Assembly (NCBI RefSeq): GCF_006636205.1
Contig: NZ_VIGB01000003.1
Location: forward strand, 2,604,001-2,668,000
Source of the DNA: Kitasatospora acidiphila
Lineage (GTDB): Bacteria > Actinomycetota > Actinomycetes > Streptomycetales > Streptomycetaceae
DNA: 64,000 nt
Reading direction: 5' to 3'
In this document: piece after piece, positions 1-64,000 of the stretch
Numbering within the stretch: position 1 is the stretch's first letter
How the letters are laid out: every line of letters starts with the position of its first letter
Translations under genes and position numbers: made by a program
The notes under the pieces: model-generated
The model's database searches: none
Seen by the model: only the letters and a program-made list of their open reading frames with translations
What the model was told of the DNA's origin: nothing

Positions 1-873
1 GCGGTGCCGCAACCTGCCGACGCCCGGGCGGCGTTGACCTGGTTCATCGCCGAGGAGCCGACCATCCGGGCGCTGGTGGCGACCGCCGCCGACCAGGATC
101 CGGAGCGGGCCTGGCGGTTGGCCCTGCAGGCGAGCGGCCTCTACTACGCGGCGAGCCGGCTGATCGACTGGCTGAGCTGCCTGCGCTCGGGCCTGCGAGC
201 CGCCGAGCGGACCGGCCCGCAGTGGGCCGTCTCGATGCTGGAGTCCACCATCGCCAACGCCCTGATCGGCGTCGAACGGATCGTCGAGGCCGTCGAGTTG
301 TGCACCATCGCGGTGGATCGCACCAGTGCCGCGGACGGTTTTCCGCACGTCCGCGCCCAGGCCACCCTGGCGCTGGCCGAGGCGGTGCTGGGCAACACCG
401 CCAAGGCCGGGCAACTCGTCGACCGGGCACTGGAACTGGCCCGCCGGGGCGGCCGCTCCGAGCAGCTCGCCTCCGCGCTCGGCTACGCGGGTGCGGTGTC
501 CGCGATGGCCGGCGACCCGACGACCGGACTGGCCCGGGTCCGCGAAGCCCGAACCCTGCTCGCCGACCACCCGGCCGCCACCATCCACGCCTGGGCGCTG
601 ATGACCGAGGCGCAGTCGCTCCAGGCACTCGGCTGCCACGAGTCCTCCGAGCAGGCCTGGATCCGGCTGCTGACCACCTGCCGGGAGGCCGGCTTCCTGC
701 ACCTGCACGCGATCGCCGAGCAGTCCTACGCCAACTTCCTGCTGGGGCTGGGCCGGGAGGCGGAGGCCGCCGAACACCTGCGCTCCGCCATCCTCCTGCA
801 CCGCTCGCACGGCCACCTGGCCGTCGCGGTCACCGACCTGCTGGCCAAGGTGGAGCAGTCGCTGGAGAGTTGA
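1..873 (+). CDS. C-terminal part of a TPR-containing regulator (SARP/AfsR-like), partial
   Basis: The reading frame is already open at the first base, so this is the 3' end of a gene that begins outside the window. The 290 visible residues are wholly alpha-helical and rich in Ala, Leu and Glu, in TPR-like helical pairs (ALTWFIAEEPTIRALV near the start, then GYAGAVSAMAGDPTTG and SYANFLLGLGREAEAAEHLR). The opening segment resembles the stretch that follows the NTPase core in SARP/AfsR-type or LuxR-type regulators of streptomycetes, where TPRs mediate signal or partner binding. No DNA-binding or nucleotide-binding motif lies in the visible part, so the class is an inference. A GTG at position 4 could be an internal start but has no ribosome site. 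It converges on the sigma-factor gene 24 bases downstream. Confidence 0.7.
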   Translation, partial: AVPQPADARAALTWFIAEEPTIRALVATAADQDPERAWRLALQASGLYYAASRLIDWLSCLRSGLRAAERTGPQWAVSMLESTIANALIGVERIVEAVELCTIAVDRTSAADGFPHVRAQATLALAEAVLGNTAKAGQLVDRALELARRGGRSEQLASALGYAGAVSAMAGDPTTGLARVREARTLLADHPAATIHAWALMTEAQSLQALGCHESSEQAWIRLLTTCREAGFLHLHAIAEQSYANFLLGLGREAEAAEHLRSAILLHRSHGHLAVAVTDLLAKVEQSLES

Positions 874-897
874 CATGAGCGCAGGCCCTCGATGGGC

Positions 898-1476
898 TCA
901 GGCCGCCGGGAGCGGGTCCGGCGCGTACTCGTGGTGCGTCGCCAGCACCGGGCGCAGCGCCCGGATCGCGTAGAAGTTGCGGGACTTGACGGTGCCCGGC
1001 GGCACCCCGAGGCGCTCGGCGGTCTCCGCCACCGAGCGGTCCTTCAGGTGCAGCTCCACCAGCACCTCGCGGTGGTGCGGCTGCAGGTTCTCCAGGGCCA
1101 CCTCGATGTCCCGGGCGGCCAGCACCCCCTCGTACGGGTCGTCCGGCAGCGGGCGGTCCTCCAGCATCTCGCCCGCCACCTCCTGGGCCCGGGCGGCCGC
1201 CATCCGGAAGTGGTCGATGGCGATCCGGCGGGCCACCGTGAAGAGCCAGGGCCGGCTCTGCGCCGCACCGCGCGAGATCGACTCCGGGTGCTGCCAGGCC
1301 CGCAGCAGGGTCTCCTGCAGGATGTCCTCGGCCTTTCCGCGGTCGCCGTTGGTCACCCGCAGCAGCGCACGCAGCAGGTAGCCGCCGTGCAGGCGGTAGA
1401 GCTCGGCCAAGGTCTCCTGGTCGAGTGTGGAACGCGCCGACAAGGGCATGGTCGGGGCGGCAGGTTGGTTGGTCAC
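898..1476 (-). CDS. ECF RNA polymerase sigma factor
   Basis: A 192-residue sigma-70 family extracytoplasmic-function sigma factor that would direct RNA polymerase to a small regulon. Region 2 is seen in LYRLHGGYLLRALLRVTNGD through AEDILQETLLRAWQHP and SRPWLFTVARRIAIDHFR; region 4 is in LQPHHREVLVELHLKDRS through AERLGVPPGTVKSRNFYAIR. The chosen start is the GTG at 1476 because AGAGG lies about 8 bases upstream; the frame extends further but that part is Arg-rich and non-coding in character, so it is excluded. No zinc-finger anti-sigma gene is adjacent, so it is an orphan here. The upstream spacer carries a degenerate tandem repeat. Its subgroup cannot be assigned by eye. Confidence 0.9.
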   Translation of the reverse strand: MTNQPAAPTMPLSARSTLDQETLAELYRLHGGYLLRALLRVTNGDRGKAEDILQETLLRAWQHPESISRGAAQSRPWLFTVARRIAIDHFRMAAARAQEVAGEMLEDRPLPDDPYEGVLAARDIEVALENLQPHHREVLVELHLKDRSVAETAERLGVPPGTVKSRNFYAIRALRPVLATHHEYAPDPLPAA

Positions 1477-1642
1477 GCACTTACCTCTTCGGTCCAGGCG
1501 GGTCTGCTGCTCGGACAGGCCGTGTGGGCGGCCGCGGCGAGATCGGGAGGGGAGACCCCGACCTCGCCTAAGCCACCGTGCCGGGCCGCGCCAACGTGAC
1601 GCCAAGAACGGACCAACGCGATCATGGCGGCGGCCGCGCACG

Positions 1643-1719
1643 GCATTGGCGCGTGCGGCATTCGCGTTGCGCGGCATTCGCGTGCGCAGCATTCGCGTTG
1701 CGCGGCATTGGCGCGTGCG
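1643..1719. repeat. degenerate tandem repeat, about 15-16 bp period
   Basis: Five copies of a unit beginning GCATT start at 1643, 1658, 1674, 1689 and 1705, with spacing alternating 15 and 16 bp. Typical units are GCATTCGCGTTGCGCG and GCATTGGCGCGTGCG. They fill the spacer between two leftward genes, just upstream of the ECF sigma promoter region, and end at the stop codon of the next gene. The function is unknown; replication slippage is enough to explain it. Confidence 0.75.
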
Positions 1720-1720
1720 G

Positions 1721-2080
1721 TCAGGCCGCGCTCGCCAGCTGCCGGACCAGCTCCTGAACCCCCTCCTCGCCGTGCCGTTCGATCAGCACGGCCACCCAGT
1801 CGAGCAGTTCCTCGCGTTCCTCCCGGGACCAGTTCCACACCGACGGGTGCTCGTCGACCACCAGTGCCGCAGCCAGCGGGAGCAGCGCGGTCGGCGGGGT
1901 GGGGCAGGGCTGGTCGGCCGTCGCACAGCCGGCCACGAGCCGGCGCGCCGCGGCGATCACCTCAGCGGCCTGCGCCCGGGGAACCTCCAGCGCGGGCACG
2001 CCGGGCAGCACCGGTGGCGGCTCCAGCAGCCAGTCCGCGATCAGCCGCCGCACCCCGGGTGACGACCCGTCGTCGGACAT
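1721..2080 (-). CDS. hypothetical protein, 119 aa
   Basis: A small, acidic, mainly helical protein without signal peptide or membrane segment. It starts at the ATG in front of DDGSSPGVRRLIADWLLEP; a purine-rich GAGAGAGGGAG tract ending 4 bases upstream provides a ribosome site, although the frame stays open further upstream. The C-terminal part (SREEREELLDWVAVLIERHGE) is a conserved-looking helix bundle segment. I do not recognise the family. It lies upstream of the sigma-factor gene in the same direction with a 244-base gap filled partly by repeats, so co-transcription is possible but not shown. Confidence 0.65.
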   Translation of the reverse strand: MSDDGSSPGVRRLIADWLLEPPPVLPGVPALEVPRAQAAEVIAAARRLVAGCATADQPCPTPPTALLPLAAALVVDEHPSVWNWSREEREELLDWVAVLIERHGEEGVQELVRQLASAA

Positions 2081-2470
2081 CCGCTCCCTCTCTCCATGTA
2101 CCGGCAACCGAGCTCCCCGTGCCATACCTAGGGACGGTACCGGGTGGTAGCCGGGTTCAGCTGCCGAATATCGAGGTCCGCAGCAAGGTCCGCGGGGAGT
2201 GAACGCCGCGTCGTCCGGGAGCCGTTGACCGAAGCGGAACGACCGGCCGGCGCGGCCGGACCCGGGCACGCGGAGGGAGCCGGCGGTGGCAGCGGTGGCG
2301 GGCGGCAGGACGAACGCGGGCTGGAGCTCGCCGCCCTGGTGGGGGGATGCGCTGGCGGGCTGACAAGCGACGCTGAGAGGCGACGCCTTGGCGGGTGACG
2401 CATTGGCGGGTGACGCGTTGGCGGAAGGCGGGCGCGGCGGCGTGACGCCGGCTCGCGCTACCCTCCCGCC
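2081..2470. other. 390-base intergenic region with tandem repeat
   Basis: A divergent spacer between the leftward 119-aa gene and the rightward 243-aa gene. It contains the 15-bp repeat described separately near its right end and presumably both promoters, but I see no convincing -35/-10 pair, hairpin or RNA gene. Confidence 0.5.
2382..2426. repeat. three 15-bp tandem repeats
   Basis: Three consecutive units, GACGCCTTGGCGGGT, GACGCATTGGCGGGT and GACGCGTTGGCGGAA, lie 45 to 89 bases upstream of the 243-aa hypothetical gene. A weaker related copy begins near 2347. The CATTGGCG core also occurs in the repeat at 1643-1719, so the two may share an origin or only a composition bias. Confidence 0.8.
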
Positions 2471-3202
2471 ATGACGACCACCGTGCGCATCCCGCCGTAC
2501 TCCGACGACGACCTGGTCGCGGGCGAGCACCTCGCGGGCGACCCGGCCTTCTGGCTGGCCCATCTGCTCATCACCCTCGGCACGTTGGACGAGGACGTGA
2601 CCGAGTACGGGGTGGCGGCGTCACGCTTCGAGGAGCTGCTGGAGCGCCTCGGCGACCCCGAGCAGCCGCCGACCGTGCTGCGGGTGCCGTTCGCCGGCGG
2701 GCACCAGGCCTGCGCCGTGTACGTCAACGACGAGGACGAGAGCAACATCGACTTCATCGTCCAGCACCCCGCCTGGAGCCGAGTCGGCTGGCTCGGGCAG
2801 CACGGTCCGCACGGCTCGGGGGACGGGCTGTCCTGGCGGGAGTTGACCAAGCTGGCCGCCGGCGCCCCGGATGGTTATTCTGACGGACTGTCAGCTCCCG
2901 CTCAGCGCTTGCTGCTGCTCCTGCCGATGCTCGGCGACGCGGCCACCCCGGCCACCCCGGCCGCCGAGGCCGTGGACACCGTGGCGCGCGCCATCGTCGA
3001 GGTCGGCCTCTGCCCGGACACTGCAGGCGAGTTGGCCGCCTACCTGCTCAACGTGCCCGGACTCTCCCGGCAAACCGTCTGGACGGTCACCCCCGAGAGC
3101 CCGATCCCCGTCTGCGACTCCGACTACAGCCCGCGCCGCATCCCGCTCGCCCTCGGCATCACCCCGGCCCAGGCGCAGGCGCTGGCCGACGCGCTCAGCT
3201 GA
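2471..3202 (+). CDS. hypothetical protein, 243 aa
   Basis: A soluble protein with no recognised domain. The first half (TTVRIPPYSDDDLVAGEHLA, then GGHQACAVYVNDEDESNIDF and VQHPAWSRVGWLGQHGPH) looks like an alpha/beta fold seen in streptomycete hypothetical proteins; the second half is helical and Ala-rich. The start is the first ATG after the repeat spacer, but no strong ribosome site is visible. The last 8 bases overlap the end of the convergent hydrolase gene. Function cannot be stated. Confidence 0.75.
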   Translation: MTTTVRIPPYSDDDLVAGEHLAGDPAFWLAHLLITLGTLDEDVTEYGVAASRFEELLERLGDPEQPPTVLRVPFAGGHQACAVYVNDEDESNIDFIVQHPAWSRVGWLGQHGPHGSGDGLSWRELTKLAAGAPDGYSDGLSAPAQRLLLLLPMLGDAATPATPAAEAVDTVARAIVEVGLCPDTAGELAAYLLNVPGLSRQTVWTVTPESPIPVCDSDYSPRRIPLALGITPAQAQALADALS

Positions 3203-3731
3203 GCAGCTGCCCGAGCAGCTCCCGGCCCTGCGCCCAATCACCCAGCCCGGCGGCCGAGTTGAGGTGACCGTAGGCGCCGGCCACCGCAAGCCGGGCACCC
3301 CACGCATCGGCGAACTGCTGGGACCGGTCGAGCGTGCACCACGGGTCGTCCGAGCTGGCGACCACCAGGGTCGGGAACGGCAGCGGCTCCAGCGGGATCG
3401 GGCAGAAGTTGTCCAACGCGGCCACCCCCGCGGCTTCGATGTCCGCGGGCGCCACCAGGAACGCCCCCGCGACCGCCGCCCCAGCCCGCTGCGCCGCCCA
3501 GTGCGCCACCAGGATGCAGCCGAGGCTGTGCGCGACCAGCACCACCGGCTGCTCCTGGGCTGCCACGGCCGCGTCCAGGACCTCGACCCACTCCCCCAGC
3601 ACCGGGTGGTCCCAATCCGCCTGCTCCACCCGCTGGAACGCGGGGTCCGCGGCCTCCCAGTGGCTCTGCCAGTGCTCCGGGCCGGAGCCCTCATAGCCGG
3701 GCAGGACGAGGAAACGCGGCTGGGCGGTCAT
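3195..3731 (-). CDS. RBBP9/YdeN-type serine hydrolase
   Basis: A 178-residue alpha/beta hydrolase of the RBBP9/YdeN family, small cytoplasmic serine hydrolases of poorly known substrate. The opening LVLPGYEGSGPEHWQSHWE is the family hallmark. The nucleophile is the Ser of VLVAHSLGC, the acid is probably an Asp in VVASSDDPWC, and the His is in GAYGHLNSAAGLGDW. Length matches the family norm of about 180-190. It converges on and slightly overlaps the 243-aa hypothetical gene. An upstream CAGGAGCTGCC tract before the ATG provides the ribosome site. Confidence 0.92.
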   Translation of the reverse strand: MTAQPRFLVLPGYEGSGPEHWQSHWEAADPAFQRVEQADWDHPVLGEWVEVLDAAVAAQEQPVVLVAHSLGCILVAHWAAQRAGAAVAGAFLVAPADIEAAGVAALDNFCPIPLEPLPFPTLVVASSDDPWCTLDRSQQFADAWGARLAVAGAYGHLNSAAGLGDWAQGRELLGQLLS

Positions 3732-3798
3732 GACTGGCAGCTCCTGTCAGATCGGGGAACGCGGTGGATTGTATCCACTCGCCGGCTGCCGATGATCT

Positions 3799-4650
3799 TC
3801 ACACGGGGTCGACGCCGACCTGCCGCGCCCGCACCCTGGTGACGAGCTCCGCCAAGTCGAGCTCCCCGACCGAGGGGTCGGCGGTCAGGACGCGGTGGAC
3901 GGCCGCTGCCACCGGGAGCGGGGTGGCGGCGGCGGCGAGGGCGACGTCCTTGGCGGCGAGGCGGATCGGGAAGTGGGCGTCATCGGCGAAGGCGCGGGCG
4001 GCGGCGCCGGCGAGCGGACTGTTGGTCAAGGCGGTGCGGACCTGCTCCTCGGGGAGGCCCAGCGCGTCGCCGAGGGCCATCGCCTCGGCGACCACCGCGA
4101 CGCCGCCGATCACCGCGTTGATCAGCACCAGCTTGACCGCGGCACCGCTGCCGACCGGCCCGCAGGGCGTGACCGTGCCGAGGAGGTCCAGGATCGGGCG
4201 GACGGCCGTCGTGTCGCCGCCCGCCACGAGCAGCAGGGTGCCGGCGGCGGCCCGGTCGACGCTGCCCATCACCGGGGCGTCCACCAGGGTGACCGTCTTG
4301 GGCAGCAGGCCGGCCAACTCCCGGACGGCGTCCGGGCCGATGGTGGAGACGTCCACCAGGGTGGCGCCCGGCTTCAGCGCGGGCGCGAGGGCGGTGACCA
4401 CCTCCCGGACGGCGGTCGGGTCGGCGAGCATGGTGATCACGACGTCGGCGTCGCGGACGGCGTCGGCCGGGGTGGCGGCGACGGTCGCGCCGGCGGCGGC
4501 CAGGGCCTGTGCGCGGGCGGGGGTGCGGTTCCAGACGGTCAGCCGGTGGCCGGCCGCCAGCAGGCGCCGGGCCATCGGGGTGCCCATGCCGCCCAGGCCC
4601 AGGAAGGCGATGGTTCCGGAGAATGCGGGCGCGGTGGTGTTGGTGTCCAT
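3799..4650 (-). CDS. NAD(P)-dependent beta-hydroxyacid dehydrogenase-like oxidoreductase
   Basis: A 283-residue member of the 6-phosphogluconate/3-hydroxyisobutyrate dehydrogenase superfamily. The Rossmann motif is [20 protein letters not shown]; the substrate-binding DAPVMGS and the catalytic-lysine helix [17 protein letters not shown] follow in the usual order, and the length is typical. It probably reduces or oxidises a small hydroxyacid or related imine; the substrate is not predictable. A GTG three codons upstream is an alternative start. It is divergent from the LysR gene with only about 60 bases between starts, the classic arrangement for a LysR regulator and its target. Confidence 0.9.
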
Positions 4651-4708
4651 GGCTCTCACCGTAGGCAGCGGCTACGGATGCGACCAGCGAATGTCTAGCA
4701 TGGCAGTC

Positions 4709-5650
4709 ATGCCTACCACGCATGACTTCTCCACTCCGCTGCTGCGGGTCTTCGTCGAGGTGGCGCGGCTGGGGTCGTTCACGGCCGCCGGCGCCTCGCT
4801 CGGCTACACGCAGTCGGCGATCTCCCGCCAGGTGTCGGCATTGGAGGAGGAGGCCGGCAGCGTGCTCTTCGACCGGCTGCCGCGCGGCGTGCAGCCGACC
4901 GAGGCCGGGCGGCGGCTGCTGGTGCACGCCTCAGCGGTGCTGGAGCGCATCGCCACGGCACAGCAGGAGCTGCGGCAGCTACGGGAGTTGGACATCGGGC
5001 GGCTGCGGGTCGCGGCCTTCGCCACGGCGGAGGCGGCGCTGGTGCCGCAGACCATAGCCGCGTTCCGGCGAGCACATCCGGGGGTGTCCGTCACCCTGGA
5101 GGAGGGGCTGACTCCGGCGCTGGTGGGAATGCTCACCGACGGATCGGTGGATCTCGCGGTGCTCAGCACCGCGTTCGGCGAAGTCCCGGAGGGAGTCGAA
5201 CTCCACAAGCTCGCCGACGACTTCATGCTGGTGGCGCTGCCGGCCGGGCACCGGCTGGCCGGCCGGCGACGGCTGCGGCTGGCCGAACTGGCGGACGAGG
5301 ACTGGATCGCGGCCAGCACCCGGCCCGAGGAGACCTTGATCAGCTCCTGCCTGCGGACCGGGTTTCAGCCCCGCGTGGGGTTCGTGGCGCGCGACTGGAT
5401 GGCCAAACTCGGCCTGGTAGCCGCCGGGTTGGGGATCACACTGGTGCCGACCCTGGCAGCCGACGCGGTCCGGGCCGATGTGGCGGTGGTCCCGCTGGAC
5501 CGGCGGGACCTGCCGGTGCGCGAGGTGCACGCGGCACTGGCGCGCGGGCTGACGCCATCGCCCGCCGCGCACGCCTTCCTGAAGCTGCTGAAGGAGCGCA
5601 GTGCCGCGCTCACCGCGGCCGCCGGCCCTGGCGGCGGCCACGGGGGATGA
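4709..5650 (+). CDS. LysR-family transcriptional regulator
   Basis: A 313-residue LysR regulator. The N-terminal winged helix-turn-helix is clear (LLRVFVEVARLGSFTAAGA, then LGYTQSAISRQVSALEEEAG), followed by the periplasmic-binding-like effector domain beginning near residue 90 (GRLRVAAFATAEAALVPQ). ATG codons at 4691, 4700 and 4709 are in frame and none has a good ribosome site; 4709 is chosen because it gives the usual short N-terminus, and leaderless translation from an upstream one is possible. It very probably regulates the divergent dehydrogenase gene and itself. Its last residues (GPGGGHGG) overlap a leftward gene remnant by about 40 bases, so the true C-terminus may have been altered there. 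Confidence 0.93.
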   Translation: MPTTHDFSTPLLRVFVEVARLGSFTAAGASLGYTQSAISRQVSALEEEAGSVLFDRLPRGVQPTEAGRRLLVHASAVLERIATAQQELRQLRELDIGRLRVAAFATAEAALVPQTIAAFRRAHPGVSVTLEEGLTPALVGMLTDGSVDLAVLSTAFGEVPEGVELHKLADDFMLVALPAGHRLAGRRRLRLAELADEDWIAASTRPEETLISSCLRTGFQPRVGFVARDWMAKLGLVAAGLGITLVPTLAADAVRADVAVVPLDRRDLPVREVHAALARGLTPSPAAHAFLKLLKERSAALTAAAGPGGGHGG

Positions 5651-5892
5651 CCACCGCCGCGGCGCCGGTCAGGACGGCCGCGCCGAGGGCGCCGGCGGCG
5701 ATCGGGGCGGCCTGGCGCGGGGCCGGCGAGCCGGGGGCGGCCGGGGGCATGGCGAGGTGGGATGGGGGCGCGGCGGCGGGCGGGGGGCCTGCGGGGGCCT
5801 GGGTGACGGCGGCGACCAGGTCCAGGGTGGGGACCGGCGAGGGGTAGGCGCTGGCGAGCAGGCGGTGGCGGAGCTGGTCGGCGGTCAACTGG
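5610..5892 (-). pseudogene. 3' fragment of a membrane-anchored protein gene
   Basis: Reading leftward in this frame, nearly every third codon position is G or C, the signature of real coding DNA in this genome. The visible product (LTADQLRHRLLASAYPSPVP, then a Pro/Ala-rich linker) ends with a hydrophobic segment AAGALGAAVLTGAAAVVI and a basic tail [11 protein letters not shown], a typical C-terminal membrane anchor. There is no start codon with a ribosome site; the coding bias switches strand abruptly near 5893. This is therefore the 3' end of a gene whose 5' part is gone. The family is not recognised. Confidence 0.6.
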
Positions 5893-6035
5893 GCACCGCC
5901 AAGCCGGCCACCGACCGCCTGCGCGCCTGGCTCCAGAAACGCGACGCCTTCCCACCCGCAGACCGCCGCCCGCTCCCCGATCCCGAGCACCACCGCCCCA
6001 CCCAGGCCATCGGGATCCCGGCAGCCCGCTACTGA
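5893..6035 (+). pseudogene. 3' fragment of an unrecognised gene
   Basis: From about 5893 to the TGA at 6033-6035 the strong third-position G/C bias is on the rightward strand, giving a charged, soluble C-terminus (KPATDRLRAWLQKRDAFPPA through to IGIPAARY). The same frame to the left is low-complexity antisense of the neighbouring fragment, so the 5' part of this gene is missing. It abuts the leftward fragment, marking a deletion or rearrangement junction. Confidence 0.5.
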
Positions 6036-6183
6036 GTAACCACCTCGAAGCCCCACTGCCACAGCTCACCATGCGCCGGTCAGCCGGCTCGGCGGCGCAC
6101 CGAACGCCCCAGCCCGCAGCGCCATGAATCGACCGGAAGATCTTTGTCCGTTCGGCGCACACGCGGCCTCCCGCACCGGGTAC

Positions 6184-6196
6184 GGTGACCGTCACC
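6184..6196. promoter_or_regulatory. short palindrome upstream of the CHAT gene
   Basis: The 13-base sequence GGTGACCGTCACC is a perfect inverted repeat around one central base and sits about 30 bases before the CHAT start. It may be an operator of the cassette or part of a longer, imperfect dyad extending on both sides. No regulator gene is adjacent. Confidence 0.35.
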
Positions 6197-6224
6197 CGGG
6201 GCGGGGAAAGTGGGGGGACCACTG

Positions 6225-9200
6225 GTGTCCGAAATGAGCGCGGCCTTTCGTGCCGCCGTTCGGGAGGCGATGGCCGCGCCGGACGACGGGCTGCCGTTCC
6301 TCTCCGACGAGCCGGAAGGCGTGCTGAGCCAGGAGCCTCACTTCCTGATGGCCTCGATCCTGTACGACGCACGGGAGCGGCTGACTCCCGATCAGGCCGG
6401 CGGGCCTGAAGGTGTCGACCTTGAAACGGTGTTCCTGGCGGCCTGCTACTACCTCGCACGGGTGAACCGACTACCCGAGGGCGGGAGCGAGTGGGAGCAC
6501 CACACGTTCGTCTTCCTCTTCGCCGTCGTGCACGCACTGCGTCCCGACGCGGTGCCACAGGTGCTGCGCGAGGCGTTCGAGAAGGACCCGCCGCAGTTGG
6601 TGCCCGCGTACGAAATCCTGCACGCGGCCGGCAACGCGCTGTGCCTGGCGAGCGAAGCGGCCTCGGACGCGGAGGGGGTCGCGCTGGCCGCAGCGCTCAT
6701 GATCGAGGCGCTGGAGGGTGCGCGGGGGCGGGAGTCCGAGGCGCCCATCGGCGTCAATCTCGGCACGGTCTTCACCGTGCTGGCCGAACTCGGCGGTGAC
6801 GGTGTCCCGGAGGGGCTGAGGGCCGCGGCCCTCCACCACATGCGCGAGGCGCTCGCCCTGGTACCCCTCGGGGATCCCTCGCGCGAGCCGATGCTGGCCC
6901 TGATCGCCTGGGCGCAGGCGAAGGCGCCATCGGTCGCGGTGTACGAGGGCAGCATCGGCGTCGAGATGGAGCAGTACCACCGGGACCCGGATCCGGCCCG
7001 GCTCGACGCGATGATCAACGGGTTGCGAGCCACGGTGGCCACGGCGGCCGAACCGGGGCGCACCCTCCGCCGCGTCGAACTGGGCCAGGTCCTGCGGATG
7101 CGTTTCGAGATCAACGGCGACCTCGACGACCTCGACGAGTCGATCAGCGAGCTCACGGACGCCCTGGCCGGCCCGCTCAACGACGAGCAGCGGGCGTCGG
7201 CCTGCTCGTTCCTCGGCCTGGCCTACCTCGACCGGTACGGCTCCCTGGGAGCCCCTGCCGATCTGGAGGCGGCCTCGGCAGCGGTCCGCGATGGGCAGAC
7301 CACCGGGACGGCCGCCTCGCCCGCCCACTCCCAGCGGCTCACCAACCTGGCCGGCGTCCTGACCACGCGGTTCGACGCTTACGGAGATCCCGCCGAACTG
7401 GACGAGGCTGTGGCGCACCTGAGGCACGCGGTGGCCGTCACTCCGCCGTCCCAGCAGGACTACCCCGTGATGCTGGTCAAACTCGCCGTGGCACTGCGGA
7501 AACGCGGCATGCACACGGGCCGGGACGAAGACCTCGCCACCGCCGAGGCGATCCTCAGGCAGGTGGCGGGTCAGCCCTCGGACACCGGGCTGACCCAGCC
7601 GATCGCCCGCGTGGAGCTGAGCGGCCTGCTGGCCGTGCGGGGCCTGAGCCGGAACACCGGCGCAGACCTCGTCGATACGGTCACGCAGTCCCGCGTCACC
7701 GCGCTGGCACCGACCCAGGACGTGCGGACCCGGCTGTACGGCGCGGAGATGTGGGCGATGAGCTGCGTCCTGCTGGGTGATCTGGCGCAGGCGCACACGG
7801 CCTACGGCGTGGCGCTGAACGACCTGCTGCCCAAATTGGCCGGACGGACACTCAACAGGGCGGCTCAGGAGGTGCGGCTGCGCCTGGTGGGCGCGTTGGC
7901 CAACGACGCGGCTGCCGTGGAGATCACAGCGGGCCGGCCCCGCGAGGCGTTGATCCGGCTGGAACAGGGACGTGGCGTCCTGCTGGCCCAGGCGCTCCAG
8001 CTGCGCGGACGGCATGACGACCTGCGTGCGGCCGCTCCCGGACTCGCCCAGCGTTTCGAGCGGGTCTGCGAGGAACTGGTCGAGCAGCAGGGCGGACGGG
8101 AGGAGCGCAAGGCGTCGGCGGCGGCGTTCGAAGAGGTGGTTCGGCAGATCCGCGCGCTTCCCGGTTTCGCGGACTTCCACCAGCCGCCGGACTGGAAGCA
8201 CTTGAGGCAGTCCGCAGCACAGGGGCCCGTCGCCGTCGTCAACGTCTCCCGGGCGCGCTGCGATGTCCTCCTGCTGCGCCGCCGGTTCGGCCGTGCCGTC
8301 ATCGAGGTGCTGCCGCTGCCGGATGTCACGGTCCAGGAGATCAACAGCCGGACCGTAACCTTCCGGGCGACCGTCGCGAAGCTCACGACGCCGGGCACCC
8401 CGGCCGGCGAGAAGTACCGGTACGACCGCGAGATGAAGCAGACGCTGCGGTGGTTGGGCGAGACCGTCGTGTGCCCGGTCCTCGACCGGCTGGGCTTCGA
8501 CCGACCGGCGCGGCCGGGCAAGCCCCTGCCCAGACTGTGGTGGTGCCTGACCGGTGCGCTCTCCCAACTGCCTTTGCACGCGGCCATTCTCGACACTCCC
8601 GAGCCGCACCAGCGCCCAACTCCCGTGTACGCGCACGACCGCGTGGTCTCCTCCTACGTACCGACACTGAGCTCGCTGCTCCACGCCCGCGCCAGGTTCG
8701 CGCCGGACAACGTCCGGGCCTCGCTCCTGGCCGTCGCCGTGGACGCGGGGAGCCCCTACCCGCGACTCACCGCCCTCGACGACGAACTGGCGGCGACGGA
8801 TCAACTGCCCGGCCCCCGGTCCGAACTCCGTCACACCGACGCCACCCCGGACGCGGTGCTGGCGGCGCTGCGCACGCACTCGCACGCCCATCTGGCCTGC
8901 CACGGCGTGCGGAACCCTTCCGACCCGTCGAACAGCAGACTCCTGCTCCACAACGGCAGTCTGACGCTGCGTCAGCTAGCCTCAGAGCGGTTGCTCGATG
9001 CCGAGTTCGCCTATCTCTCCGCCTGCCACAGTGCCGCGCCGGGCGAGGAGTTGGCCAATGAGGCCATCTCGGTCGCCTCGGCCTTCCAACTGTGCGGCTA
9101 CCGGCAGGTGATCGGAAGCCTGTGGACGGTGGAGGACGGCATGGGTCCGCTGCTGGCCCGCGAGGTGTACCGGCGGCTCGCCGCAGCCGGCGCACCGGAT

Positions 9201-9299
9201 GTTGCGCGGGTCCTGCACCAAGCGGTGGGAGCGCTGCGCGGTCATCCACGCTACGGCGAACCGCTGTTCTGGGCTTCGATGATTCACAGCGGGCCGTGA
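6225..9299 (+). CDS. TPR-CHAT caspase-like protease
   Basis: A 1024-residue protein with a long helical TPR-type region (about residues 50-640, with recurring units such as LDDLDESISELTDALAGPLN and PAELDEAVAHLRHAVAVTPP) and a C-terminal CHAT domain (about 680-1020). CHAT is a caspase/separase-like cysteine peptidase fold. The catalytic pair is visible: His893 in AHLACHGVRNP and Cys934 in FAYLSACHSAAPGEE, followed by the typical IGSLWTVEDGMGPLLAREVY strand. The start is the GTG at 6225, with GGGGGA 7 bases upstream; GTG 6210 and ATG 6234 are alternatives. It heads a three-gene cassette with a small Cys-containing protein and a membrane protein. CHAT proteases fused to repeats occur in bacterial conflict and cell-death systems; the target here is unknown. 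Confidence 0.95.
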   Translation: MSEMSAAFRAAVREAMAAPDDGLPFLSDEPEGVLSQEPHFLMASILYDARERLTPDQAGGPEGVDLETVFLAACYYLARVNRLPEGGSEWEHHTFVFLFAVVHALRPDAVPQVLREAFEKDPPQLVPAYEILHAAGNALCLASEAASDAEGVALAAALMIEALEGARGRESEAPIGVNLGTVFTVLAELGGDGVPEGLRAAALHHMREALALVPLGDPSREPMLALIAWAQAKAPSVAVYEGSIGVEMEQYHRDPDPARLDAMINGLRATVATAAEPGRTLRRVELGQVLRMRFEINGDLDDLDESISELTDALAGPLNDEQRASACSFLGLAYLDRYGSLGAPADLEAASAAVRDGQTTGTAASPAHSQRLTNLAGVLTTRFDAYGDPAELDEAVAHLRHAVAVTPPSQQDYPVMLVKLAVALRKRGMHTGRDEDLATAEAILRQVAGQPSDTGLTQPIARVELSGLLAVRGLSRNTGADLVDTVTQSRVTALAPTQDVRTRLYGAEMWAMSCVLLGDLAQAHTAYGVALNDLLPKLAGRTLNRAAQEVRLRLVGALANDAAAVEITAGRPREALIRLEQGRGVLLAQALQLRGRHDDLRAAAPGLAQRFERVCEELVEQQGGREERKASAAAFEEVVRQIRALPGFADFHQPPDWKHLRQSAAQGPVAVVNVSRARCDVLLLRRRFGRAVIEVLPLPDVTVQEINSRTVTFRATVAKLTTPGTPAGEKYRYDREMKQTLRWLGETVVCPVLDRLGFDRPARPGKPLPRLWWCLTGALSQLPLHAAILDTPEPHQRPTPVYAHDRVVSSYVPTLSSLLHARARFAPDNVRASLLAVAVDAGSPYPRLTALDDELAATDQLPGPRSELRHTDATPDAVLAALRTHSHAHLACHGVRNPSDPSNSRLLLHNGSLTLRQLASERLLDAEFAYLSACHSAAPGEELANEAISVASAFQLCGYRQVIGSLWTVEDGMGPLLAREVYRRLAAAGAPDVARVLHQAVGALRGHPRYGEPLFWASMIHSGP

Positions 9300-9350
9300 T
9301 CCACAGCGGGCCATAGTGCACAGCGGGCCGTGATTCACCGCGGGCCGTAG
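9283..9350. repeat. four 17-bp tandem repeats across the CHAT stop codon
   Basis: The units TTCACAGCGGGCCGTGA, TCCACAGCGGGCCATAG, TGCACAGCGGGCCGTGA and TTCACCGCGGGCCGTAG follow one another without gaps. The first unit encodes the last residues and the TGA stop of the CHAT protein; the remaining three fill most of the spacer to the next gene. As 17 is not a multiple of three, each copy puts a TGA or TAG in a different frame. Confidence 0.9.
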
Positions 9351-9375
9351 TGGGCCCCGGGGAGGGAGAAGGTAG

Positions 9376-9747
9376 ATGAACCTGGATCGGGATCGGCGGG
9401 CCGCGCTCTGCTCGGCCCTGCCCTGGCTGACGGAGGATCTGGCGGAGCAGGGCAGGGCGGCTGAACTGGCGGCCGCCGTACGGGCGGTGCTGGCGGACGT
9501 ACCGGTCCTGGTGGCAGTGGCGGCGCTGGGCATCCCGCAGCACGTCCTGGACGAGACCGGGCCGGTGCGAGGGGAGGAGCCGGGGCCCGGCGACATGATC
9601 GGAGCCAGGCCGCGCGCCGCGGGCGAGTCGTACCGCTGCCCCGACGGCTGGTGCAGCCTCAGCCTGGTCCGGGAGCCCGGCGGGCCCGTTCCGGCCGGGG
9701 GCCGCTGCTGGCTGCGCGACCGCGCCCTGCTCGTCACCGAGGCGTGA
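9376..9747 (+). CDS. small Cys-containing protein of the CHAT cassette
   Basis: A 123-residue protein of unknown family. The N-terminal 60 residues form two or three helices (ALPWLTEDLAEQGRAAELAA and ADVPVLVAVAALGIPQHVLD); the C-terminal part is beta-rich with CPDGWC and a further Cys in GGRCWLRD, which could make a small metal-binding or disulfide-linked knuckle. AGGGAGAAGG lies just upstream of the ATG. It sits between the CHAT gene and the membrane protein gene, 4 bases before the latter, so it is very likely co-translated and may be the adaptor or sensor between protease and membrane component. This role is inferred from position only. Confidence 0.8.
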   Translation: MNLDRDRRAALCSALPWLTEDLAEQGRAAELAAAVRAVLADVPVLVAVAALGIPQHVLDETGPVRGEEPGPGDMIGARPRAAGESYRCPDGWCSLSLVREPGGPVPAGGRCWLRDRALLVTEA

Positions 9748-9751
9748 GACG

Positions 9752-10657
9752 GTGGCCACGATCCTCGACGGCCTGGGCGAGAAGCTGGTCGACAGGTGGC
9801 TGTCCGCGCTGGCCGTCCCGGGTCTGCTGTTCATGGCCGCCGCAGCGACCGGCGCGGTGCTCGGCCAGGGGGCCGCACTCGATCCGACCGCCCTGCGCGA
9901 GCGGGTCGGGCGCTGGGCGGCGGAGGCGGACAAGTGGTCCACCGTGGGGCAGTTGGCCGTGGTCGCGGTGATCGTCCTCGGCTCCGTGGCGGTGGGGACG
10001 TTGGTGCAGACGTGCGCCGGGGGCGTCGAGCGGGTCTGGACCGGAGACTGGCCCGCCCCGGCGAGGCAGCCGGCGAAGCGCTTGACCTCGTGGCGGCGAG
10101 CGCGCTGGGAGGGGATCCAGCGGGAGATCAGCGGGCTCCGCGCGGCGGTACCGGCAGCTCGGCGCGGGGAGGAGACGCGGGACGCCATCGACGAGCTCAC
10201 CGCCCGCCGCGACGGGATCGCACTCGCCGTGCCGAGCCGGCCGACCTTCACGGGTGACCGGTTCGCCGCGACCGACACCCGGCTGCGCAACCAGTACGGC
10301 ATCGACCTCGCCTCCTGCTGGACCCGGCTGTGGCTGGTGCTGCCGGAGCCCGTCCGGGCAGAGCTGCGCACCTCCCGAGCCCGCTTCGGTGCGGCGGTGA
10401 ACGGGTCGACGTGGGCCGTCTGCTACGTCGTGCTGGGCGTGTTCTGGTGGCCGGCGGCCGTGGCCGGCATCGCGGCCGGGCTGGTGGCCTGGAGCCGTGG
10501 CCGGCGGGCTGCCGCGCTGCACGCCGAGCTCATCGAGTCGACCGTCGACCTGCACCTGAAGACGCTGGCGGAGGAGCTCGGTGTCACCGTTGCCGGCCCG
10601 GTCCCCGACCTCCAGGTGGGGAAGGCCCTGAACCGCGTGTTCCGCAAGGGGGCGTAG
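9752..10657 (+). CDS. membrane protein of the CHAT cassette
   Basis: A 301-residue integral membrane protein of unknown family. Hydrophobic segments lie at about residues 19-41 (LAVPGLLFMAAAATGAVL), 64-86 (GQLAVVAVIVLGSVAVGTLV) and 220-247 (a long stretch that could hold two helices). Between them is a cytoplasmic-looking, Arg-rich helical domain of about 130 residues; a soluble tail with LHLKTLAEELGVTV follows. The GTG start is 4 bases after the stop of the small gene and GAGG overlaps that stop, so translation is coupled. It could be the membrane-acting or signal-receiving part of the protease cassette; this is inference. Confidence 0.85.
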   Translation: MATILDGLGEKLVDRWLSALAVPGLLFMAAAATGAVLGQGAALDPTALRERVGRWAAEADKWSTVGQLAVVAVIVLGSVAVGTLVQTCAGGVERVWTGDWPAPARQPAKRLTSWRRARWEGIQREISGLRAAVPAARRGEETRDAIDELTARRDGIALAVPSRPTFTGDRFAATDTRLRNQYGIDLASCWTRLWLVLPEPVRAELRTSRARFGAAVNGSTWAVCYVVLGVFWWPAAVAGIAAGLVAWSRGRRAAALHAELIESTVDLHLKTLAEELGVTVAGPVPDLQVGKALNRVFRKGA

Positions 10658-10794
10658 GCCCGCGGGGCCCGGCCGCAGCCGCCTCCCGGCAAGCCTCGGC
10701 TGCCGGCGAATCCCAGGCGAATCTCAGGTGCCGGCCGACCGCCCACCGGCTAGGGTCGCGAGCTCACCAGCAACGTCCGGAGAGTGAGCACCGC

Positions 10795-11322
10795 ATGACC
10801 ACGCCTGCCGCCGATGTCCGCATCGAACCCTGGGCCGAGGACGACCTCGACCTGCTCCGACTGATCAACACCGAGGAGATGCGCAAGCACGTCGGCGGCC
10901 CGGAGGGACCGGAGGCCCTGCTGGTGCGCCACCGGCGCTACCTGGAGTTCCCCGGCCTCGGCGCCGGCCAGATGTTCCGCATCGTCACCGACCAGGGCCG
11001 CAGCAAGGCGGGCAGCGTCGGCTACTACTCCCGCCGCTGGCACGGCGAGCAGGTCTTCGAGATGGGCTGGAACGTGCTCCCCCCGTTCCAGGGGCGCGGC
11101 ATCGCCGCCGTCGCGGCCCGGCTGGCCGCCGAGCACGCGGCGGCCACCGAGCGGCACACCTGGCTGCACGCGTTCCCCTCGGTCGACAACCCGGCCTCCA
11201 ACGCGGTCTGCCGCCGGGCCGGCTTCACCCTGGCCGGCGAGACCGAGTTCGAGTACCCGCCCGGCCGCTTCATGCTCAGCAACGACTGGCGCATCAACCT
11301 CACCGAGCTGGCCGCCAGTTGA
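10795..11322 (+). CDS. GNAT family N-acetyltransferase
   Basis: A 175-residue acetyltransferase of the RimJ/RimL-like GNAT group, which transfers acetyl from acetyl-CoA to an amine. The acetyl-CoA loop is in MGWNVLPPFQGRGIAAVAAR (Q/R-G-x-G) and the family's late motif is VDNPASNAVCRRAGFTLAGE. GGAGAG lies 10 bases before the ATG. The substrate is not predictable. It is the same direction as the CHAT cassette but separated by 137 bases, so it is probably independent. Confidence 0.9.
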   Translation: MTTPAADVRIEPWAEDDLDLLRLINTEEMRKHVGGPEGPEALLVRHRRYLEFPGLGAGQMFRIVTDQGRSKAGSVGYYSRRWHGEQVFEMGWNVLPPFQGRGIAAVAARLAAEHAAATERHTWLHAFPSVDNPASNAVCRRAGFTLAGETEFEYPPGRFMLSNDWRINLTELAAS

Positions 11323-11376
11323 CGAGGACCCGGAACTGACCCGCAGTCAGAACCGACTGGCGCGCACCCACGATCC

Positions 11377-11411
11377 CTTGTACGGTGTAGAACACTTCTA
11401 CACCGTACAAG
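11377..11411. promoter_or_regulatory. 35-bp perfect palindrome, probable TetR-type operator
   Basis: The left arm CTTGTACGGTGTAGAA is repeated exactly in inverse on the right, separated only by CAC. It lies 48 bases before the start of the MFS pump gene, where the promoter is expected. The symmetry and the GTACGGTGTA core suit the homodimeric TetR-type regulator encoded just downstream of the pump. Confidence 0.85.
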
Positions 11412-11459
11412 AGTGTGCGCGGTGACACTGCCGTGCACGGAAGCACCGGGGGCTCAGCC

Positions 11460-12995
11460 ATGCCAGAAAACGCCGTAACACGCCGGCCAGACCGCTGGCT
11501 GGTGCTGGCCGTCATCTGCCTGGTGCAGATGGTCGTCATCCTGGACAACACCATCCTCAACGTCGCGCTGCCGTCGCTGGCCACCGGCCTGCATGCCGAC
11601 ACCGGGCAGCTCCAATGGGTCATCGGGGCCTACTCGCTGGCCCAGGCCGGTCTGCTGATCGCCGCCGGCGGCATGGCCGACCGGTACGGGCGCAAGAAGG
11701 TGCAGCTGATCGGTCTGGCCCTGTTCGGGCTCGGCTCGGCGGGCGCCTCGCTCGCCTCCGACCCGGCGCAGCTGATCGCCGCCCGGGCCGGCATGGGCGT
11801 CGGCGGCAGCCTGCTGCTGGCCACCAGCCTGGCGATCGTGGTGCGCACCTTCGACGCGGAGGAGCAGCCCAAGGCGATCGCGGCCTGGTCCGCCGTGGCC
11901 ATGCTGGGCTTCGCGGTCGGCCCGGTCATCGGCGGTGTGCTGCTGCGGTTCTTCTGGTGGGGCGCCTGCTTCATGGTCAACCTGCCGGTGGTGGTGCTCG
12001 GCCTGATCGCGGTCGCCCGACTGGTGCCGGAGTCCAAGGACCCGCGCGGTGCCCGGCCCGACGTGCTCGGGGTGCTGCTCTCCACGGCCGGCATGGTCGG
12101 CGTGGTGTTCGGGATCATCCAGGGCCCGGAGGCCGGCTGGACCTCGGCCCGCACCCTGGTCTCCGGCGGCCTCGGCCTGCTGCTGCTGGTGGCCTTCGCA
12201 CTGTGGGAGCAGCGGATCGAACACCCGCTGCTCGACATGGGGTTCTTCCGCAACGGCAAGTTCCGGGGCGCGGTCTCCGGCGGCGTGCTGGTCAGCTTCG
12301 GCATGGGCGGTTCGCTCTTCCTGCTGACCCAGCACCTGCAGTTCGTCCTCGGCTACGGCCCGCTGAGCGCCGGTCTGCGGACCGCGCCGATGGCGCTGAC
12401 CGTGGTGCTGCTCAACCTCACCGGCACCGGGATGCGGCTGACCGGCAAGCTGAAGCCGGGGGTGGCGATCGCCCTGGGCCTGACCCTGCTGGCCCTCGGT
12501 CTGACCTCGGTCGCCGAGCTCGGCCGGCACGGCTCCTACCCGGGCATCCTGCTCGGCCTGGTGCTGATCGGGGCCGGGGTTGCCTGTGCGCAGCCCGCGA
12601 TGGCCGGTTCGGTGATGTCCTCGATCCCGCCGGAGAAGGCCGGTGTCGGCTCCGGACTGATGGGCACGCTCAGCGAGTTGGGCAACTCGCTCGGCGTCGC
12701 GGTGCTCGGCGCGGTGCTCACCGCCGGGTTCACCGGCAAGCTGCCGGCCGGTCTGCCGTCCTCGGTGGGTCGCTCGCTGCCGGAGGCGCTGGCCGCCGCC
12801 GGTACGGCCGGTGAGCACCAGGTGCGGTCCGCCTTCGGGGACAGCCTGACCAACAGCCAGCTGATCGGCGCGGTGGCGGTGCTGATCGGCGGTCTGCTGG
12901 CGGGCTGGCTGATCCAGCGGGCGGGCCGGGTCGAGCCGCCGGTGGCCGCCCCCGGCGACCAGCCCACCGACCAGCCGGTGGTCCAGGCCGGCTGA
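11460..12995 (+). CDS. DHA2-family MFS drug-efflux transporter
   Basis: A 511-residue proton-driven multidrug exporter with about 14 membrane helices. Family motifs are present: ILDNTILNVALPSLATGL in helix 1 (DHA2 motif D1), GGMADRYGRKKVQLIGL (motif A) in the first cytoplasmic loop, and FAVGPVIGGVLL (motif C) in helix 5. GGGGG lies 7 bases before the ATG. It is preceded by the perfect palindrome at 11377 and followed by a TetR-type regulator gene in the same direction, so expression is probably induced by a substrate that releases that repressor. Confidence 0.95.
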   Translation: MPENAVTRRPDRWLVLAVICLVQMVVILDNTILNVALPSLATGLHADTGQLQWVIGAYSLAQAGLLIAAGGMADRYGRKKVQLIGLALFGLGSAGASLASDPAQLIAARAGMGVGGSLLLATSLAIVVRTFDAEEQPKAIAAWSAVAMLGFAVGPVIGGVLLRFFWWGACFMVNLPVVVLGLIAVARLVPESKDPRGARPDVLGVLLSTAGMVGVVFGIIQGPEAGWTSARTLVSGGLGLLLLVAFALWEQRIEHPLLDMGFFRNGKFRGAVSGGVLVSFGMGGSLFLLTQHLQFVLGYGPLSAGLRTAPMALTVVLLNLTGTGMRLTGKLKPGVAIALGLTLLALGLTSVAELGRHGSYPGILLGLVLIGAGVACAQPAMAGSVMSSIPPEKAGVGSGLMGTLSELGNSLGVAVLGAVLTAGFTGKLPAGLPSSVGRSLPEALAAAGTAGEHQVRSAFGDSLTNSQLIGAVAVLIGGLLAGWLIQRAGRVEPPVAAPGDQPTDQPVVQAG

Positions 12996-13020
12996 GGCAT
13001 GGCGACGATCTACCATCACA

Positions 13021-13054
13021 GCACGGCCGTCCGCGCGGATGCGGGCGGCCGTGC
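13021..13054 (+). terminator. hairpin between the MFS and TetR genes
   Basis: GCACGGCCGTCCGC and GCGGGCGGCCGTGC form a 14-bp stem with one G-U pair and a 6-base loop. There is no T-tract. It may terminate or attenuate read-through from the pump gene into the regulator gene. Confidence 0.6.
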
Positions 13055-13122
13055 CGTCGTCGTACCACCAGGCAGAACCGCGCTCCGAAGAAGCGCACCA
13101 CGAAGGACAGAGGGCAGCAGGC

Positions 13123-13878
13123 ATGGCAGACAAGCCCCGTGACCCGGCCATGAGCGTCTGGCTCACCCCGCCCAAGCGGAAGAAGCGGGGCTCTGCGCCG
13201 ACCGGGCTGAGCCGGGAGCGGATCATCGACACCGCGGTGGCGCTGCTCGACAGCGAGGGGATCGACGCGTTCTCGATGCGCAGGCTGGCGGCCGAGCTCG
13301 ACGTCACCCCGATGTCGGTCTACTGGTACGTGGACAGCAAGGACGATCTGCTCGAACTCGCCCTGGACGCGGCCTTCGGCACCATGAAGGTGCCGCCGCT
13401 GGAGGACCACGGCGACTGGCGCCGGCACGTCTACGTGATGGCCCATGAGTACCGCAAGTGCTACCTGGAGCACCCGTGGGCCGCCGAGATGGTCGGCCGC
13501 TACCTGTCGGTGGGCCCGAACGCGATGCTGCTGTCCAGCAGCGTGATGAGCGCGCTCTCCGGCACCGGGCTGACCGGCGACGCCCTGGCCGGCGCCGTCG
13601 CGCTGGTCTTCCAGTTCGCCTACGGCGTCGCCATGGCGGAGTCCATGTGGGCCCGGCGGGTCCGGCAGCAGGAGGGCGACGAGGACACCGTCTACCGGCA
13701 GATGCAGGACATGCTGTCGGAGCACGACTCCCGCTTCACCGTGTGGGAGCAGCAGTTCGGCTACGACCGGCGCCAGGACTTCGCGAGCGCCCGCAACCGC
13801 CAGTTCGACCAGGGCCTGGAGATGGCGCTGGCCGGCATCGAGGCCGCGATCGCCGCGCTCCCGAAGGGGCACGGCTGA
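13123..13878 (+). CDS. TetR family regulator with TetR_C_1-type ligand domain
   Basis: A 251-residue repressor. The N-terminal helix-turn-helix is LSRERIIDTAVALLDSEGID followed by SMRRLAAELDVTPMSVYWYV, with the YWYV ending typical of the TetR_C_1 group. It is preceded by a basic leader (PPKRKKRG), and the long helical ligand-binding domain fills the rest. The ATG with GGACAGAGGG upstream is chosen over a start 28 codons earlier. It is probably the repressor of the upstream pump, acting at the 35-bp palindrome. Confidence 0.93.
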   Translation: MADKPRDPAMSVWLTPPKRKKRGSAPTGLSRERIIDTAVALLDSEGIDAFSMRRLAAELDVTPMSVYWYVDSKDDLLELALDAAFGTMKVPPLEDHGDWRRHVYVMAHEYRKCYLEHPWAAEMVGRYLSVGPNAMLLSSSVMSALSGTGLTGDALAGAVALVFQFAYGVAMAESMWARRVRQQEGDEDTVYRQMQDMLSEHDSRFTVWEQQFGYDRRQDFASARNRQFDQGLEMALAGIEAAIAALPKGHG

Positions 13879-13893
13879 CCGCGGCGACCAGCC

Positions 13894-15423
13894 CTAGATG
13901 TCGCGGAAGGTCTCGATCTGGGCGCCGATCGAGTTGAGCCGCTCGGCCAGCTCCTCGTAACCGCGGTTGATCACATAAACGTTGCGCAGCACCGAGGTGC
14001 CCTCGGTGGCCAGCATCGCCAGCAGCACCACCACGGCCGGGCGCAGCGCCGGCGGGCACATCATCTCGGCCGCCCGCCAGCGGGTCGGGCCCTCCACCAG
14101 CACCCGGTGCGGGTCCATCAGCTGCACGTTGGCGCCCAGCCGGGTCAGCTCGGTCAGGTAGATGGCCCGGTTCTCGTAGACCCAGTCGTGGATCAGCGTG
14201 GAACCCTGGGCGGTTGCCGCGATGGCGGCGAAGAACGGCACGTTGTCGATGTTGATGCCGGGGAACGGCATCGGGTGGATCTTGTCGATCGGCGACCGCA
14301 GCTTGGACGGGCGGACCGTCAGGTCGACCAGCCGGGTGCGGCCGTTGTCGGCGAAGTACTCGGGGCCGCGGTCGTAGTCGAGGCCCATCTCCTCCAGCAC
14401 CGCGAGCTCGATCTCCAGGAACTCCACCGGCGCCCGGCGGACCGTCAGTTCGGAGCCGGTGACCACGGCGGCGGCCAGCAGGCTCATCGCCTCCACCGGG
14501 TCCTCGCTGGGCGCGTAGTCCACGTCGCAGGTGATCTGGGGCAGGCCGTGCACGGTGAGGGTGGTGGTGCCGACGCCCTCGATCCGCACGCCCAGCTTCT
14601 CCAGGAAGAAGCAGAGGTCCTGGACCATGTAGTTGGGGCTGGCGTTGCGGATCACCGACACGCCGTCATGCCGGGCGGCGGCCAGCAGCGCGTTCTCCGT
14701 CACGGTGTCGCCGCGCTCGGTCAGCACGATCGGGCGGCCGGGGCTGACGGCGCGGTCCACCTCGGCGTGGTAGATGCCGGTGGTGGCGGTGACCTCAAGG
14801 CCGAACCGGCGCAGCGCGGCCATGTGCGGCTCGACGGTGCGGGTGCCGAGGTCGCAGCCGCCGGCGTAGGGGAGCTTGAAGCGGTCCACCCGGTGCATCA
14901 GCGGGCCGAGGAACATGATGATCGATCGGGTGCGGCGGGCCGCGGCCTGGTCCATGGCGTCCAGGTCGAGCTCGGCCGGCGGGGTGATCTCCAGGTCGGC
15001 GCCGTCGTTGATCCAACGGGTCTTCACGCCGATGCTGTTGAGCACCTCCAGCAGGCGGTAGACCTCCTCGATCCGGGCCACCCGGCGCAGCGTGGTGCGA
15101 CCGGTGGTCAGCAGCGAGGCGCAGAGCAGCGCGACGCAGGCGTTCTTGCTGGTCTTGACGTCGATGCTGCCGGAGAGCCGGCGGCCGCCGACCACCCTAA
15201 GGTGCATCGGTCCGGCGTAGCCGAGCGAGACGATCTCGCTGTCCAGCGCCTCACCGATCCGGGCGATCATCTCAAGGCTGATGTTCTGCCCGCCGTTCTC
15301 GATCCGGTTGACGGCACTCTGGCTGGTGCCGAGGGCCGTGCCGAGTTCCGCCTGGGTCCAACCGCGGTGCTTGCGGGCGTCCCGAATGAGCTTGCCGATG
15401 CGCGCCAGGTAGTCATCTGCCAT
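13894..15423 (-). CDS. XRE-MurA fusion: UDP-N-acetylglucosamine 1-carboxyvinyltransferase-like protein
   Basis: A 509-residue protein: an XRE-type helix-turn-helix at residues 8-62 (LGTALGTSQSAVNRIENGG) fused to a complete EPSP-synthase/MurA fold (about 75-509). MurA adds enolpyruvate to UDP-GlcNAc in peptidoglycan synthesis. Conserved MurA features are Lys93-Asn94 (TSKNAC), Cys190 in AGGCDLGTRTVEPH matching the fosfomycin-target Cys, and the late ENR and RGYE motifs. Less conserved are the place of the E. coli catalytic Asp305 (PTDMQ there, FPGINIDN here) and the D-L-R motif (ALR here). It may therefore be a MurA-derived sensor-regulator or a divergent enzyme. A palindrome ends 12 bases before the start codon, suggesting autoregulation. 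Confidence 0.93.
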   Translation of the reverse strand: MADDYLARIGKLIRDARKHRGWTQAELGTALGTSQSAVNRIENGGQNISLEMIARIGEALDSEIVSLGYAGPMHLRVVGGRRLSGSIDVKTSKNACVALLCASLLTTGRTTLRRVARIEEVYRLLEVLNSIGVKTRWINDGADLEITPPAELDLDAMDQAAARRTRSIIMFLGPLMHRVDRFKLPYAGGCDLGTRTVEPHMAALRRFGLEVTATTGIYHAEVDRAVSPGRPIVLTERGDTVTENALLAAARHDGVSVIRNASPNYMVQDLCFFLEKLGVRIEGVGTTTLTVHGLPQITCDVDYAPSEDPVEAMSLLAAAVVTGSELTVRRAPVEFLEIELAVLEEMGLDYDRGPEYFADNGRTRLVDLTVRPSKLRSPIDKIHPMPFPGINIDNVPFFAAIAATAQGSTLIHDWVYENRAIYLTELTRLGANVQLMDPHRVLVEGPTRWRAAEMMCPPALRPAVVVLLAMLATEGTSVLRNVYVINRGYEELAERLNSIGAQIETFRDI

Positions 15424-15434
15424 GGGCGAGACGA

Positions 15435-15452
15435 TATCTCATCCATGAGATA
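15435..15452. promoter_or_regulatory. 18-bp palindromic operator of the XRE-MurA gene
   Basis: TATCTCAT-CC-ATGAGATA is a perfect inverted repeat with 8-bp arms, lying 12 bases upstream of the XRE-MurA start. Size, symmetry and position suit an XRE-type dimer binding its own promoter. Confidence 0.8.
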
Positions 15453-15459
15453 CGACTAC

Positions 15460-15490
15460 GGGCGGTACCCCCGTTCAGGGGATACCGCCC
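15460..15490 (-). terminator. terminator of the FHA-ABC transporter gene
   Basis: GGGCGGTA plus CCCC pairs with GGGG plus TACCGCCC, with one bulged base and a short loop, 24 bases after the transporter stop codon. It separates that gene from the XRE-MurA promoter. Confidence 0.75.
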
Positions 15491-15513
15491 GCAACAGCCC
15501 AGGTGAGGCCGGG

Positions 15514-18141
15514 TCAGCCCTTCTGCATGACCTCCGGCTCGTGACGGCGCAGCAGTCGCTGGACCACGAAGGCCAGCAGCACCGAGAGCACCACCAGCAT
15601 GCCCGCGTCGATCGCCCACTGCGCGACGCTGTGCTTCCACAGGCCGTCGTGGTCGTTCATGTGCGCGGGGTCGAGGATCATCATGTGGCCGAGGTCCAGC
15701 GTGGTGCCGACCGTGGCGACGCCCCAGCGGGCCGGCATGAGCCAGGCCAGCTGGGCCAGGCCCGCCTTGTCGAAGAGCTGGAAGAGGCAGCCGGTGAAGA
15801 CCACCTGGATGATGGCGAACATCACCAGCAGCGGCATGGTCTTCTCCGCCGTCTTCACCAGGGCCGAGATCACCAGGCCGAACATCATCGAGGTGAAGGA
15901 CAGCAGGATGATGCCGATCGCCATCTCGATGGCCGGCGCGCTGGAGAAGAGCAGGCCCGAGGTGGGCAGCTTGCGGGTGGAGAAGCCGACCGCGGCGATG
16001 ATCGTGCCCTGCAGCAGGCTGAAGAACCCGAGCACGATGATCTTCGACATCAGGTACGCACTCCGGGACAGGCCGGTCGCTCGTTCTCGTTCGTAGATCG
16101 CCCGTTCCTTGATCAACTCACGGACCGAGTTGGCCGCTCCGGAGAAGCAGGCACCGATCGCCAGCACCAGCATGATGGTGCCGGCCGCGTTGTTGGTGCC
16201 GTGCGGGTTGGCCCGCAGGCCGAAGGTGGCCGGGACCACGGTGGAGACCACACCGAGGACCGCGGGCAGGATCACCGACAGCGCCATGAAGCCCTTGTCG
16301 GAGCCGATCACCGACAGGTAGCGGCGGATCAGCGTCCACAGCTGCGAGCCCCAGCTCTGCGGCTTGGGCGGCAGCACCGGCTGCTGGTTGACCGGCGCCT
16401 GCTGCACCGCCACTCCGTCGACGGCCGCCGCGTACTGCTGGTAGTGCACCGAGCCCTTGTAGCGGCCGGCCCAGTCGTGGTCCGGGTAGTTCTCGAACGC
16501 CTGGAAGACGTCCGCCCAGGTCTCGTAGCCGAAGAAGTGCAGGGCCTCGTCCGGCGGGCCGAAGTACGCCACCGAACCACCCGGCGCCATCACCAGCAGC
16601 CGGTCGCAGAGCGCGAGTTCGGCCACCGAGTGGGTCACCACCAGGATGGTGCGGCCGTCGTCGGCCAGCCCGCGCAGCATCTGCATGACCTCGCGGTCCA
16701 TGCCCGGGTCGAGGCCCGAGGTGGGCTCGTCCAGGAAGATCAGCGAAGGCTTGGTGAGCAGCTCCAGGGCGACCGAGACGCGCTTCTGCTGACCGCCGGA
16801 GAGCGCGGTGATGCGGTTCTCGGCCCGCTTGTCCAGGCGCAGTTCGTAGAGCACCTCGTCGATCCGGCGCTCACGCTCGGACGGCTCGGTGTCGCCGGGG
16901 AAGCGCAGCCGGGCCGCGTACTTCAGACCGGTGCGGACCGTCAGCTCCTTGTGCAGGATCTCCGACTGCGGCACCAGGCCGATGCGCTGGCGCAGCTCGG
17001 CGAACTGCTTGTAGAGGTTGCGGCCGTCGTAGAGCACCTCGCCGCGGTCGGCCGGGCGGTAGCCGGTCAGCGCGCGCAGCAGCGTGGACTTGCCGGAGCC
17101 GGAGGGGCCGATCACCGCGACCAGCGACTTCTCCGGGACGCCGAAGCTGACGTCGTTGAGCAGCACCTTCTTGGCGCCCTTGTGCTCGACCTCGACGGTC
17201 AAGTGGTGCGCGGAGAAGGAGACCGGGCCGTTGTCGATGAACTCCTGCAGCTGGTCGCCGACCAGTTGGAAGGACGAGTGGCCGACCGTCAGGCGGTCCT
17301 GCGGGCCGAGCAGCTGACGCTGCACCTGCTGGCCGTTGACGTAGATGCCGTTGTGCGAGCCGAGGTCGACGATCTCGTAGCGGCCGTCGGTGAGCTGGCG
17401 CAGCTCGGCGTGGTGCCGGGAGACCTGCAGGTCGGAGACGACGATGTCGTTGTCCAGGGCACGGCCGATCCGGACCATCCGCATCGCGGAGGTCAGGTTC
17501 CGGATCATGGTGGGGTTGCGCTCGCTGACGTAGCCGGCCGGGCCGCCGCCGACACCGTGGCCGAAGTCCTGGTGGACCCCGGGGTACGGCTGCTGCTGGG
17601 GCTGCTGCGCCTGCTGCTGGGGGATGGCCCCCTGCTGCGGGTAGCCCTGCTGCTGCGGGCTCTGCTGGTAAGAAGTGGCGCCCTGCTGGGGGTAGCCGGC
17701 CTGCTGCTGGTAGCCCTGCTGCTGCGGGATGGCGCCCTGCTGCTGGTAGCCCATCGGCTGGGCCGGCGGGGTGTGCCGGTAGGTCTCCGCCTCGTGCACC
17801 GGCGGCTGCCCCATCGGCTGGCCGACCGGCTGGGCCACGGGTTGCGCCACCGGGGCGGAGAAGACCAGCCGGGGGCCGTTCTCCGCGTTGCCCAGGTTGA
17901 GCACGGTGCCGGGCAGCAGCTGGGTGTGCAGGGTCCGCCCGCCACCGATCCAGGTGCCGTTGGTGCTGCCGTGGTCCTCCAGCTGCCAACTGGCGCCGTT
18001 GAACGAGATGGTGGCGTGCCGCCACGACACCCTGGCGTCGTCGAACGGGAGATCCGCCTGCGGATCCCGTCCGATGGTGTAGGACTGCCCCGGTTCCAGC
18101 GTCCGCTGCTGTCCGTTGACTTCTAGAAGGAGTTGCGGCAC
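15514..18141 (-). CDS. FHA-FHA-ABC transporter (Rv1747-like)
   Basis: An 875-residue half-transporter. It has two phosphothreonine-binding FHA domains at about residues 20-92 (TIGRDPQADLPFDDARVSWR) and 222-300 (RIGRALDNDIVVSDLQVSRH), separated by a Gln/Pro/Gly-rich linker of about 100 residues. An ABC ATPase follows at 315-545, with Walker A GPSGSGKS at 345-352, signature LSGGQ and Walker B LIFLDEP. An ABC2-type membrane domain with about six helices ends the protein. The layout matches mycobacterial Rv1747, an exporter regulated by Ser/Thr kinase phosphorylation through its FHA domains. No kinase gene is adjacent. The exported substrate is unknown; a cell-envelope component is plausible. It is divergent from serB across a 259-base spacer. 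Confidence 0.95.
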   Translation of the reverse strand: MPQLLLEVNGQQRTLEPGQSYTIGRDPQADLPFDDARVSWRHATISFNGASWQLEDHGSTNGTWIGGGRTLHTQLLPGTVLNLGNAENGPRLVFSAPVAQPVAQPVGQPMGQPPVHEAETYRHTPPAQPMGYQQQGAIPQQQGYQQQAGYPQQGATSYQQSPQQQGYPQQGAIPQQQAQQPQQQPYPGVHQDFGHGVGGGPAGYVSERNPTMIRNLTSAMRMVRIGRALDNDIVVSDLQVSRHHAELRQLTDGRYEIVDLGSHNGIYVNGQQVQRQLLGPQDRLTVGHSSFQLVGDQLQEFIDNGPVSFSAHHLTVEVEHKGAKKVLLNDVSFGVPEKSLVAVIGPSGSGKSTLLRALTGYRPADRGEVLYDGRNLYKQFAELRQRIGLVPQSEILHKELTVRTGLKYAARLRFPGDTEPSERERRIDEVLYELRLDKRAENRITALSGGQQKRVSVALELLTKPSLIFLDEPTSGLDPGMDREVMQMLRGLADDGRTILVVTHSVAELALCDRLLVMAPGGSVAYFGPPDEALHFFGYETWADVFQAFENYPDHDWAGRYKGSVHYQQYAAAVDGVAVQQAPVNQQPVLPPKPQSWGSQLWTLIRRYLSVIGSDKGFMALSVILPAVLGVVSTVVPATFGLRANPHGTNNAAGTIMLVLAIGACFSGAANSVRELIKERAIYERERATGLSRSAYLMSKIIVLGFFSLLQGTIIAAVGFSTRKLPTSGLLFSSAPAIEMAIGIILLSFTSMMFGLVISALVKTAEKTMPLLVMFAIIQVVFTGCLFQLFDKAGLAQLAWLMPARWGVATVGTTLDLGHMMILDPAHMNDHDGLWKHSVAQWAIDAGMLVVLSVLLAFVVQRLLRRHEPEVMQKG

Positions 18142-18400
18142 TGTCCGCCTGCCCCGCTCTCTCGGTCCCCCGATGGCATCCCCGTGTGGATTGGGGAGGG
18201 TGAGGAATATCGCGTCTGACGGGGGGTAATCATTCCAGCTCGGCCCTGAGGGCGAAAAGTCGGCCCCACGGACTGTGACCTGGTGGCAACGTTCTCACGG
18301 CAGCCCGGTGACGGGCGGTGCCGGGGAGGTGAACGGTGCGCGTCCACGAGCCGGACGACCCCTGGCCGACCCGGGTTCGCCAGGTAGCGTGGGCAGCACC

Positions 18401-19639
18401 ATGGACAGCACACCACCGCAGCCCCGGATTGCCGACGACGAGCGCACCCTGCTGGTCAAGGTCTTCGGCAAGGACCGCCCGGGCATCACCACCGGCCTCT
18501 TCGCCACCCTGGCCGGCTTCGAGGTCGACGTGATCGACATCGAGCAGGTCGTCACCCGCGGCCGGATAACGCTCTGCGCCCTGGTCACCCCGCCCGCCGT
18601 GGTCGGCCCCGGCGTCGAGGGCGCGCTGCGGGCCACCGTGCACCGCTGGGCCGAGGACCACCGGCTGCAGGCCGAGATCATCTCCGGCACCGGCGACAAC
18701 CGGCCGCGTGCCGAAGGCCGTTCGCACGTCACGGTGCTCGGCCACCCGCTCACCGCCGCCGCCGTCTCGGCGGTCACCTCCCGGATCACCGAGTGCGGCG
18801 GCAACATCGACCGGATCTTCCGGCTCGCCAAGTACCCGATCACCGCGGTCGAACTGGCCGTCTCCGGCGTGGCCACCGAGCTGCTCCGCCCGGCGGTGGC
18901 CCGGGAGGCGGCAGCCCAGCGGGTGGACGTCGCGGTGGTCGCCGCCGGGCTGGAGCGGCGGGCCAAGCGGCTGGTGGTGATGGACGTGGACTCCACGCTG
19001 ATCCAGGACGAGGTGATCGAGCTCTTCGCCGCCCACGCCGGCTGCGAGGCCGAGGTGGCCGAAGTGACGGCCGCCGCGATGCGCGGCGAGCTGGACTTCG
19101 CGGATTCGCTGCGGGCCCGGGTCGAGCTGCTGGCCGGGCTGGACGCCTCGGTGGTGGACAAGGTCCGCTCCGAGGTCCGGCTCACCCCGGGGGCCCGCAC
19201 CCTGATCCGCACCTTGCAGCGGCTCGGCTACCAGGTCGGCATCGTCTCCGGCGGGTTCACCCAGGTCACCGACTACCTGGTGGAGCTGCTCGGCCTGGAC
19301 TTCGCCGCCGCCAACACCCTCGAGGTGGTGGACGGCAAGTTCACCGGCAAGGTCAGCGGCGACATCGTGGACCGCGCCGGCAAGGCCCGCTGGCTCACCC
19401 GCTTCGCCGACCAGGCCCGCGTCCCGCTCGCCCAGACGGTCGCCATCGGCGACGGCGCCAACGACCTCGACATGCTCAACGCCGCCGGCCTCGGCGTCGC
19501 CTTCAACGCCAAGCCGGTCGTCCGCGAGGCCGCCGACACCGCCGTCAACGTCCCCTTCCTGGACACCGTCCTCTACCTCCTCGGCATCACCCGCGAAGAA
19601 GTGGAGGCCGCCGACCTCCACGCCGCCCCGGAAGAGTGA
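18401..19639 (+). CDS. serB: phosphoserine phosphatase SerB
   Basis: A 412-residue enzyme for the last step of L-serine synthesis (phosphoserine to serine). It has two N-terminal ACT-like domains (LLVKVFGKDRPGITTGLFAT and SHVTVLGHPLTAAAVSAVTS) and a C-terminal HAD phosphatase with VVMDVDSTLIQDEVIELFA (nucleophile Asp195), the SGGFTQVTDYL motif and the metal-binding GDGANDLDML. The ATG at 18401 gives the usual actinobacterial N-terminus; the longer frame upstream is not coding in character. The ribosome site is weak. The ACT domains suggest feedback by serine or another amino acid. Confidence 0.96.
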   Translation: MDSTPPQPRIADDERTLLVKVFGKDRPGITTGLFATLAGFEVDVIDIEQVVTRGRITLCALVTPPAVVGPGVEGALRATVHRWAEDHRLQAEIISGTGDNRPRAEGRSHVTVLGHPLTAAAVSAVTSRITECGGNIDRIFRLAKYPITAVELAVSGVATELLRPAVAREAAAQRVDVAVVAAGLERRAKRLVVMDVDSTLIQDEVIELFAAHAGCEAEVAEVTAAAMRGELDFADSLRARVELLAGLDASVVDKVRSEVRLTPGARTLIRTLQRLGYQVGIVSGGFTQVTDYLVELLGLDFAAANTLEVVDGKFTGKVSGDIVDRAGKARWLTRFADQARVPLAQTVAIGDGANDLDMLNAAGLGVAFNAKPVVREAADTAVNVPFLDTVLYLLGITREEVEAADLHAAPEE

Positions 19640-19647
19640 CCCACCCC

Positions 19648-19678
19648 CGCGGGCCGGGCTCAACGCCCCCGGCCCGCG
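19648..19678 (+). terminator. terminator of serB
   Basis: CGCGGGCCGGG and CCCGGCCCGCG form an 11-bp GC stem with a 9-base loop just after the serB stop, without a T-tract. Confidence 0.65.
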
Positions 19679-19717
19679 CTATGGTCGGCGGTGGCCCCCG
19701 GAGGAGGTGTGCGCACC

Positions 19718-20254
19718 GTGCGTCCCCTGATCACCGCCGAGCAGTACGACTCCTGGTCCGAGGAGGTCTGCGCGGACATCGAGGTCTCGGACGGTCTGCT
19801 CGTCAGACGGCCCAGCAGGTCCCACATGCACAACCGGCTGGCACGCTTTCTCGCCAACGCGCTGGAGACCGCGGCCGGCCCGGAGTGGTACGCGGACGGC
19901 AACTTCGATGTCCGGCTCCAGGATGTTCCGCTCACCAACCGCTGCCCTGATGTCGTGCTCTACCGCGCGAGCACCATCGACGTCATGCCAGCCCGCCCCG
20001 AGCACATCCTGCTCCTGGTCGAGGTGGTCTCCCCCGGCCCGGAGACCACCGACCGCATCACCAAGCCCGCCCAGTACGCCAAGGCGGGCATCCAGTACTA
20101 CTGGCGGGTCGAGCAGTTCAGCAATGCCGACCCGAAGGTCTTCACCTACGAGCTCGACCCGAAGACCGCGACCTACCGCGCCAGCGAGGCCTTCACCGGG
20201 CTGGTCAAGGCAACCGCTCCGTTCAAGGTCACGGCCGACCTCACCGGCCTCTGA
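19718..20254 (+). CDS. Uma2 family endonuclease-like protein
   Basis: A 178-residue member of the Uma2/DUF820 family, predicted PD-(D/E)XK nucleases abundant in actinobacteria and cyanobacteria. Seen are the early HNRLARFLANAL, the catalytic-type CPDVVLYRAS, LLVEVVSPG and the closing KPAQYAKAGIQYYWRVE. The GTG at 19718 is chosen because GGAGGAGG ends 10 bases upstream; GTG 19691 and 19709 are alternatives. The cellular role of the family is not established. Confidence 0.9.
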   Translation: MRPLITAEQYDSWSEEVCADIEVSDGLLVRRPSRSHMHNRLARFLANALETAAGPEWYADGNFDVRLQDVPLTNRCPDVVLYRASTIDVMPARPEHILLLVEVVSPGPETTDRITKPAQYAKAGIQYYWRVEQFSNADPKVFTYELDPKTATYRASEAFTGLVKATAPFKVTADLTGL

Positions 20255-20273
20255 ATCCGCCCTCTGACTCCCG

Positions 20274-20804
20274 TCACTCCAGCCCCGGCACGTAGTACGA
20301 CACCAGCTTCGCCACTCCCGGCTCCACCCCGTCCCACTTGCCCTCGAAGGCCAGCACCGCGACGCCCGCCGTCGGGAAGCCGCGCTGGCGCAGTTGGGTG
20401 AGGGCGTCGCCCAGGGACTCGTCGCCGGCGAGGACCTCGACGAGGTTCTGCACGCCGGGGTTGTGGCCGACCAGGAGGAGGTCGGCCACATCGTCGGGGG
20501 TCTCCTTGAGCACCTCGATGATCTCGCCCGCGGTGGCGTCGTAGATCCGCTTCTCGAAGACCGTGTGGCGCTGGCGCTTGGGCAGCTCATGGGAAACCAG
20601 CTTCCAGGTCTCCCGGGTGCGCACCGAGGTGGAGCAGAGCACGAGGTCCGGGTTGAGCCCGGAGTCCGCGAGCCACTCGCCCGCGACCGGTGCCTCCGCC
20701 CGGCCGCGCTCGGCGAGCGGCCGCTCATGGTCGTCCACCTGCGGCCAGTCGGCCTTGGCGTGGCGGAGAACGATGATCCTGCGGGCGGTCGCGTCGTCGG
20801 TCAT
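20274..20804 (-). CDS. SixA-type phosphohistidine phosphatase (histidine phosphatase superfamily)
   Basis: A 176-residue phosphatase with the RHG-like motif IVLRHAKADWP (phosphate-accepting His) near the N-terminus and a second active-site His in LLLVGHNPGVQNL. This is the SixA subgroup, which removes phosphate from histidine phosphotransfer proteins; the substrate is unknown in actinomycetes. It follows the MFS and SGM_5486 genes in the same direction with a 47-base gap and may be transcribed with them. Confidence 0.93.
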   Translation of the reverse strand: MTDDATARRIIVLRHAKADWPQVDDHERPLAERGRAEAPVAGEWLADSGLNPDLVLCSTSVRTRETWKLVSHELPKRQRHTVFEKRIYDATAGEIIEVLKETPDDVADLLLVGHNPGVQNLVEVLAGDESLGDALTQLRQRGFPTAGVAVLAFEGKWDGVEPGVAKLVSYYVPGLE

Positions 20805-20851
20805 GGGGTCAGCTTCCCAGAAAACCGGCCGGCCGGCTCAGCTGTTGCGGA

Positions 20852-20974
20852 TCAACCCATCGACTGGGCGATGGTGGCGATGATCGAGACGACGACGACC
20901 ACACCGAGGAACATGCCGAGGATCCCCAGCAGCTTGCGGTGGCTGTTCGACGGATTGGGTTCGAGAACGGGCAT
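20852..20974 (-). CDS. SGM_5486 family transporter-associated mini-protein
   Basis: A 40-residue single-span membrane protein: a hydrophilic start (PVLEPNPSNSHRKLLG) and one hydrophobic helix (MFLGVVVVVSIIATIAQ). It matches my memory of the streptomycete family named SGM_5486, found directly after CynX/NimT-type MFS genes as here (48 bases downstream). It probably stabilises or modulates that transporter, which is an inference from gene linkage. Confidence 0.85.
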   Translation of the reverse strand: MPVLEPNPSNSHRKLLGILGMFLGVVVVVSIIATIAQSMG

Positions 20975-21021
20975 GTGCAGAGTGTCGCATCCATTTCCGC
21001 CCGGGCCGCACCGGGGTCGGG

Positions 21022-22323
21022 TCAGGCCGCCCCGACCTCGTCCTCCACGAAGCGGTTGCGCGCCGCGCGGAGCCCGATCAGCAGCTGCGGCACCAGCAGG
21101 GCGCCCATGAAGGCCAGCGGCAGGTACCAGCCGCCGGTGCCCTGGTAGAGGATGCCGACCACGATCGGACACGGGATCGAGATCAGGTAGCCGACCCCCT
21201 GCGCGAAGGCGGACAGCTGCGCCACCCCGCCGCTGGTGCGCGCCCGCAGCCCGATCATCGTCAGGGTGAGCGGGAAGGCGCAGTTGGACAGCCCCACCAG
21301 CAGCGCCCAGAGCCAGGCGCCGCCGGCCGGCGCCAGCGCCAGCCCGAGGTAGCCGGCGATCCCGCACAGCGCCAGCACCACCACGAACAGCCGCTGGTCG
21401 CTGCGGCGCGCGGCCAGGTTGGGCAGGAGGAAGGAGACCGGCACGCCGACCGCCATCACCACGGCGAGCAGCACGCCCGAGGTGCCGGCGCTGAGGCCGG
21501 AGTCCTGGTAGATCTGCGAGATCCAGCCCATGGTGGCGTAGGCGCCGCCCGCCTGGCAGCCGAAGAACCCGGCCAGCGCCCAGGCTGTGCCGCTGCGGGC
21601 GATCCGCAGCCGGCCCTCGGCCGCGCCCTGCGAGCCGTCGCCCCGGCCGTCCCGGCGCAGCACCACGGTGACCAGCCAGACCAGCAGCCCGACCGCGGCG
21701 AGCACCGCCCAGCTGCCGAGGCCGAGCCGCCAGCCGCCGCCCAGCGCGTTGGTCAGCGGCACGCTGACGGCGGCGGCCAGCGCGGTGCCCAGCGACAGCG
21801 CCATCGCGTAGAGGCCGATCATCGGGCCGACCCGCTGCGGGAAGTAGCGCTTGATGACCACCGGGATGAGCACGTTGGCCACCGCGACGCCGGCCAGCGC
21901 GACCGCGGTGAGCAGCAGGAACACCCCGGTGCTCCCGGCGAAGGAGCGGGCCGCGACCCCGGCGGTGATGGCGCCCGTGCCGGCGGTGACCACGAGGGTC
22001 GGCCCGAACCGCCGGGCCAGGGCGGGCGCGGCGAAGCCGAACAGCGCGAAGCAGACCGAGGGCACGGCGGCGAGCAGGCCGGCCACCGTGGCGCTCATGT
22101 GCAGGTCGGTGCGGACCTTGGAGAGCAGCGGGCCGAGGCTGGTGACCACCGGGCGCAGGTTGACCGCGGCGAGTGCGACGGCGAGTGCGAGCAGGGCGCC
22201 GAGCAGCCGGGCGCGGCCCTCGGTGGCCTCAGTGCCCTGGGTGGCCTCGGTGCCCTGGGAGTGGGGCGGTGCGGGGGCGGTGGGGGTTTCGGGGTGCTGG
22301 GTGGTCTTCTCGGCCGTGGACAT
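21022..22323 (-). CDS. CynX/NimT-type MFS transporter
   Basis: A 433-residue transporter with about 12 membrane helices, beginning with a hydrophilic 35-residue tail and LLGALLALAVALAAVNLRPV, the NLRP motif typical of the CynX/NimT (cyanate/nitroimidazole) group. GxxAPxLARRFG follows helix 2. In-frame ATGs lie at 22335, 22332 and 22323. I choose 22323 because a TATGAT -10 element ends 7 bases before it, so the mRNA would start at the A of this ATG (leaderless). The -10 is covered by the CATCAT/ATGATG palindrome. Divergent from a GntR regulator that probably represses it. Substrate unknown. Confidence 0.92.
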   Translation of the reverse strand: MSTAEKTTQHPETPTAPAPPHSQGTEATQGTEATEGRARLLGALLALAVALAAVNLRPVVTSLGPLLSKVRTDLHMSATVAGLLAAVPSVCFALFGFAAPALARRFGPTLVVTAGTGAITAGVAARSFAGSTGVFLLLTAVALAGVAVANVLIPVVIKRYFPQRVGPMIGLYAMALSLGTALAAAVSVPLTNALGGGWRLGLGSWAVLAAVGLLVWLVTVVLRRDGRGDGSQGAAEGRLRIARSGTAWALAGFFGCQAGGAYATMGWISQIYQDSGLSAGTSGVLLAVVMAVGVPVSFLLPNLAARRSDQRLFVVVLALCGIAGYLGLALAPAGGAWLWALLVGLSNCAFPLTLTMIGLRARTSGGVAQLSAFAQGVGYLISIPCPIVVGILYQGTGGWYLPLAFMGALLVPQLLIGLRAARNRFVEDEVGAA

Positions 22324-22329
22324 GGATCG

Positions 22330-22344
22330 CATCATAGAATGATG
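22330..22344. promoter_or_regulatory. promoter and GntR-type operator of the MFS gene
   Basis: CATCAT-AGA-ATGATG is a perfect inverted repeat overlapping a leftward -10 box (TATGAT at 22336-22331). A repressor bound here would block the MFS promoter. The divergent FadR-type GntR gene, 160 bases away, is the obvious candidate. Confidence 0.7.
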
Positions 22345-22503
22345 GGATGAATTTACCCAAGGCGATTCGGGGCTGCTGCGTTTCAGGGGCAAGATGGTGC
22401 TTCTGAACGAGCCGGGACAGTCCTTGAGCGCAGCGACCGCAGCCGGCTGCCCCGGGGCCCGACCGCCTGAGCCCCGACCGACCCTTCGATTTCGAGGAGA
22501 CCG

Positions 22504-23181
22504 ATGACGCTGTCCTCGCCCCGGCGCGCCCCCCTGGCCGACCAGGTGATCGCCCAGTTGCGGGCGCAGATCACCTCGGGCGAGTGGCCGGTCGGCTCCC
22601 GGATCCCCACCGAGGCCGCCCTGGTCGAACAGCTGGGAGTGGCCCGCAACACCGTGCGGGAGGCCGTCCGGGCGCTGGCCCACAACGGCCTGCTGGACAT
22701 CCGGCAGGGCTCGGGCACCTATGTGCTGGCCACCAGCGAACTGGCCGGGGTGATGCACCGCCGGTTCTCCGACGCCGAGCAGAGCCAGGTGGCCGAGCTG
22801 CGTTCACTGCTGGAGGCCTCGGCGGCGTCGCTGGCCGCCGGGCGCCGCACCGACCGCGACCTGGGGCTGATGGAGACCGCACTGGCCCGCCGTGACGAAG
22901 CCTGGTTCGGCGGCGACGCCGAGGTCTTCGTGCAGGCCGACGCCGCCTTCCACCAGTCGGTGGTGGCCGCCGCCCACAACGAGGTGCTGGCCGACCTCTA
23001 CGCCGACCTGGGCGAACTGCTCCGGGCGCATCTGCGCCGGGACGTCGGCCCGGTGCTCTCCCCCGACAAGTACGTCGGGCACGACCGGATCCTGGCCGCG
23101 ATCCGGGAGCGGGACGCGGCCGCCGCCGCCCGCGAGTCCGCCGAGGTGATCAACACCTGCAACCAGCCCGAGCACGACTGA
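22504..23181 (+). CDS. FadR/GntR family transcriptional regulator
   Basis: A 225-residue regulator with an N-terminal winged helix (ADQVIAQLRAQITSGEWPVG, then EQLGVARNTVREAVRALAHN and DIRQGSGTYV) and a C-terminal FCD helical effector domain whose metal-ligand histidines lie in QADAAFHQSVVAAAHN and KYVGHDRILAAI. GAGGAGA precedes the ATG. It is divergent from the MFS gene and probably controls it through the palindrome at 22330; the effector is probably a small carboxylate as in other FCD proteins. Confidence 0.94.
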   Translation: MTLSSPRRAPLADQVIAQLRAQITSGEWPVGSRIPTEAALVEQLGVARNTVREAVRALAHNGLLDIRQGSGTYVLATSELAGVMHRRFSDAEQSQVAELRSLLEASAASLAAGRRTDRDLGLMETALARRDEAWFGGDAEVFVQADAAFHQSVVAAAHNEVLADLYADLGELLRAHLRRDVGPVLSPDKYVGHDRILAAIRERDAAAAARESAEVINTCNQPEHD

Positions 23182-23209
23182 CCGGACTGGGACATCGGGG
23201 TCGAACAAC

Positions 23210-23250
23210 GCACCGCCCCGGCCGCGCACATCGCGCGACCGGGGCGGTGC
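23210..23250. terminator. bidirectional terminator between gntR and fabI
   Basis: GCACCGCCCCGG and CCGGGGCGGTGC form a perfect 12-bp stem with a 17-base loop between two convergent genes. Confidence 0.8.
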
Positions 23251-23269
23251 TTACGAGAACGAGGCGGTG

Positions 23270-24040
23270 TCAGGCGCCGATCGCGTGCAGGCCGCCGTCC
23301 ACGTGGATGATCTCGCCGGTGGTCTTCGGGAACCAGTCCGACAGCAGAGCCACGATGCCGCGCCCGGCCGGCTCCGGGTCCGAGAGGTCCCACTTGAGCG
23401 GCGAGCGGACGTCCCAGGTGCTGGCCAGCTGCGGGAAGCCGGGGATCGACTTGGCGGCCATCGACCCGAGCGGGCCGGCCGAGATCAGGTTGCAGCGGAT
23501 GTCCCGCTCGCCCAGGTAGCGCGCCAGGTAGCGGTTGGTGGCCTCCAGCGCGGCCTTGGCCGGGCCCATCCAGTCGTACTGCGGCCAGGCGACCTGCGCG
23601 TCGAAGGTCAGGCCGACCACCGAGCCGCCCTCGGTCATCAGCGGCAGCAGCGCCATGGTCAGCGACTTCAGCGAGTACGCCGACACGTGCATCGCGGTGG
23701 CCACCGACTCCCACGGGGTGTCCAGGAAGTTGCCGCCCAGCGCGTCCTGCGGCGCGAAGCCGATCGAGTGCAGGACGCCGTCCAGCCGGTCGCCCAGCTC
23801 GGCCCGCACCTGGTCGGCGATGCCCGCCAGCTGCTCGGCGTTGGAGACGTCCAGCTCCAGCACCTTGACCGGGGCCGGCAGCTTCTTGGCGATCCGCTCG
23901 GTGAGGCTGGGCCGGGGGAACGCGGTCAGGATGATCTCGGCACCCTGCTCCTGGGCCAGCTTCGCGGCGTGGAACGCGATGGAGGACTCCATCAGCACGC
24001 CGGTGATCAGGATCTTCTTGCCCTCAAGGATTCCGCTCAT
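23270..24040 (-). CDS. fabI: enoyl-[acyl-carrier-protein] reductase (NADH)
   Basis: A 256-residue FabI/InhA-type SDR that reduces the enoyl-ACP double bond in the last step of each fatty acid elongation cycle. The nucleotide-binding segment is ILITGVLMESSIAFHAAKLA; the active site is Y-x6-K in WPQYDWMGPAKAALE; substrate-loop and closing motifs are LISAGPLGSMAAKSIPGF and GEIIHVDGGLHAIGA. It starts 5 bases after the fabG stop, so the two are translated together, as is usual in streptomycetes and mycobacteria. It is a target for triclosan/isoniazid-like inhibitors in homologues. Confidence 0.97.
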   Translation of the reverse strand: MSGILEGKKILITGVLMESSIAFHAAKLAQEQGAEIILTAFPRPSLTERIAKKLPAPVKVLELDVSNAEQLAGIADQVRAELGDRLDGVLHSIGFAPQDALGGNFLDTPWESVATAMHVSAYSLKSLTMALLPLMTEGGSVVGLTFDAQVAWPQYDWMGPAKAALEATNRYLARYLGERDIRCNLISAGPLGSMAAKSIPGFPQLASTWDVRSPLKWDLSDPEPAGRGIVALLSDWFPKTTGEIIHVDGGLHAIGA

Positions 24041-24045
24041 GTTGC

Positions 24046-24765
24046 TCAGTGACCCATGCCCAATCCGCCGTCCACGGGAATGACGGCTCCGGTGATGTAC
24101 GCGGCCTCGTCGGAGGAGAGGAACCGCACGGTGGAGGCGATCTCGTCGGGCGCGGCGTAACGGCCGAGCGGCACCGCCGAGACAATCTCCTTGCGACGCT
24201 CCTCGCTGAGCACCGCGGTCATGTCGGTCGCCACGAACCCGGGCGAGACCACATTGACCGTGATGCCGCGCGGCCCGAACTCGCGGGCCAGCGAACGGGC
24301 GAGGCCGACCAGGCCGGCCTTGGACGCCGCGTAGTTGGCCTGCCCGGCCGTGCCCGTCAGGCCGACCACCGACGAGATCAGCACGATCCGTCCCCGCCTG
24401 GCCCGCAGCATCTTCGCCGAGGCCCGCTTGACCACCCGGAAGGTCCCGGTCAGGTTGGTGTCGACCACCGAGGTGAAGTCCTCCTCGGTCATCCGGAGCA
24501 TCAGGGTGTCCTTGGTGATGCCGGCGTTGGCCACCAGCACCTCCACCGGGCCCTGCTTCTCCTCGACCTCGGTCAGCGCGGCGTCCACCTGCGCGGCGTC
24601 GGTGACGTCGCAGCTGACCGCCAGCACGTCGTACTTGGCGAGCGCCTCGGGAACCTCGCCGGAGCGGCTGGTGATGGCGACCTTGTCGCCCGCCTCGGCG
24701 AAGGCCTGGGCGATGGCGAGCCCGATGCCCCGGTTGCCTCCGGTAACGAGAACCGACCGGCTCAC
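24046..24765 (-). CDS. fabG: 3-oxoacyl-[acyl-carrier-protein] reductase
   Basis: A 239-residue SDR that uses NADPH to reduce the beta-keto group of acyl-ACP. Seen are VTGGNRGIGLAIAQAFAE (TGxxxGxG), VANAGITKD, the Ser and the Y-x3-K of GQANYAASKAGL, and the ending VIPVDGGLGMGH. The GTG start has GAGAGGTG about 5 bases upstream. It is directly upstream of fabI in one operon, which separates it from general SDRs and supports the fatty-acid role. Confidence 0.96.
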   Translation of the reverse strand: MSRSVLVTGGNRGIGLAIAQAFAEAGDKVAITSRSGEVPEALAKYDVLAVSCDVTDAAQVDAALTEVEEKQGPVEVLVANAGITKDTLMLRMTEEDFTSVVDTNLTGTFRVVKRASAKMLRARRGRIVLISSVVGLTGTAGQANYAASKAGLVGLARSLAREFGPRGITVNVVSPGFVATDMTAVLSEERRKEIVSAVPLGRYAAPDEIASTVRFLSSDEAAYITGAVIPVDGGLGMGH

Positions 24766-25069
24766 GATTCACCTCTCCCTGTGTGGTCCCGCTGTGCGGG
24801 GGAAACGTACGCACTGTGACGCTATCGGTCGGCTCCGCGCCCAGGCGAATCGACCCTCGACAGGCCCTTCGGCGCAGAACTGTCGCCTTCTGACAATGGA
24901 CCCTCCATTTCTGCGCGCCGCCCTCGGCCCAGGTCGGCGCCCCGCAGATCGATCCGACGCGCGGGAACACCAGCGGCCGGACGCCCGTTGCACCGTCGGC
25001 GCGGCACAGGCGATGCGCTGCCGCGCCGCGACCGATTGCCGATTCACTCCAAGTAAGGGCGGCATCCCG
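24766..25069. other. 304-base divergent intergenic region
   Basis: Spacer between fabG (leftward) and the metallo-hydrolase gene (rightward). Both promoters must lie here. Apart from the fabG ribosome site I see no clear operator, hairpin or additional gene. Confidence 0.5.
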
Positions 25070-26209
25070 ATGAGCGATGCACTCCTCCGGACCAGGCGCC
25101 GGGGCCGGCTGCTCACCTTGACCGCACTGGCCGCCGCCGCAGCGGGCGCCGCGGCCTGGGCCGTGCGCGGCCTGCCGGGCGCCTTCGGGCGCGACCCGGA
25201 CGACCGCGACGACCGGATCCGCAACTCCCCGCAGTACGCGGACGGCACCTTCCACAACGCGCCGTCCGCGCTGGCCCGCACCTCGTCGGGCGAGCGGCCC
25301 GGCCCCGACACGATGCGCAAGGTGCTCTTCGAGAGCGAGGGCCGCACCCCGGCGCGCCCGGTGCCGCTGGTCCGGGAGGCGCCCACCGCCGCCCCGACCG
25401 AGGGCGTCGCGGTCACCTGGTACGGCCACGCCTCCGCGCTGGTCGAGATCGAGGGCAGCCGGGTGCTGCTGGACCCGATCTGGAGCGAGCGCTGCTCCCC
25501 GCTCACCAACCTGGGCCCCAAGCGGCTGCACCCGGTGCCGGTGGCGCTGTCCGACCTGCCCCCGGTGGACGTGGTGCTGATCTCGCACGACCACTACGAC
25601 CACCTCGACATGGCCACCGTGAAGGGCCTGCTGCGCAGCCAGTCGGCGCCGTTCGCGGTGCCGCTGGGGATCGGCGGGCACCTGCGCCGCTGGGGCGTGC
25701 CGGAGCACCGGATCATCGAGCTGGACTGGCAGGAGACCTGCACCCTGGGCGACTTGACGGTCACCCTGACCGCCGCGCACCACTTCTCCGGCCGCACCCT
25801 GAAGCGCAACACCACGCTCTGGGGCTCCTGGGTGATCGCCGGCCCCACCCGCAAGGTCTTCTACACCGGCGACTCCGGCTACTTCGAGGGCTACCGGGCG
25901 ATCGGCGAGCAGCACGGCCCGTTCGACGCCGCGCTGGTGGCGATCGGCGCCTACAACGAGGCCTGGGCGGACATCCACCTCAACCCGGAGGATGCCGTGC
26001 TGGCCCACCGCGAGTTGCAGGGCGGGCTGCTGCTGCCGGTCCACTGGTGCACCTTCAACCTCGCACTGCACCCGTGGGCCGAGCCGGTGGAGCGGCTGCT
26101 GGCCGAGGCCAAGGCGCAGGACGTACCGGTGGCCGTGCCGCGCCCGGGCGAGCGGGTCGAGGTGGCGAACCCGCCGGAGCCGGACTCCTGGTGGGTGGGC
26201 CTGGCCTGA
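25070..26209 (+). CDS. MBL-fold metallo-hydrolase (NAPE-PLD-like), exported or membrane-anchored
   Basis: A 379-residue metallo-beta-lactamase-fold hydrolase of the N-acylphosphatidylethanolamine-phospholipase D-like group. The N-terminus RTRRRGRLLTLTALAAAAAG is an Arg-rich start plus hydrophobic stretch, suggesting a Tat-like signal or membrane anchor. The fold begins near residue 120 (TWYGHASALVEIEGSRVLLD); the metal site is ISHDHYDHLDM with further ligands in TAAHHFSGRT, YTGDSGYF and PVHWCTFNL. AAGGGCGG precedes the ATG. The substrate is unknown; a phosphodiester lipid is the family expectation. Confidence 0.9.
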   Translation: MSDALLRTRRRGRLLTLTALAAAAAGAAAWAVRGLPGAFGRDPDDRDDRIRNSPQYADGTFHNAPSALARTSSGERPGPDTMRKVLFESEGRTPARPVPLVREAPTAAPTEGVAVTWYGHASALVEIEGSRVLLDPIWSERCSPLTNLGPKRLHPVPVALSDLPPVDVVLISHDHYDHLDMATVKGLLRSQSAPFAVPLGIGGHLRRWGVPEHRIIELDWQETCTLGDLTVTLTAAHHFSGRTLKRNTTLWGSWVIAGPTRKVFYTGDSGYFEGYRAIGEQHGPFDAALVAIGAYNEAWADIHLNPEDAVLAHRELQGGLLLPVHWCTFNLALHPWAEPVERLLAEAKAQDVPVAVPRPGERVEVANPPEPDSWWVGLA

Positions 26210-26280
26210 CGGCCCGTCCCTACGGAACGTCAACGCGCGGCCTTAACTTCTGGCCTCGAACCGCCCGCAGGGGACATGAT

Positions 26281-26312
26281 GCGGTGTCGGACCTGTCCTG
26301 GTCCGACACCGC
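26281..26312 (+). terminator. terminator of the metallo-hydrolase gene
   Basis: GCGGTGTCGGAC and GTCCGACACCGC form a perfect 12-bp stem with an 8-base loop, 71 bases after the hydrolase stop and 23 bases before the tldD start. It could also act as an attenuator for tldD. Confidence 0.8.
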
Positions 26313-26335
26313 GTCCTCACACCTCAGGGAGTCCG

Positions 26336-27885
<1,550 letters not shown>

Positions 27886-27886
<1 letters not shown>

Positions 27887-29283
27887 TGACGACGCGGAAC
27901 AACGCGCCGCACGAACTGGTCGAGCGCGCCCTGGAGTTGTCCCGGGCCGACGGCTGCATGGTACTGGTGGACGAGGAGACCACGGCCAACCTCCGCTGGG
28001 CCGGCAACGCCCTGACGACGAACGGCGTCACCCGGGGCCGCCGGGTTACCGTGATCGCGACGGTGGACGGCACCGAGGGAACCGCCTCCGGCGTGGTCGC
28101 CCGGGAGGCGGTCGGCGCGGCGGACCTGGAGGAGCTGGTCCGGGCCGCCGAGGCGACCGCCCGCGATGCCGGCCCGGCCGAGGACGCCCAGCCGCTGCTG
28201 TCCGGCGAGGCCGCCTCCCCGGACTTCACCGCGCCGCCGGCCGAGACCTCGATCGCGGTCTTCGACGCCTTCGCCCCCGAGCTGGGCGCCGCGTTCGCCC
28301 GTGCCCGGTCGTTGGGCCAGGCGCTCTACGGCTTCGCCCGGCACGAGCTGACCTCCACCTACCTGGGCAGCTCCACCGGCCTGCGGCTGCGGCACGACCA
28401 GCCCACCGGCACCGTGGAGTTCAACGCCAAGTCCTCCGGAACCTCGGCCTGGGTGGGCGAGGCGACCCGGGACTTCAGCGGGATCGACGTGGCCGCCCTG
28501 CAGTCCCAGCTGGACGAGCGACTGGCCTGGGGCAAGCGGAAGATCGACCTGCCGGCCGGCCGCTACGAGACGCTGCTGCCCCCGTCCGCCCTCGCCGATC
28601 TGATGATCTATCTGGCGTGGAGCGCCTCGGGCCGGGACGCCGTCGAGGGCCGCACCGTCTTCAGCCGCCCCGGCGGCGGCACCAAGCTCGGCGAGCGGCT
28701 CACCGGACTCCCGCTCACCCTGCGCTCCGACCCGGCCGCCCCGGGCCTGGAGTGCGCGCCGTTCGTGATCGCCCACTCCTCCGGCGGCGACCAGTCGGTC
28801 TTCGACAACGGCCTGCCGATCGCGCCCACCGACTGGATCCGCGAGGGCGTGCTGAACGACCTGACCACCACCCGGCACTCGGCCGCCCTGACCGGGCTGC
28901 CGGTCCGCCCCTTCGCCGACAACCTGGTGCTGGAGAGCGCCGACCAGGCCGCCGCGCCGAGCCTGGCCGAGCTGGTGGCCTCCACCGAGCGGGCCCTGCT
29001 GCTCACCTGCATCTGGTACATCCGCGAGGTCGACCCGGCCACCCTGCTGCTCACCGGCCTCACCCGGGACGGCGTCTACCTGGTCGAGAACGGCCAAGTG
29101 GTGGGCGAGGTCAACAACTTCCGCTTCAACGAATCCCCGGTCGACCTGCTGTCCCGGATCACCGAGGTCGGCCGCACCGAGCAGACCCTGCCCCGCGAGT
29201 GGAGCGACTACTTCAGCCGCGCCGCGATGCCGGCCGTCCGGGTCAGCGACTTCAACATGAGCTCAGTGAGCCAAGCTTCCTAG
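27886..29283 (+). CDS. tldE: TldE/PmbA family metalloprotease subunit
   Basis: A 465-residue TldE/PmbA-like protein, the non-zinc-binding partner that completes the substrate cleft of the TldD protease. It lacks the HExxxH motif but has the family C-terminus (TCIWYIREVDPATLLLTGLT then LVENGQVVGEVNNFRFNESP). Its ATG shares one base with the tldD stop (TGATG), so the two are translationally coupled, matching an equimolar complex. Confidence 0.95.
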
Positions 29284-29296
29284 GAGGACCCACGGT

Positions 29297-29851
29297 TTGG
29301 ACGAGCATCGTCTGGTCAAGACCTCGAAGATGCTCGCGAAGATCCTGCGCCACGACCCCGACCGAATCGGGATCGAACTGGACGGGGGCGGCTGGGTGTC
29401 GGTCGACATCCTGCTCGCCGCCCTCGCCCGGAAGGGCAACCGGCTCACCCGCGAGCAGTTGGACCACGTGGTGGCCAACAACAACAAGAAGCGTTTCGCC
29501 TACAGCGAGGACGGCACCCGGATACGGGCCAGCCAGGGCCACACCATCGAGGTGGACCTGGGCTTGGAGGCCGTCCCGCCGCCGGCGGTGCTCTACCACG
29601 GCACCGCCGAGCCGAGCGTGGCGGCCATCTTCCGCGAGGGGCTGCGCCCGATGCGCCGCCAGGACGTCCACCTCTCGGCGGACGTCGAGACGGCCACCCG
29701 GGTCGGGGCCCGGCACGGTCGCCCGGTGGTGCTGCGGGTGGACGCGGCCGGGCTGGCCGCCGCCGGCCACCTCTTCCGCCGCAGCGCCAACGGCGTGTGG
29801 CTCACGGACACCGTGCCGCCCGCCTTCCTCAGCCGCCACACCATCGGCTGA
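29297..29851 (+). CDS. kptA: RNA 2'-phosphotransferase (Tpt1/KptA family)
   Basis: A 184-residue KptA/Tpt1 enzyme that transfers an internal RNA 2'-phosphate to NAD, releasing nicotinamide and ADP-ribose cyclic phosphate. The N-terminal winged domain has KMLAKILRHDPDRIGIELDG; the ADP-ribosyltransferase-like domain has LYHGTAEPSVAAIF, LRPMRRQDVHLS and the Arg-rich LFRRSANGVWLT. It starts at TTG, which is unusual but supported by AGGAGG 9 bases upstream. In bacteria its RNA substrate is unknown, as no 2'-phosphate-leaving tRNA splicing occurs. Confidence 0.95.
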   Translation: MDEHRLVKTSKMLAKILRHDPDRIGIELDGGGWVSVDILLAALARKGNRLTREQLDHVVANNNKKRFAYSEDGTRIRASQGHTIEVDLGLEAVPPPAVLYHGTAEPSVAAIFREGLRPMRRQDVHLSADVETATRVGARHGRPVVLRVDAAGLAAAGHLFRRSANGVWLTDTVPPAFLSRHTIG

Positions 29852-29856
29852 GAAGC

Positions 29857-29887
29857 GGCCCGCCCCGGTCTGCCCGGGCGGCGGGCC
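29857..29887 (+). terminator. terminator of kptA
   Basis: GGCCCGCC and GGCGGGCC pair around a CG-rich inner stem and short loop immediately after the kptA stop codon. Confidence 0.65.
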
Positions 29888-29970
29888 CCGGCGTACCGTG
29901 GTGTCTGCTACCCGGGCAAACCGGGCAGGCGGAATCGGTACCGCGCGGGCACTCAGCGGAGGCGGAAGAG

Positions 29971-30321
29971 ATGGGCAGGAGCTCGGACGGCGAGGTGTTC
30001 CGGATCACCGGGGCCCGGAGCAGCCTCACGGAGGACGTCCGCGGGCGGCAGCGCCGCTATGTGATCTCGATGCTGATCCGCACCGCCTGCGTGCTGCTGG
30101 CCGTGGTGCTCTGGAACGTGGAGCGCTATCTGGCGTTCGTCGCGCTGGCGGGCGGGGTGCTGCTGCCGTACATCGCGGTGGTCATCGCCAACGCCGGCCG
30201 GGAGCGCTCGCCCGGGCTGCCGAGCACCTTCGATGTGCCGCCCACCACACCGCTGATGCTCGGCCCGGGCGGCCGGGGCGGCGCCGGGGCGCCGGAGTCC
30301 GACCAGACCGAAAACCTCTGA
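29971..30321 (+). CDS. DUF3099 family membrane protein
   Basis: A 116-residue protein matching the actinobacterial DUF3099 family. A short N-terminal motif (FRITGARSSLTEDVRGRQRR) precedes two membrane helices (ISMLIRTACVLLAVVLW and FVALAGGVLLPYIAVVIAN), and a polar Gly/Pro-rich tail follows. The two-helix topology is conserved in the family; the function is unknown. GCGGAAGAG stands directly before the ATG. Confidence 0.9.
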   Translation: MGRSSDGEVFRITGARSSLTEDVRGRQRRYVISMLIRTACVLLAVVLWNVERYLAFVALAGGVLLPYIAVVIANAGRERSPGLPSTFDVPPTTPLMLGPGGRGGAGAPESDQTENL

Positions 30322-30720
30322 GCGTAACCTGTCAGACCGTCAGACTGACTCTCCGTGACGGGCGAGTCGGGTCACCACATTCTCATCACAGAATAATGGT
30401 GCCCGATTCGCCCGTTTTTGTTGGCTTATGACGGCCGCGAACCTCAGGAAAAGCTCAAATAAATCTTGATAGCCCTAGCCAACGCCCCTATAGGCCGTGA
30501 CATACTGCATACGCGCTCCGCATCCCCCGTCGGAGCGACGGACCGACGCCGGGCGGCTCCCCCCGTGGCTGCCCGGCGTCGCCATGCCGTCAGAGGGATG
30601 CTGCCCATTCTTTGACGCGATCATGCCAGCGATCATGCATGTCACTTCGGCATATTCACTGAGGCATAGTCCAGGCGCGACAGTCCGCGGGCATACCGTG
30701 CGGATGAGAGACTGTCGATC
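30322..30720 (+). other. 399-base intergenic region
   Basis: Holds the strong terminator described separately (30358-30418) and then about 300 bases without a recognisable gene. The stretch 30425-30490 is unusually AT-rich for this genome and may hold promoter elements; nothing definite is seen. Confidence 0.5.
30358..30418 (+). terminator. intrinsic terminator of the DUF3099 gene
   Basis: ACGGGCGAGTCGGGTCACCA pairs with TGGTGCCCGATTCGCCCGT across a loop of about 19 bases, with only minor mismatches, and is followed by TTTTT. It is a rare textbook Rho-independent terminator for this high-GC genome. Confidence 0.9.
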
Positions 30721-30963
30721 ATGAGCATCGACTTCTTCGGCGACCAGCCCGAGGGGCCGCAGGGGCCACCGCAGTGCTCCGCCAAGGGCTGCCGGGCCGA
30801 CGCGCACTGGGTCCTGGTCTGGAACAACCCCAAGCTGCACACCCCGGACCGCCGCAAGACCTGGCTCGCCTGCGAGGAACACCGCGAACACCTGAGCCAG
30901 TTCCTGGGCGTGCGCGGCTTCCTGCGCGACACCGTACCGCTGGCTGACTGGACCGGGGACTGA
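30721..30963 (+). CDS. small conserved protein with a possible zinc knuckle, 80 aa
   Basis: An 80-residue protein with QCSAKGCRADAHWVLVWNNP, KTWLACEEHREHLSQFL and a short tail. The C-x4-C and later C-x2-H spacing could bind zinc. Similar small streptomycete proteins are, from memory, often labelled 'acetone carboxylase', which I consider a mislabel as nothing in the sequence supports enzymatic function. The ATG is weakly preceded by GAGAGA. It converges on moaA. Confidence 0.85.
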   Translation: MSIDFFGDQPEGPQGPPQCSAKGCRADAHWVLVWNNPKLHTPDRRKTWLACEEHREHLSQFLGVRGFLRDTVPLADWTGD

Positions 30964-31002
30964 CCGACCGTCAATCCGGCTTCCGGGCAGCCCTGTCGGG
31001 CG

Positions 31003-31992
31003 TCAGCCTCCGATGGCCGACATCGGCCGCTCGGGCTGGTGGAACTCTGGGTCGTCGATCCCGGCCCCGGCCTTCTTGCCCCACATCGCCGCCCGCCACA
31101 GCGCGGCCAGCTCGGCGTCGTCGGCGCCATCGCGCAGCGCCGTGCGCAGGTCGGTCTCGCCGGTCGCGAACAGGCAGTCGCGCACCTGGCCGTCGGCGGT
31201 CAGCCGGGTGCGATCGCAGGCCCGGCAGAACGGCCGGGTGACCGAGGCGATCACCCCGACGGTTCCCGGTCCGCCGTCCACCACCCAGCGTTCGGCCGGG
31301 GCGGCCCCGCGCGCGGCGGACTGCTCGGGGGTGAGGGTGAAGCGTTCGCCGAGCCGCTCCAGGATCTCGGCGGCGGTGACCATCCCGTCCCTGGTCCAGC
31401 CGTGCTGGGCGTCCAGCGGCATCTGCTCGATGAAGCGCAGCTGGTAGCCGTGGTCCAGGGTCCAGGCCAGCAGGTCGGCGGCCTCGTGGTCGTTGACCCC
31501 GCGCATCAGCACGGTGTTGATCTTCACGGGGGTGAGCCCGGCGGACTCGGCGGCGGCCAGGCCGTCCAGCACGTCCTGGTGGCGCTGCCGGCGGGTCAGG
31601 GTGTGGAAGGTCTCGGCGTCCAGGGTGTCCAGGGAGACGTTGACCCGGTCCAGGCCGGCCGCCTTCAGCGCCTCGGCGGTGCGGGCCAGGCCGACGCCGT
31701 TGGTGGTCAGCGACAGTTCGGGGCGCGGCTCCAACTCGGCGCAGGCGGCCACGATCGACACCAGTCCGGGGCGCAGCAGCGGCTCGCCGCCGGTGAACCG
31801 CACCTCGCGGATCCCCAGCTCGCGCACCGCCAGGCCGACCAGCCGGACGATCTCCTCGTCGGTCAGCAGGGTCGGCTTGGCCAGCCACTGCAGACCCTGC
31901 TCCGGCATGCAGTAGGTGCAGCGCAGATTGCACCGGTCGGTCAGTGAGACCCGCAGGTCCACGGCCTGGCGGCCGAACGTGTCGAGGAGCAC
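31003..31992 (-). CDS. moaA: GTP 3',8-cyclase MoaA
   Basis: A 329-residue radical SAM enzyme for the first step of molybdenum cofactor synthesis: rearrangement of GTP to 3',8-cyclo-GTP. The SAM cluster motif is [20 protein letters not shown]; a second cluster uses the Cys residues of [13 protein letters not shown] and VRDCLF; substrate-binding [10 protein letters not shown] and TTNGVGL are present. The sequence ends PMSAIGG, and the C-terminal GG is the conserved active-site-reaching tail. The GTG at 31992 is chosen (GGGGAAGG 8 bases upstream, and this gives the family N-terminus LLDTFGR) over TTG 32016. Confidence 0.95.
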
Positions 31993-32058
31993 GGTGCGCA
32001 CCTTCCCCAGTCGCAAGTGGCGCCCGGCCCACCGTCGGGATGGACCGGGCGCCAGCTT

Positions 32059-32143
32059 AGACCAGGTGGATCTTCAGACCAGCTGGAGCTTTGGACCATG
32101 GCCACCTTTGGACCAGCATGATCTTTGGACCAGTGGCATCTTG
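32059..32143. repeat. five 17-bp tandem repeats between moaA and actP
   Basis: The consecutive units are AGACCAGGTGGATCTTC, AGACCAGCTGGAGCTTT, GGACCATGGCCACCTTT, GGACCAGCATGATCTTT and GGACCAGTGGCATCTTG. The consensus is RGACCAG-N6-ATCTTT. They fill the spacer between the actP stop and the moaA start. Confidence 0.9.
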
Positions 32144-32167
32144 AGACCTCGGCTCAGCGGGCCGCGA

Positions 32168-33835
32168 TCAGTGCGCACCGATCCCCGTGAGGGAGCGGAC
32201 TTCCAGTTCAGCGTACTTCCCCCGGTCGGCCGGACGGCGGGAGAGCACGGTGCCCAGCCAGCCGGCCAGGAAGCCCACCGGGATCGAGACCAGGCCGGGG
32301 TTCTCCAACGGGAACCACTGGAAGTCGCTGTGCGGGAAGAGTGAGGCGGGCCCGCCGGAGACCACCGGGGAGAACACCACCAGCACCACCGAGCTGACCA
32401 GCCCGGCGTAGATCGAGCTGACCGCCCCGGCGGTGGTGAACCGCTTCCAGTAGAGCGAGTAGAGCATGGTGGGCAGGTTGGCCGAGGCGGCGACCGCGAA
32501 GGCCAGCGCCACCAGGGCGGCGGTGTTCAGCTTGTCGGCGTAGATGCTCAAGCCGATGGCGATCGCGCCGATCACCACGGCGGCCAGCTTGGCCGAGCGC
32601 ACCTCCTCGCGTTCGCCCACCTTGCCGCGGCGGATCACGTTGGCGTAGAGGTCATGGGCGAACGAGGCCGAGGAGGCCAGGGTGAGGCCGGCGACCACGG
32701 CCAGGATGGTGGCGAAGGCCACCGCCGAGACCACCGCCAGCAGGATCGCGCCGCCGGTGGTGCCGGCGCCGCCGCCGAGCGACTGGGCGAGCAGCGGGGC
32801 GGCGGTGTTGCCGGCCGCGTTGGAGGCCTTGATGGTCTTCGGGCCGACCAGGGCCGCCGCGCCGAAGCCGAGCGCCAGCGTCATCAGGTAGAACACGCCG
32901 ATGATCCCGATCGCCCACAGCACCGACTTCCGGGCCGCCTTGGCGGTGGGCACGGTGTAGAAGCGGACCAGGATGTGCGGCAGGCCGGCGGTGCCGAACA
33001 CCAGGGCCAGGCCGAGGCTGATGAAGTCCAGCTTGGTGGTGCCGCTCTCGCCGTACTTGAGCCCCGGCTGCAGGAAGGCGGAGCCCTTGCCGCTGGCGTG
33101 CGCGGCGGCGCCCAGCAGGGTGGACGGATTGAAGTGGTACTTGGCCAGCACCATCACGGTCATCAGCGCGGCGCCCAGGATGAGCAGCACCGCCTTGACG
33201 ATCTGCACCCAGGTGGTGCCCTTCATCCCGCCGACCGTGACGTAGAGCACCATCAGCGCGCCGACCGCCACCACGGTCCAGGTCTTGGCGGCGCTGCCCT
33301 CGATGCCGAGTAGTAACGCGACCAGCGAACCGGCGCCGACCATCTGGGCCAGCAGGTAGAAGACCGAAACGACGATGGTGGAGATCCCGGCGGCGGTGCG
33401 GACCGGCCGCTGGCGCATCCGGAAGGCCAGCACGTCGGCCATGGTGTAGCGGCCGGAGTTGCGCAGCGGTTCGGCGATCAGCAGCAGGGCGACCAGCCAG
33501 GCCACCAGGAAGCCGATCGAGTAGAGGAAGCCGTCGTAGCCGGAGAGGGCGATGGCACCGGCGATCCCGAGGAAGGAGGCCGCGGACATGTAGTCGCCGG
33601 AGATCGCCAGGCCGTTCTGCAGACCGGAGAAGCCGCGGCCACCGGCGTAGAAGTCGGTGGCGGTCCTGGTCTGGCGGCCGGCCCAGACCGTGATGCCCAG
33701 GGTGACCAGGACGAAGAACGCGAACAGCGCCAGGGTCAGGTCGCGGTGGCCGGCGGCCGGGTTGGCCGCGAGGTCGGTCGCGGCCGGGTGGGTCGCGGCC
33801 AGGCGGGTTGCCGTGAGCTGAGTCCAGGTGGTCAT
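32168..33835 (-). CDS. actP: cation/acetate symporter (sodium:solute symporter family)
   Basis: A 555-residue sodium:solute symporter with about 13 membrane helices, matching ActP-type acetate/monocarboxylate carriers. After a Thr/Ala-rich N-terminal tail the first helix is LTLALFAFFVLVTLGITVWA; YAGGRGFSGLQNGLAISGDY and SAASFLGIAGAIALSGYDGF carry the family's sodium-site helix. It overlaps the DUF485 gene by 4 bases (ATGA), the normal yjcH-actP arrangement. Specificity for acetate is inferred from the family and the DUF485 partner. Confidence 0.93.
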   Translation of the reverse strand: MTTWTQLTATRLAATHPAATDLAANPAAGHRDLTLALFAFFVLVTLGITVWAGRQTRTATDFYAGGRGFSGLQNGLAISGDYMSAASFLGIAGAIALSGYDGFLYSIGFLVAWLVALLLIAEPLRNSGRYTMADVLAFRMRQRPVRTAAGISTIVVSVFYLLAQMVGAGSLVALLLGIEGSAAKTWTVVAVGALMVLYVTVGGMKGTTWVQIVKAVLLILGAALMTVMVLAKYHFNPSTLLGAAAHASGKGSAFLQPGLKYGESGTTKLDFISLGLALVFGTAGLPHILVRFYTVPTAKAARKSVLWAIGIIGVFYLMTLALGFGAAALVGPKTIKASNAAGNTAAPLLAQSLGGGAGTTGGAILLAVVSAVAFATILAVVAGLTLASSASFAHDLYANVIRRGKVGEREEVRSAKLAAVVIGAIAIGLSIYADKLNTAALVALAFAVAASANLPTMLYSLYWKRFTTAGAVSSIYAGLVSSVVLVVFSPVVSGGPASLFPHSDFQWFPLENPGLVSIPVGFLAGWLGTVLSRRPADRGKYAELEVRSLTGIGAH

Positions 33836-34248
33836 TCGCCGGCCTCCTGCGGGGTCGCGTTGCGGGGTGCCTGCTCGGCTGCGGTGGGCGCGGCGTACCG
33901 GTGCCGCAGCTCCTCGGCGATCGGGTCCAGCCGGCGGTTCGCGAAGCGCGCGTACCAGGCGGCGATGGCGAAGGTGCTGACGAACTGCAGCAGGCCCATC
34001 AGCAGTGCCACGTTGATGCTGCCGAACAGCGTGGCGGCCATGAAGCCGTGCGCATAGCTGGAGAGCAGCACGTAGAGCAGGTACCAGAGCAGGAAGCCGA
34101 CGGTCACCGGGAAGGCGAAACCGCGGGTGGTGCTGCGCAGGGTGCGTAGGGCGGGGTCCTGGGTGATCTGGTCCGCGAGGGCGGGGGCGGGGGCGGTTGC
34201 CGTGAGGTCGCCGCCGGCCTGGGGCTCGGGTTGAGCGGGATGGTCCAC
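33832..34248 (-). CDS. DUF485 membrane protein (YjcH-like)
   Basis: A 138-residue small membrane protein with two helices (FPVTVGFLLWYLLYVLLSSY and SINVALLMGLLQFVSTFAIA) separated by AHGFMAATLFG, as in the DUF485/YjcH family always found upstream of ActP-type symporters. The GTG at 34248 is chosen because AGGAGAG stands 5 bases upstream; an ATG nine codons earlier is in frame but without a good site. It is translationally coupled to the symporter. Confidence 0.92.
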   Translation of the reverse strand: MDHPAQPEPQAGGDLTATAPAPALADQITQDPALRTLRSTTRGFAFPVTVGFLLWYLLYVLLSSYAHGFMAATLFGSINVALLMGLLQFVSTFAIAAWYARFANRRLDPIAEELRHRYAAPTAAEQAPRNATPQEAGE

Positions 34249-34293
34249 TCCATCTCTCCTGACGTCGTGATTCATCCAATCGGTTCTTCGGAT

Positions 34294-34349
34294 CGATGTA
34301 CCCAAACTCTGGCCGAAATACATCGTTTGGCGAATTTACGTACGCCAAA
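34294..34349. promoter_or_regulatory. two interlocked inverted repeats upstream of DUF485-actP
   Basis: CGATGTA (34294) is repeated in inverse as TACATCG (34319), and immediately next TTTGGCG (34326) is repeated in inverse as CGCCAAA (34343) across AATTTACGTA. They lie 46-100 bases upstream of the operon start in an AT-rich stretch, where promoter and operators are expected. Confidence 0.6.
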
Positions 34350-34357
34350 AGTCCACA

Positions 34358-34386
34358 GGGGCGGTGTCGACCCACGACACCGCCCC
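34358..34386 (-). terminator. terminator of the alcohol dehydrogenase gene
   Basis: GGGGCGGTGTCG and CGACACCGCCCC form a perfect 12-bp stem with a 5-base loop, downstream of the dehydrogenase and upstream of the DUF485-actP promoter. Confidence 0.8.
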
Positions 34387-34515
34387 CGCTGGGGAGTTGA
34401 GCGCCCGTCAGGCGCTTCAGATTATCTGCTGGTCCGTTTAATAATGCCCATTAGTCGAGACCGGCAATCGAACCTGAATTCGATCCTCGAATGAGAATGC
34501 GAACGGAAGCGCGAA

Positions 34516-35559
34516 TCAGAACGCGATCCGCACCTTGAGCGCCGAGCGGTCGTCCATCGCGCGGTAGCCGTCCGGCACGCCGTCCAGGTCCACCGTGCGG
34601 TCGAAGACCAGGCCGGGCTCGATCCGGCCATTCAGCACGTCGACGAGCAGCTCCGGGATGTAGGCGCGAGCCGGCGCGACGCCGCCGCCGAGCGCGACGT
34701 TCCGGCCGAACATCTGGCCGATGTCGACACCGGCGCTGCCGCCGTGCGGCACCCCGACGTAGCCGACCGCGCCGCCGTCCCGGGCGATCGAGATCGCGGT
34801 CCGCATCGACTCCTCGGTCCCGACCGCCTCCAGCACCGCGTGCGCGCCATGACCGCCGGTCAGCTCGCGCACCGCCTCGATGGCCGCCTCGCCGCGCTCG
34901 GCCACCACATCGGTGGCCCCGAACCGCCGGGCGATCGCGGTGCGCACCTCGTGCCGGCCCAGCGCGATGATCCGCTCGGCACCCAGCCGCTGCGCGGCCA
35001 GCACCCCGCACAGCCCCACCGCGCCGTCGCCGACCACGGCGACCGTGGCCCCCGGGCGCACCTTGGCCGCCACCGCCGCGTGGTGACCGGTGGCCATCAC
35101 ATCGGAGAGCGCCAGCAGGCTCGGCAGCAGCGCCTGGTCGGTGGCCGCCTCCTTGGGCAGCTGCACCAGGGTGCCGTCGGCGAACGGCACCCGGACCGCC
35201 TCGCCCTGCCCGCCGTCCGAACCCACGCTGCCCCAGAAGCCACCGTGCGGGCAGGAGGTCTGCAGGCCCTCGCGGCAGTAGTCGCAGACGCCGTCGGACC
35301 ACACGAACGGAGCAACCACGAAGTCGCCCGGCTTGACGCCGTTCACCTCACTGCCGACCGCTTCGACGATGCCGAGGAACTCGTGTCCGATCCGCTGGCC
35401 GGCCTCACGGGCCGCGACCCCGCGATAGGCCCACAGGTCGCTGCCGCAGATACAGGCGTTGACCACCCGCACCACCGCGTCGGTGGGCTGCTGGACCACC
35501 GGGTCGGGGACCTCCTCGATCCGGATGTCGTTCGGGCCGTGGATCACGGTGGCGCGCAT
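34516..35559 (-). CDS. zinc-dependent alcohol dehydrogenase (medium-chain)
   Basis: A 347-residue medium-chain dehydrogenase. Catalytic zinc ligands are the Cys of ACICGSDLWAYRG and the His-Glu of IGHEFLGIVEAVG. The structural-zinc loop keeps only part of the Cys set (WSDGVCDYCREGLQTSCPHG). The coenzyme motif is VAVVGDGAVGLCGVLAAQRL. Likely an NAD-dependent oxidation of an alcohol or polyol; the substrate is not predictable. It stands alone, with a terminator behind it. Confidence 0.92.
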   Translation of the reverse strand: MRATVIHGPNDIRIEEVPDPVVQQPTDAVVRVVNACICGSDLWAYRGVAAREAGQRIGHEFLGIVEAVGSEVNGVKPGDFVVAPFVWSDGVCDYCREGLQTSCPHGGFWGSVGSDGGQGEAVRVPFADGTLVQLPKEAATDQALLPSLLALSDVMATGHHAAVAAKVRPGATVAVVGDGAVGLCGVLAAQRLGAERIIALGRHEVRTAIARRFGATDVVAERGEAAIEAVRELTGGHGAHAVLEAVGTEESMRTAISIARDGGAVGYVGVPHGGSAGVDIGQMFGRNVALGGGVAPARAYIPELLVDVLNGRIEPGLVFDRTVDLDGVPDGYRAMDDRSALKVRIAF

Positions 35560-35903
35560 AAGTGCTGTTCCTCACATCGACAAAGAGATTGTGCCGCTTG
35601 TACGACTGATCCCATTGGTCACTTTATTCCCGAAGTCGGTAGCCCCCGCACTGCACCGAGCGCGCCAAAGCAACAGGGATTGGACATGAATTCACTCGAT
35701 CGAGTGCAGGGAACGGGTCCTGCCGGATCGGATCCGCTCCACCGCGGCGCCACCCCCGGAGACGTCGACGACCAGCACCCCTGACGCATCCGCCTGCGCG
35801 GCTCCGATGTGACCGGTGGCCGTGCCGCCGCCCGGGCCGCCCGGCAACAGCACCGCGAGCGGCCCGTGATCGGCCCGTGAGCGCGAGGTTAAGCTGTTGC
35901 ACC
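35560..35903. other. 344-base intergenic region with palindrome and gene remnant
   Basis: Contains the 14-base perfect palindrome CACTCGATCGAGTG at 35693-35706 and the leftward gene remnant described separately. The dehydrogenase promoter should lie near 35560-35640, which is the more AT-rich part. Confidence 0.5.
35692..35870 (-). pseudogene. possible 3' remnant of a PrpF/PhzF-like gene
   Basis: Read leftward, this stretch has about 87 percent G/C at third codon positions and encodes a coherent C-terminus (LAVLLPGGPGGGTATGHIGA, then ASGVLVVDVSGGGAAVERIR and SGRTRSL). The 'SGVL..V......V....GRT.R' pattern recalls the end of PrpF/PhzF-type isomerases, but the match is short and done by eye. 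No start codon or upstream part is present; the sequence runs into the promoter of the exonuclease gene. Probably a gene relic. Confidence 0.4.
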
Positions 35904-37820
35904 ATGCATGCGCTCCAGCCGCCGGCCGGCCCGATCCCGTTCCAGCGCACCGGCCCGGCCGAGGCCACCGGTGCGGCGGTCGGCGCACCCTCGGAAGACC
36001 TTGCGGCTGCCGGCTACGTGGTGGTCGACGTCGAGACCACCGGCCTGGGCCGCACCGACCGGGTGATCTCGATCGGCCTCTACCGGCTGGACGCCGACGG
36101 CAACGAGATCGACCACTGGTACACCCTGGTCAACCCGCAGCGCGATCCAGGGCCGGTCTGGATCCACGGCCTGACCAGCGCGATGCTGGCCGACGCCCCG
36201 ACCTTCCCGGAGATCGCCGAGGAGTTCGCGCAGCGGCTGCACGGCCGGGTGATGGTGGCGCACAACGCACTCTTCGACTGGAACATGATCTCGCGCGAGT
36301 TCGCCCGCGCCGGATCCCGCGCGCCGGTGGAGCAGCGGGTCTGCACCATGGTGCTCTCCCGCGACCTCGGCCTGCCGCTGCCCAACGGCCGACTCGCCAC
36401 CCTCGCCGAGTACTTCGGCGTGCAGCAGCGCCACGCGCACAACGCGCTGGACGACGCCCGGGTGCTCGCCGAGGCGTTCCGCCCCAGCCTGCACCTGGCC
36501 CGCAGCGGCGGCGTGCCGCTCCCGCTGACCACCTGCGTGGCCGTCACCGACCTCGGCGAGGACACCGCCGCGGCGCCGCTCGCCCCGGCGCGCGGCTCCT
36601 GGTCCTCCTCCTACCGCCAGGTCCGCAAGCGGCCGCCGTGCCCGTACCCCAACCCGGGCCGCTGGCAGGAGGGCGGGCCGCTCGTCCAGGGCATGCGGGT
36701 GGCGATCACCGGCGACACCGCCACCGACCGCGAACTCCTTGAGGACCGGGCGATCGCCGCCGGGCTGCACATCGCCGCCTCGGTGAGCCGGCTCACCAGC
36801 CTGCTGGTCACCAACGAACCCGGCAGCTGGAGCGGCAAGGCCCGCAAGGCCCGCGAGGTCGGCACCCCGGTGATCGGCGAGGACGCCTTCCTCCAGCTCC
36901 TGTCCGACGTCGCACCCCACCCGGCCCGGGCCCCGGCCGCCGCTAGGCCCGGGCCGCACCCCACCCCCGTCGTCGGACGCAGCCACTCCGCCACCGTCCC
37001 CGTCGTCGGACGCAGCCCCTCCGCCACCTCCGCCGCCCCCTGCGGCAGGATGAGCACCATGGATCTCGGACTGCAGGACAAGGTGTACGTGCTCACCGGC
37101 GCCAGCCGCGGCCTCGGCTTCGCCGCCGCCCGCGAGCTGGTGGCCGACGGCGCCCGGGTGGTCCTGACGGGCCGTCACAAGGACCGCCTCGACGCCGCCG
37201 TCTCCGTGCTGGGCGGCCCCGACCACGCGCACGGCGTGGTGGCCGACAACGCCGACCCGGCCGCTGCCGGGCAGGTGATCGCCGCCGCCACCGACCGGTT
37301 CGGGCGCTTCGACGGCGTCCTGATCAGCGTCGGCGGCCCGACCGCCGGCCCCGTCCTCACGGCCGCCGACGACGACTGGCGCAGCGCCTTCGAGTCCGTC
37401 TTCCTCGGCGCCCTGCGCCTGGCCCGCACCGCCGCCGATTCCCTCACCGACGGCGGCGTGATCGGCTTCGTGCTCTCCAGCTCGGTGCGCCAGCCGATCC
37501 CGGGCCTGGGCATCTCCAACGGCCTGCGCCCGGGCCTGGCGATGGCCGCCAAGTCGCTCGCCAACGAGCTCGGCCCGCGCGGCATCCGGGTCCTCGGCCT
37601 GCTGCCCGCCCGCATCGACACCGACCGGGTGCGCGAACTCGACGCCCTCGCCCCGGACCCCGCCGCCGCCCGCGCCGCCGCCAGTGCCGCGATCCCGCTG
37701 GGCCGCTACGGCACCCCCGAGGAGTTCGGCAAGGTCGCCGCCTTCGCCCTCTCCCCGGCCGCCTCCTACCTCACCGGCGTGATGATCCCGGTCGACGGCG
37801 GCGCCCTGACGGCGCTGTAA
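35904..37820 (+). CDS. DEDDh exonuclease-BRCT protein continuous with an SDR
   Basis: An uninterrupted 638-codon frame. Residues about 35-205 are a DnaQ-like 3'-5' exonuclease with all DEDDh residues (VVVDVETTGLGRTD, AHNALFDWNMISRE, HAHNALDDARVLAEAF). Residues about 250-345 are a BRCT domain (VQGMRVAITGDTATDRELLE to GTPVIGEDAFLQLL). A Pro/Ala linker with a two-fold VVGRSxSAT repeat follows, and then a complete SDR from residue 386. The exonuclease-BRCT half is a family known in streptomycetes, probably in repair or editing. No stop codon separates it from the SDR, so it is either a true fusion or two genes whose stop was lost. The ATG start lacks a ribosome site and may be leaderless. Confidence 0.8.
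   Translation: MHALQPPAGPIPFQRTGPAEATGAAVGAPSEDLAAAGYVVVDVETTGLGRTDRVISIGLYRLDADGNEIDHWYTLVNPQRDPGPVWIHGLTSAMLADAPTFPEIAEEFAQRLHGRVMVAHNALFDWNMISREFARAGSRAPVEQRVCTMVLSRDLGLPLPNGRLATLAEYFGVQQRHAHNALDDARVLAEAFRPSLHLARSGGVPLPLTTCVAVTDLGEDTAAAPLAPARGSWSSSYRQVRKRPPCPYPNPGRWQEGGPLVQGMRVAITGDTATDRELLEDRAIAAGLHIAASVSRLTSLLVTNEPGSWSGKARKAREVGTPVIGEDAFLQLLSDVAPHPARAPAAARPGPHPTPVVGRSHSATVPVVGRSPSATSAAPCGRMSTMDLGLQDKVYVLTGASRGLGFAAARELVADGARVVLTGRHKDRLDAAVSVLGGPDHAHGVVADNADPAAAGQVIAAATDRFGRFDGVLISVGGPTAGPVLTAADDDWRSAFESVFLGALRLARTAADSLTDGGVIGFVLSSSVRQPIPGLGISNGLRPGLAMAAKSLANELGPRGIRVLGLLPARIDTDRVRELDALAPDPAAARAAASAAIPLGRYGTPEEFGKVAAFALSPAASYLTGVMIPVDGGALTAL
37059..37820 (+). CDS. SDR family oxidoreductase (internal start within the longer frame)
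   Basis: A 253-residue short-chain dehydrogenase in the same frame as the exonuclease-BRCT gene. It has its own ATG preceded by GCAGGA 8 bases upstream, so independent translation is likely even if the upstream protein reads through. TGASRGLGFAAARELVADGA binds the dinucleotide and the end VMIPVDGGALTAL is typical. The region of the catalytic Tyr-x3-Lys reads SNGLRPGLAMAAKSLA, the atypical SN..R......K form found in some FabG-like proteins, so catalysis may differ. Confidence 0.8.
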   Translation: MDLGLQDKVYVLTGASRGLGFAAARELVADGARVVLTGRHKDRLDAAVSVLGGPDHAHGVVADNADPAAAGQVIAAATDRFGRFDGVLISVGGPTAGPVLTAADDDWRSAFESVFLGALRLARTAADSLTDGGVIGFVLSSSVRQPIPGLGISNGLRPGLAMAAKSLANELGPRGIRVLGLLPARIDTDRVRELDALAPDPAAARAAASAAIPLGRYGTPEEFGKVAAFALSPAASYLTGVMIPVDGGALTAL

Positions 37821-37883
37821 CCTGCCGCAACGGCGCCTCACTCAGCCCGGAGCGAGGAGCCACCGCAGCGCAGGGGGTACTTG

Positions 37884-38507
37884 ATGGGCATGAACGACGC
37901 AGCCAGGGCCGAGTGGTGGGAGAGCCTGCCGGCCGGGATCCGCGACCAGGTCGACGGGTACGTCCTCCAGGACTCCGTCATGCGGGCGGTGCAACTGGTC
38001 TTCAAGGTCGGCCGCGCTTCCCACGGCATCGGCCTCAACACCGCCCAGGGAATCGTCGCCGACCGCTACGAGCACTACGGCGACCGCATCGCCCGCACCC
38101 CGGACAGCCCGCTCGACCTGGATTCCCTGGCTTACCGCGCCGCCGGCTTTCCCGGCCGCATCCTGGCGATCGAGGCGGTCTGGGACGGCGACACCGTCCA
38201 CGACTGGTTCGTGGAGCTGCTGGCCGTCACCGACGAGCCCGCGAATGACCACCACCTCGCCACCGTCTACTTCTCCACGGCCAGGAACTACCTTGCCGCG
38301 CAGCACACTTCCGACCCCCGCCCGCTCCCCGCCATCGCCGCCGACCGGGCCGGCCGCGCCCTGGCCGCCCACCTCGCGGTCCCCTTCCACTTCGCCAGCC
38401 CGGACACCCCGGACGACGAAGCCCCCGCTGGCGGCCGTAGCCCTCCTACTTGTTCAGGTAGGCCAGTACCGCCCGCACCCGCCGGTTGCCGTCCTCGTCA
38501 TCGGTGA
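37884..38507 (+). CDS. hypothetical protein, 207 aa
   Basis: A soluble protein of unknown family: MNDAARAEWWESLPAGIRDQ, then VLQDSVMRAVQLVFKVGRAS and a beta-rich part (DTVHDWFVELLAVTDEPAN). It resembles streptomycete hypothetical proteins with small-molecule-binding alpha/beta folds, but I cannot name it. GGGGG lies 6 bases before the ATG. The last 20 residues (SPPTCSGRPVPPAPAGCRPR) are low-complexity and overlap the convergent response-regulator gene by 62 bases, so its natural C-terminus has probably been lost or extended by a small rearrangement. Confidence 0.7.
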   Translation: MGMNDAARAEWWESLPAGIRDQVDGYVLQDSVMRAVQLVFKVGRASHGIGLNTAQGIVADRYEHYGDRIARTPDSPLDLDSLAYRAAGFPGRILAIEAVWDGDTVHDWFVELLAVTDEPANDHHLATVYFSTARNYLAAQHTSDPRPLPAIAADRAGRALAAHLAVPFHFASPDTPDDEAPAGGRSPPTCSGRPVPPAPAGCRPRHR

Positions 38508-39090
38508 TGCCCAACTTGCCGAACAGCGAGGTGGTGTACTTGCCGATCGCGCTCTCGCTCAGGAAGAGCCGCCGCCCGATCGCCTGGTTGGACAGTCCCT
38601 CGGCCATCAGCCCCAGCACCGCGAACTCGCGGTCGGTGAGCCGCTTGAACGCCCGATCCGGGGAGCCGCTGGACAGCAGCTTCGCGATCACGGCCGGGTC
38701 CATGGCGGTTCCGCCCGCGGCAACGCGTTCCAGCGCCCCGACGAACTGGTCGGCGTCGAACACGCTCTCCTTGAGCAGGTAGCCGATCCCGCCGGAACCG
38801 TCGGCCAGCAACTCCCGTGCGTACAGCTGCTCGACATGCTGGGAGAGGATCAGCACCGGCAGCCCGGGCACCTCCGCCCGGGCGGTGAGGGCTGCGCGCA
38901 GGCCCTCGTCCGACTGGGTCGGCGGCATCCGCACGTCGATGACGGAGACGTCCGGGCGCCAGGTCCGCAGCGCGTCGAGCGTCTCGGGCCCGGTGGCGGC
39001 CGTCGCCACCACCTGGTGCCCGCAGGCCTCGATCAGGCGGACCATGCCGTCGCGGAGCAGGTAGAGGTCTTCGGCTACAAGGATTCGCAT
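38446..39090 (-). CDS. NarL/FixJ-type response regulator
   Basis: A 214-residue two-component response regulator. The receiver domain has the acidic pocket in LVAEDLYLLRDGM, phospho-acceptor Asp in VSVIDVRMPPT and Lys in GYLLKESVFDADQF; the C-terminal LuxR-type helix-turn-helix is LTDREFAVLGLMAEGLSNQA through SAIGKYTTSLFGKLGI. It overlaps the upstream kinase gene by 16 bases, so the pair is translationally coupled. Targets are unknown; the divergent membrane-protein gene next to the kinase is a candidate. Confidence 0.95.
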   Translation of the reverse strand: MRILVAEDLYLLRDGMVRLIEACGHQVVATAATGPETLDALRTWRPDVSVIDVRMPPTQSDEGLRAALTARAEVPGLPVLILSQHVEQLYARELLADGSGGIGYLLKESVFDADQFVGALERVAAGGTAMDPAVIAKLLSSGSPDRAFKRLTDREFAVLGLMAEGLSNQAIGRRLFLSESAIGKYTTSLFGKLGITDDEDGNRRVRAVLAYLNK

Positions 39091-40337
39091 GGCACCGCCA
39101 TCCTGGCACGGGTCGGGCCGCCCGGCGGGCTGGTGATCTCCAAGGTGCCGTCGAAGACCGCGAGTCGGCGGCGCAGGCCTTCGAGTCCGCCGCCGGCCCG
39201 TTCGCCGGCCCCGCCCCGGCCGTCGTCCTCGACCTCGGCGACGATGCCCAGGTCATCCCTCGTCAGGCAGACCCGCGCCCGCGAAGCCCCGGCGTGCCGG
39301 ACGGCGTTGGTGAGCAGTTCGGCGAGGCCGAAGTAGACGGCGGACTCGATCGGCGGGTCCAGGCGCAGTGCGGTGTCGTCGGCGCTGACGGACACATCGA
39401 GCGGGATGTCCAGGGCGAGGGCCCGGACGGCGTCGGCGAGCCCTCGCTCGCTCAGTACGGGCGGGCTGATCCCCCTGATGAGTTCGCGCAGTTCGGCCAG
39501 CGAGGCGGTGGCGCCGGCCTGCGCGTCCCGCATCAGCGCCTTGGCCTGGTCGGGGTCGGTCTCCATCAGTCGCCGGGCGGTGGCCAGCGAGAGTCCCAGC
39601 GCGACCAACCGGGCCTGCGCACCGTCGTGCAAGTCCCGTTCGATGCGCCGGATTTCGGCAGCCTGCGCGACGGTGGTGTCCGCGCGCTGGGCGGTCAGCT
39701 CCGTCACCCGGTCCGCCAGCGCCATCGCGGGCGACGGGCGCAGGAAGCGGACGGCCACCGGCTCGATGGGTCGCCAGGCGTACGGGGCGGCGGCGACGGC
39801 CAGCACCGCGCCGAGCACCCCGACCAGGCGCGCGACGGACTCAGACCGCCCGAGCCCGAGCACCGCCGCAACCACGCCGGCCGGCGGGGCGCAGGCGACC
39901 AGGCCCGCGGTGAACGGGACGATCGCGATGAACCGCAGATCGCGCCAGTTGGCGGGATCGTGCCGGCGGGTCCGCCACTTCTGGTCCATCAGGGCGTCCC
40001 GGCGGGTGCGTTCATAGGAGAAGCCGTTCCACCAGAAGCCGGTGGACAGCCGCGTCAGCTGCCCGGGCTGCCGGTACCCGTCGGGGATGACGGTGGCGGT
40101 CCACCGCGCGACCAGGAGGCGGACGATCCGGCAGACCGGCCGGGACAGTGCCACCGTGCCCACGCACACCAGCACCACCGGCAGCAGCCACGACCACGGG
40201 TTCTCCGCACCCCACCAGATCCCCAGCGCGACGGCGGCGGCCCACACGGCGGGAACCAGCAGGCTCACCGCCACCACGACGCACGCCCGCCCGAACCCCA
40301 CTGCGGCGCGCACCACCCACAAGCCGAGCTGTCCCAC
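39075..40337 (-). CDS. sensor histidine kinase (HisKA_3)
   Basis: A 420-residue membrane histidine kinase, partner of the NarL-type regulator. The N-terminus carries two helices (LGLWVVRAAVGFGRACVVVA region and WSWLLPVVLVCVGTVAL) and two more at about 160-215. The phospho-acceptor motif is EIRRIERDLHDGAQARLVAL; the ATPase has LAELLTNAVRHAGASR and VEDDGRGGAG. The GTG at 40337 is preferred because GAGGGGG stands just upstream; longer starts are possible. No extracellular sensor domain is seen, so it may sense a membrane or intracellular signal. Confidence 0.93.
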   Translation of the reverse strand: MGQLGLWVVRAAVGFGRACVVVAVSLLVPAVWAAAVALGIWWGAENPWSWLLPVVLVCVGTVALSRPVCRIVRLLVARWTATVIPDGYRQPGQLTRLSTGFWWNGFSYERTRRDALMDQKWRTRRHDPANWRDLRFIAIVPFTAGLVACAPPAGVVAAVLGLGRSESVARLVGVLGAVLAVAAAPYAWRPIEPVAVRFLRPSPAMALADRVTELTAQRADTTVAQAAEIRRIERDLHDGAQARLVALGLSLATARRLMETDPDQAKALMRDAQAGATASLAELRELIRGISPPVLSERGLADAVRALALDIPLDVSVSADDTALRLDPPIESAVYFGLAELLTNAVRHAGASRARVCLTRDDLGIVAEVEDDGRGGAGERAGGGLEGLRRRLAVFDGTLEITSPPGGPTRARMAVPCESL

Positions 40338-40487
40338 CCTGTCCCCCTCGCCATCCGTCCCGTCCGGTACTCCCACTCTGCACCGCCCGACACCCACCGC
40401 CACCATGATCAGCCCGGGAGTGGGGCTAGCCCCACCCACCCGTACGTCCAGGCCCATACCGGCCGGCTCGCCTGCTCCGTAGCGTCA

Positions 40488-40910
40488 ATGACCATGGACA
40501 CCAACGCGAACACCACCTCCGACTCCGCTCGCGGCTCCGCCCTCGCCTTCGGCTTCGGCAGGACGAAGAACAGCATCACCGTCTTCGGTGCACTCAGCGC
40601 CGCCGCCCTCGTCGCGGTCATCGCGCTGGCGAGCAGCGGCCATTCGGCGAACACCTTCATGTGGGTCCGGGCCGTGCTGCTGCCCGTGGTCGCCGTCCTG
40701 ATCCACCGTCTGGCGGTCTCCGCCGCCCGGGGCTCCCGCCGCGCCTTCGACCGCCTGCGCGCCCTCGCCGTCATCATGCCGATCGCCATCGTCGGCGTCG
40801 ACCTGATCCCCGGCGTCTGCCCGCCCTGGTACGCGGCGATGCAGGCAGTGTGCGTGCTGCCCGTCGTCCGGGTCGCCCTGCTGCTGCGCGCCGCCCGAGT
40901 TGCCCGGTGA
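40488..40910 (+). CDS. four-helix membrane protein, 140 aa
   Basis: A small integral membrane protein with four hydrophobic segments (VFGALSAAALVAVIALASSG, WVRAVLLPVVAVLIHRLAV, ALAVIMPIAIVGVDLIPGV and MQAVCVLPVVRVALLLRAA). Family unknown. It is divergent from the histidine kinase across 150 bases and may be controlled by that two-component system. There is no ribosome site before the ATG at 40488 (a second ATG lies at 40494), so it may be leaderless. Confidence 0.8.
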   Translation: MTMDTNANTTSDSARGSALAFGFGRTKNSITVFGALSAAALVAVIALASSGHSANTFMWVRAVLLPVVAVLIHRLAVSAARGSRRAFDRLRALAVIMPIAIVGVDLIPGVCPPWYAAMQAVCVLPVVRVALLLRAARVAR

Positions 40911-40912
40911 TC

Positions 40913-40966
40913 GTCAGGGCGTCAGGGCGTCAGGGCGTCAGGGCGTCAGGGCGTCAGGGCGTCAGG
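40913..40966. repeat. 8-bp tandem repeat spanning a stop codon
   Basis: Six exact copies of GTCAGGGC plus a partial GTCAGG. The repeat begins 3 bases after the stop of the membrane-protein gene and includes the last codons and stop of the leftward oxidoreductase (ILTP then TGA). The number of copies can change by slippage. Confidence 0.95.
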
Positions 40967-41985
40967 ATGATCTTGCCGGTGACGGTCCCGGACTCCGCCA
41001 GCCGCAACGCCTCGCCCGCCTTGGCGAGCGGCAGCCGGGCGGCGACGGGGGCGGAGATGTCGCCACGGCGCAGGGCCGCGAAGACCTCGGCCAGGTCGGT
41101 GTGCAGCCGGGCGCGGAAGCGGTCCTGCTGGAGCTTCTTGCCGGCCCAGATGTTGAAGAAGTGGGCTCGGCGGCCGTTGGGCAGGGCGTTCCACAGCCAG
41201 GTGCGGGCGAGGATCTTCAGCACGGGCCACTGCTTGGAGCCGGTGTCGTCGCGGGTCGAGGCGCTGCCGTAGGCGACCAGGGTGCCGCCGGCGGCGAGCA
41301 GGTGCCAGGAGTCGATGACGCTGCGCCCGCCGACGTGGTCGAACACGGCGTCCACTCCGCCGGGGGCCAGCGCGCGGACCTGGGCCGGCACGTTCCCGGT
41401 GCGGTAGTCGATGGGGGTGACGTCCAGTGCCCGCAGCGCGTCGTGGTGCCGGGCGGAAGCCGTCCCGATCACCTTCACGCCTGCCGCGCGGGCGAGTTGG
41501 ACCAGAACCAGGCCCACACCGCCGCCGGCGCCGTGCACCAGCACGGTCTGGCCGGCCCGTACCCGCGCTGTGCGGTGCAGCATCTGCCAGGCGGTGACGC
41601 CATTGAGCACCACGGTCTCGGCCTCGTCCGCGGTGAGGCCCTCGGGGACCTCGACCGCGTCCCGGGCGTCCACGAGCACGTGGCTGGCCCAGCCGCCGAC
41701 CTTGGTCAGCGCGGCCACCCGCCGTCCGGTCAGGCCCGGATCGACTCCCGGGCCGGTCGACTGCACCCGGCCCACCAGGTCGTAGCCGGGCACGAACGGG
41801 AACGGGGGCTGGTCGTAGTACCGCCCGCGGCGCATCTGCTGCTCGGCGAACGAGACGCCGGTCGCCTCCATGGCGATCACGAGCTGGCCCGGGCCGGGCT
41901 GCGGCACGGAAGCGTGCCTGACCTGCAGGCCTTCCGGCTCCACGATGCCCGGCAGAAGCACCTCGACGAGGGTGTGGTCGGTCAT
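40954..41985 (-). CDS. zinc-independent medium-chain (quinone-type) oxidoreductase
   Basis: A 343-residue NADPH:quinone-reductase-like medium-chain dehydrogenase. It lacks zinc ligands; the coenzyme motif is VLVHGAGGGVGLVLVQLARA, with substrate entry FPFVPGYDLVGRVQSTGPG. AGGAG precedes the ATG. It ends within the 8-bp repeat, so its last residues are variable. It is divergent from a TetR regulator whose operators lie between them; the pair is probably a detoxification unit for quinones or electrophiles. Confidence 0.93.
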   Translation of the reverse strand: MTDHTLVEVLLPGIVEPEGLQVRHASVPQPGPGQLVIAMEATGVSFAEQQMRRGRYYDQPPFPFVPGYDLVGRVQSTGPGVDPGLTGRRVAALTKVGGWASHVLVDARDAVEVPEGLTADEAETVVLNGVTAWQMLHRTARVRAGQTVLVHGAGGGVGLVLVQLARAAGVKVIGTASARHHDALRALDVTPIDYRTGNVPAQVRALAPGGVDAVFDHVGGRSVIDSWHLLAAGGTLVAYGSASTRDDTGSKQWPVLKILARTWLWNALPNGRRAHFFNIWAGKKLQQDRFRARLHTDLAEVFAALRRGDISAPVAARLPLAKAGEALRLAESGTVTGKIILTP

Positions 41986-42028
41986 GGCGACTCCTCTTTC
42001 CCTGGAAGACCTAGAGGGTCTTGCGTTC

Positions 42029-42088
42029 GTTAGAAGTTATAACACCTTTCGTCGGCGATGGGCAATCGCGCTGGTGATACCTTCTAAC
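42029..42088. promoter_or_regulatory. paired inverted operators between the oxidoreductase and TetR genes
   Basis: GTTAGAAGTTATAACACC at 42029 is repeated in inverse orientation as GGTGATACCTTCTAAC at 42073-42088 with two differences. The left copy also has its own dyad (GTTA-N7-TAAC). The sites sit over both divergent promoters, so the TetR protein can control both genes. Confidence 0.75.
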
Positions 42089-42126
42089 TGAACTGGTCGA
42101 GACGTCGGGAGAAGGTGGAGACGGTC

Positions 42127-42777
42127 GTGAACGAGTCGGAGGCGGCGACACCCAGGCAGCGCTACCGCGCCCAGGTGCGGGACGAAGTCAAGAAGCACGC
42201 CTGGGAGCAGATCGCCACCGCCGGAGCGTCTGCCCTGTCCCTGAACGCCATCGCCAAGCAGATGGGCATGAGCGGGCCCGCCCTGTACCGCTACTTCGCC
42301 AACCGCGACGAGCTGATCACCGAGCTCATCAGGGACGCCTACCAGAGCCTGGCCGACACCTTCCACGCCCGTGCCGCCACCGGCGCCGACCTCGCCGACC
42401 TGGCCCACGCCCTGCGCGCCTGGGCGCTGGCCGACCCCCAGCGCTACCTGCTGATCTACGGCACCCCCGTGCCCGGCTACCAGGCCCCCGAGGACACCGC
42501 CCGCACCGCCGACGAGGTCATGTCCGTCCTCCTCGACGCCTGCGCCGCCGACGGGCTCCCCGAGCTGCCGCAGTCGATGTTCCAGCCGCACCTGGCCGAC
42601 CAGCCGGCCTGGGGCGGTCAAGGCTCCGCCGCATCATCGGCACGGCACCGCGCCCTCGTCTTCTGGACCCGCCTCCACGGCGTGCTCTCGCTCGAACTCG
42701 CCGGCCATTTCAGCGGCATGGGGTTCGACCCGGCCCAGCTCTACGCCGCCGAGGCAGCAGCCATCACGGGCCGCTGA
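42127..42777 (+). CDS. TetR family regulator with WHG-type C-terminal domain
   Basis: A 216-residue repressor. Helix-turn-helix: EQIATAGASALSLNAIAKQM followed by GMSGPALYRYFANRDELITE. The C-terminal part (LADPQRYLLIYGTPVPGYQA and FWTRLHGVLSLELAGHFSGM) has the W-x-x-L-H-G feature of the WHG group. The GTG at 42127 is chosen as AAGGTGGAG stands 6 bases upstream; GTG 42115 is too close to its site. It probably represses the divergent oxidoreductase and itself. Confidence 0.93.
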   Translation: MNESEAATPRQRYRAQVRDEVKKHAWEQIATAGASALSLNAIAKQMGMSGPALYRYFANRDELITELIRDAYQSLADTFHARAATGADLADLAHALRAWALADPQRYLLIYGTPVPGYQAPEDTARTADEVMSVLLDACAADGLPELPQSMFQPHLADQPAWGGQGSAASSARHRALVFWTRLHGVLSLELAGHFSGMGFDPAQLYAAEAAAITGR

Positions 42778-42805
42778 CCGCTGACCCTTCTGACACAACG
42801 GCAGA

Positions 42806-42841
42806 ACGCCGGTCTCCAAGGCAAGCCTCGGAGACCGGCGT
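42806..42841. terminator. bidirectional terminator
   Basis: ACGCCGGTCTCC and GGAGACCGGCGT form a perfect 12-bp stem with a 12-base loop between the TetR gene and the convergent lipoprotein gene. Confidence 0.8.
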
Positions 42842-42960
42842 CGAGTTCGAGCCGCTCAGCGATCCGCTCGGTCAGCGGAAGGTACTCCCCGTGCCGAGCA
42901 GGCGGGCGGCGTTCCGCTCCCACGCACCGCGGAATGCTCCCGCGTGATGCGGGTGGCTGA

Positions 42961-43761
42961 TCAGCCCTGCTGGGCGGTGTGCAGCTTGTCGAGCTGCTTC
43001 TTGACCAGCGCCTGGTCCGGCAGACCAGGGTCCGCGAGGGCCGAGTCGGCCATCATCGTGACCGTGTCACCGGTGCGGATGAAGACGTAGGCCTTGGTCT
43101 CCATCACCGAATGGTCACTGCCGTCCTGGTCGTACTCGGCCTGGAGGGCCACGGTGGCGTCGCCGAGGGCCTGGTAGGTGGCCTTGCTGAACTTGACCGC
43201 GGCCTTCGGCACGGGGGCGCCCGGGGTGGTGGTCTTGAAGCTCGCGCAGCCGGCGAGCGCGGACTCGGCGGCCGCCATGGCCTTCTCCGCCTGCCCGGGC
43301 GCGTACTGGGCGAGCTGGATCTCCTGGTACTCGCGGCCGTTGGTGGCGTAGTAGAAGCCCGTCGCGGCGCCGGTCGGCGCCGGCGAGGCGTTCGCGGCGT
43401 CGGTCAGGTCCACCAAGGGCTGGCAGGCGGGCTTGTCCGCGGTCGACTTGTGCTGCTTGCCGGCCGGGCCGAGGGTGGAGCGGTTCGCGTCCGCACCCAT
43501 GTCCTGCACGGTGAGCAGCGCCTTGACGAGCTGGTCCTGGGTCAGCGCCTTGCCCGTCTTGCCCGCTCCGGACGCCCCGGACGCCCCCGACGTGGCGGGC
43601 GCGGCGCCCGTCGGGGCCTGTGACGCGGCACTGGTGGCGGCGGGCGTGGTCGAGCCGGACGCGGAGCCGGAAGAGCTGGTGTCATCGGGACCGCAGGCCG
43701 TCAGCGCCAGGGCGAGCGGAGCGACGGCGGCCATGGCAAAGGCAATGCGCAAAGAGTGCAC
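42961..43761 (-). CDS. secreted lipoprotein of unknown function
   Basis: A 266-residue lipoprotein: signal peptide ending at the lipobox LTAC (Cys23), then a Ser/Thr/Ala/Gly-rich spacer of about 50 residues and a globular domain with NGREYQEIQLAQYAPGQAEK and AYVFIRTGDTVTMMADSALA. This layout resembles extracellular sensor-like lipoproteins (PknH-sensor type) of actinobacteria. Two Cys in the domain (KPACQPL and LAGCASF) may form a disulfide. The GTG start has GGGGGATT 8 bases upstream. Confidence 0.85.
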   Translation of the reverse strand: MHSLRIAFAMAAVAPLALALTACGPDDTSSSGSASGSTTPAATSAASQAPTGAAPATSGASGASGAGKTGKALTQDQLVKALLTVQDMGADANRSTLGPAGKQHKSTADKPACQPLVDLTDAANASPAPTGAATGFYYATNGREYQEIQLAQYAPGQAEKAMAAAESALAGCASFKTTTPGAPVPKAAVKFSKATYQALGDATVALQAEYDQDGSDHSVMETKAYVFIRTGDTVTMMADSALADPGLPDQALVKKQLDKLHTAQQG

Positions 43762-43825
43762 GTAGGAATCCCCCGATTCAGAGCATAACTTGATTCGTTT
43801 CGCTGCTTAATGATCAAGCTACCGC

Positions 43826-44389
43826 ATGATTCTCACACTCCGCACACGCCGCCTGCCCGCGTGGTGGCTTGGCCAGTCCGGCATGCTCGGCCTGGGGAGC
43901 ATGCATCAGACGACGGCGAATCTGCTGCGTGAGCGCGAGTGCGTGCTCAACCTGCCGTCATCGTCGATGGTCGATGCCGTTGACCGGATCGCGCTCACTA
44001 CGGGAACGCCCGTCCTTTCGGATTTCAAGCTGGAACGCGGCTACCGTTATGAGCCGGACAAGTTCTCGGTGGCGCAACTCACCGCGCAGGCATCGGAACT
44101 GGTCGCGCCGCCCCGGGTCGCGGAGTGCCCGATCCAGTTGGAGTGCAAGGTCGTCGCGGTGCACTCGCTCGCCGGCTCCTCCGATGTCACCGCATTCGAG
44201 GTCGAGGTGCTGCGCGCCCACGTCGAGGAGCAGCTGATCATCCCGGGGACGCACTACATCGACCCGCTCGGCTGGGACCCGCTGATCATGAAGTTCTGCG
44301 AGTACTTCGGCGGTGGGCACAACGTTCATCCGTCAAGCCTCGCCGAAGGCTGGAAGATGCCGCATCAGCTCGACCCAACCGCTGTGTGA
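43826..44389 (+). pseudogene. 5'-truncated flavin reductase family gene
   Basis: From about residue 12 (AWWLGQSGMLGLGS) to the end (WDPLIMKFCEYFGGGHNVHP then MPHQL) this reads as a flavin reductase-like FMN-binding split-barrel protein, in the normal order (NLLRERECVLNLPSSSMVDA, RGYRYEPDKF, FEVEVLRAHVEEQL). The usual first 40-50 residues, which begin the barrel, are missing; the opening MILTLRTRRLP is unrelated and follows an AT-rich stretch. It is thus a gene that lost its 5' end, or whose first part was replaced. The product is unlikely to fold normally. Confidence 0.65.
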
Positions 44390-44705
44390 GCTGGTATTCC
44401 TACCGCCGACGTGGCCCGGGCAGTTGTGCGGGCGCCGAGCCCGTGTCCGCCGTCAAAGCGTCAATAATGGCTCTGTAGAACGGAGTTGGACTGAAATTCG
44501 GACCAGGCGAGTGTTGACCGCACGTGGTCGCACACTTTAGATTCCAGGAGCCATCGTCATCTCGTCACGACCGGACCCGCTGCTTCCGCCCAACTAGCCT
44601 CACCTGGGCCCCGGTTGGTTCGTTGACTTCTTGACGTGGACTTTTCCGGGGGATCACCGACGCCCTTTGTGGCAGTCGGGCGAAGTATCAGGAGCAATCA
44701 GCCAC
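44390..44705 (+). other. 316-base intergenic region
   Basis: Spacer between the truncated flavin reductase and the LLM oxidoreductase. No gene, hairpin or repeat of note; the promoter and AGGAG site of the next gene lie at its right end. Confidence 0.5.
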
Positions 44706-45599
44706 ATGCGCAGCTTCAGATTCGGCTTCACGCTGGCCAGCCACCGCACGCCCGCCGCACTGGCCGAGACCGTCCGCACCGCCGAGTCGTACGGTTACGA
44801 CAGGGCGGTGACGGTCGACCACCTCGGCGCCAACCGCAGCTCGCCCTTCCTCAACCTGCTGGCCGCGGCCCATGCCGGCCAGCAGCTGCAGCTGGGCACC
44901 TACGTGCTCAACTGCGGTTTCTGGAACGCGTCGATCCTCGCCCGAGAGGTGGCCACGCTCTCCCGGCTGACCGAGCGCAGGATCGAACTCGGCATCGGCG
45001 CGGGCGTGGTGAAGGCCGAGTTCGACAACGCCGGCATCCCCTTCGCGCCCTTCCGGCAGCGAATGGACCGACTGGAGTCGACCCTGGACGAGTTGGACCG
45101 GCTCTTCGCCCTGGAGACCGACCTGACCCCGCCGTCGCTGCTGCTCGGCGGCACCAGCGACCGACTGCTGCGGATCGCCGCCGAACGGGCCGACACAGTC
45201 AGCTTCAGCGGCTGGGTGCAGGTCCCCGGCCAGCCGACCGGGACGCTCGGCGTCATCCCCGCCGAACACGCCGACGAGCGGGTGGGGTTCTTCCGCAAGA
45301 TGGCCGGCGATCGGCTGCCGGCGATCGAGCATGACGTCTTCGTCCTGGACGTCCGGGTGACCGACGACCGTTGGGCCGAGGCCGAAGCGGTGGCCGCCGA
45401 AGAGCCGTTCCTGACGCCGGAGCAGGCGCTGGAGAGCCCGTTCATCCTGATCGGCACGGTGGAGGAGATCGCCGAGCAAGTCCTGCGCCACCGCGAGCGC
45501 TACGGCTTCACCTCGTTCACCGTGCAGCGCCCGGCGATGGAGGCGTTCGGCCCGGTGATCGAACTGGTCCGGAAAGCGGAACGCGCCGCCTCCTGCTGA
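44706..45599 (+). CDS. LLM-class F420-dependent oxidoreductase
   Basis: A 297-residue luciferase-like protein of the F420-dependent group. Motifs are the early RFGFTLASHRTPAALAETVR, TVDHLGANRSSPFLNLLAAA, GTYVLNCGFWNASILAREVA and ELGIGAGVVKAEFDNAGIPF, plus the later LLLGGTSDRLLRIAAERADT. These bind reduced F420 or FMN in a TIM barrel. The substrate is unknown. The ATG has AGGAG 11 bases upstream. Two hairpins follow the gene. Confidence 0.92.
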   Translation: MRSFRFGFTLASHRTPAALAETVRTAESYGYDRAVTVDHLGANRSSPFLNLLAAAHAGQQLQLGTYVLNCGFWNASILAREVATLSRLTERRIELGIGAGVVKAEFDNAGIPFAPFRQRMDRLESTLDELDRLFALETDLTPPSLLLGGTSDRLLRIAAERADTVSFSGWVQVPGQPTGTLGVIPAEHADERVGFFRKMAGDRLPAIEHDVFVLDVRVTDDRWAEAEAVAAEEPFLTPEQALESPFILIGTVEEIAEQVLRHRERYGFTSFTVQRPAMEAFGPVIELVRKAERAASC

Positions 45600-45606
45600 C
45601 CCCTCC

Positions 45607-45629
45607 CATCGCGCTCCAGGAGCGCGATG
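45607..45629 (+). terminator. short hairpin after the LLM gene
   Basis: CATCGCGCTCC and GGAGCGCGATG form an 11-bp inverted repeat around one base, 8 bases after the stop codon. It is too tight for a full-length hairpin but can form a 10-bp stem. Confidence 0.5.
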
Positions 45630-45634
45630 TACTC

Positions 45635-45684
45635 ACGGCCGGTGCGGCAGGATCGTCACTCGACGGTCCTGCCGCACCGGCCGT
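45635..45684 (+). terminator. strong terminator hairpin after the LLM gene
   Basis: ACGGCCGGTGCGGCAGGA and TCCTGCCGCACCGGCCGT form a perfect 18-bp stem with a 14-base loop, 36 bases after the LLM stop codon. Confidence 0.9.
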
Positions 45685-45772
45685 TCGTGTTGCGCGCCCA
45701 CAGCAACGCTTTCACGATGCCGAGGGATAGTACGGGGTGAAGTGTCCCCACTTGTACGAGGCGAGGAAGACC

Positions 45773-46390
45773 GTGAGCATCACCGACTGGATCGCTGAGA
45801 CCACCCGTGACGCGAAGTCCCGGACGCTGTCGGGCGCCCCGGGGTACGCCGCAGTGGCGCGGCGTACGTATGCCGCGAGTCCCGCGGAGGTATGGGCGGC
45901 CGTCACCACCCCGGAAGGGATCGCGCAGTGGTTCCTCCCGGTCTCCGGGGACCTGCGGCAGGGCGGCACCTTCCAGCTGGAGGGCCACGCCGGCGGCGAC
46001 ATCCTGGAGTGCGCTCCGCTGCGCCGGCTGCACCTGACCTGGGTGTTCGGGGACGCGCCGGCCAACGAGGTCGTGGTGACCCTCTCCCCCGCCGGGGACG
46101 GGCAGACCACCTTGGAGCTGGAGCACGCGGCACCCGTGGAGGGCGACGAGGTCCCCGGGTTCGTCCTGGCGGTGGGCGCGGGGTGGGACCCCGCCCTGGT
46201 GGCGCTCGGACAGCTCCTGGCGGGTGACGCTCCCGACAAGCAGTGGTGGTTCGAGTCCGAAGAGGCCAGGCTGTTCACCCGGGAGTCGGTCCGCGCCTGG
46301 GCCGATGTGCTCAACCACCACCAGATCGCCAACCCGGCTGCGGTGGCCAAGGACGCCGACGAGACCCTCGCGTTCTACCTCGGCGAGTAA
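45773..46390 (+). CDS. SRPBCC (AHSA1-like) domain protein
   Basis: A 205-residue START/AHSA1-type protein. Its core is RTYAASPAEVWAAVTTPEGI, QWFLPVSGDLRQGGTFQLEG and LHLTWVFGDAPANEVVVTLS; the C-terminal helix is VALGQLLAGDA followed by a family-specific tail. Such proteins bind hydrophobic ligands. They often sit beside an ArsR regulator, but none is here. The GTG at 45773 follows AGGA at 5 bases; a GTG 12 codons earlier is possible. Confidence 0.9.
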   Translation: MSITDWIAETTRDAKSRTLSGAPGYAAVARRTYAASPAEVWAAVTTPEGIAQWFLPVSGDLRQGGTFQLEGHAGGDILECAPLRRLHLTWVFGDAPANEVVVTLSPAGDGQTTLELEHAAPVEGDEVPGFVLAVGAGWDPALVALGQLLAGDAPDKQWWFESEEARLFTRESVRAWADVLNHHQIANPAAVAKDADETLAFYLGE

Positions 46391-46422
46391 TTACCGCAAC
46401 CAAAACTGCTCAACCCTTGATA

Positions 46423-46480
46423 GCGGCCGGAAGTACGGCGAGCCCGCGCACCCGCAGGGTCAGTCGGTACTTCCGGCCGC
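46423..46480 (+). terminator. terminator of the SRPBCC gene
   Basis: GCGGCCGGAAGTAC and GTACTTCCGGCCGC form a perfect 14-bp stem with a 30-base loop, followed by CCTTT, 33 bases after the stop. Confidence 0.75.
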
Positions 46481-46959
46481 CCTTTCTCGCGGCGGTCATT
46501 CGTAGCACCTTCGAGTTCGATCCCGCTGCGTTTGCTGGCCACTACCGCGCATTCCGTTGACGCCGACCCTGCACAGTCACAGGACTCAGGGCCCGGACCC
46601 GCCGTAGCCCGGCCGCGCCCGGCGTACTCACTCCCGCCACGGATCCTGCTCATACGGCGGATCACCGCCCTCCTGGGGCTGGCCACCTGCTCGGATCCGC
46701 CCGCCATATCTGGCGGGTCCGTGGCGTGGCGCGCTGACCAGCCGAAACGTCAACCTGATCCCAGGCGACGCCGCCAACAGCACTCCCTGGTGGGTGACGG
46801 AGTCACAGGCGCACCAGCAGCGCGGCGGCTCTGGTGGTCGCATCATCCGCCTCCCTCGCCGGCGCAAACCAGGCGGGCTTACACATCGCGAACCGAACGA
46901 CTTTGACCATGGTGGCCACCAGCAAGCGTGGCCGCTGAACGAGACAGGGGTGGGAATTC
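46481..46959 (+). other. 479-base intergenic region before the lectin genes
   Basis: No gene recognised. It holds the palindrome at 46700-46717 and, at its right end, a block (about 46915-46959) that is repeated upstream of the second lectin gene and probably contains the promoter/leader. Confidence 0.5.
46700..46717. promoter_or_regulatory. palindrome CCCGCCA-N4-TGGCGGG, copy 1
   Basis: CCCGCCATATCTGGCGGG has perfect 7-bp arms. The same arms with a different centre (TACA) recur at 48279, upstream of the XRE-NACHT gene. This suggests two operators for one regulator, probably the XRE-domain protein. Confidence 0.55.
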
Positions 46960-47400
46960 ATGAAGTCCATGCGCAGGGCGACCAAGATACTCATTGCGGG
47001 CGCGGCCGCGGTGGCAGCCGTTGTCGGTGTGTCCGGCAGCGCCTCGGCGACCGACATGACCGAGTTGCCGAGGGGTCAGTCCCTCTATCCCGGGGACTCG
47101 ATCTGGAGCACGGACGTCGGCAGCGGGATTACCTTCCAGCTGATCCTGCAGACGGACGGCAACCTCGTCGAGTACAAGCACGTCGCCGGGGTCTCGGGCG
47201 CCGGAGTGTGCTGGGCAACGGGTACAAACGGGTCCGGTGCCACCAATGCGACGTACCAGACGGATGGCAACTTCGTCCTCTACAACGGCAACTGGGCGCT
47301 GTGGTCGTCGAACACCAAGGGGCAGCCGGGGAATACCGTCGACATCAGCTCGAACGGCGTCATGTGGGTCGGTCAAACAATGAAGCTCAGTGTGTGCTGA
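46960..47400 (+). CDS. secreted B-lectin-like (mannose-binding type) protein, copy 1
   Basis: A 146-residue secreted protein. The Sec signal peptide (RRATKILIAGAAAVAAVVG...SASA) is followed by a bulb-type lectin fold with two clear Q-x-D-x-N-x-V-x-Y sugar-binding motifs (LQTDGNLVEYK and YQTDGNFVLYN); a third is degenerate. Two Cys (GVCWATG and the C-terminal SVC) may form a disulfide. AGGGGTGGGA precedes the ATG. It is a tandem paralogue of the next gene, with about 70 percent similarity by eye. A role in binding mannose-type glycans, as defence or surface adhesion, is inferred from the fold. Confidence 0.88.
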   Translation: MKSMRRATKILIAGAAAVAAVVGVSGSASATDMTELPRGQSLYPGDSIWSTDVGSGITFQLILQTDGNLVEYKHVAGVSGAGVCWATGTNGSGATNATYQTDGNFVLYNGNWALWSSNTKGQPGNTVDISSNGVMWVGQTMKLSVC

Positions 47401-47572
47401 CTGATCTCCTGGGCTGACCGGCGAGTCCCGCGAACAACTCGCCACTCAAAGCCATCGGGCCTCGGTGTGAAGTCTCACACCCGATGAGCCTTCAACTGCA
47501 TGTACGCACGATCAATTCGATCCTGCTGACCACCGACAATCGTGGCAGCTGAACCAAGCAGGGGTGGGAGTC

Positions 47573-48028
47573 ATGAAGTCCATGCGCAAGGCGACCAAGG
47601 TGCTCATCGCGGGCGCCGCGGCGGTGGCAGCCGTCGTCGGTCTCTCCGGAACCGCCTCGGCGAACACCACGAATGCCTTGTCCCGGGGCCAGAGCCTCTA
47701 TCCCGGGGACTCGATCATCAACTACTACGACTCCAACATCAAGTTCGAGCTGACCCTGCAGACGGACGGCAACCTCGTCGAGTACCACGAGCAGCTCAAC
47801 TTGAATACCGGCAACTGGGATCGTTACCCGTGCTGGGCAACGGGTACGAACGGGTCCGGTGCCACCAACGCGACGTATCAATCGGACGGCAACTTCGTCC
47901 TCTACAACGGCAACTCGGCGCTGTGGGCGTCGAACACCCAGTGGAAGGCGGGTTCGACCGTCGACATCAACACGTCTGGCGCCATATACGTCGGGGTCAC
48001 GAAGGTCATCGACCAGTGCCAGCCCTGA
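47573..48028 (+). CDS. secreted B-lectin-like protein, copy 2
   Basis: A 151-residue paralogue of the preceding gene: same signal peptide pattern (RKATKVLIAGAAAVAAVVGL), same RGQSLYPGDSI opening, motifs LQTDGNLVEYH and YQSDGNFVLYN, and a nearly identical CWATGTNGSGATNATY stretch. It differs by an insertion after the first motif (EQLNLNTGNWDRYP) and a divergent C-terminus (VIDQCQP). The leader upstream (GGGGTGGGAGTC before ATG) is shared with copy 1, so the duplication included the promoter region. A strong terminator follows. Confidence 0.88.
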   Translation: MKSMRKATKVLIAGAAAVAAVVGLSGTASANTTNALSRGQSLYPGDSIINYYDSNIKFELTLQTDGNLVEYHEQLNLNTGNWDRYPCWATGTNGSGATNATYQSDGNFVLYNGNSALWASNTQWKAGSTVDINTSGAIYVGVTKVIDQCQP

Positions 48029-48084
48029 TTGACTAGATTGCGCGTCTCATCCGGGATCGCGATCGGATCGTGACCGGAAAAGCG

Positions 48085-48122
48085 AAAGTGCCTTCTGAGC
48101 TGCAGCTCAGAAGGCACTTTTT
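48085..48122 (+). terminator. intrinsic terminator of the lectin genes
   Basis: AAAGTGCCTTCTGAGCTG and its exact inverse CAGCTCAGAAGGCACTTT form a 36-base palindrome running into TTTTT. It can form a stem of about 16 bp with a 4-base loop. Confidence 0.93.
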
Positions 48123-48278
48123 GCTTGGCTGATGACGGCTGGCCAGCCCACCTCGTGAAAGCGCGAGACCAACCGGCCACCGACCTGCACCGACACCTGG
48201 TCCCGCACGCCGCCGCTGCAGATGGGGACCGATCACCAGCATGGTGACCTGCGCCCGGTCGTCGCCGCGTCGGCCTGA

Positions 48279-48296
48279 CCCGCCATACATGGCGGG
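48279..48296. promoter_or_regulatory. palindrome CCCGCCA-N4-TGGCGGG, copy 2
   Basis: CCCGCCATACATGGCGGG, 73 bases upstream of the XRE-NACHT start, matches the arms of the site at 46700. It is a candidate operator for the XRE domain of that protein. Confidence 0.6.
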
Positions 48297-48320
48297 TGCT
48301 CGCAACGACCCCACTACAGT

Positions 48321-48345
48321 GGTCATCCGCCGTAGGCGGATGACC
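48321..48345. promoter_or_regulatory. 25-bp palindrome just upstream of the XRE-NACHT gene
   Basis: GGTCATCCGCC and GGCGGATGACC are exact inverse repeats around GTA, ending 23 bases before the start codon. It could be an operator or a leader hairpin that masks the ribosome site. Confidence 0.7.
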
Positions 48346-48368
48346 AAGACGGGAGCGAGTTCGTCGAA

Positions 48369-50795
48369 GTGAGCAGTCAGATCGGTCCCCTGCTTCGTGG
48401 GTTACGGCTGGAGGTGGGGCTGACGCAGGAGCAGTTGGCTCAGCAGGCCGGGCTGGGAGTGCGCACTGTCCAGAGGTTGGAGACCGGCAAGCCCACGGAC
48501 GTCCGGATGGGAACGGTGCGGCAGGTCGCCCACGCCCTGGCCGACACCTTGGGACGTGATCGCGACGAGGTCTGGCAGGAGCTGCTGACCGCGCACCGCG
48601 GCCAGGGTGAAGTCTCCGTCCCTGCTTCCCCCCGGCCTGCCCCCGAGGAGATTCACCGCCCCTCGACCGGACCGGTACCCGAGCCGGTCAGGCCAGGTGG
48701 GCGGCCGACCGGGGGCATGCTGGCCGAGGTCGCCGACACGCTGGCCCATGACGTGCGCAGCCGCTGGATACGTGAGGAGGAGCAGCGCCGGATCCATGAC
48801 CCGTTCCCGCTGCCGGTGCGGTGGCGGTCGGCGCCTGAGGGGCTGTTGGACCACTGGGACAACATCAGCGGCGTTGCGCCGGGGCCCTCGTCGGGCCCGC
48901 TGTCCCTGGACGGCGACCTGGCCCAGATCACGGACATCTACCGGCGCATTGGGTCCAGGCGACTTGTAGTGCTCGGCCGAGCCGGTTCCGGCAAGACCAT
49001 GCTGATGCTGCGGTTCGTCCTCGACTACCTGGGAACGCGGTCCAGCGACGATCCCGTTCCGGTCGTCTTCAGCATCGGATCATGGGACCCGGCCGTGACC
49101 GGGCTGCGCGACTGGCTCATCGACCGGTTGCTGCGCGACCACCCGAACCTTGCCGCGCGTACCGCTGGCCGCTCGACCTTGGCAGCCGCTCTGGTCGACG
49201 CCGGCTGGATCCTGCCGGTACTCGACGGTTTCGACGAGATCGCCGTGGGACTTCACAGGGCCGCCCTGGCCGAACTCAACGCGATATCCCTGCCCCTGCT
49301 TCTGACCAGCCGTACCGAGCAGTTCGCCGATGCGACCGCGATCGGCGTGCTCAGGAAGGCCGCCGGTATCGAACTGACCGACCTGACCACGACCGACCTG
49401 GCCCACTACCTGCCGCGCACCGCACGCCCGACCGGGCAGGGCGAGCTGCCAGACCGGGCCGCGACGGTGTGGGACCCGGTCCTGGACGAGCTGTGCGACC
49501 AGCCGAACAGCCCGGCCGGCATCAATCTCACCGCGGTGCTGAGAACCCCGCTCATGGTGCTGCTCGCCCGGACCCTCTACAGCGACACCCCGGGCCAGGA
49601 CCCCGCCGACCTCCTGGACACCGCCCGCTTCCCGACATCGGAAGCCATCGAAGAACACCTGCTGGCCGACTTCGTCCCCACCGTCTACGCCCGACACCCG
49701 CCGGCCCGGCCTGACGCCGCTACTTTGCGCCCGCGCCGGACCTGGGACGCACAACGCGCCCAGCGGTACCTGGGCCACCTTGCCGGGCACCTCGACCGGC
49801 CCGGGCAGCGCGACCGCCAGGACCTGGCATGGTGGCAGCTGTCCAGCGCGCTGAGCCTGCCCTCTCGCATCCTCGCCATCGTCCTGGCCTGCACCGCAGT
49901 CATGACCGGGTCCACCATCCTCGCGACCAGCGCCCTGGAACTGACCAGCATCAACCGCCCGCTCAATCTGAGCGCCAGTCTTCTCGGCGGACTCGTGCTC
50001 GGCCTGAGCACCGGCCTGGCCTTGGGACTCCTCTACGGGATCGCCGTCGTGTTCGGAAAGGAAGCGTTCAACCCGTCCCGCGTGCGGCTGAAGCTACCGA
50101 TCGGAGGCAGACAGAAGGCCGGTACACCCAGCCGCAGACTCCCAACCGCGTTCGGCGCGGGATTGCTGGTCGGCCTCGCCGCGGGCTTGTCGTACATACC
50201 CGCCCACTACGTGCTGCTGTTCCCGGGGGTGGTTGACGGGGCGCAGCTCGAAATCCAAGCGCCAGTCGAAACCGTACTGATCCGCTCGCTCCTGTACGCG
50301 TCCATCTACGGAACGGCGGGAAGCCTGGCGCTGGGGCTCATGGCTACCCTGGAGACACCACTCGATGTCGGATCCGCCGCGACCCCGGCAGGCCTGCTGG
50401 CCATCAACCGCAATACGGTCATCCGCCAGGCCCTGCTTGTCGCGCCGGTGATCACCATCGCCGTCGCGGGTACCTACCAAGTACTGGAAGGCTCTTCCGT
50501 CCAGGGCTTGTTGGGACCACCAGAGGTGCCTTGGGAATGGCTGGCACGCGGGGGCGAGTGCGGGCTCGCCGGCACCCTCTCCTATGTCCTCGCGTTCACC
50601 GCCTGGGGCCAATGGGTGCTGTTCACCCGCATCGCGCTCCCCCTGACGGGCCGACTCCCCTGGGCAACCATGGCCTTCCTCGACGACGCCTACCACCGAG
50701 GAGTTCTCCGCCAGGTCGGAGCCGTCTACCAGTTCCGCCACGCCCGGCTCCAAAGCCACCTCAGTTCTGTTCCCCACACCTCGGGACACGGGTGA
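48369..50795 (+). CDS. XRE-NACHT-transmembrane NTPase
   Basis: An 808-residue protein: an XRE helix-turn-helix (residues 5-70; LTQEQLAQQAGLGVRTVQRL), a variable linker, a NACHT-type STAND NTPase (about 195-480) with Walker A VVLGRAGSGKT at about 202 and Walker B ILPVLDGFDEI, then about six membrane helices from about 498 (ILAIVLACTAVMTGSTILAT onward). It ends in YQFRHARLQSHLSSV, a motif common at the C-terminus of such proteins. NACHT proteins act as signal-driven switches, often in defence; the direct link of a DNA-binding domain to a membrane NTPase is common in streptomycetes but functionally uncharacterised. GTG start; the ribosome site (GGGAG) is rather far. Confidence 0.92.
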   Translation: MSSQIGPLLRGLRLEVGLTQEQLAQQAGLGVRTVQRLETGKPTDVRMGTVRQVAHALADTLGRDRDEVWQELLTAHRGQGEVSVPASPRPAPEEIHRPSTGPVPEPVRPGGRPTGGMLAEVADTLAHDVRSRWIREEEQRRIHDPFPLPVRWRSAPEGLLDHWDNISGVAPGPSSGPLSLDGDLAQITDIYRRIGSRRLVVLGRAGSGKTMLMLRFVLDYLGTRSSDDPVPVVFSIGSWDPAVTGLRDWLIDRLLRDHPNLAARTAGRSTLAAALVDAGWILPVLDGFDEIAVGLHRAALAELNAISLPLLLTSRTEQFADATAIGVLRKAAGIELTDLTTTDLAHYLPRTARPTGQGELPDRAATVWDPVLDELCDQPNSPAGINLTAVLRTPLMVLLARTLYSDTPGQDPADLLDTARFPTSEAIEEHLLADFVPTVYARHPPARPDAATLRPRRTWDAQRAQRYLGHLAGHLDRPGQRDRQDLAWWQLSSALSLPSRILAIVLACTAVMTGSTILATSALELTSINRPLNLSASLLGGLVLGLSTGLALGLLYGIAVVFGKEAFNPSRVRLKLPIGGRQKAGTPSRRLPTAFGAGLLVGLAAGLSYIPAHYVLLFPGVVDGAQLEIQAPVETVLIRSLLYASIYGTAGSLALGLMATLETPLDVGSAATPAGLLAINRNTVIRQALLVAPVITIAVAGTYQVLEGSSVQGLLGPPEVPWEWLARGGECGLAGTLSYVLAFTAWGQWVLFTRIALPLTGRLPWATMAFLDDAYHRGVLRQVGAVYQFRHARLQSHLSSVPHTSGHG

Positions 50796-50842
50796 CCAGT
50801 GACCTCGGTGCCTGCTTCCCCGGTCATCTAGCACGTCTTTGC

Positions 50843-50873
50843 AGCGGCCCCCGCCGGAGGAGCGGGGGCCGCT
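50843..50873. terminator. bidirectional terminator
   Basis: AGCGGCCCCCGC and GCGGGGGCCGCT form a perfect 12-bp stem with a 7-base loop between the NACHT gene and the convergent DUF397 gene. Confidence 0.8.
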
Positions 50874-50879
50874 GTGGGG

Positions 50880-51083
50880 TCAGCCGGTGAAGTCCCCGTA
50901 GTGGTCGAACTCGCCGGCCTTGACGCCCTGCAGGAACTTGGCGAACTTCACCGGGGTGGTACGGACGATGACGTCGCCGTCGTCGGACTCGCGGAGCTCG
51001 ACAAGCCCATCGACCGTACGTACCTCGACACACTCGTTGGAAGCACCGCTGTAAGTGGACTTCTGCCACGGGGACTTACTCAT
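50880..51083 (-). CDS. DUF397 small regulatory partner protein (AbaA-like)
   Basis: A 67-residue DUF397 protein (WQKSTYSGASNECVEVRTVD, then LRESDDGDVIVRTTPVKFAK). These small acidic proteins are partners of XRE/DUF5753 regulators; in S. coelicolor the WhiJ/AbaA family of such pairs influences development and antibiotic production. Its start overlaps the end of the XRE gene by 8 bases, so the two are translationally coupled. Confidence 0.93.
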   Translation of the reverse strand: MSKSPWQKSTYSGASNECVEVRTVDGLVELRESDDGDVIVRTTPVKFAKFLQGVKAGEFDHYGDFTG

Positions 51084-51939
51084 ACTTACTCTTCATCTCA
51101 TCTCTGATCGATCGGATGAACCTACGTGACTCATCATCCGACAAGGCGACAGAGCCAAGGCGCGTGAAGGTTGCCCGATGGCTAGCCAGGTCTGCTGGGG
51201 CATCGAAGAACAGGACGCCAAGCGCCGTATCCATCTCCAGAGTCGCGAGCTCTGGCACCACCGCATCAGCAAACATGACGTTCTCGCCAGAGCCGGGGAA
51301 GGTGTCCATGTCGAACGGCACAACTCGGACCGAGATCCCCTCCACCTCCGACTCCTCTATGAGGCTGTCAAGTTGAGCTGCAAGTACCTCGGGTCCGCCG
51401 AACTGCATCCGCAGGGCAGCTTCATGGATGAACGAGACATACGGCGTCCCGTTGGCACGGATGGCACGTTGGCGCTGCACTCGGAAGGAGGTCCTGGCGT
51501 CGATGTCATGACGAGGCAGCGGCGGCGTGACTCGCGCGAACATAGCAGAGGCATATTCCGAGGTCTGCTGCAAGCCAGGGACATAGGTAGTCGCCCAGGT
51601 GTAGAGCTTGTGAGCGTGAGCCTCCATCTCCGCTACTTCCAGGAAGTCCGTGGGCAGCACCCCGCGATACTCCTCCCACCAGCCCTTTCCGGGCGTGGCA
51701 GCAAGGTCAGCGAGGGCCTCGATGAGTGGCCGGTTGACACACTTGCAGGCGGCCGCGATGGTCAACAGCCGGTCCACGCTGATGTTGGTCTTTCCGTTCT
51801 CCATCTGCGTCACGTAGGCCGAAGCAACACCGAGCTGGCGAGCGAGTTGACTACCTCCGATGCCGGCATGTTCGCGCATCCGTCGCAGCTCAGTACCCAG
51901 GCGGCGCTGACTGAGCGTGGGGTTGTGGCGACCGGGCAT
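51076..51939 (-). CDS. XRE family regulator with DUF5753 domain (WhiJ-like)
   Basis: A 287-residue regulator: an N-terminal helix-turn-helix (LARQLGVASAYVTQMENGKT) and the actinobacterial DUF5753 domain (TTYVPGLQQTSEYASAMFAR, RVQRQRAIR, FIHEAALRMQFGGPEVLAAQ). The ATG at 51939 has AGAGG 4-5 bases upstream. Together with the DUF397 gene and the divergent ATPase gene it forms a WhiJ/AbaA-type cluster. A small dyad AAGTT-T-AACTT at 52036-52046, upstream in an AT-rich stretch, may be its operator. Confidence 0.94.
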   Translation of the reverse strand: MPGRHNPTLSQRRLGTELRRMREHAGIGGSQLARQLGVASAYVTQMENGKTNISVDRLLTIAAACKCVNRPLIEALADLAATPGKGWWEEYRGVLPTDFLEVAEMEAHAHKLYTWATTYVPGLQQTSEYASAMFARVTPPLPRHDIDARTSFRVQRQRAIRANGTPYVSFIHEAALRMQFGGPEVLAAQLDSLIEESEVEGISVRVVPFDMDTFPGSGENVMFADAVVPELATLEMDTALGVLFFDAPADLASHRATFTRLGSVALSDDESRRFIRSIRDEMKSKYE

Positions 51940-52237
51940 GGCATCCTCTCGGCGATTCGTGAGATCAGTGTGCCAAGTTGGGCGTGAACGAGGCCATCCA
52001 TCACCCGAGAGAGGGAACCTTCTCCGAACCGGCTTAAGTTTAACTTCGCGTGCACTATGGTCGATGCCATACCGATCCGACGGACCGTCAGTAACGCCTT
52101 CCACCAGGGCAGTAGGCGCCCGCTGCCCCCGCACCGCAGAGCAACCAGACGCGGCAACCAGCCCCGTCCTGGCCTGGCTCACGGCGACGCACCCGCCGAC
52201 GGATGACACCCATCACAGCACATCCCGGAGGTTCCCC

Positions 52238-52663
52238 ATGTGTACCTTCACCCTGCCCAACGAGCCCCAGAACCCGCAGAACGCCACCACCCCGGTGCCG
52301 CCCGACTGGTCCGCCGCCCGCGACGAACTGCGCGAGCTGATGACCAGCGCCCACTGGCCCATCGACCTGATCCACGATGCCGAACTCGCCCTCCACGAGC
52401 TCTTCGTGAACGCATGGAAGCACGGCGGCAGTCCCGCGCCCATCGTGGTGGTCGCGCTCCTCGTCGACCGTACCCTGCGGACCCTCCGTGTCACCGTCGC
52501 CGACGACAGCCCGACGTTGCCCGAGCAGCGCACCCGGACCGCCGATCCGTACGAGCTGTCCGGCCGGGGCCTGCACCTGGTCCGCTCCCTCACCCACCGC
52601 TTCGGCGCCGAACCGCGCAAGCGCGGCGGCAAGGCGGTCTGGTTCGAGCTGGACGCCGCATGA
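52238..52663 (+). CDS. RsbW-like ATP-binding protein
   Basis: A 141-residue GHKL/HATPase protein of the anti-sigma-factor-like group: ELALHELFVNAWKHGGSPAP (N-box), TVADDSPTLPEQ (G1 box) and YELSGRGLHLVRSLTHRFG (G2 box). Such proteins may act as kinases or anti-sigma factors; in WhiJ/AbaA-type clusters they are recurring partners. GGAGG precedes the ATG by about 7 bases. It is divergent from the XRE gene and overlaps the next small gene by ATGA. Confidence 0.93.
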   Translation: MCTFTLPNEPQNPQNATTPVPPDWSAARDELRELMTSAHWPIDLIHDAELALHELFVNAWKHGGSPAPIVVVALLVDRTLRTLRVTVADDSPTLPEQRTRTADPYELSGRGLHLVRSLTHRFGAEPRKRGGKAVWFELDAA

Positions 52664-52905
52664 ACCGCCACGCCCTCGGGCTCGTCCCCCAGCTTCCGCA
52701 CGTCGAGCGAACCACCGTCGCCCACCTGACCGTTGACGCCGTCGCCGACGCCACCCTCCAACTCCGCGCCGCCGTCGACCTCGACGTCCACGTCGGCCCC
52801 GGCGAACACCTCGCCCTCCCCCTGACCCACCACCAGGCCGAGGACCTCCTCCAGGACCTCGCCGCCCACCTCGGCCACCGTGTCATCGGAATCGTTCGCC
52901 GATGA
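52660..52905 (+). CDS. small protein coupled to the RsbW-like gene, 81 aa
   Basis: An 81-residue acidic protein with alternating strands and one helix (TVDAVADATLQLRAAVDLDV, HHQAEDLLQDLAAHLG). Its ATG lies in the stop of the ATPase gene (ATGA), showing translational coupling. No family is recognised; a binding partner of the ATPase is likely from position. Confidence 0.8.
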   Translation: MNRHALGLVPQLPHVERTTVAHLTVDAVADATLQLRAAVDLDVHVGPGEHLALPLTHHQAEDLLQDLAAHLGHRVIGIVRR

Positions 52906-53000
52906 TCCGAGCGGCTCTCGCCATCCTCCTCACCGCCGCCCTCGTCAACACCATCCTCGGCGCCCTGGTCACCCTCAAGATGCCCAGACTCGACGAGTAG
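52902..53000 (+). CDS. 32-aa single-span membrane micro-protein
   Basis: Starts with ATG inside the stop of the preceding gene (ATGA), encodes MIRAALAILLTAALVNTILG and a short tail ending RLDE. One membrane helix with a short basic/acidic end. Two successive ATGA couplings with the RsbW-like gene argue that this is a real gene, though it is too short for routine annotation. It may anchor or recruit the complex to the membrane. Confidence 0.6.
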   Translation: MIRAALAILLTAALVNTILGALVTLKMPRLDE

Positions 53001-53077
53001 CCCAGTCCCCCCGGAGCCCCGAGTCGCCCACCGACTCGGACGGGGACTGTCACCACCCGCACCTACGCTCCGACCTC

Positions 53078-53581
53078 ATGAGCATCCTCGGAATCTACGC
53101 CCGTCTGACCCCTGCCGAACTTGCCCGTACCATCGGCGACCCAACGTGGGAGTCCATCGAGGAGATCATCAGCGCCGAGACCGACGGGCCCGACGCAGCC
53201 CAACCTCGCCGCCTCGACATCGACAGGGCATGGGACATCCTGCGCCATCTGCTGGAGCGGATCGACCTCCCCACCGCCATCGTCTTCGGTGAGCAGGAGA
53301 TCCCTGGCGCCAACGCCGAGGACTGGGGTTACGGGCCGCCCCGCTACCTCACCCCGGAGCAGGTCCGCACCTCTGCGGCAACGCTGGCTGCCACCCCGGG
53401 CGACAAGCTGATCGAAGGCGTCACCGCAGCGGAGCTCGTCCAAGCCGAGCTCTACTCGGTCGTCGAGGAGGACGAAGCCGAGCAGTGGCTGACAGCCATC
53501 GTCCACACCTACCAAGCCCTCGCACGGTTCTTCGAGTCCGCAGCCCACAGTGGCGATTCGATCGTCGTCTGGTTCTCCTGA
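53078..53581 (+). CDS. DUF1877 family protein (YfbM-like)
   Basis: A 167-residue DUF1877 protein: SILGIYARLTPAELARTI, then LDIDRAWDILRHLLER, GYGPPRYLTPEQVRTSAATL and a closing helix YQALARFFESAAHSGDSIVV. The family is cytoplasmic with unknown function, sometimes linked to toxin immunity. No ribosome site precedes the ATG. It ends 19 bases before the IS remnant region. Confidence 0.9.
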   Translation: MSILGIYARLTPAELARTIGDPTWESIEEIISAETDGPDAAQPRRLDIDRAWDILRHLLERIDLPTAIVFGEQEIPGANAEDWGYGPPRYLTPEQVRTSAATLAATPGDKLIEGVTAAELVQAELYSVVEEDEAEQWLTAIVHTYQALARFFESAAHSGDSIVVWFS

Positions 53582-53599
53582 CGCACTGCCAACCCAACC

Positions 53600-53690
53600 G
53601 TCCTCCAGGACTGTTCGACGGGCGCAAGTGGCTGGCTGTCCCCCTGTTGCCTGCGTACGCACCGGAGTTGAACCCGGTCGAGTGCCTCTA
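53600..53690 (+). pseudogene. IS630-type transposase remnant, 3' part
   Basis: Encodes LFDGRKWLAVPLLPAYAPEL and NPVE, the hallmark segment before the last catalytic Glu of IS630-type DDE transposases. It is cut off at both sides: the 5' part is missing and the 3' part is interrupted at the CTAG where the next element sits. Confidence 0.75.
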
Positions 53691-55106
53691 GTGTGCTGCG
53701 CCAGAAATCACGAGGGTAAGTTGATACTCTTTTATGGTGTCGCATCCTGGGCCTTCTGCTGTGTCGATCGCGCTGTCTGACGATGAGCGTGCCGAGTTGC
53801 TGCGTCGGGCGGGCTCGTGGGACCGGAGAGCTGCGGAGCGGGCCCGGATCATTCTGGCGTGTGCTGACGGCATGTCGAATGCCGCTGTGGGGCGGCTTGT
53901 TGACGTCCAGGCCAAGACGGTGGGCAAGTGGCGTCGCAAGTTCGCAGCCGAGGGGCTGCCCGGTCTGCAGGACGAGGGCCGCATCGGCCGGCCCAAAGCC
54001 GATCTGGTCCTGAGCGACGCCGAACGGGACCAACTGGTGCGCTGGGCGAGGCGGGCGAAGACCGCTCAGTTCCTCGCCCTGCGGGCCAAGATCGTGCTGC
54101 GGTGCGCGGAGGGCGGGACCAACAAGCAGGCCGCGATGGACCTTGGCGTCGACGAGACGACCGTGGAGCGCTGGCGGGCCCGCTTCATCGCCAAGCGCCT
54201 GGACGGCCTGCAGGACGAGCCGCGACCCGGCCGGCCGCCGTCGATCCTGCTCGACCAGGTCGAAGATGTCGTCGTCGCGACGCTGGAGTCCACGCCGGGC
54301 AGCGACACGCACTGGTCGCGGGCCTCGATGGCCGCCCGTACCGGGCTGTCGAAGTCGACCATCGGGCGGATCTGGAGGAAGTTCGACCTCAAGCCGCACC
54401 TGCAAGACTCGTTCAAGCTGTCCACCGACCCGCAGTTCGTGGACAAGGTCGTGGACGTCGTCGGGCTCTACCACAACCCGCCCGAGAAGGCGGTCGTGCT
54501 CTGCGTCGACGAGAAGAGCCAGATCCAGGCGCTGGACCGGTCCCAGCCGGTCCTGCCGATGATGCCGGGCATGCCCGAACGCCGCACACACGACTACCTG
54601 CGGCACGGCATCACCAGCCTGTTCGCCGCTTTCAACATCGCCGACGGCACCGTCATCAGCGAACTGCACCGGCGCCACCGGGCCTTGGAGTTCAAGAAGT
54701 TCCTGGTCACGATAGACAAAGCGGTCCCTGCCGAGCTGGACGTGCACCTGGTGTGCGACAACTACGCCACCCACAACACCGCCGAGATCAGAGCCTGGCT
54801 GGAACGGCACCCGCGCTTCCATGTGCACTTCACCCCGACCGGCTCGTCCTGGATCAACCAGGTCGAGCGCTGGTTCGGCCTGCTGACGGACAAGCTGATC
54901 CGGCGAGGCGTCCACACGTCCGTCAAGGCTCTCGAAGACGACATCAAGGCCTGGATCGACACCTGGAACCAGGACCCGAGACCGTTCACCTGGACCAAGA
55001 CAGCCGACGAGATCCTCAAATCCCTCGCCGACTACCTCGCCAAGATCAACCAGCCTGGCACGCCATCAGAGAAGTAATTGCCCTCGTGATTTCTGGCGCA
55101 GCACAC
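53691..55106 (+). mobile_element. complete IS630-family insertion sequence
   Basis: A 1416-base element with 26-bp perfect terminal inverted repeats (left end GTGTGCTGCGCCAGAAATCA through CGAGGG, exact inverse at 55081-55106). TA flanks both sides (53689-53690 and 55107-55108), the target duplication of IS630/Tc1-type elements. One intact transposase gene fills it. The near-perfect ends indicate recent insertion. Confidence 0.95.
53734..55077 (+). CDS. IS630 family transposase
   Basis: A 447-residue intact DDE transposase with two N-terminal helix-turn-helix units ([20 protein letters not shown] and [20 protein letters not shown]) and the DDE_3 domain: first Asp in [14 protein letters not shown], second in [13 protein letters not shown], Glu in [15 protein letters not shown]. 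It lies alone between the terminal repeats; the stop is 4 bases before the right repeat. No frameshift is needed. Confidence 0.96.
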
Positions 55107-55140
55107 TAGTGCTGTGACCGCGTAGGTTCGCCGGGTTAAG

Positions 55141-55370
55141 GTCGAGCTGTGCTTCACCCCGACCTACGCATCCTGGGCCAACCCGACCCTGGCCAACTCC
55201 CACCATCGCAGCCACCCCACACAAACCCAGGCACTGCACCGCTACCTGCGCTGGCGCAACGCCAACGCCCGCCACCCCGACGTACTTGCCGCCCAACGCA
55301 AGGAACGCGCCCACATCCGCGGTGAGAAGGGCATCCCCTGGGGCGGCCGCCCCCTCAACGCCGCAGCCCG
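55141..55370 (+). pseudogene. second IS630-type transposase remnant, 3' part with internal deletion
   Basis: Begins VELCFTPTYASWANP and continues LHRYLRWRNANARHPDVLAA, ERAHIRGEKGIPWGGRP, the characteristic C-terminus of a different IS630-type transposase. The segment between WANP and LANSHH is shortened by about ten residues compared with intact relatives (by memory), and the 5' two-thirds is absent. The sequence right before it (GTGCTGTGACCGCG) looks like an element end. Confidence 0.75.
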
Positions 55371-55443
55371 ACCGACCGCGAACCGCAGCCCCGGAGTGCC
55401 GAAAGGGACAAGTTCACGAGAAGGACAGCGACAGCAGGACGAC

Positions 55444-55821
55444 TCAGGAGGCGGACGGCTCGATCTCCCCCGCAAAGACGATGACCTGGTCGATGCGGCT
55501 CCGCCGCAGATGGACGATGTCCGTTCCCGCCAGGCGGGGGCCTCCATCCGGCGTGGTGAAGACCCACTGGTACCGGGCCCACTCGTCAGGCATGTCCACC
55601 GCTGAGCACCGCGCCATCGTGCCGGTCCCCGCCGGGTGGCGCCGGATGTCCAGCACGAACCGCTCGACCGCCGCGATTCCTTCGCTGCGACCCAACGGCC
55701 CCCAGAAGACCACGTCTGAGGTCAGGGCCTGGGAAAGCAGGGCAGTCACATAGCTGTCGTCCGAGGCGTTGAACGCGGAGATGAACGTGTCGATCGCGGA
55801 ACGTGCCGTCTCTTCCTGCAT
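55444..55821 (-). CDS. SnoaL/NTF2-like protein
   Basis: A 125-residue SnoaL-like alpha+beta barrel protein (SAIDTFISAFNASDDSYVTA, DVVFWGPLGRSEGIAAVERF, DIVHLRRSRIDQVIVFAGEI). The family includes small polyketide cyclases, isomerases and steroid/ester-binding proteins; function here is unknown. The ATG at 55821 gives the usual N-terminus; the frame continues upstream through a tandem repeat, which probably replaced the original leader, so the ribosome site is weak. Confidence 0.85.
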   Translation of the reverse strand: MQEETARSAIDTFISAFNASDDSYVTALLSQALTSDVVFWGPLGRSEGIAAVERFVLDIRRHPAGTGTMARCSAVDMPDEWARYQWVFTTPDGGPRLAGTDIVHLRRSRIDQVIVFAGEIEPSAS

Positions 55822-55829
55822 GCCCCAGT

Positions 55830-55872
55830 AATACCAGCCGTTGCGCGTGAGCAATACCAGCCGTTGCGCGTG
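55830..55872. repeat. 20-bp direct repeat with 23-bp period at the start of the SnoaL gene
   Basis: AATACCAGCCGTTGCGCGTG occurs twice, separated by AGC, immediately upstream of the SnoaL start codon. The duplication pushes any former promoter or ribosome site away by 23 bases. Confidence 0.9.
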
Positions 55873-55995
55873 CGCTCGTCCCGCGAGCCGCCTTCCGATC
55901 ACGGTGGACCATCCCGGTCACAGCACCAGGAAGCCTGGGACCGGTAGCGATCGGTAAGGCTCCGAGCCGGGCGTGACGTGCCCGGTGCGTGTTCC

Positions 55996-56346
55996 TCACA
56001 GATCGGTAGCCCGTTCGTGGCGGGGCTCGTACATGCCCAGCTCGCCGCCGCCCGGCAGACGGAGCCTGGTCAGCCGCCCCCAGCGGGCGTCGGTGACCGG
56101 CTGGATGAATTCCACTCCCTTCGCGGCCAGAGTCCTCACCGTTGCGTCGACGTCGTCGCACATCAGGTAGAGCTCCTGCGCTTTGGGGCCCTCGGTGGGA
56201 TGCACGGCGATCTCGGTCGGCGGAAGCTTGAAGATCAACCAACCAGCGCCCGCATCGACATGCGGATACTCCAGCACGTCCCTGAAGAAGGCCCGGTCCG
56301 CTTCCGCGTCACGGCTGTAGATGATGACGTGTCCGCCAGTGATCAT
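55996..56346 (-). CDS. VOC family (glyoxalase-like) protein
   Basis: A 116-residue vicinal-oxygen-chelate fold protein with two beta-alpha-beta-beta-beta units: GGHVIIYSRDAEADRAFFRD with WLIFKLPPTEIAVHP, and ELYLMCDDVDATVRTLAAKG with RLPGGGELGMYEP. Glyoxalase, dioxygenase or antibiotic-binding roles are possible. It stands alone. Confidence 0.9.
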   Translation of the reverse strand: MITGGHVIIYSRDAEADRAFFRDVLEYPHVDAGAGWLIFKLPPTEIAVHPTEGPKAQELYLMCDDVDATVRTLAAKGVEFIQPVTDARWGRLTRLRLPGGGELGMYEPRHERATDL

Positions 56347-56505
56347 GCGGTCAGGCTACGTCCTGGCGTGAACAATGTGCTCCTGCGACGCGGTACCGAG
56401 TGTCTGGCACGGCGTCCGGCACCCTCACGGCTTCATGGCCGGAACCGGGCCCTCCCCCTCCCCCGACACCGTCAACGTCACCTCGACGAGTCGAGGCCAT
56501 CGTCA

Positions 56506-56943
56506 TCAGCTCGGCCGGTAGTAGGCGTCGATGGGGCCGCGGGCCTCGTCGAACAGGGCCGGGCCGTCCTGCACCACCGTCGGCCAGGCACCCGATTGCG
56601 GGTTGAGTTCGACGAGTTGCTCGGTGGAGAGCGCGTAGACGACCCGGCCGATGCCCGAGCGGACGAGTCCGCCGGCGCACATGCCGCACGGCTGGCAGCT
56701 GGTGTACATGGTGCTGCGGGCTGCCGTGCCCGGGTCGAGCTCGCGGGCCGCCCAGCGGGCCAGCTTCAGTTCCGGGTGGGCGCTGATGTCGTTGTCGCGG
56801 CGCACCGTGTTGTGGGCCTCGGCGAGGACCGTGCCGTCCGGGCCGGCCAGCAGGGAGCCGTACGGTGCGTCGCCGTGGGCGATGGCGGCGGCCGCGATGC
56901 CGATCGCGCGGCGCAGGAGTGTCTCGTCGGCGGTGGTGATCAC
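56506..56943 (-). CDS. nucleoside deaminase (cytidine/guanine deaminase superfamily)
   Basis: A 145-residue zinc deaminase. Zinc ligands: His in SAHPELKLARWA (HPE replaces the commoner HAE) and the two Cys in YTSCQPCGMCAGGLV. The proton-shuttling Glu is in HPE. Substrate may be guanine, cytosine or a modified base. It overlaps the upstream LLM gene by 4 bases (ATGA), so they form one operon and may act on the same flavin- or pterin-type pathway. Confidence 0.92.
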   Translation of the reverse strand: MITTADETLLRRAIGIAAAAIAHGDAPYGSLLAGPDGTVLAEAHNTVRRDNDISAHPELKLARWAARELDPGTAARSTMYTSCQPCGMCAGGLVRSGIGRVVYALSTEQLVELNPQSGAWPTVVQDGPALFDEARGPIDAYYRPS

Positions 56944-57776
56944 GATGCCGTCTTCCAGTGGGTGGCGACCTCGGTGAGCGCCCGCCAGGCCGTGTCGGGC
57001 CGGCGGGTCGCTTCCGGATCTCCGTGGTAGGGGTCGAGTACGACGGTGTCGGCGCCGAGCAGGCGGAGTTGCTCCAGGTCGTCGAGGATCTGCTCGATGG
57101 TGCCGACGCCGGCGAGCCGCTCGGGGTCGTCGACCGGGGTTTCGGTCACCCGCAGGGCGATGCGGGGTGCGAACGCCGGCAGCGAATGGTCCGTCAGGAT
57201 CGTGCGCATCCGGGCCACGGAGAGCCGCAGCGGGTGCCAGGCGTCACCGAACCTGGCGGCGCGTCGGAGCGCCGCCGCGCTGTGGCCGCCGACCCAGACG
57301 GGAACCGGGGCGGCGCCGGGCTCGGCCTCGGCCTCGGTCTCGGTCTCGGTGCGCCAAACCTCCCGCAGGGTGGCCAGGTACTCGTCGGTCAGCCGGCCGC
57401 GCGCGGTGAACGGCACGCCGAGCGCGCCGAACTCCTGGCGGGCCCAGCCGACGCCGACCCCGAGCACGAACCGGCCGCCGCTGAGCCGGCTGAGGCTGGT
57501 GGCCATCCGCGCCACCAGCAGCGGATGCCGGTACGGCAGGATCAGCACGGTGGTGCCGAGGCGCACCGTGCTGGTGACCCCGGCCAGCCAGGACAGCGTG
57601 GTGAACGGCTCGTAGAACGGATCCGGGTACCGCTCGGCCACGTCCGGGGTGATGACCACGTGATCCGACACCATGAGGAGGTCGTAGCCGAGCCCCTCCG
57701 CGATCCGCGCCCATTCGCGCAGCATGCCGGGATCGGTGCCGGGCCCGAAGTTCGGTACGTTGACGCCAAGTTGCAT
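56940..57776 (-). CDS. LLM-class F420-dependent oxidoreductase
   Basis: A 278-residue luciferase-like protein: LGVNVPNFGPGTDPGMLREW, LLMVSDHVVITPDVAERYPD, LGTTVLILPYRHPLLVARMA and FVLGVGVGWARQEFGALGVP. This is the F420-binding group. A loop contains a simple TETETEAEAEPG repeat encoded by a 6-bp microsatellite. Divergent from the AsnC regulator with 93 bases between starts, so probably its target. Translationally coupled to the deaminase gene. Confidence 0.93.
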   Translation of the reverse strand: MQLGVNVPNFGPGTDPGMLREWARIAEGLGYDLLMVSDHVVITPDVAERYPDPFYEPFTTLSWLAGVTSTVRLGTTVLILPYRHPLLVARMATSLSRLSGGRFVLGVGVGWARQEFGALGVPFTARGRLTDEYLATLREVWRTETETEAEAEPGAAPVPVWVGGHSAAALRRAARFGDAWHPLRLSVARMRTILTDHSLPAFAPRIALRVTETPVDDPERLAGVGTIEQILDDLEQLRLLGADTVVLDPYHGDPEATRRPDTAWRALTEVATHWKTAS

Positions 57777-57869
57777 GATCGGAGGCTATCGCGGCGATCA
57801 TCGCGCACGGAACCGATCATTCCCGGCGTTGGCAGTGTTCTTCCGTGATTCTGCCGGTAGAGTCGCGAT

Positions 57870-58316
57870 ATGGCCGTGAATCTTGACGACACCGACTGGG
57901 CGATCATCGGGCAGCTGCAACGCGAGGCCCGAATCTCCCTCAGCGAGCTGGGGCGGCGGGTGAAGCTCAGCCCCTCGGCTACCACGGAACGGGTGCGGAA
58001 TCTGGAGTCGCTGGGCGTCATCACCGGCTACCACGCCGTGGTGGACCTGGCCAAGGTGGGCTATCCCGTGCTCGCCGTCGTCCGGCTGAAGTACCCGGGC
58101 AACCGCCACCAACCGCTGCGCCGGCTGCTCACCGAGCGACCGGAGATCCTGGAATGCCTGCGCACGACCGGCGACGACTGCTACACCCTGAAGGTGGCCG
58201 CGACCTCCATGGAGCATCTGGAGACGCTCGTGGACGAGTTGGCCGGCTTCGGCAGCACGACCACCAGCATCGTCTACAGCCACACGCTGCCCTACCGCGG
58301 CCCCGACCAGCCCTGA
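57870..58316 (+). CDS. Lrp/AsnC family transcriptional regulator
   Basis: A 148-residue regulator: N-terminal helix-turn-helix (ISLSELGRRVKLSPSATTER, VRNLESLGVITGY) and the C-terminal RAM effector domain (LAVVRLKYPGNRHQPLRRLL, DDCYTLKVAATSMEHLETLV). Such proteins form octamers that respond to amino acids. It has no ribosome site before the ATG and may be leaderless. Neighbours are the divergent LLM/deaminase operon and the downstream asparaginase gene, either of which could be its target. Confidence 0.94.
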   Translation: MAVNLDDTDWAIIGQLQREARISLSELGRRVKLSPSATTERVRNLESLGVITGYHAVVDLAKVGYPVLAVVRLKYPGNRHQPLRRLLTERPEILECLRTTGDDCYTLKVAATSMEHLETLVDELAGFGSTTTSIVYSHTLPYRGPDQP

Positions 58317-58357
58317 CCCCTGACCCCTGGCCCCGACCCCTGTGCCCTGGCCCCTGA
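58311..58357. repeat. degenerate CCCCTGA/CCCCTGG tandem repeat
   Basis: About six copies of a 6-8 base unit (CCCCTGA, CCCCTGA, CCCCTGG, CCCCGA, CCCCTGTG, CCCTGG, CCCCTGA) that include the stop codon of the AsnC-type gene and fill most of the gap to the asparaginase gene. Confidence 0.8.
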
Positions 58358-58421
58358 CGATCCGACGCCGCCAATGGCCGCCCGGGCGAAGCCGGCGCAC
58401 CCACCGAGGGAGACAACCCCC

Positions 58422-59417
58422 GTGCCCGATCCCGTAGTTGCGATCTTCTCCCTCGGCGGCACCATCGCCATGACCACCGATCCGGCCACCGGCGGCGTGG
58501 TGCCCGCCCTGTCCGCCCAGGAGCTCCTCGACGCCGTCCCCGCCCTCCAGGGCCTCCCCCTCGACCTCCGCGTCCACGACTTCCGCCGCCTCCCCGGCGC
58601 CTCCCTCACCTTCGACGACATCACCGCCCTCTCGTCAGCCATCACAACCGCCTTGCAAACCGGGTGCGTTGGCGCAGTCGTCACCCAGGGCACCGACACC
58701 ATCGAGGAGACCGCCTACCTCCTCGACCTCCTCCACTGCGGCGACGCACCCATCGTCGTCACCGGCGCCATGCGCAACCCCACCCAGCCCGGTGCGGACG
58801 GCCCGGCCAACCTGCACGCAGCCGTCATCGCCGCCGGCTCGCCCCAACTGCGCGGCGCCGGCGTCGTGGTGGTCCTCAACGACGAGATCCACGCGTCCCG
58901 CACCGTCCGCAAGTCGCACTCCACCAGCCCGGCCGCCTTCACCTCTCCGGCCACCGGCCCGCTGGGTCGCCTGTACGAGGGCCGCGTCCACCTCCACTCA
59001 CCACTGGCACAACGCACGGTCACCCCAAGCGAGTTGACCAACCCTGCACCCCGCGTCGGCCTCTACACCGCAACGCTCGGCGACGACGGCACCCTCCTCG
59101 CCGCCATGGCCGACGCCTGCGACGGGCTCGTCATCGCCGCCTTCGGAGTCGGCCACGTCCCGCAGGACTTCGTCGCCGTCCTGGAGCGAACCGCCGCCCG
59201 CATCCCCGTGGTCCTCGCCAGCCGGATCGGCAACGGGCCGGTCCTGCAAGCGACTTACAGCTTCCCGGGATCGGAGAAGGACCTCCTGCAGCGCGGCCTG
59301 ATCCGAGCCGGCCACCTCGACCCCTACAAGGCCCGCCTCCTCATCCACGTCCTGCTCGCCCAGGGCCGAACCAGCACCGAGATCGCCGACGCCTTCCACA
59401 CCACCGCCGCCCACTGA
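58422..59417 (+). CDS. L-asparaginase family protein
   Basis: A 331-residue type I/II asparaginase, which hydrolyses asparagine to aspartate and ammonia. First catalytic Thr in IFSLGGTIAMTTDP, second motif VVTQGTDTIEETAYLLDLL, and Lys in VRKSHSTSPAAF. No signal peptide, so probably cytoplasmic. The GTG at 58422 is preferred because GAGGGAG stands 9 bases upstream; an ATG at 58374 is in frame. Located after an AsnC/Lrp regulator, which fits amino-acid-responsive control. Confidence 0.94.
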   Translation: MPDPVVAIFSLGGTIAMTTDPATGGVVPALSAQELLDAVPALQGLPLDLRVHDFRRLPGASLTFDDITALSSAITTALQTGCVGAVVTQGTDTIEETAYLLDLLHCGDAPIVVTGAMRNPTQPGADGPANLHAAVIAAGSPQLRGAGVVVVLNDEIHASRTVRKSHSTSPAAFTSPATGPLGRLYEGRVHLHSPLAQRTVTPSELTNPAPRVGLYTATLGDDGTLLAAMADACDGLVIAAFGVGHVPQDFVAVLERTAARIPVVLASRIGNGPVLQATYSFPGSEKDLLQRGLIRAGHLDPYKARLLIHVLLAQGRTSTEIADAFHTTAAH

Positions 59418-59557
59418 GCCGCTCGCCGGCAGCCGCAACCGACCGCCATGGGCCTTCTGAGCCGTGATCACATGACGGCGGGAAAGCGGCTGGTGAGCCG
59501 ATGATCAAGCTGATAGCTTTCAGTCGACCGTGAGACCGCCCGAGGAGGTGAGACCCC

Positions 59558-59617
59558 ATGAACGCTGTATCGACGTGGGTGCTCCCCGTTCCCGTCACGG
59601 CCGGGCGGCTGACGTAG
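59558..59617 (+). CDS. possible 19-aa leader peptide
   Basis: A short frame, MNAVSTWVLPVPVTAGRLT, is preceded by GAGGAGG 9 bases before its ATG, the best ribosome site in the area. It ends 51 bases before the hydrolase start. Its high-quality translation signal in a leader region suggests a regulatory peptide or small protein; the hydrophobic VSTWVLPVPV could also serve as a short membrane or ribosome-stalling segment. Confidence 0.45.
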   Translation: MNAVSTWVLPVPVTAGRLT

Positions 59618-59667
59618 CTGTCGCCGGGAGCGCCTCGACAACAAGGCCCTCCCGAAAGGCAACAGCT

Positions 59668-60453
59668 ATGTACTCTCTCCACTTCACTGCCGAGTCGGCG
59701 TCGAACGGCATGGTCGAGCGCGACTTCACCGTGGGCGGCGTCCCCGGCATCCCTGGCGTCCCCGGTGTCCTCTGGTCGCCGGCCTCCGACGCAGCCGACC
59801 ACGCGCCCCTGATCCTGATGGCCCACGGTGGCGGCAACCACAAGAAGCACCCGGCGATGTCGGGCCGCGCCCAGCGCCTGGTGGCCGGCTGCGGCTTCCA
59901 CGTCGCCGTCCTCGACGCGCCCGGTCACGGCGACCGGCCGCGCACGGCGCACGACGACGCCGAAATCGCCGAGCTGTTCCGGGCCCGGGCGGCGGGCGAG
60001 CCGGAAGGCCCGATCGTCGTGCGCTACAACGACCACCTGGCGGAGCTCGCCGTGCCCGAGTACCGGGCGGCCCTGGACGCCCTCCAGGAGCTCCCGGAGA
60101 TCGGCACCGATGGTCCGGTCGGCTTCTGGGGCATCAACATGGGCACCGCGATCGGCATCCCCTTCGTGGCGGTCGAACCCAGGATCACCGCCGTGGTCTT
60201 CGGCCAGCACTGGCCCGACACCCTGGCCGAGAAGGCGCGGCAGATCACCATCCCGATCGAGTTCGACCTGCAGTGGGATGACGAGCACATCTCGCGCGAG
60301 GCCGGTCTCGCGCTGTTCGACGCCTTCGCCTCGAAGGAGAAGTCGCTGCACGTGAACTCGGGCAAGCACAAGGAGCTGCCCAGGTTCGAGGCGGACAGCG
60401 CGGTCCGCTTCTTCGCCCGGCACTTCGGCCGACCGGTCGTGTCGCCGGCCTGA
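59668..60453 (+). CDS. alpha/beta hydrolase (dienelactone-hydrolase-like) with Asn at the nucleophile position
   Basis: A 261-residue alpha/beta hydrolase: ILMAHGGGNHKKHPAMSGRA (oxyanion HGGG), LDAPGHGDRPRTAHDD, and the nucleophile elbow GFWGINMGTAIGIPFV. The elbow normally reads G-x-S-x-G; here it is G-I-N-M-G, so the Ser is replaced by Asn. The late His is kept (NSGKHKELPRFE). The protein may be inactive or use another mechanism, for example ligand binding. AAAGG precedes the ATG by 8 bases. Confidence 0.9.
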   Translation: MYSLHFTAESASNGMVERDFTVGGVPGIPGVPGVLWSPASDAADHAPLILMAHGGGNHKKHPAMSGRAQRLVAGCGFHVAVLDAPGHGDRPRTAHDDAEIAELFRARAAGEPEGPIVVRYNDHLAELAVPEYRAALDALQELPEIGTDGPVGFWGINMGTAIGIPFVAVEPRITAVVFGQHWPDTLAEKARQITIPIEFDLQWDDEHISREAGLALFDAFASKEKSLHVNSGKHKELPRFEADSAVRFFARHFGRPVVSPA

Positions 60454-60463
60454 CCTGCGCGGT

Positions 60464-60495
60464 CGCGGCGCCCGGCTCACCGGCCGGGCGCCGCG
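60464..60495 (+). terminator. terminator of the hydrolase gene
   Basis: CGCGGCGCCCGGC and GCCGGGCGCCGCG form a perfect 13-bp stem with a 6-base loop, 11 bases after the stop codon. Confidence 0.85.
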
Positions 60496-60698
60496 CTGGC
60501 GCCCATCCCCGTTCAGGATCCGACGCACCCTGATCCCACACACCGTCAGACCTCCTCATCCCCATGACCATTGGACTGAACGAGTGGAGGCCGCGCCGCA
60601 TCAGCGGTAGACCACCCGTTCAGCCGGACAGTCAATGTGCCTTGACGCCGATAAGAGGTGACACGAACTGTCCGCTTTGCTCCAGGGGATGATCGGCG

Positions 60699-62449
60699 AT
60701 GCTCAGAAGGACCTTTCTCCGCGCCGGCTCGGTGACCGGTGCGCTGCTGGCCGGCGGTCTGCGAGCCGCACCGGCCGAAGCCCTCGCGCGGCGGGACCTG
60801 CCGCCGCGGATCCTGCCCAACCTGTTCCTGAACCCGATCGGGGACAGCGCCGCCATCCCCCGCTTCGTGAACACGCTCCCGCTGCCCACGCGGATCGACG
60901 CGCAGCACACGGACCGGATCGACATCGTGATGCGGCCGACCGTGCAGGACGTCATCGGTGGCGGCCTCGGACTGCGGACACCGGTGTGGGGCTACGGGCT
61001 GCACACCCCGCACGGCCCAGCGCAAGTGTCCTACCCCGGTCCCACGATCGTGGTCCGCAAGAACCGCCTTCTGAAAGTGAACTGGCTGAACGACCTACCC
61101 GCCCAGCACATGCTGCCGGTTGATGACAGCATCCACTGGGCGGGCTATCCCACCGAGGAGGGCGGGGGTGTGCCCACGGTGGTGCACCTGCACGGCGGCC
61201 ACACCGAGGCGAGGTCCGACGGCCACGCCGAGGCCTGGTACACCAGCCCCGCGACCGGCCACACCGGACCGGCCTACCAGACGACCCTGTACCACTACGA
61301 GAACAGCCAGGAAGCAGCCACGCTGTGGTACCACGACCACGCGATCGGCCTCACCCGCTTGAACGTCTATGCGGGCCTGGCCGGGTTCTACCTGCTGCGG
61401 GACGAGAACGAAGACGAACTGGTCAAAGACCATCTGCTGCCGACCGGTCCACATGAGCGGGAGATCGTCCTCCAGGACCGGTACTTCTATCCGAACGGTC
61501 ACCTGGCCTACCCGGACCAGGGTGCCGAGCAGAAGGCGCCGCCCTCGATCTTCACCGGCTTCACAGGAGACGTCGGGGTGGTCAACGGGGTCGCCTGGCC
61601 GCATCTGGACGTCGAGCCCCGCATGTACCGCCTGCGGGTGCTCAACGGCTCCAACGCCAAGACCTTCGATCTGCGCATGGTCGGGCCGGAGCTTTCACGG
61701 AATCCGTGGCCGCTCCCCGTGTACCAGATCGCCACGGACGGCGGCTTCCTGGAGCGGCCGCTCCGCCTGACCGACCCGCTGCCGCTGTCCCCGGCCGAAC
61801 GCGTCGACCTCGTGGTCGACTTCACAGGCATGGTGGACGGGGAGTACACCCTCACCCACGACGCCAGCACCCCCGGCACGACGGACGCCCTCCCGTTCAT
61901 GAAGTTCCGCGTCAACCAACCCCTGAACCGTGCCTGGCCGACGACCCGCCTGCCGAAGAGGCTGCGCCCGAAGCCGTTCCGGATCACCGAGTCGGCGACG
62001 GTCACACGCAAGGTCCTGCTGTCGTTCACCAAGGACGAGCTCCAGCGGTTCAAACTCATGCTGGGGACCGTGAAGGACGGCCGACTGACCTGGGACGACC
62101 CGGCCACCGAGACGCCCGTCCTGGGCGCCACGGAGATCTGGGAGATCTACACCACCATGGGGGCACGCACCCCATCCACCTCCACCTCGTCGAGTTCGAG
62201 GTGCTCGGCCGGTGGCCCTTCACCGCGGAGGTGAAGGACGACGGTTCCCTCACGGACATCAAGGTGGACGAGGCCCACGGACAGGAGCCGTTCCCGACCG
62301 AACGCGGCCCCAAGGACACCGTGCAGGTGCCCAAGGGCATGGTCACCAGGGTCAAGGCCACCTTCGACAAGCCGGGTATGTACATGTGGCACTGCCACAT
62401 CCTCGAACACGAGGACCACGAGATGATCCGGCCGTTGGAAGTCCACTGA
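60699..62449 (+). pseudogene. multicopper oxidase with a one-base frameshift
   Basis: A Tat-secreted multicopper oxidase (bilirubin-oxidase/CotA-like). It starts LRRTFLRAGSVTGALLAGGL (twin-Arg signal), with copper motifs VVHLHGGHTEARSDG and LWYHDHAIGLTRLN in the first frame. At about 62159-62163 a run of five G after AT interrupts the frame: ATEIWEIYTTMG is followed one base later by GTHPIHLHLVEFEVLGRWPF and MWHCHILEHEDHEM, the type 1/3 copper motifs, in another frame. Adding one G restores a 584-residue enzyme. Either a sequencing error in the homopolymer or a recent inactivating deletion. The first frame ends at 62234. Confidence 0.9.
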
Positions 62450-62532
62450 CCTACGCACCAATCGCACATCCCCGACCCCGCGTCCCGGACCTCGGGCCTC
62501 GGAACTCGGGCCTCCCCGAAAGGACTTCCCGC

Positions 62533-62793
62533 ATGCGTAGGCTCATCAGCGCATTCGCCACCGCCGGGTGCACCGCCGCCCTGATGCTGCTGCCGGCCGC
62601 AACGGCCCATGCCACGCCGGCCGGCTGCGTCTACAGCGACTCCACGGCGATCACTGCGGCCGACCCGACGGCCGTCACCAGCCTCACCTTCCCCGAAGGC
62701 GCCATCAACCCCGAGGGCCAGGTCTGCCACCACGGCACCTGGGTGGGCCCCAGCATCGACGACGGCAGCTACGACAGTGGCACCGGCGCCTGA
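62533..62793 (+). CDS. small secreted protein, 86 aa
   Basis: An 86-residue protein with a Sec signal peptide (RRLISAFATAGCTAALMLLP through AHA) and a mature part of about 57 residues with two Cys (AGCVYSDS and GQVCHHG), probably one disulfide. No family is recognised; the pattern is common among small streptomycete exported proteins. AAAGGA precedes the ATG. It follows the multicopper oxidase by 83 bases in the same direction. Confidence 0.8.
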   Translation: MRRLISAFATAGCTAALMLLPAATAHATPAGCVYSDSTAITAADPTAVTSLTFPEGAINPEGQVCHHGTWVGPSIDDGSYDSGTGA

Positions 62794-62920
62794 CCGCCAC
62801 TGACACCTGCGATGCAGGGCACTCTCGCCGGGTGGACTGGGTGACCTGCATCACCTCTCGTCACAACCCTTGCTGCTGCGGTGTCTTGAGGCCGACCCCT
62901 TGGAAGCGAAGGAGCGCCTC

Positions 62921-63286
62921 ATGAACCTCGCACTCTGGATCGCCGCCGGCCTGCTCGCCCTGGTCGCCCTGGCCGGCGGCGTCAGCAAGACCTTCGTGCC
63001 GAAGGCGAAGCTGGCCAAGGCCCATGGCGGGGAATGGGCCGGGGACGCCGGCACCGGCTTCGTCAAAACCCCGGGGATCCTCGAACTCCTCGCCGCAGTC
63101 GGCCTGGTGGCGCCCGCCGCGCTCCACATCGCGCCGGCCATGGTGCCGGTGACCGCCGTCTGCTGGGTCCTGCTGATGGTCGGCGCGATCATCACCCACC
63201 GCCGCTACGACGGGCAGGCCAAGTTCGTCGCGCTGAACCTGAGCTACCTCGTCCTCGCGGCATTCATCGCCCTCGGCCGCTCCTGA
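62921..63286 (+). CDS. DoxX family membrane protein
   Basis: A 121-residue protein with four membrane helices (LWIAAGLLALVALAGGVSKT, LELLAAVGLVAPAALHIAPA, VTAVCWVLLMVGAIITH, LNLSYLVLAAFIALGRS), the DoxX fold. DoxX-like proteins often lie beside SigJ-type (ECF41) sigma factors, as here, and belong to the group of carboxymuconolactone decarboxylase/DoxX-type targets. AAGGAG stands 7 bases before the ATG. Confidence 0.9.
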   Translation: MNLALWIAAGLLALVALAGGVSKTFVPKAKLAKAHGGEWAGDAGTGFVKTPGILELLAAVGLVAPAALHIAPAMVPVTAVCWVLLMVGAIITHRRYDGQAKFVALNLSYLVLAAFIALGRS

Positions 63287-63400
63287 CCCGCGCCCGATCC
63301 GCCAACTGCGCCAACCACCGCAGAGCCAACGCACCAAGGCACCCGCCGCCGCAATGGCAGCATGGGCGCAACAGCGATCATGAGGGGGATTGACCGAAGA

Positions 63401-64000
63401 ATGGGCACCCACGCCACCTCCGACCCGGCCACCGACGCCTTCGTGGCCCACCGCAACCTGCTCTTCACCGTCGCCTACGAGATGCTCGGCTCGGCGGCCG
63501 ATGCCGAAGACGTCCTCCAGGAAACCTGGTTGAGGTGGGTCAAGGTCGACCTGGCACAAGTGCGGGAGCACCGCGCCTACCTGGTGCGGATCACCACCCG
63601 CCAGTCGCTCAACCGGCTGCGCACCATGACGCGCCGCAAGGAGGCGTACGTCGGCCCATGGCTGCCCGAACCCATGCTCACCGCGCCCGACGTGGCCGAG
63701 GACGTCGAACTGGCGGAGAGCATGTCGATGGCGCTGATGCTCGTCCTCGAAACGCTGTCGCCGACCGAGCGCGCCGTCTTCGTGCTGCGCGAGGTCTTCG
63801 ACGTCGGCTACGACGAGATCGCGGCCGCCGTCGACAAGAGCCCCGCGGCCGTCCGCCAGATCGCACACCGCGCCCGCCGGCACGTCGATGCGCGCCGGCC
63901 TCGCGAGACGGTCTCCGCGAGCAGGACCAAGGCTGCCCTTGAGTCGTTCCAACACGCGCTCGCCACCGGCGACTTGCAGGGCTTCCTCGACGTGCTCGCC
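63401..64000 (+). CDS. SigJ-like (ECF41-type) sigma factor, partial
   Basis: An ECF sigma factor whose 3' end lies beyond the window. Region 2: HRNLLFTVAYEMLGSAADAE and DVLQETWLRW; region 4: LSPTERAVFVLREVFDVGYD and VDKSPAAVRQIAHRARRHVD. A C-terminal SnoaL-like extension, typical of ECF41/SigJ, begins at ESFQHALATGDLQGFLDVLA. ECF41 factors carry their own regulatory domain instead of a separate anti-sigma factor and often control neighbouring DoxX or carboxymuconolactone decarboxylase genes. ATG 63401 or ATG 63380 may be the start. Confidence 0.92.
   Translation, partial: MGTHATSDPATDAFVAHRNLLFTVAYEMLGSAADAEDVLQETWLRWVKVDLAQVREHRAYLVRITTRQSLNRLRTMTRRKEAYVGPWLPEPMLTAPDVAEDVELAESMSMALMLVLETLSPTERAVFVLREVFDVGYDEIAAAVDKSPAAVRQIAHRARRHVDARRPRETVSASRTKAALESFQHALATGDLQGFLDVLA

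Follow-up and report, generated by a model that had tools for sequence, protein, structure and literature searches.

Proteases of the caspase fold are widespread in multicellular bacteria, but a substrate or an output at the membrane is known for few of them. In the layout of bacterial gasdermin systems, the protease gene adjoins the gene of a membrane-acting protein. A ternary conflict system, CATRA, was reportedly described by Burroughs and Aravind in 2020. The CATRA system is named in PMC8195603. The two-gene 'System 4' of Kaur et al. 2020 (PMC7159879) combines the small protein EACC1, which has one transmembrane helix, with a protease whose caspase domain is N-terminal; it occurs mostly in actinobacteria and membrane action has been proposed (PMC7159879). 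Csx29 (Craspase) is the TPR-CHAT protease of type III-E CRISPR. Separase, a protease of eukaryotic cell division, cleaves unstructured segments behind an Arg that is held by a conserved Asp, and securin binds to the enzyme as a pseudosubstrate (PMC10317155). In the human enzyme, the Asp binding the P1 Arg, Asp2070, lies 41 residues past Cys2029 (PMC10317155).

The locus analysed here lies in a window of 64,000 nucleotides from the soil bacterium Kitasatospora acidiphila. It comprises a trio of genes for a CHAT protease, a small protein (SMALL) and a membrane protein (MEMB). The three genes of one direction proposed by a first-pass annotation were present as intact open frames, and MEMB starts 4 bases past the end of SMALL, the distance at which the two had been called coupled. 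The features are as follows.

6225..9299, + strand: gene 1, CHAT protease, 1024 aa counted from GTG at 6225
8439..9293, + strand: CHAT catalytic domain, residues 739-1023 (PF12770 6.1e-37, 128 bits against a cut-off of 24)
8901..8903, + strand: codon of catalytic His893 (His in 114/114 sequences covering the site)
9024..9026, + strand: codon of catalytic Cys934 (Cys in 115/115 sequences covering the site)
9135..9137, + strand: Asp971, candidate S1-pocket Asp for a P1 Arg (Asp in 112/116)
9376..9747, + strand: gene 2, SMALL, 123 aa
9568..9570, + strand: Arg65 of SMALL, candidate cleavage site in the disordered linker (R in 111/117, K in 2)
9637..9708, + strand: CP-x3-C ... C ribbon motif of SMALL (C88 in 117/117, C93 in 116/117, C111 in 117/117)
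9752..10657, + strand: gene 3, MEMB, 301 aa

By sequence comparison, CATRA and the EACC1-caspase systems are the nearest known systems, and the trio would represent a new variant among caspase-centred conflict systems. CATRA, judged here from Pfam models and CATASP loci, resembles the trio as a three-part system of multicellular actinobacteria in which a TPR-CHAT or caspase protease is joined by a small protein and one further component. CHATs at CATASP loci matched the trio CHAT profile at up to 3e-100. However, SMALL is not CATASP (PF20271), which was ruled out by the absence of a Pfam match in SMALL members and an hhalign probability of 1.4%, and the CATASP sequences examined lacked the Cys motif of SMALL. 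No CATASP was present in the window genome. Neither the window trio nor any of 39 MEMB members matched CATRA-N or CATRA-C (PF20269, PF20270) in Pfam, and MEMB was not found at CATASP loci. The EACC1 system likewise pairs a protease of the caspase superfamily with a small protein. In contrast to EACC1, SMALL was modelled as helices and a ribbon with no transmembrane helix, the trio protease has its domain at the C-terminus and a separate protein with several transmembrane helices, MEMB, is encoded. SMALL was rejected as an EACC1 protein, as no SMALL member matched EACC1; an EACC1-like small protein under the threshold (E 0.036) occurred at one distantly related locus, L112. Since the defining small proteins of CATRA and EACC1 were not found, the trio was placed outside both systems. 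Bacterial gasdermin-protease pairs are similar by analogy, as a caspase-like protease is encoded by a membrane-acting partner, but MEMB is all-helical with several predicted transmembrane helices and had no gasdermin or other Pfam match. At most, the trio might work like the caspase-gasdermin or Csx29-Csx30 pathways. No PADLOC defence family matched the trio up to E 0.01.

Protease, small protein and membrane protein

Gene 1 encodes a CHAT-domain protease of clan CD, scoring above the Pfam cut-off and carrying the His/Cys dyad. The CHAT identity, the length and the intact dyad given in the first-pass annotation were all recovered, with candidate starts also at 6210 and 6270. Both dyad residues were kept in 114/114 sequences spanning both sites. 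The TPR part of the claim stood for the proteases of trio relatives, which carry clear TPRs (TPR_10 down to 6e-34), whereas the window protein gave a hint under the cut-off (TPR_21, E 0.03). Its N-terminal part may form a helical, TPR-like sensor region.

The candidate pocket residue Asp971 is located 37 residues past the catalytic Cys, within an LWxxxD motif. This position suggests that it is the equivalent of Asp2070/Asp2151 of separase (PMC10317155), and it may form an Arg-selective pocket. Compared without alignment, gene 1 and separase both belong to clan CD, have helical repeats at the N-terminus and probably share an S1 Asp and a preference for Arg at P1 (PMC10317155, PMC4626109), but separase serves eukaryotic cell division. 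Csx29 resembles gene 1 in its TPR and CHAT architecture and catalytic region, with an NCBIfam match at 2.2e-12 and PDB matches at 2e-5. At 46.7 bits against a cut-off of 300, gene 1 falls outside the NCBIfam family; Csx29 also has Ser at the position aligned with Asp971 and other partner proteins.

SMALL was predicted by AlphaFold2 (pLDDT 83) to consist of an N-terminal helical domain, a disordered low-confidence linker (about residues 61-83) and a C-terminal, zinc-ribbon-like domain with a short beta ribbon. The CPDGWC motif of the first-pass annotation was confirmed; besides the further Cys at 111, there is Cys12, kept in 113/117 sequences. Foldseek returned weak matches including MCM, PolD, aRF1 and ribosomal-protein entries, every one with E above 1, and VIA-align on the SMALL fold gave a single row with Z 2.3. 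The Foldseek entries are for the most part proteins in which zinc ribbons are known. From the sequence motifs and these individually insignificant matches, the C-terminal end of SMALL looks like a zinc ribbon.

A basic residue was present in the linker of all 117 SMALL sequences. In the 4 without Arg or Lys at position 65, Arg lies one residue before it, and in 98 sequences the residue after the basic one is G, S, T or A. The model block around Arg65 had a pLDDT of about 54. Arg65 could be a cut site or, alternatively, a structural residue. Should Cys12 and the ribbon bind the same zinc, the halves of a cut SMALL may stay joined.

MEMB was modelled as all-helical with a pLDDT of 93.8 and block values of 90-98 across residues 21-280. 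It consists of two hydrophobic helical hairpins, probably with four transmembrane helices, around a helical domain (about residues 98-200). This middle domain is conserved and positively charged; R115, R170, W190, W221, W232 and P234 are invariant, and D169 is conserved. The model contains no long disordered linker. No solved structure matched by sequence or fold. The best Foldseek hit had E 0.19, and the best VIA-align hit had Z 6.4 over 54 residues, which is chance level for helical bundles; VIA-align covered mainly residues 95-165. Known folds were rejected on these values and the predicted fold is apparently new. As the first-pass annotation had it, the two partners belong to no family that can be named: neither SMALL nor MEMB had a match above chance in Pfam, NCBIfam, PADLOC or PHROGs. 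Single Pfam scans of 40 SMALL and 39 MEMB relatives gave scattered weak matches, each in single members.

Conservation of the gene set

With MEMB as the sole query, 87 of 298 Streptomycetaceae genomes gave a match, a patchy distribution. At the 40 strong loci, comprising 39 relatives and the window, SMALL was located directly 5' of MEMB in every case and a TPR-CHAT gene was adjacent in 39. A separate scan with one genome per species yielded 80 named loci and reached Streptomyces, Nonomuraea, Amycolatopsis, Nocardia, Micromonospora, Actinomadura, Frankia and others. All three genes were present at 73 of them, and most of the 7 exceptions were contig ends. One locus (L130) has a 121-aa gene at the place of SMALL that the SMALL profile missed, and at L061, L096 and L143 SMALL and MEMB are present on contigs that extend further, yet no CHAT was recognised in the vicinity. 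The reverse search from SMALL retrieved the trio in further actinobacterial families.

After removal of duplicates, 117 unique trio loci from many actinobacterial families remained, forming 80 clusters at 70% MEMB identity. The CHAT gene was divergent from the pair in 82/117 loci, downstream on the same strand in 21/117, upstream on the same strand, as in the window, in 11/117 and convergent in 3/117. Whatever the order, SMALL was directly 5' of MEMB throughout. No conserved fourth gene emerged, as no flanking family occurred in more than 13/117 loci. A caspase-related WD40 gene was inserted between the SMALL-MEMB pair and CHAT at 6 loci, and a TPR gene was added at some loci. Paired distances correlated with r of 0.79, 0.73 and 0.82, values that include shared species history. 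The copies were mostly chromosomal, with some on large plasmids, and decayed copies exist. None was found in phage or viral collections. Seen from the CHAT side, 25 of 124 CHAT matches in 81 genomes were within 10 kb of a MEMB match, which makes the trio one of several CHAT systems.

The constancy of the gene set under changing gene order excludes chance linkage. Judged from gene neighbourhoods, the three genes are one functional unit, conserved across many Actinobacteria and apparently undescribed. No description was found in the literature searched, though an earlier one may exist. The first-pass annotation had called for a neighbourhood survey and named two outcomes that would count against it: no co-occurrence of the partners with CHAT genes, or partners from known families. 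Both were checked; the two small partners co-occur with TPR-CHAT at the 117 unique loci, and no known family was found for either.

Proposed mechanism and alternatives

A conflict or programmed-death role would follow from the families involved. The reading preferred here, tentatively, is that the trio is a membrane-located switch for conflict or programmed death, in which the caspase-fold protease cuts SMALL at R65 to switch MEMB. SMALL would rest on MEMB via its ribbon and restrain or prime it. The TPR region of the protease would sense infection, stress or a similar trigger, and the activated CHAT domain would cleave SMALL after Arg65. The split SMALL would alter the state of MEMB, most likely so that the membrane is opened or destabilised, or so that further partners are recruited, and the cell would be arrested or die. 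SMALL was chosen as the putative target on account of the basic residue in the disordered linker of all its sequences and, by analogy, of the cleavage of unstructured segments after Arg by separase, also of clan CD (PMC10317155). If confirmed, this would be a further route to death or defence, parallel to caspase-gasdermin signalling but without a gasdermin. The trio offers a testable set in its intact protease, a partner with one near-invariant candidate cut site and an apparently new-fold membrane protein, and its frequency (at least 117 unique loci) permits work in tractable Streptomyces.

It is unlikely that SMALL is instead an inhibitor of CHAT, as securin is of separase, with MEMB as a sensor withdrawing SMALL on membrane disturbance and the substrates elsewhere. 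The constant joint encoding of SMALL and MEMB beside a mostly divergent CHAT gene would suit a sensor-inhibitor pair set against a separately expressed enzyme, and securin provides the precedent of a pseudosubstrate (PMC10317155). A pseudosubstrate would, however, be expected to lack a cleavable P1 Arg, yet every SMALL sequence has a basic residue in the linker, and the sensor is more simply sought in the TPR region of the protease.

Regulated-proteolysis signalling in development, envelope stress or antibiotic production, instead of immunity or death, also appears improbable. The 117 loci all belong to Actinobacteria, many of them mycelial, and further relatives occur in Nostoc, which would suit such signalling, as would the mostly chromosomal location, with some copies on large plasmids, and the absence from phage and viral collections. 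A conflict system would better account for the patchy distribution, the unrelated flanks and the occurrence of decayed copies and of copies on plasmids.

Direct cleavage of MEMB, with SMALL as an adaptor only, is considered quite unlikely. Gasdermins are targets of neighbouring bacterial proteases in this way, and the arrangement of a protease beside a membrane-acting protein, together with the conserved, positively charged middle domain of MEMB, would be consistent with it by analogy. Against this, MEMB has no long disordered linker in its model, whereas the linker of SMALL contains an almost invariant Arg.

That the three genes lie together by coincidence or because of a common mobile region, with no joint function, is scarcely credible: a truncated gene end upstream indicates that the region was rearranged, but the association at 117 unique loci, in four orders and with unrelated flanks, rules this out.

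Wider family and flanking sequence

Weak MEMB relatives also adjoin CHAT genes, for example at L109-L112, L114 and L116-L119. A Rhodococcus opacus plasmid carries a small protein, MEMB and a TPR-CHAT, and a plasmid of Nostoc sp. C052 carries a small protein and MEMB with a caspase, NA-iREase1, NACHT, WD40 protein. MEMB profile matches at these plasmid loci ranged from 1e-37 to 1e-40; for the small protein of Nostoc, the SMALL profile gave 3.5e-5. Profile comparison backed a common ribbon end (93%, E 3e-7). At L110 and L115, the distant SMALL-like protein encoded next to another MEMB relative lacks an Arg at the place of Arg65. The ribbon end seems to go with MEMB, and the remainder of the small protein to vary with the protease. 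In the CHAT tree, the trio and CATRA-linked domains interleave, which suggests partner exchange.

A broader reading, rather doubtful at present, is that SMALL and MEMB form a portable module of new fold for membrane killing or gating, for which cleavage of the zinc-ribbon protein by a caspase-fold protease is the trigger and which has been combined with different sensors. These sensors would be TPR-CHAT in Actinobacteria and caspase-NACHT-WD40 in cyanobacteria. Such a module, if real, would give multicellular bacteria a counterpart of pyroptosis that works without a gasdermin.

The palindrome and the 17-bp repeats reported in the first-pass annotation exist, and both are outside the system. 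The palindrome GGTGACcGTCACC sits at 6184; it was rejected as an operator, being absent upstream of the genes in eight relatives. The repeats, 4.1 copies at 9280-9348 between genes 1 and 2, are tandem copies of the last codons of the CHAT gene and occur nowhere else in the genome. Two close relatives, L126 and L127, have one copy of the unit, from which the array looks like slippage and no part of the system; a regulatory or recombination element was rejected on the same grounds. The upstream recombination scar was also supported. The stretch 5871-6032 matches part of a gene with no Pfam match that forms a long open frame in 8/40 related genomes. The GC content of the trio region was not unusual for its surroundings, and the adjoining genes that were checked encode LysR, GNAT, MFS and TetR proteins.

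Rearrangement upstream of the cassette

Positions 5871-6032 of the window encoded a 54-aa stretch that matched a gene which eight related genomes carry as a long open frame of 759-1207 aa. This gene matched no Pfam family. The match marks a rearrangement a short distance upstream of the cassette.

Variation within the trio loci

An inserted WD40 protein of ~600 aa was located between the genes for the small and membrane proteins (SMALL and MEMB) and the CHAT protease gene in loci L094, L136, L152, L157, L173 and L179. It was akin to caspase-NTPase proteins, for example one in L048, and the insertion hints at a version with two proteases. Some MEMB copies look decayed, as the gene in several loci (L099, L134, L137 and L186) was split or no longer in frame.

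Other partners of MEMB relatives

Distant MEMB relatives adjoined a small protein of another type in L110, L112 and L115, with a different N-terminal domain and a similar Cys/His ribbon end. The N-terminal domain in L112 was EACC1-like, below the cut-off. In L107 (5003-8808), a MoxR-type AAA gene adjoined a distant MEMB relative, a pairing which suggests that MEMB is also employed in MoxR-vWA systems.

The genome that carries the cassette also had a second CHAT gene, divergent and immediately adjoining a distant MEMB relative (E 5.8e-12), at G000:C3:296555-298714 (L002, L077). A recognisable SMALL was absent at this locus and a DDE transposase gene was located nearby.

Cyanobacterial plasmid loci

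An Acaryochloris plasmid carried a SMALL-like gene (L235:5998-6408) with neither a MEMB nor a caspase gene annotated adjacent to it. On a plasmid of Nostoc sp. C052 (L231:6602-12710), SMALL-like and MEMB-like genes were located upstream of a gene for a caspase-NA-iREase1-NACHT-WD40 protein.

Follow-up and report, generated by a model that had tools for sequence, protein, structure and literature searches.

A MurA fused to an XRE domain, and a conserved palindrome before its start codon, in Kitasatospora acidiphila and other actinobacteria

When an enzyme of cell-wall synthesis is found in the same chain as a DNA-binding domain, one may ask whether the protein still works as an enzyme, whether it has become a regulator, or whether it does both and, if it regulates, which DNA it reads. 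These questions are raised by a gene in a 64,000-nucleotide stretch of the Kitasatospora acidiphila genome (contig NZ_VIGB01000003.1, positions 2,604,001 to 2,668,000 of the forward strand; hereafter the window), which a first-pass annotation, made from the letters and a list of open reading frames, had described as a fusion of an XRE domain to MurA. MurA is essential and a drug target, and the control known from other bacteria is exerted by other proteins and signalling (for example PrkA/ReoM, CwlM and PASTA kinases). If a MurA did carry its own repressor domain, cell-wall synthesis would be under direct gene-level feedback at its very entry.

The fusion gene and its active site

According to the ORF list and its translation, the XRE-MurA fusion is a single minus-strand ORF (13894-15423, 509 aa), and this, together with Pfam and fold comparison, bears out the description of an XRE domain joined to a full MurA fold. 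Residues 13-64 (15232-15387, minus strand), which include a TSQSA recognition motif, match HTH_3 with 54.6 bits (cut-off 23), and residues 79-496 match EPSP_synthase (PF00275) with 146.6 bits (cut-off 22.8). Among the NCBIfam families the protein stays below the murA equivalog cut-off (TIGR01072, 311.2 vs 392.7 bits) and passes that of the broader MurA subfamily NF006873 (325.7 vs 297 bits). An AlphaFold2 model built with 33 sequences (mean pLDDT 87) has a four-helix N-terminal domain, corresponding to the HTH, a poorly predicted linker at residues 65-70, and then the MurA domain, which by alignment to solved MurAs extends over residues 75-507 (13903-15201, minus strand). In comparisons of this model with known structures solved MurAs ranked at the top (Z ~44-47), followed by NikO (40.8) and by EPSP synthases (~36 or below). 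An enzyme fold and a DNA-binding domain are thus present in one chain, which is the combination looked for in a trigger enzyme.

No conserved operon was seen around the gene, whose neighbours vary among the loci viewed (the window, L158, L187, L189, L121, L199 and L147). In the window it adjoins a pair of genes, an MFS drug-efflux-like ORF (11415-12995, plus strand) and after it a TetR-family regulator (13039-13878, plus strand), and its upstream neighbour on the same strand (15514-18141, minus strand) encodes a single protein in which two FHA domains are combined with an ABC ATPase and an ABC-2 membrane part. Elsewhere in the window, an ORF of 1029 aa (6210-9299, plus strand) weakly matches the TPR-CHAT protein Csx29 (46.7 bits, E 2.2e-12, cut-off 300) and perhaps encodes a CHAT-protease-like protein.

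Catalytic residues were compared by aligning 80 orthologs, among them that of the window, to the canonical MurA of the same Kitasatospora genome (L004) and to E. coli MurA (from NC_000913); window copies (L001, L005, L007, L023), a duplicate (L080) and split genes (L064, L092, L097) were left out of the residue count. The equivalents of Lys22, Asn23, Arg91, Cys115, Arg120, Asp305, Arg331, Arg371 and Arg397 (E. coli numbering) are invariant in 80/80 orthologs. Cys190 (14854-14856, minus strand), which had been named as the retained UDP-GlcNAc/PEP cysteine, does align with Cys115 in every one of them. The segment holding Asp305, on the other hand, had been thought to be altered, and here the earlier alignment suffered from an anchoring slip: FPGINID aligns over HPAFPTD, which places Asp393 (14245-14247, minus strand) on Asp305 in all 80 orthologs, and an HMMER alignment to 5u4h also sets D under D.

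Other parts of the active site have changed throughout. At six positions which we take to hold the UDP part in canonical MurA, the same replacements are found in 80/80 orthologs (K160 to Glu, S162 to Gly, V163 to Asp, G164 to Thr, P121 to Thr and L124 to Pro), accompanied by E188 to Asn and E190 to Met, also invariant in the 80 aligned orthologs; Ser162 is kept in 28/28 canonical actinobacterial MurAs compared. The change of the Asp-Leu-Arg motif to ALR, noted in the first pass, is likewise real, for Asp369 is replaced (PPALR) in 80/80 orthologs and present in all 28 canonical actinobacterial proteins. According to the available text of PMC4790336, the change Asp369Asn occurs in clinical E. 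coli that resist fosfomycin, so that a MurA without Asp369 is not for that reason alone inactive. As a separate observation, nine of the 28 canonical actinobacterial MurAs (L201-L228) have Asp instead of Cys115, where all 80 XRE-MurAs have Cys; MurA with Asp at this position is described as fosfomycin-insensitive in the same available text (PMC4790336).

Carriers and their complement of MurA genes

XRE-MurA was found in 215/247 genomes of the family, representing 11/17 genera (E <= 1e-90), and in 123/393 genomes of the class, representing 26/123 genera, where full-length identities are at least 64% (E <= 1e-75). Carriers include Streptomyces, Actinacidiphila, Geodermatophilus, Blastococcus, Cellulomonas, Cellulosimicrobium and Oerskovia, as well as Promicromonospora, Brachybacterium, Mycetocola, Aeromicrobium, Mumia, Stackebrandtia and Nonomuraea. 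The 25 XRE-MurA rows included in a phylogenetic tree group together as a single clade (100/98), which is set off from canonical MurAs and AroA by a long stem (2.43); a long-branch warning bears on the exact sister group of this clade. Three XRE-MurA frames are split in two pieces: L097 (genome G323), L092 (G143) and L064 (G429).

Besides XRE-MurA, the window's genome has further genes of this kind: L004 encodes a canonical MurA, two are AroA-like, and one is a fragment. A partial EPSP-synthase-like match in this genome (L006, C3:4981303-4981662) covers profile positions 295-416 only and lies ~29 kb from the second AroA-like gene (L003). With the canonical MurA as query, a search of 36 genomes returned XRE-MurA alone in 8 of its 33 carriers, and canonical MurA alone in the three genomes picked because they have no XRE-MurA; both were present in the window's genome and in the other Streptomycetaceae of the set. 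Among 30 genomes searched with Pfam, these being the ones fully scored for EPSP-fold proteins, 18 have exactly two EPSP-fold genes, an AroA-like gene and XRE-MurA, and G323, whose XRE-MurA frame is split in two, makes a 19th. The split XRE-MurA of G323 is the only MurA candidate there, and reflects either an assembly error or true damage.

In all ten genomes tested, of these 19, the AroA-like partner scored above the curated AroA cut-off, and from the scores and the lack of a canonical MurA match we infer that the other nine partners are AroA as well. MurB is present in 19/19. Since XRE-MurA is the only MurA candidate of this fold in genomes that also have MurB, it should supply MurA activity there, and, to judge by this presence pattern, should serve as the MurA of some organisms. 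A wider set is suggested by 44 of the 123 carriers, in which there was a single canonical-MurA match, weaker than 1e-50, with at most four candidates scored per genome; a best canonical match weaker than ~1e-45 was also obtained in three genomes without XRE-MurA (G273, G508 and G518). By these patterns several actinobacterial groups, Mumia among them, appear to have no MurA other than XRE-MurA.

The promoter palindrome and its likely reader

Immediately upstream of the gene is an inverted repeat, TATCTCAT-CC-ATGAGATA (15435-15452), of 18 bp. It had been described as a perfect palindrome 12 bases before the start, and perfect it is (100% complementary), although it ends 11 bases before the ATG. 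Its core, ATCTCA-N4-TGAGAT, is found near the start across the class, with 10-12 of 12 positions matching in 79/81 ortholog loci (exact in 64, with one departure in nine and two in six, absent in two); window copies (L001, L005, L007, L023), the duplicate L080 and the split gene L064 were left out of this count. In a named set of 80 loci, of which 79 were scored because L134 comes without upstream DNA, the operator score is at least 10 in 77/79, and the other two loci keep one half-site. By way of control, windows inside the gene reached a maximum of 8 of 12 (81 loci), windows 365-500 bp upstream reached 10 in 4/81 loci, and mononucleotide shuffles reached 9 once. Upstream scores of 10 in Streptomyces loci (e.g. 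L158 and L166) mostly come from one palindrome, ATCTCGATGTCGAGAT (10 of 12), found at varying distance, which could be part of the adjacent gene. In a less redundant set of 39 loci, information content averages 1.80 bits per column over the operator's twelve core positions and 0.17 in its left flank.

In 76/79 loci the end of the palindrome overlaps a TANNNT hexamer. In the window this is TATCGT (15431-15436, minus strand), a -10-like sequence that overlaps the operator and lies 7 nt before the ATG. A sigma-70 and terminator scan of 13850-15560 found nothing. Judged by its conservation, the hexamer may be the -10 of a leaderless promoter, in a position where a bound repressor could cover it.

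Which protein reads this site can be approached by asking where else it occurs. Across 33 carrier genomes the exact site occurs 25 times, of which 21 are at the XRE-MurA gene; three of the four others were looked at, and all three lie inside predicted ORFs. A wider regulon was considered and rejected, exact sites elsewhere being this rare (4/25 in 33 genomes). In the 8.58-Mb genome that holds the window the palindrome is the only exact copy. The search for further sites recommended in the first pass yielded five one-mismatch copies there, three of them within ORFs, a fourth between the ends of two convergent ORFs, and a fifth before an ORF. One such copy, at position 1501 of L028 (C3:4837759-4837774), lies ~27 nt before a predicted ORF start and is a possible second target. 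Canonical murA loci showed no site scoring at least 10 in 28 loci (L201-L228), and none scoring at least 9 in L004.

The two loci without operator, L090 and L097, belong to one genus and also have a degenerate recognition helix, having lost the TSQSA motif, which the other rows shown keep almost unchanged, and L090 nests inside the XRE clade of the tree. HTH and operator were therefore lost together, once in our sample, and this joint loss makes the strongest case that the palindrome is read by the fused HTH. An own operator and self-regulation, as originally claimed, are well supported by such comparisons, in which the predicted site is conserved, near-unique and linked to the HTH.

The gene is very probably SCO5998 (MurA2) of S. 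coelicolor, an orthology that is based on the acnA neighbour and on a published promoter. In S. coelicoflavus (L158) the ortholog adjoins an aconitase-like gene, and in S. coelicolor SCO5998 adjoins acnA (SCO5999), with a predicted DmdR1 site between the two, according to the available part of PMC12161575. For SCO5998 itself, the available part of PMC8346170 gives the description of putative UDP-GlcNAc transferase and names it among the targets of SigB, with a distal SigB promoter. We find this promoter upstream in 5/8 Streptomyces loci (38-45 of 46 bases), where it begins roughly 235-370 bp ahead of the start codon. Given this distal promoter, the operator cannot be the only control of SCO5998, and stress sigma factor input and self-control may act together. 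The terms 'helix-turn-helix' and 'XRE' are absent from the main texts of both papers (PMC8346170 and PMC12161575), the available parts of which hold no description of an operator or self-control of SCO5998; nor was a description of a MurA-XRE autorepressor found in the open-access library searched, which excludes subscription papers and preprints.

A possible second operator, matching the core at 10 of 12 positions, lies within the HTH coding region (15269-15284), 167 bp from the main one. The spacing is 166-168 bp in 67/79 loci, equivalent to ~15.9 turns at 10.5 bp per turn. The site includes codon 50 (15274-15276), which is the rare leucine codon CTT in 99/101 sequences from Streptomycetaceae and near relatives, where CTT accounts for 2.6% of the Leu codons of xre-murA; no other of the 378 sites compared comes near such conservation. 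Invariance of this kind indicates selection on DNA or RNA rather than on protein, and a second operator would be its simplest reading, a pause codon or another element being also possible. Outside Streptomycetaceae codon 50 is free (CTC 31, CTG 18 and CTT 4 among 58 sequences), which speaks against a universal second operator, and the site would thus be a lineage-specific addition. What the present analysis adds is an invariant rare codon that marks a possible intragenic operator in Streptomycetaceae.

Weighing the readings, and known systems

We consider it likely, from these comparisons of sequence, that XRE-MurA is a catalytically competent MurA paralog and at the same time represses the gene that encodes it. 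Its XRE domain, presumed to be dimeric, would bind ATCTCA-N4-TGAGAT, and the bound protein would cover the -10-like hexamer of the apparently leaderless promoter and so block initiation once enough protein is present; DNA binding itself, repression rather than activation, and the formation of dimers or tetramers are all presumed in such a scheme. In Streptomycetaceae, the promoter operator and the intragenic site may be joined by a loop, and the invariance of the rare Leu codon would then be accounted for. DNA binding could also be coupled to occupancy of the MurA domain by substrate or product, by analogy with the trigger enzymes PutA and BirA, and sensing of wall precursors is plausible. A bolder version, which we regard as tentative and on the whole doubtful, is a class-wide feedback switch in which occupancy of the remodelled site by UDP-GlcNAc, PEP or UDP-MurNAc would set the grip of the HTH, with a loop of ~16 helical turns in Streptomycetaceae. 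Counting against the reading of a working enzyme that represses its own gene are the replacement of Asp369 and of most UDP-site residues, the missed TIGR01072 cut-off, the two operator-less loci, the negative sigma-70 scan, and the distal SigB promoter of SCO5998.

The same replacements may be taken to mean that the MurA domain is no longer catalytic and merely senses UDP-GlcNAc or PEP on behalf of the HTH. Asp369 has indeed been lost and the UDP site rewritten in 80/80 orthologs, and since a canonical MurA is also present in the window's genome and in the Streptomycetaceae searched, activity could be spared there. However, all other catalytic residues are invariant class-wide and XRE-MurA is the only MurA candidate in 19 genomes with MurB, so that we hold such a pseudoenzyme to be very unlikely. 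For these two reasons the 'MurA turned repressor' of the first-pass annotation finds no support, and the view that enzyme function has been given up is probably wrong. Alternatively, the protein could be an enolpyruvyl transferase for another acceptor, one that has kept the PEP chemistry and applies it to some other sugar nucleotide or to an alcohol; the HTH would then be adapted to the pathway concerned. This would agree with the retention of PEP-site residues while those of the UDP site were swapped for other invariant residues, with the long stem in the tree, and with the precedent of NikO, a MurA-like fold with a changed acceptor. Yet there are genomes whose only MurA-like protein is XRE-MurA, on which grounds a different substrate, as deduced from the rewritten UDP site, was rejected in part, and solved MurAs outrank NikO in both sequence and fold; we think this explanation unlikely.

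Another type of doubt concerns not the enzyme but the palindrome, which might be the site of another regulator or sigma factor, with the XRE domain acting elsewhere or being structural. Binding of the XRE domain to the palindrome is a prediction, and other inputs have been proposed for SCO5998 in the available parts of the two papers cited, namely the distal SigB promoter (PMC8346170) and the predicted DmdR1 site towards SCO5999 (PMC12161575). Nevertheless, the palindrome is almost exclusive to the XRE-MurA gene across families, and HTH and operator disappeared together in one genus, which makes this possibility highly improbable. In addition, a palindrome of this size is usual for a dimeric XRE protein.

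What this locus contains is thus a genuine and strongly constrained feature, a MurA that very probably does both jobs, as an enzyme and as the repressor of its gene. Many actinobacteria carry such a fusion of MurA with a DNA-binding domain, together with a matching and deeply conserved promoter site, and the system offers a compact test object: one 18-bp site, one protein and one synonymous codon. Among known proteins other than SCO5998 itself, canonical MurA (of E. coli, and L004) shares with XRE-MurA the fold (Z ~45), the catalytic Cys, Lys, Asn and Arg residues and Asp305, but is without XRE domain and operator, whereas XRE-MurA has Asp369 and the UDP-site residues replaced and forms a separate clade. 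NikO (4fqd), whose fold is also MurA-like and which is also found in Streptomyces, matches XRE-MurA more weakly than MurA does (sequence E 8.9e-21; Z 40.8). With PutA, BirA and NadR, which are trigger enzymes with a fused DNA-binding domain, XRE-MurA has in common the presence of enzyme and DNA-binding domain in one chain and an operator in its own promoter; it differs from them in pairing MurA and XRE domains, at the committed step of peptidoglycan synthesis, and in that its ligand control is putative.
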